A DNA stretch of 20,582 bases, taken from IMG/VR virus record IMGVR_UViG_3300046777_001203, positions 1 through 20,582 of that record. One strand, 5' to 3'. Of this stretch, positions 1 to 20,582 are shown piece after piece. The notes beneath the pieces are model-generated. The model was not told where the DNA came from. It worked only from the letters and a program-made list of their open reading frames with translations, and did not search any database. This DNA is from a virus. A program made the translations under genes and the position numbers. Every line of letters begins with the position of its first letter. Positions within the stretch are counted from its first letter, which is position 1.

Positions 1-125
1 CCTCCAAGCCTCTCAGAGCCGCGTACAAACGCAAGACGACGCTCCAGCATGATAGACACTGGAAACGCCGCCTCATCGCTGTACGGGCTTTTAAATGACA
101 GGGTATGTAGCGTCACCAAGTACAT
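1..125 (-). CDS. Partial hypothetical protein, cut by window edge
   Basis: A reading frame starts with ATG at 125 and stays open for 41 codons to the window edge. It begins MYLVTLHTLSFKS and continues through a mixed, ordinary-looking protein sequence with no low complexity. It overlaps the last 35 bases of the HTH gene that precedes it in the same leftward direction; the purine-rich stretch GAAGAAG before the ATG is a weak ribosome binding site. I do not recognise the family. An internal ATG at 50 in the same frame is an alternative start. Since only the N-terminus is visible, the call rests on the open frame and operon position. Confidence 0.4.
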   Translation of the reverse strand, partial: MYLVTLHTLSFKSPYSDEAAFPVSIMLERRLAFVRGSERLG

Positions 126-633
126 CGATTGCTTCTTCGATGAGCGGGTCAAACTTCTTCTGCCCTTCCTCATCGAACTTACAGCGGCGCACTAGATCGG
201 TCATATCGTAGAGACAGACAGCGAGACGCTTCATGAGTTCCTGATCCATGTATGGCACAAAGCGTTTATCATGCACTCTGGACTGCAACAGGATTTCGCC
301 ATGCGTACATTCGATGTAGTGTGCCTCTGTCCATGTTGGCTCTTCAAGACCAGCAGGGTGCTGTATCTTAATCTTCTTGCCCATAGCCCTGATGAGGTTG
401 GTAATCTCATTGAGCGTGAGTTCGTGCTTGAGCTTCCTGAATTGCTCAACGGTAACAGGCCGACGCTTTAGCTTGAGTTCCCTTGGCAGCAGCTTGACCA
501 TTGCGCCTGTCACTGGTGTCTTGCCTGACTCAAGGCGTTGGTAGTGGCGCAGTGTGATGCCGAGCTTCTCAGCTACCTGTTGCTGTGTCAGGTTCAGCTT
601 ATTGCGCCGCTGTTTGATTTCGTCCGGTGTCAT
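91..633 (-). CDS. XRE-family helix-turn-helix protein
   Basis: A 180-residue protein whose N-terminus is a Cro/CI-type DNA-binding domain. Residues about 5-50 hold the helix-turn-helix, with the recognisable core LTQQQVAEKLGITLRHYQRLE. The remaining 130 residues are mixed alpha/beta with no motif I recognise. The frame is open further upstream to 753, but I chose the ATG at 633 because the HTH begins right after it, an AGGG element lies before it, and it overlaps the stop of a tiny upstream ORF in an ATGA junction. It is likely a transcriptional regulator, but neither target nor direction of control is visible. It is the last complete gene of the leftward cluster. Confidence 0.8.
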   Translation of the reverse strand: MTPDEIKQRRNKLNLTQQQVAEKLGITLRHYQRLESGKTPVTGAMVKLLPRELKLKRRPVTVEQFRKLKHELTLNEITNLIRAMGKKIKIQHPAGLEEPTWTEAHYIECTHGEILLQSRVHDKRFVPYMDQELMKRLAVCLYDMTDLVRRCKFDEEGQKKFDPLIEEAIDVLGDATYPVI

Positions 634-737
634 TTGCCCTGTCTCCGCTCGAATGCTTTGTAGATTACAACGGGCGTGACCATGCAGATCATGATGAACG
701 CTTCGATGGGCAGGTAAGATGATAGATCGAATAGCAT
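630..737 (-). CDS. 35-residue putative membrane peptide
   Basis: A short ORF (35 codons plus stop) with a strong ribosome binding site, AAGGGGAACTACA directly before the ATG at 737. The peptide starts MLFDLSSYLPIEA, has a hydrophobic stretch over residues about 9-26 (FIMICMVTPVVIY core) and ends in a basic tail, ERRQGK, as expected for one N-out/C-in membrane helix. Its TGA overlaps the ATG of the HTH gene (ATGA), so the two are probably translationally coupled. No family is recognised; a regulatory or membrane role is possible but unproven. Confidence 0.6.
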   Translation of the reverse strand: MLFDLSSYLPIEAFIMICMVTPVVIYKAFERRQGK

Positions 738-750
738 TGTAGTTCCCCTT

Positions 751-775
751 CAATGTGGGGGCCGAAGCCCCCTGT
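751..775 (-). repeat. Intercistronic UUCG hairpin, copy 1
   Basis: On the minus strand, positions 772-757 read GGGGGC TTCG GCCCCC, a perfect six-pair GC stem capped by the very stable cUUCGg tetraloop. The surrounding 25 bases (751-775) are identical to a second copy at 923-947. It lies between the stop of the 44-residue ORF and the ribosome binding site of the 35-residue ORF. No U-tract follows, so it is not a textbook intrinsic terminator; an mRNA processing or stability element, or a mobile palindromic unit, is equally possible. Confidence 0.75.
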
Positions 776-777
776 AG

Positions 778-912
778 TTATGCAGCAAGCCGTTTTATCA
801 TTGCCACCTGTTCGGCGGTCTGCGGCTTGAAGGTAAGTGGATAATCCAAAATGGCCTTGACCTGCTGAAAGATAACAAAGTCGCGGATGTGGGCATCAAG
901 TTGGTATGGCAT
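778..912 (-). CDS. 44-residue hypothetical protein
   Basis: A short ORF starting with ATG at 912, preceded by GGGAG seven bases upstream. The peptide begins MPYQLDAHIRDFVIFQQV and continues as a soluble, probably two-helix protein ending in KRLAA. It is bracketed by two identical UUCG hairpins, one before its ribosome binding site and one right after its stop. No signal peptide, membrane segment or known motif is visible. The ribosome binding site, ordinary composition and tight fit between neighbours support it as real; its function is unknown. Confidence 0.6.
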   Translation of the reverse strand: MPYQLDAHIRDFVIFQQVKAILDYPLTFKPQTAEQVAMIKRLAA

Positions 913-922
913 ACTAGTCTCC

Positions 923-947
923 CAATGTGGGGGCCGAAGCCCCCTGT
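923..947 (-). repeat. Intercistronic UUCG hairpin, copy 2
   Basis: Identical over 25 bases to 751-775. The stem spans 944-929 on the minus strand (GGGGGC, loop TTCG, GCCCCC). It sits just after the stop of the gene at 953-1303 and just before the ribosome binding site of the 44-residue ORF. Both copies therefore occupy the same position relative to genes, in the gap between one stop and the next Shine-Dalgarno. Confidence 0.75.
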
Positions 948-952
948 TGATA

Positions 953-1303
953 TTAAGCGTTGTTCTCAGCGAGGAACTTCTCGCCGCGTGCGATGGTGTC
1001 TCGGATCATCTCAACAATGATCCTGAGATCGCGGCTGTTGACACGCTTTGTCTTGTAGCTCGCCATCTTGGAAAGCTCATTGTCGAGATAGCCGACATCG
1101 CCATAGGCAGCATAGCCACGGCCAAAGGCGATCAGGCGTTCGCTGAACTTGCGCCAATCAGCGCGAACACCGTTTTCGTTGCAGTTGTGGAAATATGCCA
1201 GCTCCTTGACGGTGTAACGCTTGGCAGCTTCTTCCGGTGTGATGTCGTCGTAGAACGGGCCGGTCTTGGGCATTTCAGCGAGAAGTGTGTCGAGGTCGGT
1301 CAT
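953..1303 (-). CDS. Hypothetical phage protein, 116 residues
   Basis: A soluble acidic protein beginning MTDLDTLLAEMPKTG. The mid-region contains a segment like a small DNA-binding helix pair (YTVKELAYFHNCNENGVRAD, about residues 30-49) that could be a helix-turn-helix, but I cannot assign a family. The frame extends to an upstream ATG at 1366, but that extension would cover a palindrome and promoter-like region. The ATG at 1303 has AAGGGG nine bases before it, the same leader wording as the 35-residue ORF, and is preferred. It is probably the first gene of a sub-operon that runs leftward through the tiny ORFs to the HTH gene. Confidence 0.7.
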   Translation of the reverse strand: MTDLDTLLAEMPKTGPFYDDITPEEAAKRYTVKELAYFHNCNENGVRADWRKFSERLIAFGRGYAAYGDVGYLDNELSKMASYKTKRVNSRDLRIIVEMIRDTIARGEKFLAENNA

Positions 1304-1345
1304 TTCGTGTTCCCCTTCGTTGTTGATGAGAGAGGAATACACAAA

Positions 1346-1358
1346 CGACATTATGTCG
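1346..1358. promoter_or_regulatory. Perfect palindrome, candidate operator
   Basis: CGACATTATGTCG is a 13-base palindrome with one central base. It lies 43 bases upstream of the start of the 116-residue gene and includes a CATAAT hexamer on the minus strand that could serve as a -10 element, though no convincing -35 lies upstream. Its core (CAT, short spacer, ATG) resembles the palindrome in the divergent promoter at 4633-4645, so the same phage repressor might bind both, with different spacing. Confidence 0.4.
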
Positions 1359-1364
1359 TAAAGC

Positions 1365-1391
1365 AAAAAATGCAGTGGTAATGCGTTTTTT
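1365..1391. terminator. Possible terminator hairpin at operon break
   Basis: AAAAAATGCA, a seven-base loop (GTGGTAA) and TGCGTTTTTT form a ten-pair stem with one G-U wobble when read on the plus strand, followed by a further T. Read leftward the same stem has one mismatch. It begins at the stop codon of the gene at 1391-1603, next to the palindrome at 1346-1358. Together they suggest one transcription unit ends here and another starts. The stem is A/T-rich and weak, so this is tentative. Confidence 0.3.
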
Positions 1392-1603
1392 TAGTTCACC
1401 ATGCTCTTAGGCATCTCAAACTCTAGGATTTCTGCGCATCTTCCAGCCCAGTAACCCCAGTCACATTCGACCTCTAAACCGCTGTCAGGGTCAATTAATG
1501 GCCTATTTATTGTCTCTAGCTCACGCAGAATGAAGTACAAATCCCAGATGATTTGCAAGGCATCCATGATTACCTCATCATCTTTGTGGGATTGCGCCAT
1601 CAC
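1391..1603 (-). CDS. Hypothetical acidic protein, about 70 residues
   Basis: A small acidic protein with a Trp- and Cys-containing middle (CDWGYWAGRCAEILEFEMPK near the C-terminus). Translation could start at GTG 1603, overlapping the upstream stop as GTGA, or at ATG 1600; both encode nearly the same product. Upstream Shine-Dalgarno sequence is poor, so coupling to the preceding gene is likely. No known domain is recognised. It sits at the downstream end of a tight run of leftward genes and is followed by a possible terminator. Confidence 0.6.
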   Translation of the reverse strand: MMAQSHKDDEVIMDALQIIWDLYFILRELETINRPLIDPDSGLEVECDWGYWAGRCAEILEFEMPKSMVN

Positions 1604-2304
1604 TTGAAGCCTACCTGCCGTCTCATCTGAGCGTCGAACAAGCGTTGGAAGTTAGCCTTCACATAACGCTGGGAGGTTCCGTAGAAATCGTAGATGGGTT
1701 TGTAGACTGGTGCAGTCTGAGTAACGGCCAGTTCGACTGTAATCGACCCTGCTGAACGCCGTGCGATAGCGATAGGCTCAGACCCCCTGTACATCACGAA
1801 GAAGTCTGATGTCCGCTTCTTGCGCCGCGCTGATGCTTCCGTCTCATTCATGCGGTCTTTGCGCTGCGCCTTTAGCTGGGAGAGCATCCGCTGATACTGG
1901 CCGCCGTTGACCAGTGTCGTGTTCTCGCCCTTCTGCGTGTATGCGCCAGCAGGAATAAGCCCTGACTTGTAGAGAGCTACTTCGTGAGGCTTAAACCGAC
2001 GTTTGCCGCCCACGATGTTGGGGGACAAGTATTTGTGGCTTTGACGGCCTTTGGCTTCCTTCTCAGCGAAGTAGACCCCTGCCTTCGTGTAATCGCCACC
2101 AGCCTTGTAAGGTGTGCGGGCGCGGATGGCGTTCAGCGTGTATGGGACAACTGACTTAAACGTGGTGCGCATAACCCGCTGCTGCTCACTGCGCAGATCG
2201 TAGGCCAACTTGCCGAATGCCTTGTCAGTGGACTTATCGATCCCCTTCTCGAACTTAGTCGTCCGATTGATGACGGCAGCGATGTTGTCAGTAACGTTTA
2301 TCAT
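1600..2304 (-). CDS. Putative virion-morphogenesis-type protein
   Basis: A 234-residue, basic, soluble protein. The first half reads like a helical N-terminus that leads into VVPYTLNAIRARTPYKAG, and the central part contains KYLSPNIVGGKRRFK and GGQYQRMLSQLKAQRKDR. From memory, this order (PYTLNA..., KYL.P...GG.RR.K, then QILSQL-like) recurs in prophage proteins filed with head-tail or minor tail proteins; I cannot verify this without a search. It starts within the end of the lipoprotein gene (17-base overlap) with little Shine-Dalgarno sequence, so coupled translation is likely. A virion-type gene in an early leftward operon is odd; it could instead be an unrelated DNA-associated protein. Confidence 0.5.
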   Translation of the reverse strand: MINVTDNIAAVINRTTKFEKGIDKSTDKAFGKLAYDLRSEQQRVMRTTFKSVVPYTLNAIRARTPYKAGGDYTKAGVYFAEKEAKGRQSHKYLSPNIVGGKRRFKPHEVALYKSGLIPAGAYTQKGENTTLVNGGQYQRMLSQLKAQRKDRMNETEASARRKKRTSDFFVMYRGSEPIAIARRSAGSITVELAVTQTAPVYKPIYDFYGTSQRYVKANFQRLFDAQMRRQVGFK

Positions 2305-2455
2305 TGGTGTGCTTGATGATTTGACGCTGCACCTGTTCGGTTTGCAGACGCGCCATGTTCTGACGGATTTGGATGCGGTCTTCGTATGTAACCTGCTCGA
2401 ACGATGCGCAGCCGGTCAGCGACGCTCCGATCAAAAGTGCGACAATCCCCTTCAT
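2288..2455 (-). CDS. Small lipoprotein, 55 residues
   Basis: The peptide begins MKGIVALLIGASLTGCASFE: a positive N-terminus, a hydrophobic core and the lipobox LTGC at residues 13-16, so signal peptidase II should cleave before Cys16 and leave a lipid-anchored peptide of about 40 residues. The mature part is charged and helical. The frame is open to 2479, but ATG 2455 is preceded by AAGGAAGG and overlaps the upstream stop as ATGA. It may be a small outer-membrane lipoprotein for superinfection control or a spanin-type subunit; it lacks the Pro-rich composition of typical Rz1, and no Rz-like partner is adjacent. Confidence 0.7.
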   Translation of the reverse strand: MKGIVALLIGASLTGCASFEQVTYEDRIQIRQNMARLQTEQVQRQIIKHTNDKRY

Positions 2456-2619
2456 TTGCCTTCCTTTCTTCTCTGCCATTCGACTATATCCCAGTCGCTC
2501 TCAAAGTCCCAAGGCTTCCAACGCCACTTAGCCGGGTCAACATTGCGGACTATATGACCGTTTCTTAGCTTCAGGTCTACAAATTCCGCTTTAGGTATGC
2601 GCCCCGTGTTCGCTGGCAT
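2452..2619 (-). CDS. Hypothetical protein, 55 residues
   Basis: A Trp-rich small protein beginning MPANTGRIPKAEFVDLKLRN with a C-terminal cluster KWRWKPWDFESDWDIVEWQ. The frame is open to 2673, but ATG 2619 has AGGAAGG upstream and the preferred N-terminus follows it. It overlaps the upstream gene by 29 bases and ends in an ATGA junction with the lipoprotein. The family is not recognised; such Trp-rich small phage proteins are common in early operons, but their roles vary. Confidence 0.65.
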   Translation of the reverse strand: MPANTGRIPKAEFVDLKLRNGHIVRNVDPAKWRWKPWDFESDWDIVEWQRRKEGK

Positions 2620-2794
2620 TATGCACCTTCCTGAAATCAAGATAGTGCTTACCATCCTCTCCCCGCACCACAACGTAGCGTTTACCAGATTGCTGCACCC
2701 ATTTGTAGCTATTCACGGTAGCGCAGTGGGCGTGAAGCATATCTAGGCCGTAAGCCGCTCCAGCAGCGCCAAACTTGATCTTCTTATCTGTCAT
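2591..2794 (-). CDS. Hypothetical protein, 67 residues
   Basis: A small soluble protein beginning MTDKKIKFGAAGAAYG and containing a strand-rich segment (KWVQQSGKRYVVVRGEDGKH). The frame extends to 2878, but the ATG at 2794 is preceded by GGAGGGGACAT and overlaps the stop of the replication gene by 11 bases, so I prefer it. No motif is recognised. It is probably expressed with the replication gene. Confidence 0.65.
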   Translation of the reverse strand: MTDKKIKFGAAGAAYGLDMLHAHCATVNSYKWVQQSGKRYVVVRGEDGKHYLDFRKVHNASEHGAHT

Positions 2795-3440
2795 ATGTCC
2801 CCTCCAGCAGTTTGATGAATTTGCTTGGCTCAAGCAGGAAATCGAAATCAGCTTTCCAACCCCTATCATTCTCTCCACGCAAGAACTTTGAATTGTAAAT
2901 CGCGTTCATCGCCTTTGACCAATCATCGACGCTGTACTCTTTGATCCTAGCTTTAATCTTTTTGCGCCTCACCTCAGTCAGCTTAACGACCCTAGCCAGA
3001 CCACATTGCTCTGCCATCTCATTCCAAACCTCAACTACATCATCCACCGTGAGGTCATCGTCAGATGACATATCCTCTTTGACGGTTAATTGATGTGTAT
3101 ATGATGTATTGGGTGCATCTCCTGCGCCTCTGGGGCGTTTCTCCTGCGCCTCTGGGGCGCTGCTGCTGCACGGGTGCATTTCCTGCGCCCCTAGCGTAAT
3201 CCAATATTTACAGCTTCTGCCTGTAGACTTTTCTTGCACCAAAAGACCCATCTCAGAGAGGTCTCTTATCGCCACCTGAACTGTTCTGCGCGTCAAGCTA
3301 GACTTGACACAAACTCGTTCAATCGAAGGCCAGCATAAGCCCTCATCATTAGCCCAGTCAGCAAATGCCAAGAGAACCAGCTTCTGCGTTGGTGTTATAT
3401 CCTGCCGTTCCCATACGGCGCTCATTATACGAACGCTCAT
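2784..3440 (-). CDS. Replication initiator / helicase-loader-like protein
   Basis: A 218-residue protein with the two-part plan of phage replication initiators. Residues about 18-75 form a winged helix-turn-helix of the HTH_36 type (TPTQKLVLLAFADWANDEG, then LTRRTVQVAIRDLSEMGLL). Residues 84-125 are a Pro/Ala/Gln-rich linker. Residues 136-215 form a C-terminal domain containing VWNEM, LTEVRRKKIKARI, FLRGENDRGWKADFDFLL and FIKLLEG, as in DnaT/DnaD-like phage proteins that load the host helicase. The frame is open to 3590, but ATG 3440 directly precedes the conserved part and overlaps a short leader ORF (ATGA). The linker DNA contains three iteron-like repeats, suggesting the origin lies inside this gene. 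Confidence 0.8.
   Translation of the reverse strand: MSVRIMSAVWERQDITPTQKLVLLAFADWANDEGLCWPSIERVCVKSSLTRRTVQVAIRDLSEMGLLVQEKSTGRSCKYWITLGAQEMHPCSSSAPEAQEKRPRGAGDAPNTSYTHQLTVKEDMSSDDDLTVDDVVEVWNEMAEQCGLARVVKLTEVRRKKIKARIKEYSVDDWSKAMNAIYNSKFLRGENDRGWKADFDFLLEPSKFIKLLEGTYDR
3081..3189. other. Candidate replication origin inside initiator gene
   Basis: Three 18-base repeats at 3111-3128, 3133-3150 and 3172-3189 are followed, in the gene's reading direction, by a 30-base tract (3081-3110) that is 70% A+T. In lambda the O gene has the same order: N-terminal DNA-binding domain, iterons in the linker, then an AT-rich unwinding tract. I see the repeats and AT-rich tract directly; the origin function is inferred by analogy. 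Confidence 0.45.
3111..3189 (-). repeat. Three iteron-like direct repeats
   Basis: Plus-strand copies are GGGTGCATCTCCTGCGCC at 3111, GGGCGTTTCTCCTGCGCC at 3133 and GGGTGCATTTCCTGCGCC at 3172. The first and third differ at one base, the first and second at three. Starts are 22 and 39 bases apart. The first and third units have an imperfect inner dyad (GGTGCA, five bases, TGCGCC). The first two copies are also followed by an identical TCTGGGGCG. The encoded peptides (GAQEMHP, EAQEKRP, GAGDAP) are only loosely alike, so conservation is stronger in DNA than in protein. Confidence 0.7.
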
Positions 3441-3487
3441 AGGACAATGCCTTGCAACAGACACAATACGGATGTAAAAATCGTCAT
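3437..3487 (-). CDS. 16-residue leader peptide ORF
   Basis: A strong AAGGAGG lies nine bases before ATG 3487, which opens a 16-codon ORF (MTIFTSVLCLLQGIVL). Its TGA overlaps the initiator's ATG (ATGA). The initiator frame itself has no start codon at a suitable distance from this Shine-Dalgarno. The short ORF may deliver ribosomes to the initiator by translational coupling, or the hydrophobic peptide may act itself. It has not been recognised as a known leader. Confidence 0.45.
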   Translation of the reverse strand: MTIFTSVLCLLQGIVL

Positions 3488-3561
3488 AGAACGATGCCTC
3501 CTTGTTAGGCGTTGTTGGGGGTGGGGTCTCGTTGGGCTTGACCTCACCCCCCAAAGCTAAC

Positions 3562-3933
3562 TCAAGCGTACATCTTCCGCAAGTCCTCATGAGAGGTCTT
3601 GGAGCCTTTGCGAAGGCCCAGCAGATGCTTCACGCTCGTCAAATCCATATCCAGCAGTCTCCCTATGTCTCCAGCCGTAAAGTTATGGTGGAAATAGAGG
3701 ATGCAAATAAATTCCTTGCGGGCTTCGACAATCGTCTGCGTCTTGCCCTTACCAAGCACATCTTCGACACGGACATTATGCTTTGCGCAAATTTTAGCGA
3801 GAAGCTCTCCGAATGTCCCTTCGACCTTTGGTATTTTAATTTTCGGGATAGGACTTGAGACAAATGCTTTCATGGCATTGGCTGCCACATTCGCGTCAGA
3901 AGAACGCATCCGATTATGCCTAATGGTGTACAT
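3562..3933 (-). CDS. DnaA domain-IV-like protein
   Basis: A 123-residue protein whose C-terminal two thirds resemble the DNA-binding domain IV of DnaA. The order is IVEARKEFICILYFHHNFTAGDIGRLL..., then MDLTSVKHLLG, corresponding to the DnaA basic helix (...aR.ia.yL), IG..fg and the TV.ha recognition helix. No AAA+ ATPase part is present, so it cannot replace DnaA; it may bind DnaA-box-like DNA, recruit or compete with host DnaA, or regulate transcription. I chose ATG 3933, preceded by GAGAGGGAAT, over the upstream ATG 3951, which has no Shine-Dalgarno. It directly precedes the initiator in the operon. Confidence 0.7.
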   Translation of the reverse strand: MYTIRHNRMRSSDANVAANAMKAFVSSPIPKIKIPKVEGTFGELLAKICAKHNVRVEDVLGKGKTQTIVEARKEFICILYFHHNFTAGDIGRLLDMDLTSVKHLLGLRKGSKTSHEDLRKMYA

Positions 3934-3968
3934 ATTCCCTCTCTTTTGCATTTATGCTAATTACAAAA

Positions 3969-3999
3969 CCGCGCACTTTTCCGCGAACCCCTTTCCGCG
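3969..3999. repeat. Three CCGCG motifs in a gene gap
   Basis: CCGCG occurs at 3969, 3981 and 3995, the last two preceded by TTTT or CTTT. The three lie within the 113-base gap between the DnaA-IV-like gene and the DUF1064 gene. Spacing is 12 and 14 bases. They could be protein-binding sites near a replication gene, but the motif is short and could be chance. Confidence 0.25.
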
Positions 4000-4011
4000 T
4001 CTAAGGTGCGT

Positions 4012-4043
4012 GGTGGGTCGGCTATCCCTTCGGTCGGCCCACC
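4012..4043. other. Hairpin just after DUF1064 stop codons
   Basis: GGTGGGTCGGC at 4012-4022 pairs with GTCGGCCCACC at 4033-4043 across a ten-base loop. Read on the plus strand all positions pair with two G-U wobbles; read leftward two of these become mismatches but GGTGGG/CCCACC remains. It starts one base after the tandem TAG-TAA stops of the nuclease gene. No U-tract follows in the leftward direction, so termination is not supported. Confidence 0.45.
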
Positions 4044-4046
4044 TTA

Positions 4047-4391
4047 CTACCTCACAATCTTAGTCACCTCGCGCAACTCTATGTGAGGAAACAGCGCCTT
4101 GAAGATGGCTTTTCGTAGAGGCCAGTCAGAGGTGATAAACCCCTTGCAGTCCTCAACCACATTCTTGTCGCCACAGAAGTATTGGAAGTCAGCCTTATAG
4201 CCAACGCGCCGTCCGTTATCATGCTTTAGCTGTTCGCCGTTGATGACGAACCAGAACTGCGGATGGACATCCAAATGGCTGATGTCCCCCATGCGCTGCA
4301 TCAGATGCAACTGGTCACACCGGGCTGCCTCTAGCTTGCTGTCATGAGTATGCAGTTGCCCGCAGACCGTCTTCTTTGCGCCGTATTTCAC
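4047..4391 (-). CDS. DUF1064-family nuclease-like protein
   Basis: A 114-residue protein matching the layout of DUF1064, a PD-(D/E)XK-fold family common in phage replication regions. The N-terminus MKYGAKKT and the segment HDSKLEAARCDQL (with Glu21) are followed by QFWFV, YKADFQYF (Asp68) and VVEDCKG, where Glu80/Asp81 and Lys83 form the likely metal-binding E/D-x-K site. A DNA-structure nuclease role, for example at replication or recombination intermediates, is expected from the fold and not proven. The start is GTG 4391, overlapping the upstream TGA as GTGA; tandem stop codons TAG-TAA end it. Confidence 0.8.
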   Translation of the reverse strand: MKYGAKKTVCGQLHTHDSKLEAARCDQLHLMQRMGDISHLDVHPQFWFVINGEQLKHDNGRRVGYKADFQYFCGDKNVVEDCKGFITSDWPLRKAIFKALFPHIELREVTKIVR

Positions 4392-4603
4392 TTGCTGTTC
4401 CGTTCAATCAATCGGTTGAGGGCTTCTGTCGCTGTTTCAAACGTATCCTGATATGCGACTTTCTTTCCGATCCGCCAGCTACTGACAGTCCCTTCTCGGA
4501 TGCCCGCTTCCTTCGCAATCTGATATTGTTTGATATTGTGGTACGCAGCACGGGCAAAAAACTCCCTCATTTGCTCAATTGATGCCAATTCTTTTTTTGC
4601 CAT
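4388..4603 (-). CDS. Cro/CI-like HTH regulator
   Basis: A 71-residue protein that is almost entirely one DNA-binding domain: KQYQIAKEAGIREGTVSSWR (about residues 25-44) is a clear helix-turn-helix. There is no C-terminal cleavage or dimer domain, so it resembles Cro- or YdaS-type small regulators more than LexA-like CI. A strong AAGGAGGTTCT precedes ATG 4603. As the first gene leftward of the divergent promoter, it is the obvious candidate to bind the palindrome at 4633-4645 and control both directions. Confidence 0.8.
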   Translation of the reverse strand: MAKKELASIEQMREFFARAAYHNIKQYQIAKEAGIREGTVSSWRIGKKVAYQDTFETATEALNRLIERNSK

Positions 4604-4612
4604 AGAACCTCC

Positions 4613-4642
4613 TTGACATCCTTTCGTATAGCGTCATATTAT
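4613..4642 (+). promoter_or_regulatory. Sigma70-type promoter for rightward operon
   Basis: TTGACA at 4613-4618 and TATTAT at 4637-4642 are separated by 18 bases, a near-consensus sigma70 promoter. Transcription would start near 4650, leaving a leader of about 35 bases before the ERF start. The -10 lies inside the 13-base palindrome, so binding there would block it. Confidence 0.75.
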
Positions 4643-4652
4643 GACCCTGCAA
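4625..4652 (-). promoter_or_regulatory. Possible leftward promoter
   Basis: On the minus strand TTGCAG (4652-4647) is followed after 16 bases by TATACG (4630-4625). It would transcribe the HTH regulator with a start near 4618. The match is moderate, but a promoter is needed here and the palindrome fills its spacer. Confidence 0.45.
4633..4645. promoter_or_regulatory. Palindromic operator candidate in divergent promoter
   Basis: GTCATATTATGAC is a perfect 13-base palindrome with one central base. It covers the -10 of the rightward promoter and lies in the spacer of the candidate leftward promoter. The neighbouring Cro/CI-like gene is the likely source of the binding protein. Confidence 0.6.
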
Positions 4653-4685
4653 CTGATAAACAGCATATGTGTCGAAAGGGAAAGC

Positions 4686-5249
4686 ATGAAAGAATTATTT
4701 ACAGCGATGGCGGAGGTGTTCCCCAAGATTGAGGGAGCGTTAAAGGATAGCATCAATCCGCATCTCAAGAACAAATACTCCAGCCTCAACTCCGTGACGT
4801 TGGCAATCAAGCCAGCACTCGCAGAGCATGGCCTGTCGTACATCCAGAAGAGCCATCGGGCTGACGGTGGCACTTGCTGCGAAACCATCATCCTGCATTC
4901 GTCTGGTCAGAGCATTTCGTGTGGTGAGTATTTCTCGCCAGCAGCCAAGAACGATGCACAGGGATATGGCTCATCATTTACCTATGCACGGCGCTACAGC
5001 CTATCGGCAGCATTCGGTGTCTGCCCAGAGGATGATGACGGCAACGCGGCATCACAGGCTCCACAGCGCAATCAGAAATCTAATGAGAAGATCACACCGG
5101 CACAGGTGACGGAGCTTCTAGAGCTTATTGAGAAGAACGAGCGTGATCTCGTTAACCTCTGTCTCTACCTCAAGATCAACAGCCTTAGCGAGATGCCGGT
5201 GTCTGAATATCCGCGCATCAAAGCTATCGTCTCACAGAAAGCCAAGTGA
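4686..5249 (+). CDS. erf: ERF-family single-strand annealing protein
   Basis: A 187-residue recombinase of the ERF superfamily, which anneals complementary single strands in phage homologous recombination. The family features are the N-terminal MKELFTAMAEVFPKIEGALK, the segment INPHLKNKYSSLNSV, a beta-rich core, and the signature QGYGSSFTYARRYSLSAAFG followed by the acidic EDDDGNAA. The C-terminus after residue about 115 is a variable linker and a short helical tail. I chose ATG 4686, which has AAAGGGAAAGC upstream, over ATG 4641, which overlaps the promoter -10. It is the first gene of the rightward operon, directly followed by its usual exonuclease partner. Confidence 0.9.
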   Translation: MKELFTAMAEVFPKIEGALKDSINPHLKNKYSSLNSVTLAIKPALAEHGLSYIQKSHRADGGTCCETIILHSSGQSISCGEYFSPAAKNDAQGYGSSFTYARRYSLSAAFGVCPEDDDGNAASQAPQRNQKSNEKITPAQVTELLELIEKNERDLVNLCLYLKINSLSEMPVSEYPRIKAIVSQKAK

Positions 5250-5887
5250 TGTTTCTTTATATCGACGTAGAGCAAGGCTCACCGGAATGGCATCAGGCCC
5301 GCTGTGGCTCTCTGGGGGCTTCACAGGTCCATGAGGTGCTTGCGAAGACCAAGAGCGGGTATTCGGCTGCTAGAGGCAACACCATAGCTAGAATCGCTTC
5401 TGAGAGGCTCACAGGGGCCAGTCAAGAGACGTTTAAGAGCGCGGCTATGCAGTGGGGCAATGATACTGAGCCACAGGCCCGGTCAGCCTACAGTTTCTTC
5501 ACCGGCAATCAGGTGGCCGTCGTAGGGCTATTTAAGCACCCGACATTGCTCGGCACACACGCATCGCCTGACGGTCTGGTTGGCATCGATGGGCTAATCG
5601 AAATCAAATGCCCTAACACACTGACCCACATCGAAACGCTCGACAGCGAGAAGATCGATCCGAAGTATTTAACGCAGATGCAGTGGCAAATGTTCCTGAC
5701 CAATCGCGACTGGTGCGATTTCGTCAGCTTTGACCCGCGTATGCCTGATGACCTTCAGTTGTTCGTCAAACGGGTCGAGCGTGACCCAGTGCGGATCAAG
5801 GAACTCTGCGAAGAGGTAGAGAAGTTCTTGGGTGAGGTCGATCAGATGATGGACCGCATCGAAAAGATCAGGGCCAAGCGGGCATGA
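5249..5887 (+). CDS. YqaJ-type exonuclease (lambda Exo-like)
   Basis: A 212-residue nuclease of the YqaJ/lambda exonuclease family, which degrades one strand from DNA ends to give the single strands used by ERF. Visible motifs: QGSPEWHQARCGSLGAS at the N-terminus, NDTEPQA (Glu74), HASPDGLVG (Asp108), LIEIKCP (Glu118 and Lys120, the PD-(D/E)XK core), and the helix YLTQMQWQMF with Gln143/Gln146. All expected catalytic residues are present. Start is ATG 5249, sharing a base with the ERF stop; GTG 5246 is possible. The pair forms a two-component recombination system of the Red type. Confidence 0.9.
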   Translation: MFLYIDVEQGSPEWHQARCGSLGASQVHEVLAKTKSGYSAARGNTIARIASERLTGASQETFKSAAMQWGNDTEPQARSAYSFFTGNQVAVVGLFKHPTLLGTHASPDGLVGIDGLIEIKCPNTLTHIETLDSEKIDPKYLTQMQWQMFLTNRDWCDFVSFDPRMPDDLQLFVKRVERDPVRIKELCEEVEKFLGEVDQMMDRIEKIRAKRA

Positions 5888-6261
5888 AGACGATTTGGCT
5901 GAGAGGCGATCACTATCGTCGCAAAGCCCATGAGATGATTGCTGACGCACCAGATGGCTGGTGGGTTATGTTTGGGCCACCGTCCCGGTCCAATGCGCAG
6001 AACAGAAAGATGCGCGGGATGTTGCGGGACATAATGAACTCAAAGCCGCAAGGCCGTGAGATGACGGAAGAGGATTGGAAGGCGGTCTTTATGGACGCAC
6101 TAGGTCTGAAGCCACGTTACACGACCAACCTTGATGGTGATGGGATTGTTCATCTGGGATGGCGCTCGTCCCTTATGAGCAAAGAGCAAATGAGCGAAAT
6201 GATAGAGCTAATGTATGCGTTCGGAGCGCAGCATGGCGTACAATGGCAAGATAGGAACTAA
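5884..6261 (+). CDS. ninB: NinB-family recombination protein
   Basis: A 125-residue protein of the lambda NinB (Orf) family, which in lambda helps load the annealing protein and substitutes for RecFOR. Recognisable features are the N-terminal HYRRKAHEMIADAPDGWWV, the short GPPSRSNAQNRKM segment, the EEDWKAVFMDALG segment and the C-terminal MSEMIELMYAFGAQHGVQW. It overlaps the exonuclease stop in an ATGA junction, so the three are translated together. Length fits the family. Confidence 0.8.
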   Translation: MKTIWLRGDHYRRKAHEMIADAPDGWWVMFGPPSRSNAQNRKMRGMLRDIMNSKPQGREMTEEDWKAVFMDALGLKPRYTTNLDGDGIVHLGWRSSLMSKEQMSEMIELMYAFGAQHGVQWQDRN

Positions 6262-6263
6262 TT

Positions 6264-6650
6264 ATGCAACTGGTGATTATTGACGGAAATGTTGGCCGTG
6301 ACGCTGAAGTCCGCGAGATGAAAGACGGGACACCGTGCATCTCGTTTACCGTAGCTGTGCGTGATCCGCGCAATCGTGAGCAGACCAACTGGTATCGCTG
6401 CGACTACTTCGGCAAACGCGGTATGGCCGTCCAGCCGTACATCAGGAAGGGTACTTCTGTTTACCTGACTGGATCGTATTCGATTGGGGAATACGAAGGC
6501 AAGGCAACCCACAACGTAACGGTTAACGAACTCTCGTTCATCAACAAAGAACGCGGTGAAGAGCCAGTCCGCAAGCCGACGGCGCATGATGAAGCCAAGC
6601 GCAATGGCTACCAGCCGCAGGGCGATCTCGACGACTCAATTCCATTTTAA
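6264..6650 (+). CDS. ssb: Single-stranded DNA-binding protein
   Basis: A 128-residue SSB. The OB-fold occupies residues 1-95: VIIDGNVGRDAEVREMKDGT, the ISFTVAVRD strand, NWYRCDYFGKRG and VYLTGSYSIGEYEG. The basic/hydrophilic tail ends in the classic acidic tip DDSIPF, which recruits partner proteins such as exonucleases and recombination factors. It coats single strands during replication and ERF-driven annealing. AGGA lies ahead of ATG 6264, two bases after the NinB stop. Confidence 0.92.
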   Translation: MQLVIIDGNVGRDAEVREMKDGTPCISFTVAVRDPRNREQTNWYRCDYFGKRGMAVQPYIRKGTSVYLTGSYSIGEYEGKATHNVTVNELSFINKERGEEPVRKPTAHDEAKRNGYQPQGDLDDSIPF

Positions 6651-6673
6651 GGGTAAAGGAAAGGGGAATTAAC

Positions 6674-6811
6674 ATGGCACAACTTTATCGCTCTTATGAG
6701 GATTACATCCGTCCTAAGTATCCTAACAAGATTGTGATCGAACGCACCGAGAAGAAGCCGGGTGATCTGGTTGTCACGACCAGCAGCAAGCCAGCGGAGA
6801 AGGTGAAATGA
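6674..6811 (+). CDS. 45-residue hypothetical protein
   Basis: Starting ATG 6674 behind AAGGGGAATTAAC, this small basic protein begins MAQLYRSYEDYIRPKYP and has many Lys/Glu residues toward the end. The stop overlaps the next start as ATGA. No domain is recognised. Placed between SSB and a transcription-like protein, it is probably a small early accessory protein. Confidence 0.65.
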   Translation: MAQLYRSYEDYIRPKYPNKIVIERTEKKPGDLVVTTSSKPAEKVK

Positions 6812-7251
6812 GACAGGAAATCAGAGAACTCTACAAATCTAGAAATGAAGCTCTTGTATCTGACAGAGACGACCTAAAGATGACTTGGGCAGATATTGGC
6901 AGGAAATATGGAGTCTCAAGTGTCCGCGCAAAGCAGATTTATGTGAAGATTTACCGTGAGATGGCGAAGCCACCCAAGGCTCCGTTCGATCCATCAAATC
7001 TTCTAGATAAGCTGATCGATGATCTCCCTTTATCGAACAGATTTAAGAACTGCATTTATTATTATGGTAGATACACATTAGAAACCTACAAGATTGAAGG
7101 ATTTAAAGAATATCATAGGGGCTTTATCAAAGTCTCTGACATAATTCACCTTAAAGACAGCGATTTACTTGAGATTGAAAATTTTGGTGCTGTAACATTG
7201 GATGAATGGCGCGACTTCTTGAAGGAGATGCGTGATGCCGGTCAATTATAA
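6808..7251 (+). CDS. Sigma region-4-like HTH plus alpha-CTD-like protein
   Basis: A 147-residue protein with two recognisable halves. Residues about 26-51 (TWADIGRKYGVSSVRAKQIY...) match the sigma70 region 4.2 pattern tleEIG..fgVSreRvrQIe. Residues about 74-141 resemble the RNA polymerase alpha C-terminal domain: LSNRFKNCI has Arg78, Asn81 and Cys82 in the places of E. coli RpoA R265, N268 and C269, and LLEIENFGAVTLDEWRDFL matches the second hairpin (Asn125, Gly127). About 15 extra residues separate the alpha-CTD helices. It could contact promoter DNA and RNA polymerase and redirect host transcription, or act as an anti-factor. GGAGAAGG precedes ATG 6808. Function is inferred from these matches. 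Confidence 0.7.
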   Translation: MRQEIRELYKSRNEALVSDRDDLKMTWADIGRKYGVSSVRAKQIYVKIYREMAKPPKAPFDPSNLLDKLIDDLPLSNRFKNCIYYYGRYTLETYKIEGFKEYHRGFIKVSDIIHLKDSDLLEIENFGAVTLDEWRDFLKEMRDAGQL

Positions 7252-7456
7252 TAAGGTAGTCCGCAAGGAGGTGGCCGAAGGGGAGGCTATCAGCCCGAAG
7301 AACCGGCGCGATTTCAACATCGAACTGCATTTAGAGGAGGCATCGTGGAACCACTACGTTGCCATCCTCAAAAGCAGGAAGTTGTTCGGTATGCCATCTA
7401 AGGACATACTCCAAGAAATTGTGAATGATTCCAAAGCATTAGGATTAATACGATGA
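7235..7456 (+). CDS. Hypothetical protein, 73 residues
   Basis: A small charged protein beginning MPVNYNKVVRKEVAEGEA, with a C-terminal helical part ending in KALGLIR. GTG 7232 is in frame, but ATG 7235 sits seven bases from GAAGGAG, the better spacing. It overlaps the previous gene by 17 bases and the next by four (ATGA). The second half (ELHLEEASWNHYVAILKSRK, then IVNDSKALG) could be a ribbon-helix-helix-like or coiled unit, but the match is not firm. Confidence 0.65.
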   Translation: MPVNYNKVVRKEVAEGEAISPKNRRDFNIELHLEEASWNHYVAILKSRKLFGMPSKDILQEIVNDSKALGLIR

Positions 7457-7635
7457 AGAAATTCTCATTCGGATTTGTGATGGGGCTGCTGCTTGGCGCA
7501 GTGGCCCCGGTAACGGCTGCAACAATAGTCGGTGGCACTGGGTATCTGTCCGGCTGGACAGTCACCAAAGACGGTGATGAGATTTGCTATATGCCATATG
7601 TGTGGACCAGCATTCGGGAGATCGAATGTGACTAA
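7453..7635 (+). CDS. Exported small protein, 60 residues
   Basis: The first 22 residues form a Sec signal peptide: basic MKKF, hydrophobic core FVMGLLLGAVAPV, and the cleavage motif TAA after residue 21-23. The mature part is about 38 residues with two cysteines (ICYMP and the C-terminal IECD), possibly linked in the periplasm. It lies in an early recombination operon, so it may be an exclusion or envelope-modifying peptide; no family is recognised. ATG 7453 overlaps the upstream stop. Confidence 0.6.
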   Translation: MKKFSFGFVMGLLLGAVAPVTAATIVGGTGYLSGWTVTKDGDEICYMPYVWTSIREIECD

Positions 7636-7822
7636 TGAAATGGTTGAAGCAATCCGTCAGCAAGCTGCTGAAGAGGAGAGGGCCAAGGTGGTGGCTCGGT
7701 TGCGTTACGGCGTAACTGAGTTCACGAGCATGGCTAAGGACGATCCCAAGTGGGAGTTGGTGGCCGAAATCTTAAATGAGGAGGCCGACGTTATAGAGGA
7801 AGGAGACTACTGGAATGGTTGA
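7628..7822 (+). CDS. Hypothetical acidic protein, 64 residues
   Basis: A helical, acidic protein beginning MTNEMVEAIRQQAAEEERAK. The frame is open further upstream, but the extension only repeats the exported protein gene in another frame. GTG 7628, with GGGAG seven bases before it and an eight-base overlap with the previous stop, is the best start. It ends EEGDYWNG and overlaps the next gene. No known domain is seen. Confidence 0.6.
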   Translation: MTNEMVEAIRQQAAEEERAKVVARLRYGVTEFTSMAKDDPKWELVAEILNEEADVIEEGDYWNG

Positions 7823-7988
7823 AGCAATCGCATTTGCAGTCGGTTTTGGCATCGGTTTCATGTTTGCTAACCGCATGGCGCAAAGCCGCATCGATGAAAT
7901 ATCAGATCAATATAACTCACTCGTTGACCGTGACCCAAAGACGGGCCGGTTCGTGAAGTCTATGCGAACGATTAAGAATGAAGATTGA
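7815..7988 (+). CDS. 57-residue putative membrane peptide
   Basis: A short protein beginning MVEAIAFAVGFGIGFMFANR: one hydrophobic helix over residues about 4-18 followed by a charged, soluble tail of 38 residues. GGAAGGAGA lies before ATG 7815. It overlaps both neighbours (eight bases upstream, eleven downstream). The small-helix-plus-tail plan fits early phage membrane peptides; the role is unknown. Confidence 0.6.
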   Translation: MVEAIAFAVGFGIGFMFANRMAQSRIDEISDQYNSLVDRDPKTGRFVKSMRTIKNED

Positions 7989-8469
7989 ATTATCCGAAAG
8001 TGAGCTTCGCATTATCAAATGGCTTGCGAGTCAGCGTTCTTCTCTGGCCCGCAGGAATAACATCAATGATGCCAAGATCGGTCCTCAAGATAGTGAGGAA
8101 ATCGACATCGACGGCCTGATTGGTGAGTTTGCTTTTGCGAAGCTCTTTAACCTCTGGCCGGATATGGAAGTAGGTCACAGGCCGCTGCACGATGTTGTCT
8201 GCGCATTGGGCGGTGTCGATGTGAAAACAACACGCCGGGAAGGTGGCCGTCTTTTAGCCAGCCCAAAAAAGAAGAGCATACCGTCTGATTGGTATGCCCT
8301 CATGTGGATTGAGAACGATCACACTGTTCACTTTCGCGGAGCCACAACGGCGAGTAATTTATTCCGCGACAAGAACATTGCTGATCTCGGTCATGGCAAA
8401 GGATACGTCATGCACCAGATCGATTTGACCCCTCCAGACAGCTTTAAATACCATCTGGAGAGGGTCTAA
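7978..8469 (+). CDS. Putative PD-(D/E)XK-type nuclease
   Basis: A 163-residue protein beginning MKIELSESELRIIKWLASQR. The features LIGEFAFAKLF (Glu50), HDVV (Asp72) and VDVKTTRREGGRLL (Asp81 and Lys83) form the E...D...D-x-K layout of a restriction-endonuclease-type fold. Short proteins of this plan are frequent in phages and prophages, but substrates are seldom known. The nuclease motif is seen; activity is inferred. It ends the rightward operon, and its stop abuts the stop of the convergent gene at 8470. Confidence 0.6.
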   Translation: MKIELSESELRIIKWLASQRSSLARRNNINDAKIGPQDSEEIDIDGLIGEFAFAKLFNLWPDMEVGHRPLHDVVCALGGVDVKTTRREGGRLLASPKKKSIPSDWYALMWIENDHTVHFRGATTASNLFRDKNIADLGHGKGYVMHQIDLTPPDSFKYHLERV

Positions 8470-8661
8470 TCAGAGGAAGTATTCGACGGCTGCGATAATC
8501 AGCGCCGCGATACCGCCACCAAAGACAGCTTTCTTGCCGAAGCCGGTCTTCTGGACGGCAGGGTCGATGATCTTACCGACAGCCTCTTCCTTCATTTTCC
8601 CCTTCAGCTTTTTGAGCGCCACCTGCTTTGCAGTATCGCCTAGCATATCTTTGAGTGCCAT
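8470..8661 (-). CDS. Small protein with C-terminal membrane helix
   Basis: A 63-residue protein beginning MALKDMLGDTAKQVALKKL, with a Lys-rich amphipathic N-terminal half and a C-terminal hydrophobic segment GGGIAALIIAAVEYFL. AGGAGAATACT precedes ATG 8661; the six-codon upstream extension is unlikely. The plan (cytoplasmic helix then tail anchor) fits a small phage membrane protein, possibly linked to lysis because it lies downstream of the endolysin in the same direction, separated only by the inverted HNH gene. Confidence 0.6.
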   Translation of the reverse strand: MALKDMLGDTAKQVALKKLKGKMKEEAVGKIIDPAVQKTGFGKKAVFGGGIAALIIAAVEYFL

Positions 8662-8672
8662 AGTATTCTCCT

Positions 8673-8701
8673 TTGACACGAATCAATCCATGATATATCG
8701 T
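8673..8701 (+). promoter_or_regulatory. Possible promoter for HNH gene
   Basis: TTGACA at 8673-8678 is followed at 15 bases by TATATC or at 17 bases by TATCGT. Transcription would start about 8702-8708, at or just before the ATG of the HNH gene, so the message may be leaderless. The -10 choices are imperfect. Confidence 0.35.
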
Positions 8702-8707
8702 TAGTCC

Positions 8708-9235
8708 ATGAATGAAACTTGGCTCCCGATACCCGGATATGAAACGCTTTATGCCGTAAGCTCAAATGGCATGGTCAAAAGGCTTTGCCGTAAGAGCCGT
8801 AATGGCAGCACCCAATTTACACTAAGAGAAAGGCAAATGAAACCTTCTCTCTCTAGAGGCTACCTTCGTGTTAGTTTGTGGAAAGGCAATGTAGGCAAAG
8901 CCTATTTCATTCACCGGCTTGTGATGGCTGCATTTATGGGTGAATCAGATTTAAGCGTAGACCATATTAATGGCGATAAAACCGATAATCGACTTTGCAA
9001 TTTGAGATATTGCACATTGGCTGAAAACACCTTGTACCAACATGAAGCTGGTCGAGTACGCTTTGTGCGTGGGATACAAAATGGCAAAGCTAAAATGAAT
9101 GAGGATATTGTGCGCCAAGCCCGGTCCATGCTTTCATCTGGTATGACATTACGAAATGTCGCTGACCAACTTGGATTTTCAAAAGGTACTATCCAAGCAA
9201 TGAAAGAAGGCCGGACTTGGGCGCACGTTATTTAG
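8708..9235 (+). CDS. HNH homing-type endonuclease with NUMOD4
   Basis: A 175-residue homing-type nuclease. Residues 1-50 are a NUMOD4 motif (WLPIPGYETLYAVSSNGMVK, then the GYLRVSLWK strand). The HNH core includes IHRLVMAAF (His69) and VDHINGDKTDNRLCNLRYC (Asp85-His86, Asn98). Residues 131-170 are a resolvase-like HTH (EDIVRQARSMLSSGMTLRNV...). It is free-standing: no split gene is visible on either side. It has no Shine-Dalgarno, is richer in A/T than its neighbours, and lies on the opposite strand to them, all consistent with an inserted mobile gene that cuts a related allele lacking it. Confidence 0.9.
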   Translation: MNETWLPIPGYETLYAVSSNGMVKRLCRKSRNGSTQFTLRERQMKPSLSRGYLRVSLWKGNVGKAYFIHRLVMAAFMGESDLSVDHINGDKTDNRLCNLRYCTLAENTLYQHEAGRVRFVRGIQNGKAKMNEDIVRQARSMLSSGMTLRNVADQLGFSKGTIQAMKEGRTWAHVI

Positions 9236-9847
9236 TTAAAGCCAAGAAGCGAACTTCTTAGTTTTCATTTTCCTATCATCAAGGCCGTGGACACCCCCAT
9301 TTATTCTCTTCGTCAGAGCAAGGATAGCCGCATCCGTGATGCCCTGATCGCAGATCGACCAGAGCTTGTTGCGGTCAAAGAACCACAACGCGGATTCAAA
9401 TGCCAGTTCTGTAGCCACTAAATCAGGGTTCGTCATGACATCGGGACGACCGATATAATCGGCAAACGCTTGGTAATTAGAACGCCCAGTCAATTGGAGG
9501 GCGCCTCTTCCTTTAAAAGCGATCCCGTCGCCAGAGCTTTCTGGTCCATTACCCATGCGATTAGCATAGACGCGATTAGCGATCTTAGCAGGTTGACGCG
9601 CATAGGCATTGGCAAGTTCCATCGTTGGAAAGTATTTCCCGAAGATGTTCCTTAGACCTTGTGCAGAATAATTCAGGTTTTCGCTGAATGCCTTAAAGTT
9701 GCCACTTTCGTGAGCCGTCTGGGCAAAGAAATGCGCAGCACGGGCCTTGTTCAACTTATAGTAGGCAGCAGCAGATGCGAGTGTGCCGGGGCCAAACGCA
9801 CCATCAGCCGTAATGCCGATCTTAGCTTGTAGGTTCTTCAGGCTCAT
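9236..9847 (-). CDS. GH19 endolysin (chitinase-like lysozyme)
   Basis: A 203-residue peptidoglycan hydrolase. Residues 4-24 look like a shortened peptidoglycan-binding repeat (NLQAKIGITADGAFGPGTL). The GH19 domain follows: HFFAQTAHESGNF with catalytic Glu47, LNYSAQGLRNIFGKYFP, NRMGNGPESSGDG, the hallmark FKGRGALQLTGRSNY, and INGG near the C-terminus. It cleaves the glycan strands at lysis; no signal peptide is present, so a holin is needed for release. I chose ATG 9847, which overlaps the holin-like gene's stop (ATGA), over the in-frame upstream codons. Its stop abuts that of the HNH gene. Confidence 0.9.
   Translation of the reverse strand: MSLKNLQAKIGITADGAFGPGTLASAAAYYKLNKARAAHFFAQTAHESGNFKAFSENLNYSAQGLRNIFGKYFPTMELANAYARQPAKIANRVYANRMGNGPESSGDGIAFKGRGALQLTGRSNYQAFADYIGRPDVMTNPDLVATELAFESALWFFDRNKLWSICDQGITDAAILALTKRINGGVHGLDDRKMKTKKFASWL
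9244..9268 (+). terminator. Possible terminator of HNH transcript
   Basis: AAGAAG, a CGAA loop and CTTCTT form a six-pair hairpin, followed by AGTTTTCATTTT. It lies just beyond the HNH stop, inside the end of the endolysin gene. The stem is short and A/T-rich, so termination is possible but weakly supported. Confidence 0.3.
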
Positions 9848-10356
9848 TTCCCAGCACTCCGCCAATCAGGAAAGTCGTTTTCATCGACCACACCATCACC
9901 GTTCAGGTCATAACGCATATCTTTTGCGTGAATCTCCCACGGCTGCAAAACACCGTCACCGTCGAGGTCAACAGGCTCATCCAGTTCCAGTTCTTCCTGC
10001 ACAGCCTCTTCAACAACCTCTGCGGCAGGTGCTGCCATAGGAGCGGGCGGAGGGGCAGGTGTCGGAGCTACAGGTGTAGGCTCTAACTCAGGCTCTGGAT
10101 CATCCTTGTCTTCAGGTGGAGGCGGAACCAGCTCGCCCTTCATGCCCATCAAGGTAGCATAAGAGCCAGCAACTGCGCCGACCACAGAAGTCATAACATA
10201 GCTGAGAAGCCCAAATACGTCTTTGTTGTCGATGATCTCATTCGATACAAACAAACCGACAATCATGGCGCAGGTTATCGCGACGATAACAAATGCCATT
10301 GTACGCGCAGCAAGCCATAAGGCTTTGATACGCGCATCTAGCAGCTTATCTTCCAT
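9844..10356 (-). CDS. Holin-like membrane protein with EF-hand tail
   Basis: A 170-residue protein with two membrane segments, residues about 20-37 (AFVIVAITCAMIVGLFV) and 50-70. A Pro/Glu/Ala-rich linker (residues 77-127) follows. The C-terminus has two calcium-loop motifs: DLDGDGVLQPWE (130-141) and DLNGDGVVDEND (150-161), the paired DxDxDG pattern of EF-hands or dockerins. Position directly upstream of the endolysin and two membrane spans suggest a holin or holin regulator. Such a calcium-binding tail is not typical of known holins. It overlaps both neighbours by a few bases. Confidence 0.65.
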   Translation of the reverse strand: MEDKLLDARIKALWLAARTMAFVIVAITCAMIVGLFVSNEIIDNKDVFGLLSYVMTSVVGAVAGSYATLMGMKGELVPPPPEDKDDPEPELEPTPVAPTPAPPPAPMAAPAAEVVEEAVQEELELDEPVDLDGDGVLQPWEIHAKDMRYDLNGDGVVDENDFPDWRSAGK

Positions 10357-10886
10357 CAGTTTTCCCTTTCAGCCAGCGGATTAGCCAGCGTCTTTGTGAT
10401 GCGGTCATCCACTTGCTTCTCAAGCTCTTTGATCCGCCTCTGTTGCTCCACATCCTGTGCGCGGAGTTCCTGAATAATAGCACGTTGGGATTGCATTGTC
10501 TCCCGTTCGGAAACTTGCGTCCTTGCGGTCACCGCGTCAACACTTTGCCGCGTACTCATGACGCTGCTGCCGACGCTGCTGGAGAGAGCCGCCAGATTGT
10601 CAGACAGATACTTGGTCGTCTCCAAATTCATGCGGATCATGCGCTCGTTGCTGTCCTGCCGCTCTTTCATCTTATTGAACTCATCGCCCATAGACGCATA
10701 GGTGGAGGTCACCTCCTGCATGGTCAGGAACTGCTGGTAGACTTGGAACCCGGCCCAGAGTGAACCGACGACAGTCGAGATCGCCGCAAAGATAATAGCA
10801 ATCTTACCGCTGCTTAGACCGCCAATGTTGAAGCTAAAGCCGCTCTCATCAAATGCGACCTTCGATTCTTCTTTTTCGTCACTCAT
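10356..10886 (-). CDS. Membrane-anchored coiled-coil protein
   Basis: A 176-residue protein with a short cytoplasmic N-terminus (MSDEKEESKVAFDESGFS), one membrane helix at about 28-48 (KIAIIFAAISTVVGSLWAGF) and a long charged coiled coil over residues 60-170, rich in Glu/Lys/Arg/Gln heptads. The plan resembles an inner-membrane spanin (Rz-like) or a lysis-accessory protein, and it is beside the holin-like and endolysin genes. It lacks a clear outer-membrane partner nearby. Start ATG 10886 is preceded by GGAGGACCAAT; the upstream extension to 10907 is unlikely. Its stop shares one base with the holin-like start. Confidence 0.6.
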   Translation of the reverse strand: MSDEKEESKVAFDESGFSFNIGGLSSGKIAIIFAAISTVVGSLWAGFQVYQQFLTMQEVTSTYASMGDEFNKMKERQDSNERMIRMNLETTKYLSDNLAALSSSVGSSVMSTRQSVDAVTARTQVSERETMQSQRAIIQELRAQDVEQQRRIKELEKQVDDRITKTLANPLAEREN

Positions 10887-12687
10887 ATTGGTCCTCCACC
10901 ATGTCATCCCATGTCTGATCCTGCCCCCTCATCATTCGATATAATGCCAGATTTGCGTCTGGTATGCGACGACCCTTGTAGATGTCTTTCGGCTGGTAAA
11001 AAGGAACATCTGGAATCCGGGCTTGCGTATATGCTGAATAGCCTTCTGGTGCTGCTGCCAGTTGGATCATTGTCGAACTATCCTCTGATGCCATGTCGCC
11101 AACATCGGTAGGTGTACCAGCCGACATCTCGCCCTGCATACCAAGCAATTCTAATTGTTGCGCCTGACCTACCGGGCTGGAGAACTCCCCCATGCCGGTT
11201 GCCGGTGCTGCGCCAAACGTCGGCCCTTCTGTCGGCATCAGGCTATAGGTGATACCGGCAGTTTCGGTTGTAGTCTGCTCACCGTGCTGTTGGGCATATT
11301 GCGCATCAGCCTGTGCCACGAACGCTACATTCTGGGCAGTTACCTGCAACACCGTCTCACGATCAAAATAGGCCGCATCTTCAATCGCCTCACGCTGGAA
11401 GAACTCCATATTCTTATCACTGCGCGGATCGGACGAATTAAAGCCACCTACAGACGCATCGTTTGCGCTTGCGGCACTTACTGCCAAAGCAGATGAAATA
11501 ACGCCCTGAGTGGCCTCTAAATCGCTTTTAAGGGTATCTGGGCTATCATCCTTACGATCTGTGCGCTGAGTATCGCTTTGAGATGCGTCAATCGCCTGAG
11601 ATTTATCCTGAGTTGATGAAGTTGAGATAGTTGACCTGCCATCTTCGGATTTGGCTGCGTCAGATGCAGACTGCGCTTCAGATGCGGATTCAGCGACAGC
11701 TTCCATAGCGCCGGACAATTCAGCCTGAGTTACATCATCGGACAGGGCTGTAGAATCTTGCGCCGCAGAAAGAGCAGCCACTTCATTTGGATCAAGTCGA
11801 TCCACATCTTCAGATTCAGCAACCTCTTCCGTTTCTGCAACCTCATCAATAGCCGCCTCTTCAGCTTCAACAACCTCTTCAGCAACAGCTACATCTTCGA
11901 CAGCAGCATCAACTTCTTGTTGAATTTCAACAACTTCTTCAGTTTCTTCTTGCGGCGTATCGGTTACCACATTTGTGGTAGCTTCTTCGGTCACCTGCTC
12001 CTGCATAGGCTCATCAACAGTCACCGGGTTATCGATGATCTCAGGTGCGCCAGTAGGTGAAATGTCGATTGGAGGCTCTGGATCTGGTTGGGTTGCAGGT
12101 GTGCCAGCAATGTAAGATGTGTTATCTAACAGGTTCACATCCTGACCGTAGAACAGCGTGATGCTCTGCTCCATTGTGGGGCCAGTCAGGCCAGCACCAA
12201 CCATGTGCCATTGATTGTTTACGTCACCATAATTCCACTGAATCTTGCCATCAGGAAACAGCGCAATCTCAAACGTGTTCAGGCCGCTCGATCCGTATTC
12301 ATTGGTGTTATACCAGCCGAATAGCGCCATATTGCTGTCGGTGCGGTAGTAGGGGTTCGGCCCACTAACTAAGTCGGTCCAAAGGCCGTAGATCGTGTTG
12401 CGCTGCGCATCCTGTAGCGGGAAGGCATTGCAGCAGTAATTGTTGTTGCTGTCGAACGCGACAAGGCCGTTAGTGGACACCCATGCGGATGTGAATGTCT
12501 GGCCGAAATACTCAAACGGGAAAGGAAGCTGCACCAGATGTGAGCTATCATCGCCACCGTTAAGCGGGATCGTTGTCTGAGGCGATCCAAGCAACTGAGG
12601 CGGGATAAGAACCGGGTTGTAGTCTTGAGCCGCTACCGGCCAGCAGATCAGCGCCGCGAAGAACGCTTGGGCTTGTTTGATTCCCAT
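10879..12687 (-). CDS. Exported nidogen-domain (NIDO) protein
   Basis: A 602-residue protein. Residues 1-21 are a Sec signal peptide (hydrophobic AQAFFAALICWPVAAQ, cleavage after AAQ). Residues about 45-190 match the NIDO extracellular domain: PFPFEYFGQTFTSAWVSTNG, NTIYGLWTDL, NTFEIALFPDGKIQWNYGD. Residues 200-310 are Pro- then Glu/Val/Ala-rich and very acidic; 310-420 are Ser/Ala/Asp/Gln-rich. The last 55 residues (IPDVPFYQPKDIYKGRRIPD...) form a compact conserved-looking tail. An extracellular or periplasmic adhesion role is inferred. Start ATG 12687 follows GAGG and lies 40 bases inside the upstream gene's end. Confidence 0.75.
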   Translation of the reverse strand: MGIKQAQAFFAALICWPVAAQDYNPVLIPPQLLGSPQTTIPLNGGDDSSHLVQLPFPFEYFGQTFTSAWVSTNGLVAFDSNNNYCCNAFPLQDAQRNTIYGLWTDLVSGPNPYYRTDSNMALFGWYNTNEYGSSGLNTFEIALFPDGKIQWNYGDVNNQWHMVGAGLTGPTMEQSITLFYGQDVNLLDNTSYIAGTPATQPDPEPPIDISPTGAPEIIDNPVTVDEPMQEQVTEEATTNVVTDTPQEETEEVVEIQQEVDAAVEDVAVAEEVVEAEEAAIDEVAETEEVAESEDVDRLDPNEVAALSAAQDSTALSDDVTQAELSGAMEAVAESASEAQSASDAAKSEDGRSTISTSSTQDKSQAIDASQSDTQRTDRKDDSPDTLKSDLEATQGVISSALAVSAASANDASVGGFNSSDPRSDKNMEFFQREAIEDAAYFDRETVLQVTAQNVAFVAQADAQYAQQHGEQTTTETAGITYSLMPTEGPTFGAAPATGMGEFSSPVGQAQQLELLGMQGEMSAGTPTDVGDMASEDSSTMIQLAAAPEGYSAYTQARIPDVPFYQPKDIYKGRRIPDANLALYRMMRGQDQTWDDMVEDQYE

Positions 12688-13853
12688 GCCGCTGCCGCCT
12701 CTTTGCCGATCTTGCCTTCGTAGGGGCAAGGTGTGCCAGCCATCTTCATGGCATCAAATACACGTTCATCCTGACAGAGCAGTGACACAGCAGCCACCCG
12801 CATACCCATGTCGTATAGCGTCTTAGATAGCTTGAGGGCTTCGCAATTCTTGTCGCGGATCGTCTTACCACCAGAGATGCCGAGTATCTGCGTCTGAACG
12901 GCCCCAGACACGCCTGTGGTGCAGAGGTCTTGGCTGTAGCTCATCATGGACGGCGCAATGGCTGATGGTGGCGGGGACTTGATATTCTGGTCAATCACCT
13001 GCCGGTTCACGCTCTCACTGTAGCTGGTAGATTTGCTGTCGTTGATATTGACGTTGTTGTTCTGATTGACGTTCGTGTTCTCAGACACCGACGTATTCTG
13101 ATTTACGTTGGTATTGGTGCTGACCGAGCGACTGTCATTGACGTTCGTGTTCACGTTAATGCTCTCGCTAGTCGAGACATTCGTGTTCACGTTCGTATTG
13201 TTCGATGTACTGGTTGAGGTGCTATCGTTGTAGTTGCGATTGGTATTATCGCTCGTCGATAAGCTATTGTTTTGATTGATATTTGTGTTTGTCGATGTGG
13301 ACGTATTGAAGTTGGTATTTGTTGATGTCGATGTGCTGATGTTCGTGTTCAGGTTCTCAGACGTAGACGTATTCACGTTGTTGTTGTTGTTTGTGTTCGT
13401 CGATGTCGAGACGTTTGTGTTCAGATTAGTATTTGCCGACGTACTGGTGACGGTGCTTGCATTTGTGCTGTTCACCGTCTGATTGACCGTGCTGGTCGAG
13501 ACATCGGTGTTGAAGTTATTGTTCGTCGCTGTGCTGGTAGACGTATTCGTGTTCTGATTGATGTTCGTAGCCGTCCCAGATTGCACATTGTAATTGGTGT
13601 TCGACGATGTGCTGGTAGACGTATTTACGTTGTTATTCGTATTTGTCGTCGTGGCCGTGCTAGTCGATGTTGAGACGTTATTGTTGTTATTCGTGTTAGT
13701 GGTAGTCGCCGTCGAAGTAGACGTATTGACGTTTGTGTTCGTGTTAGTCGCCGTCGAGTTCGTCGTTGTATCGTAGACATAGTTCGTGGTCTGGGCGACC
13801 ACCATGCTGGACCAGCCTACTGCAACGAGAACAAGAAAGCGTTTATTTACCAC
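12648..13853 (-). CDS. Exported Asn/Thr/Ser-repeat protein
   Basis: A 401-residue protein. Residues 1-20 are a Sec signal peptide (MVNKRFLVLVAVGWSSMVVA, cleavage near AQ). Residues about 28-284 are about 16 imperfect Asn/Thr/Ser units of 10-18 residues, typically NTNxN followed by VSTST. The last 117 residues form a separate domain with four cysteines (near 311, 337, 360 and 376), containing LYDMGMRVAAVSLLCQDERV and AGTPCPYEGKIGKEAA. Start is GTG 13853, preceded by AGGTAGCGGATC. The repeat tract could form a beta-solenoid or fibre outside the cell. It overlaps the NIDO gene by 40 bases and they are probably co-expressed. Confidence 0.75.
   Translation of the reverse strand: MVNKRFLVLVAVGWSSMVVAQTTNYVYDTTTNSTATNTNTNVNTSTSTATTTNTNNNNNVSTSTSTATTTNTNNNVNTSTSTSSNTNYNVQSGTATNINQNTNTSTSTATNNNFNTDVSTSTVNQTVNSTNASTVTSTSANTNLNTNVSTSTNTNNNNNVNTSTSENLNTNISTSTSTNTNFNTSTSTNTNINQNNSLSTSDNTNRNYNDSTSTSTSNNTNVNTNVSTSESINVNTNVNDSRSVSTNTNVNQNTSVSENTNVNQNNNVNINDSKSTSYSESVNRQVIDQNIKSPPPSAIAPSMMSYSQDLCTTGVSGAVQTQILGISGGKTIRDKNCEALKLSKTLYDMGMRVAAVSLLCQDERVFDAMKMAGTPCPYEGKIGKEAAAAWESNKPKRSSRR
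13000..13775 (-). repeat. Imperfect repeat tract encoding NTN/STST units
   Basis: This stretch encodes the Asn/Thr/Ser units of the exported repeat protein. The DNA is built of related phrases (gtattcgtgtt, gtcgatgt, gtagacgtatt) arranged every 30-54 bases, but codons vary between units. It is a degenerate coding repeat, not a simple tandem satellite. Confidence 0.75.
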
Positions 13854-14061
13854 GATCCGCTACCTGTTGTAATCGATCTTCGATTCTCAAAAGGTGCGTC
13901 ATCATCGTATCAAAGCGACGTTCAATAGAGTCGAATTTCTCGTCCCCAAATTGAAGACGGGCTTCCAGTTTCGTCAGCCGGTTGTTCAGATTGGTCCACA
14001 CGCCAATCAGGCCCCCGAGAAAACTTAAAACCGTCACTATCGTATTGATGTCGATTGCCAC
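13843..14061 (-). CDS. XhlA-like small membrane/coiled-coil protein
   Basis: A 72-residue protein starting with GTG 14061 (translated MAIDINTIVTVLSFLGG), with a hydrophobic N-terminal helix (residues 7-24) and a charged heptad coiled coil (NNRLTKLEARLQ..., FDSIERRFDTMM..., LLRIEDRLQQV). This plan resembles the XhlA/hemolysin-accessory family of phage lysis cassettes. The start has GGAG seven bases upstream. It lies out of frame inside the last 140 bases of the glycosyltransferase gene and overlaps the next gene by 11 bases. Confidence 0.6.
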   Translation of the reverse strand: MAIDINTIVTVLSFLGGLIGVWTNLNNRLTKLEARLQFGDEKFDSIERRFDTMMTHLLRIEDRLQQVADRGK

Positions 14062-15103
14062 GAATAAGCTCCAGATTCGATTTTAGACGCTCGTTATCTG
14101 GTTCGTGTGATACAGCATTTTCAGCTTCAATGACAGCATCTTCTTGCAGTCCAAGATGGTACGCAGAGATAGCCGCCAGATCATGCAACTTGGCTCCCCA
14201 GACTGATGGGTCGCAGGTGTAGACCAGCGCCTTATCCGTAATCTTTAGACCTGATTTGGCAGCATGATGGCAGGTGTCCCAGTCATTGAGACGATAGGCT
14301 TGCATAGCTAGATCAGCCCAAGGCTCACGGGTATTAGGTGCTTCAGCAGTTGCCCTGCGCAGCCACTTCATCGCCTCCCATGTTTCGCCACGCTCCGCAT
14401 AGCTCTGGCCCAGCAGTCGCATCGCATAACAACGCTCATTCGGCCAATCAGCACCCGGCATATCCAAGTAGCTGTGCAATGCCCCTATAGCCTCTTCCCA
14501 GAGCCTGTAGAACGTCAATTCACGGGCGAAGTAGAACGCATTGCGCGGACAGGCCGGGTCTTCCTTCACAGCCAGCCGTAGCAGGTCCAGATATTGCCCA
14601 CGGCTCTTCGTTGGGTCAGGCAGGTGACGCACTAGCAGCTTGTCGCTGTGAGCGTAGACCTCAGTGATCCGGCCATCAGGTACAGGGTACTCATGAACCG
14701 GATGATGCCAGTGGTAGCCCCAGCGATGGTGAATCTTCTCATAGTAGAAGCTGATGTCATTGCCCCAGTCGAACAGGTAGCGCAACCGGGTTGTGTCAGG
14801 CTTCCAGACCCTCTCTATCTCCTCACGCCAGCCGGGTTCCATGACCTCATCGATGTCAAGTGAGATACAGACATCTACGTCAGCCGGAACGAGCGACAAA
14901 GCAGCGTCACGGGCCTTATCGAAGCGCCAAGGCTTGATGCGGATATCATGGACGATAGCGCCATGCTGACGGGCTAATTCAGGCAAGCCATCCGTGCTGC
15001 CAGTGTCTGCGATGATGATGTAGTCCGCGTCCTTTGCGGAGTTGCAAAAACGCTCAATGAAATGAGCCTCATTGAGCGCAATTGCGTATACAGCGATTTT
15101 CAT
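13922..15103 (-). CDS. GT2-type glycosyltransferase with TPR tail
   Basis: A 393-residue protein. Residues 1-100 match the GT-A fold of family 2: MKIAVYAIALNEAHFIERF, IIIADTGSTDG and the DxD-type metal site SLDIDEVMEP (Asp83, Asp85). Residues about 195-345 look like tetratricopeptide repeats (AMRLLGQSYAERGETWEAMK, WLRRATAEAPNTREPWADLA). It probably transfers a sugar to a phage or host surface molecule; the target is not known. GAGGAAGGGG precedes ATG 15103. The last 46 codons overlap the start of the XhlA-like gene, an unusually long same-strand overlap. Confidence 0.8.
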   Translation of the reverse strand: MKIAVYAIALNEAHFIERFCNSAKDADYIIIADTGSTDGLPELARQHGAIVHDIRIKPWRFDKARDAALSLVPADVDVCISLDIDEVMEPGWREEIERVWKPDTTRLRYLFDWGNDISFYYEKIHHRWGYHWHHPVHEYPVPDGRITEVYAHSDKLLVRHLPDPTKSRGQYLDLLRLAVKEDPACPRNAFYFARELTFYRLWEEAIGALHSYLDMPGADWPNERCYAMRLLGQSYAERGETWEAMKWLRRATAEAPNTREPWADLAMQAYRLNDWDTCHHAAKSGLKITDKALVYTCDPSVWGAKLHDLAAISAYHLGLQEDAVIEAENAVSHEPDNERLKSNLELIRGNRHQYDSDGFKFSRGPDWRVDQSEQPADETGSPSSIWGREIRLY

Positions 15104-15123
15104 AAGCCCCTTCCTCTTATGAT

Positions 15124-18100
15124 TTAGTAGGTTGGAAATGCCTTATCAGGCGGTGTGAAGTTAGCTGTGTAGCGGGCGTAGCCTTTGGTGATGCGCAGGT
15201 CGTCGATGTAGCCGTTCCAATACTCGTTAACACCAGCTACTTGGAGTCCTCCAACGATAATCCCATACCATGCGGTATTGTTATTTAAAGCTCCAGAAAT
15301 AGTCTGCGTTGTAGCTGATACCGTTCCATTTAAAAATGCCCTAATCGTATTCCCAGAGCGAGTCATAGCGACATGATACCATGTCCCTGTTGAAATAGTG
15401 CCAAGGCTTATCCCGTAATCAGTAGTGCTTTTATATGGTCGAGCATAAAGCGTAGAGCCGGAACGATAAAATGACCACTGCAACTCATCACCAGTTGCGA
15501 TGTTACCTGCTGCAGAGCGAGCGACAATTGCAGCATTTCCTGCAGCTACAGTATTAGTGTAGACCCAAAATTCAATGGTCCAATCACCGCTTGCAAGATT
15601 CATATCCTCACTTGGAGCCGCAAGGATACGATCACCTGTCCCATCAAACGCAATTGACGACCCGCCAAACTTAGACACCGCCGTGCTGACCTTAGCGTCG
15701 CCCACAGTCTCAAGATCGTTGATGCCGGTTGCGTCGTAGATGCCAGCGTTCATGCCGTTGAGGAGGAGCGTGGTGGCTGCGGTGGGTGTTACTGGTGCGG
15801 TGGGTGGTGTGAAGGTGGTAGATACTCCAGAACCTTTTACAATCCGCATCCCAGACATATAACCTTGGAACCAGCCAGAACCGACGCTATCATTAAACTG
15901 ACCAATCCAAGGATTAGTTTGCAGGTAGTTGGTGCTATCAACATAAGTTGACCCACTCTGAACGCCATTGATAAACAACCGGGTGTTGCCGCTTACACGA
16001 CTAACGCAGAGATGCGACCAAGCCCCGTTAGGAATTGCGCCGCCGGTAATCCGCACCCCAGTGTTAGCATACCAGTTAATGCTTGCCCCATTATTTAGGC
16101 TGTAAAGTGTTCCATATGCGCCATTTGATCCGGGACGGAAGTCTATGATGCAGTCATTGTTGCTCGAGCCATGACCGCCTTGAACAATCGGATACACCCA
16201 AACTTCCAGCGTGAAGTCGCCAGAGCCAAGTGCGTAGTTTAGGCTGTTTTGTAGGGCCAGATAGTCCCCACTACCATCAAAGTACATCGACCCGCCGTTG
16301 CTGGCGATGGTGGACGTATAGAATGGATCGAAGGATTGGATAGTTGGCGCGCCAGCTAAAGTAATCGCAAAGTTGTTTGTGCTGTTATCAATGAAACGAC
16401 TGCTCTGGCAGGTTAGCAAAACGGTATTAGTAATTGCCGTCAGCGGCGAAGTGGGCGGCGTAAATGCAGCAGTATAAACAGCAGTGCCGTTTACAAAGCG
16501 GAGATTAGAAATGTAACCTGCAAAGAAGTTATTGCCCGAGCCGTCCCAGCGCCGACCAACATACCAACCATCGCCGTTTGACCCAGTGACACCCCATGTC
16601 GCGGCAGGGGTTGGAGAAGAGGTCTTCGTGACATCGACGCCATTGTAGTAAATCTTGGTGGTCGAACCCGTGAAAACGCACGCGATATGCGTCCACGTAT
16701 TCAGAGAAACCTGCGCATTTGCAATAGCTGCTGTCACCCAAGCAGACCCGGTGTAATACCCGAGAGCGATGTACTGCCCGTTGATAGCATCAACCTGAAC
16801 ACCGTTAGACATGGAAATACAAATTGGGATGCTATTGCCCGCTCCCGTATACACATCAGTAAAAATGCAGCTTCCCGCAGCAGTCGGGTAAATCCACGCC
16901 TCAATGGTAAACGCCGTCGTAGAGGTAGCAATCGCAAACTGCGAGCTTGACGGCAGCGTGAGGTTGGCGCTGACACCATCAAAATAGTTGCTATAATACC
17001 CAGTCTGGAACGGATTGTTGCCCGTGACGGTGCTGTTGCCGTTGATGGTTATGGCGAAGTTATTCGTGCTGTTGTCCGTGAACGCTGCGTTCTGGCAGGT
17101 GAGCAGTGATGTTCCGCTGATGGCAGTGAGAGGTGCGGTTGGTGGAGTGAAGTTAGCCGTGTAAACTGCTGTGCCTTTGACGATGCGAAGGTTGGATAGA
17201 TAACCTGTAAAATAGGCGGGATTTGCAGTATAAGGGGAACGCCCAATATTAAGGCCAGTAGCTGCTGTCGTAATGTTCTGGGCATTAGCAACAGGAGTGC
17301 CGCCAACCCCATTAACATAAACAGTTACGTTGCCACTAGAGCGAACAACGGCAACATGATGCCATACCCCAAGAGTTCTTGCGGCTGCATTCCCAGCTAC
17401 TGGTGAATAGGATGTAGATACAGCACTTACAAAATAAAATCCATTTGATGTGTCTGTACCAAATGACCAGCCAGTTACTGGCTCACCAGTTGTCCATCCA
17501 GCAACAAAAACAGTATTGCCGGTGCTTGGAAAATACGCCCATGTCTCAATGGTGAAATCGCCAGTCCCAAAATCAAACGCATCATTGTCAGCGATGGAAA
17601 GCCAATCATTGCCATCAAAATGCCCAGACCAATACTGGATGTCGTTCTGGTTGTAGGTGATGCCGGGCGCAGCAGGTGCAAATGGACTGATCTTACTTAC
17701 TGTAGCGCCGCCAGTTACGGTCAATGTGAGATTGTTAGGGCTAATGTCGCGGAAGCGATTGCTCTGACAGGTAAGGAGCTTGGTGTTCGTAACCGCAGTC
17801 AGTGCAGATGTAGGCGGCGTAAAATTGCCGGTATAAACCGCTGTTCCGCGCACGATACGCAGATTGCTGATATTGCCAGTAAGGCAACGTCCAAATGATT
17901 GACCAACAACCAATCCAAATGATGTGCTTGATTGAGGAGTCCCAGAAACAGCAGTCGTCGTAGATGCTACGCCATTCACATAAATCGTAATCCCGGCTGA
18001 CGTTTTTGTCAGCGCGATATGCGACCATGCATTTTCTGAAATCGTTGCCGTGCTTGTTACGGTATTCTGGCTTCCATTATAGTAATATAGACGGACAGTG

Positions 18101-18618
18101 CCATTACCTATCGGTCCAAAGCTCCAGTAATTTGTTTCGCCACCGGGATCAACATTCCCGACCATAGTGGAATACCCTCTCTCATCCTGCCAAGTTGAAA
18201 GGCCGGTAGGGTATACCCATGCTTCAATTGTGAAATCAGTAGACCACCAATCGAAATTCGCGGATGTATACGGGACAGAGAAATAGTCACTGCTGCCATC
18301 GAAATAGTTAGACCAGTCCGATCCATATGGGCTGAAGCTACCCTGTGTGGCGTTACCGTTTCGGCTAATCGGGTTGAACGCGCCGCTGCTGTCCACGAAC
18401 AGGTTGTTGTTAGCATTACCAAGAGCGGTGCTGGATAACAGTAGCGACACCCTAGAGAAATATGGGTCTAAAACTATACTAGCATCAGGCCAAACACCCT
18501 GCTTTACCCAATAGGCGACCTCTTCCAATCTCCATACGCCGGGAGCAGAGCCAGATGCGGATGGACCTGTCGGAGTAGCCGGTGATTTGGTGATGATGCC
18601 GCCCTGATAGTTACTCAT
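15124..18618 (-). CDS. Adhesin with five LamG/ConA-like repeats
   Basis: A 1164-residue protein. Residues 1-45 are an N-terminal module (MSNYQGGIITKSPATPTGPS, then VWRLEEVAYWVKQGVW) shared with the next upstream protein. Five laminin-G-like lectin units follow, near residues 102-305, 330-535, 543-765, 775-980 and 985-1160, each with SNYFDG-like start, DFTIEAWVYP, WSHIALT, YVNG, and NLRIV.GTAVYT.NFTPPT. A repeated link (LLTCQ..., F.DNSTNNFAIT) separates them. No signal peptide is seen. It is probably a tail fibre or virion adhesin binding host glycans. AAGGTGAAGTGAA precedes ATG 18618. Confidence 0.85.
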   Translation of the reverse strand: MSNYQGGIITKSPATPTGPSASGSAPGVWRLEEVAYWVKQGVWPDASIVLDPYFSRVSLLLSSTALGNANNNLFVDSSGAFNPISRNGNATQGSFSPYGSDWSNYFDGSSDYFSVPYTSANFDWWSTDFTIEAWVYPTGLSTWQDERGYSTMVGNVDPGGETNYWSFGPIGNGTVRLYYYNGSQNTVTSTATISENAWSHIALTKTSAGITIYVNGVASTTTAVSGTPQSSTSFGLVVGQSFGRCLTGNISNLRIVRGTAVYTGNFTPPTSALTAVTNTKLLTCQSNRFRDISPNNLTLTVTGGATVSKISPFAPAAPGITYNQNDIQYWSGHFDGNDWLSIADNDAFDFGTGDFTIETWAYFPSTGNTVFVAGWTTGEPVTGWSFGTDTSNGFYFVSAVSTSYSPVAGNAAARTLGVWHHVAVVRSSGNVTVYVNGVGGTPVANAQNITTAATGLNIGRSPYTANPAYFTGYLSNLRIVKGTAVYTANFTPPTAPLTAISGTSLLTCQNAAFTDNSTNNFAITINGNSTVTGNNPFQTGYYSNYFDGVSANLTLPSSSQFAIATSTTAFTIEAWIYPTAAGSCIFTDVYTGAGNSIPICISMSNGVQVDAINGQYIALGYYTGSAWVTAAIANAQVSLNTWTHIACVFTGSTTKIYYNGVDVTKTSSPTPAATWGVTGSNGDGWYVGRRWDGSGNNFFAGYISNLRFVNGTAVYTAAFTPPTSPLTAITNTVLLTCQSSRFIDNSTNNFAITLAGAPTIQSFDPFYTSTIASNGGSMYFDGSGDYLALQNSLNYALGSGDFTLEVWVYPIVQGGHGSSNNDCIIDFRPGSNGAYGTLYSLNNGASINWYANTGVRITGGAIPNGAWSHLCVSRVSGNTRLFINGVQSGSTYVDSTNYLQTNPWIGQFNDSVGSGWFQGYMSGMRIVKGSGVSTTFTPPTAPVTPTAATTLLLNGMNAGIYDATGINDLETVGDAKVSTAVSKFGGSSIAFDGTGDRILAAPSEDMNLASGDWTIEFWVYTNTVAAGNAAIVARSAAGNIATGDELQWSFYRSGSTLYARPYKSTTDYGISLGTISTGTWYHVAMTRSGNTIRAFLNGTVSATTQTISGALNNNTAWYGIIVGGLQVAGVNEYWNGYIDDLRITKGYARYTANFTPPDKAFPTY

Positions 18619-18660
18619 TTCACTTCACCTTGAATGTATGACTAGCCGCTTCGAATCGCA

Positions 18661-19413
18661 TCAACTCAAACCATATCTTGCTTTGAAGTATTCGTAATTC
18701 TGCAAGACTTGAGCATCTGTAAGAACTGCATTGTAGACTAACATAAAGCCTATATGACCCGCAGAAAATTCAGATGATGCCCCATAAGAGCCAATTGCAA
18801 ATCCATTTGGCCCAGCAGAACCATTGCTATTTGGACCTGCGTTCAAAGCACCATTAACAAAAAAGCTGTATGTATCTGAAGATGTATTCCCAGTTGCAGC
18901 ATAAATTCGCCAATTGGTATCCGTTGCTCCAGCACCTTCAGCCGTTACCCAACCTTGAGCAAAATGGCTTTGAGTGCTTCCCATCCAATGACCCATTAGC
19001 CAATTATTATTTTTAGCTGAAAAAAGTCTCTGATTACTAGCTCCAGTGTATCTTGATGCTCCCATTACGGTATACGCGCCAGATGAGAGGTCGATAGGAA
19101 TGTCGATATAATCGTTCGTACCATCAAGAACGAAAACGCCACCATTTACAGAGCTATATGTAGGCCCATTAACAAGCGTTCCGTTAGTGCCTCCGCTAAC
19201 AAGATTGGTAACTGTCGTTCCAGACCCTGAATAGCTTAATGCCGGGTCAAAATATGCAATCAAATTCTGCGTCACATATGACAACTGGCTGGGCCAATTA
19301 TTTTTGCCCTTAATCTGAAATTGCTGCTCCATTGTCCACGACCCAGAAGCCGCTGTCGTGCTTGGAGATGGCGGATTCGCAGTGAGCAGACCTCCACGAT
19401 AGCGTCGGGACAT
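18661..19413 (-). CDS. Single-LamG-domain virion adhesin
   Basis: A 250-residue protein. Its N-terminal module (MSRRYRGGLLTANPPSPSTT, then SGSWTMEQQFQIKGKNNWP) matches that of the five-repeat adhesin. Residues 75-250 form one LamG-type domain: GVFVLDGTNDYIDIPIDL, FSAKNNNWLMGHW, SFFVNGALNAG, GHIGFMLVYNAVLTDAQVLQ. The end (YEYFKARYGLS) is typical of short phage lectin-like proteins. The shared N-terminus probably attaches both to the same virion position. AAGGAATTAGCC precedes ATG 19413. Confidence 0.8.
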   Translation of the reverse strand: MSRRYRGGLLTANPPSPSTTAASGSWTMEQQFQIKGKNNWPSQLSYVTQNLIAYFDPALSYSGSGTTVTNLVSGGTNGTLVNGPTYSSVNGGVFVLDGTNDYIDIPIDLSSGAYTVMGASRYTGASNQRLFSAKNNNWLMGHWMGSTQSHFAQGWVTAEGAGATDTNWRIYAATGNTSSDTYSFFVNGALNAGPNSNGSAGPNGFAIGSYGASSEFSAGHIGFMLVYNAVLTDAQVLQNYEYFKARYGLS

Positions 19414-19423
19414 GGCTAATTCC

Positions 19424-19798
19424 TTAGCTGATTTCTTCGTAGCTGATCGTGTAAGTGATCTTGCTTGCAGTGCCAGACGTTACCACAATCGACTTATCTT
19501 CTTCCAGATAGATCGCCGTGCTTTTATCAACCACAATCAGCGATGCGTCAGCCGGTACGGATACCGTTGAAGCAACCGCATAGCTTGTACCACCGCCATT
19601 TGCAGCGGAGTTAATTGCTACCGTGCAGTCTACAGCGTTTGTGCCATCGACGTTTGCAGCAACGATCTGATTGATCTTAAACACCTTATTAGAAGATGCA
19701 GCGTTAGCCAGCAGTACGTTCGCAGTCGTGTTCGACGGCGTAAGATAAGTAGTTTTACCAACGACGCTTGCGACATTAACGATATTAGGAGCAGCCAT
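19424..19798 (-). CDS. Small phage structural-type protein, 124 residues
   Basis: A beta-rich, Ala/Thr/Val-heavy protein beginning MAAPNIVNVASVVGKTTYLT, with VFKINQIVAANVDGTNAV and a C-terminal ASKITYTISYEEIS. Composition and context, between a collagen-like tail protein and LamG adhesins, suggest a virion or fibre component. No signal peptide or membrane helix is seen. GGAGGTTAAT is a strong Shine-Dalgarno before ATG 19798, and it forms the last codons and stop of the upstream gene. Confidence 0.65.
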   Translation of the reverse strand: MAAPNIVNVASVVGKTTYLTPSNTTANVLLANAASSNKVFKINQIVAANVDGTNAVDCTVAINSAANGGGTSYAVASTVSVPADASLIVVDKSTAIYLEEDKSIVVTSGTASKITYTISYEEIS

Positions 19799-19799
19799 A

Positions 19800-20582
19800 T
19801 TAACCTCCGAAAACCATAGCCATAGCGATGGCTACACCATTACTAACTGAGCCGGTAGGCCCTGTCGGCCCGGTAGTCCCCGCACTGCCTGTGCTTCCTG
19901 TAGGCCCGGTTGGGCCAACTGCGCCAGTGCTTCCCGTTGGTCCCGTAGGTCCGATATCTCCTTGCGGCCCTGTAGGCCCGGTGGGACCGACAGCAGTCGT
20001 ATTCTTCCAGAGGCCGGACGCGCCGTCATATACCAATGCCTGACCGCCTGTAGGAGCCGTAATCAGAACATCGTGAATCTCATCAAGCTCATAGCCGTTC
20101 TGCACCTTAACGAAGATGCGGCCAGAGTTTGAATTTACCGAGATGACGTTAGCGACATACACCAGATGCGTCGGAGCAACCGGCTTCGTGGTCTGGAATG
20201 CACCCGGAGTTGTACCAGATAGATACAGCGTCTGACCCACACTGTAAGCTGACGTATCGATGCCCTGAACAATGCCGTATTCGACGACAATGCCTTCAGC
20301 GCCGTTAGCGATAGCTTCAGCCGCAACACCGAATGTGCGGGCAGAAGTTGCGTCACCGTTAGCCTGTGCAAGCGTTACAGACGGACGCTGTCCCTGACCG
20401 CCAGAGATGTAGACGACCTGACCCTTGGCAATCGTGCTACCAGTGCCGTTGTAGCACATCTGGTAGATCATCTCGCCAATCGGCATATTGACGTTTCCGC
20501 CCTTCAGCCCAAGGACCAGCGTACCTTCGCCATTGTCCCAGCCAAGACGCGCAACAGCAGTCGCAGCCGCATTGGTTGTGTC
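19800..20582 (-). CDS. Collagen-like virion protein, 5' end missing
   Basis: The frame is open from the right window edge (20582) to TAA at 19800-19802, 260 codons without a start at the edge, so the gene is truncated here. It reads [20 protein letters not shown], then [17 protein letters not shown] (residue-equivalent start at 20486 is internal, not the true start), a beta-rich central domain ([11 protein letters not shown]..., [10 protein letters not shown]), and 46 residues of Gly-X-Y repeats ([10 protein letters not shown]...). The tail [16 protein letters not shown] follows. Such phage proteins are usually tail or fibre components; the repeats can form a collagen-type triple helix. Confidence 0.8.
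19851..19988 (-). repeat. Gly-X-Y (GPT) collagen-like repeats
   Basis: About 15 Gly-X-Y triplets, mostly GPT and GST, span 46 codons. The sequence is GC-rich and repetitive, and nearly uninterrupted. In phages these tracts link domains of trimeric fibres; length variation by slippage is expected. Confidence 0.85.

Follow-up and report, generated by a model that had tools for sequence, protein, structure and literature searches.

Host RNA polymerase makes two kinds of DNA contact on the upstream side of the −10 element: sigma region 4 sits on the −35 element and the C-terminal domain of the alpha subunit (alpha-CTD) sits on the UP element. Phages modify or appropriate both of these domains. 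In phage T4, sigma appropriation by MotA/AsiA together with Alt/ModA represents a strategy aimed at the −35/region 4 and UP/alpha-CTD contacts (PMC2988021), and Alt and ModA ADP-ribosylate Arg265 of alpha (PMC2988021). These are separate proteins and enzymes, and no copy of alpha-CTD or region 4 is described in that paper. The group 2 jumbo phages encode minimal sigma factors with a single helix-turn-helix (HTH), small phage proteins with a sigma-type HTH for which no alpha-CTD is mentioned there (PMC7824862). The structure of E. coli alpha-CTD and sigma region 4 on UP/−35 DNA (PDB 3n97) contains the two domain types considered here as separate chains on one DNA. In the phage protein described below, the same two domain types are joined in one polypeptide by a short linker.

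The protein is encoded in a virus contig of 20,582 nucleotides (the window). The features of the locus are as follows.

4613-4642, plus strand: sigma70-type promoter-like site (TTGACA, 18 bases, TATTAT), 5' of the operon.
4641-6811, plus strand: upstream operon genes for ERF recombinase, YqaJ exonuclease, NinB, SSB and a 45-aa peptide.
6796-6799, plus strand: likely ribosome-binding site GGAG, assigned from the sequence.
6808-7251, plus strand: coding sequence of the 147-aa protein, an intact reading frame with ATG at 6808 and stop at 7251.
6811-6966, plus strand: tri-helical HTH domain, residues 2-53, from profile, PDB sequence search and models; residues 26-51 follow sigma region 4.2.
6991-7236, plus strand: alpha-CTD-like domain, residues 62-143, from profile and structure models; the likeness to RpoA starts at the linker PFDP.
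7072-7125, plus strand: insert of about 18 residues after the first alpha-CTD helix, residues 89-106 (approximate).
7235-7456, plus strand: downstream gene (MPVNYNKVV...), overlapping the 3' end of the 147-aa coding sequence.

The gene is real at the coordinates first proposed for it, with GGAG placed 8 bases before the ATG. All genes of the operon are on the plus strand, in the order ERF, YqaJ, NinB, SSB, 45-aa peptide and 147-aa gene, followed by more small genes. The sequence of the promoter-like site is also found in the virus contig L008, and its −35 hexamer in L005. The site overlaps the first ATG (4641) of the ERF reading frame (window 4641-4688, plus strand), and the in-frame ATG at 4686 (MKELF...), which follows GAAAGGGAAAGC, is the likelier ERF start. 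Three other genes of the window, all on the minus strand, deserve a record. A 129-aa protein (3562-3951) weakly matches the DNA-binding domain at the C-terminus of DnaA (PF08299, 25.2 bits against a cut-off of 31.5), and its gene adjoins a lambda-O-like replication initiation gene. A 401-aa reading frame (12648-13853) contains a long Asn/Thr/Ser low-complexity stretch (NTNVNTSTS...). A 1164-aa reading frame (15124-18618), near a collagen-like tail-fibre-type gene, consists of repeated similar units, and segment ends of the form ...FTPPTSPLTA recur in it.

The C-terminal half scores 31 bits (E-value 2.1e-7) against the Pfam profile of the bacterial alpha-CTD (PF03118, RNA_pol_A_CTD), which exceeds the curated threshold of 23.8. 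A six-frame family search returned this match in two pieces, at profile positions 9-28 and 34-67, with the insert between them. A PDB sequence search with the whole protein returned almost only RpoA chains. Their E-values are all weak; one of these matches has the linker PFDP (residues 59-62) aligned to PFNP ahead of the RpoA domain, which argues for descent from RpoA and not from a generic helix-hairpin-helix. The C-terminal domain is the sole part of RpoA that is matched (NCBIfam rpoA, 20.6 bits against a cut-off of 227.8); the alpha N-terminal domain is missing and the HTH is fused in front. By alignment, Arg78, Asn81, Cys82, Asn125 and Gly127 occupy the positions of R265, N268, C269, N294 and G296, in the numbering of E. 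coli alpha, and these five equivalences are as the preliminary description gave them. Asp72 (D259), Thr130 (S299) and Glu133 (E302) are likewise kept, and Ala128 and Val129 are found at K297 and K298. Of the DNA-contact set R265, N268, N294, G296, K298, S299 and E302, all but K298 are kept, S299 as Thr, so that the contact residues are mostly but not fully retained. Because Val129 and Ala128 replace the basic pair K297/K298, the affinity of the domain for DNA may be lower than that of RpoA. The position of E261, which contacts sigma in RpoA, is Pro both here and in the ortholog from L005. The insert had been put at about 15 residues; Arg78 to Asn125 spans 47 positions compared with 29 from R265 to N294, so that its length is about 18.

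The assignment of the N-terminal half to sigma-70 region 4 is supported, but less strongly. The PF04545 (Sigma-70 region 4) score is 17.6 bits (E 0.0027), under the cut-off of 24.1. However, residues 1-59 found only sigma-A region 4 in the PDB sequence search, with weak matches to 4g6d (E 0.47) and 4g8x (E 1.3), and the HTH pattern TWADIGRKYGVSSVRAKQI aligns with TLEEVGKVFGVTRERIRQI of sigma-A. The proposal that residues 26-51 follow the pattern of sigma 4.2 agrees with the PDB matches, at a Pfam score below the threshold. Structural matches of the HTH include sigma-A/sigma70 with Z-scores of about 7 and identities of 22-29%, and DeoR, HetR and the G20c small terminase with Z-scores of about 8 and identities of 4-9%. 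Descent of the HTH from sigma region 4 is probable; the sequence favors it, and structure alone is indifferent. R584 and E585, with which sigma 4.2 chiefly reads bases, are Ser38 and Val39 here. There is no match to sigma region 2 in the 147-aa protein, and the HTH, linker and alpha-CTD account for its full length. A minimal sigma-like factor, in which the region-4-like domain would sit on the beta flap and the alpha-CTD would add a UP-element contact, is very unlikely for a protein that has neither region 2 nor region 3 and scores below the PF04545 cut-off, even though sigma region 4 comes closest to the HTH in sequence and jumbo phages provide examples of minimal sigma factors with a single HTH (PMC7824862).

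AlphaFold2 models were calculated from two alignments. The one with two sequences, the window protein and its ortholog only, gave a pLDDT of 73, and the one with 41 phage sequences gave 91. In the two-sequence model the C-terminal half (from residue ~62) matches RpoA C-terminal domains with a Z-score of 8.6. In the 41-sequence model the Z-score is 9.7, with 1.4 Å over 62 residues, and the top 22 structural matches are all RpoA-type alpha C-terminal domains; the alignment behind this model contains alpha-CTD relatives, so that the modelled fold and the profile match are not independent lines of evidence. Foldseek E-values for the 41-sequence model were all above 0.1, and we put weight on the profile match and the Z-scores. 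Lrp/AsnC proteins led the first Foldseek list, but their TM-scores were below 0.3 with rmsd values of 13-16 Å, and in the list for the better model RpoA ranks ahead of them. The two-sequence model shows the insert as a beta-hairpin and the other as a low-confidence loop; therefore, no fold is assigned to it. Compared with 3n97, the model of the 147-aa protein gives a Z-score of 8.7 for alpha-CTD and 1.8 Å over 48 columns for region 4. The preliminary description had assigned residues 74-141 to the RpoA C-terminal domain, and had named a single unrelated fold or a lack of profile similarity as evidence against its reading. Both points were examined, and an RpoA-CTD fold and a PF03118 score above the cut-off were found. 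The profiles, the structure predictions and the homolog that a related phage has at this locus support the domain reading.

This homolog was found in related virus contigs, which were located through NinB and SSB searches. L005 and L006, apparently one virus in two contigs, encode a protein of 177 aa in the same operon slot, with 36% identity over 128 residues. Both of its domains are recognizable, with scores below the cut-offs (alpha-CTD 18.9 bits, sigma 17.4 bits). Its insert has only 2 residues, and it has Gly at the N268 position and Asp at the K298 position. No counterpart of the 147-aa gene separates the 45-aa peptide from the gene that follows it in L008, L004 and L007. The downstream gene directly adjoins the 45-aa peptide in L008 and L004, and in DNA alignments homologous sequence continues on either side of the point at which the gene has been cleanly gained or lost. 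The G+C content of the 147-aa gene is 39% (GC3 0.41) compared with 51-55% in the recombination and SSB genes, and that of the L005 copy is 41% compared with 50-52%. Such AT-rich copies fit an acquired accessory gene or cassette; gain in two lineages and loss in several are both compatible with the distribution. Searches for close relatives with the protein itself gave only partial matches in viral or bacterial contigs, phages and plasmids. Among virus contigs, profile-style searches led back to the L005/L006 virus alone, and bacterial genomes gave no match.

Alpha-CTD-like proteins are present in other phages as well. One DNA pattern of fixed spacing (R..NC + NFG..S..E) identified them in 49 virus contigs. 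All 43 proteins scanned, which include the window protein and its ortholog, match PF03118 at an E-value of 0.01 or better, and 10 of them also match PF04545; both domains are over the cut-off in, for example, L029, L034, L061, L068 and L073. One of the 43 has an additional weak match to the RNA polymerase dimerisation domain. The R, N, C, N, F, G, S/T and E residues were set by the search pattern in the 42 others and are uninformative there. The K298 position was left free by the pattern, and a basic residue (K or R) occupies it in 34 of these 42 domains, an argument for continued DNA binding in the family. A second pattern, NFGxxTLxEW, added four contigs that encode the small proteins listed below, in which the alpha-CTD-like domain has a longer loop between R..NC and NFG.

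L077, 5169-5573.
L082, 3355-3756.
L083.
L086, 4835-5221.

No sigma match was found in the three of these four contigs that were scanned. Among named phages, Ruegeria phage V16, Bacillus phage Goe8 and Microbacterium phage Mazun have alpha-CTD-like proteins, and no sigma-type HTH is evident by eye in them. In phage V16 (L016, 3932-4798) the domain is N-terminal in a longer protein whose RefSeq name is pyrophosphatase. Two proteins on the minus strand (L031, 4804-5832; L068, 2149-3123) have three parts, a MerR/excisionase-like HTH, a sigma-region-4-like HTH and an alpha-CTD. Several of the phage alpha-CTD proteins match NCBIfam NF033442 (BREX PglW) at positions ~785-858, a sequence match that suggests an alpha-CTD-like domain in the PglW defence kinase.

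The surroundings of these genes bear on their role. The neighbors are the small and large terminase genes in L029, large terminase in L038, DNA polymerase A in L036 and an AAA_24 and PD-(D/E)XK pair in L073, and such terminase or replication/recombination surroundings would plausibly suit phage regulators. At the locus in the window, the recombination genes nearby also make a non-transcriptional role possible, in which the protein would be an accessory DNA-binding protein of the ERF-YqaJ-NinB-SSB module and no regulator. Its gene directly follows SSB and the 45-aa peptide, the alpha-CTD fold includes a helix-hairpin-helix, which is a general DNA-binding element, and some members adjoin DNA polymerase A or the AAA_24 and PD-(D/E)XK pair. 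However, close relatives with the whole module lack the gene, members elsewhere adjoin terminase genes, and RpoA-specific residues are retained beyond those of a generic hairpin. We therefore regard this role as improbable.

The data show the domain composition, the retained contact residues, the place of the gene in the operon and its occurrence among relatives; from them we infer that the protein binds DNA, is expressed early and takes part in transcription. The function that we propose with moderate confidence is that of an accessory early regulator of transcription, which binds DNA through two promoter-type contacts. This reading is based on the retained alpha-CTD DNA-binding features and HTH, the lack of a polymerase-joining part, and an operon behind a sigma70-type promoter-like site. 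Expression would be early because of the place of the gene in the recombination/SSB operon behind that site. The sigma-region-4-like HTH would take the major groove and the alpha-CTD copy the adjacent minor groove, probably A/T-rich, the two DNA-binding modules being tied by the short linker. Lacking sigma region 2 as well as the N-terminal domain of alpha, the protein is not a complete sigma factor or polymerase subunit and would have to act from the DNA. The mostly kept alpha-CTD contacts, the Pro at E261 and the Ser38/Val39 pair lead us to favor, on sequence grounds, DNA binding over polymerase docking, and a binding site unlike the −35 consensus.

The preliminary description had suggested that the protein could redirect host RNA polymerase to phage promoters, or block it. 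A regulator of this kind may activate phage promoters or block promoters, and we would place activation slightly ahead. The protein may otherwise interfere with the host enzyme, by covering UP/−35-type DNA or by contacting host sigma region 4 or alpha-CTD, and so keep polymerase off host or early phage promoters. It has the two DNA-contact modules of polymerase free of the catalytic parts, Asp72 retains the D259 position, and a phage attack on the same contact is known from the modification of alpha Arg265 by T4 Alt and ModA (PMC2988021). The Pro at the E261 position in both orthologs speaks against such interference, and with positions 584 and 585 of sigma 4.2 changed, competition at consensus −35 elements is not expected. 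This explanation is rather unlikely, although the least so of the alternatives to the early regulator.

Each of the two domains is known already, and so are phage proteins resembling alpha-CTD or sigma, at least as annotations. The preliminary description knew of no system with this plan; we found no description of a sigma-region-4/alpha-CTD fusion among the matches listed in the open-access literature searched, but the plan itself recurs in several phage contigs, and phages may in this way imitate promoter recognition by the polymerase. No PHROGs family with an alpha-CTD label was matched by any of the 43 scanned proteins. Considering this together with the literature, annotation pipelines probably miss the group. 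A protein that combines the two domain types and recurs across phage contigs would give phages a separate way to control promoters, and would be small enough to serve in studies of how UP and −35 contacts cooperate. More speculatively, and with a likelihood that we consider low, these proteins may form an apparently undescribed, widespread class of regulators in which region 4 and alpha-CTD in one chain replace the −35 and UP contacts at phage promoters; such a class would carry a portable copy of the upstream promoter-recognition surface of RNA polymerase.
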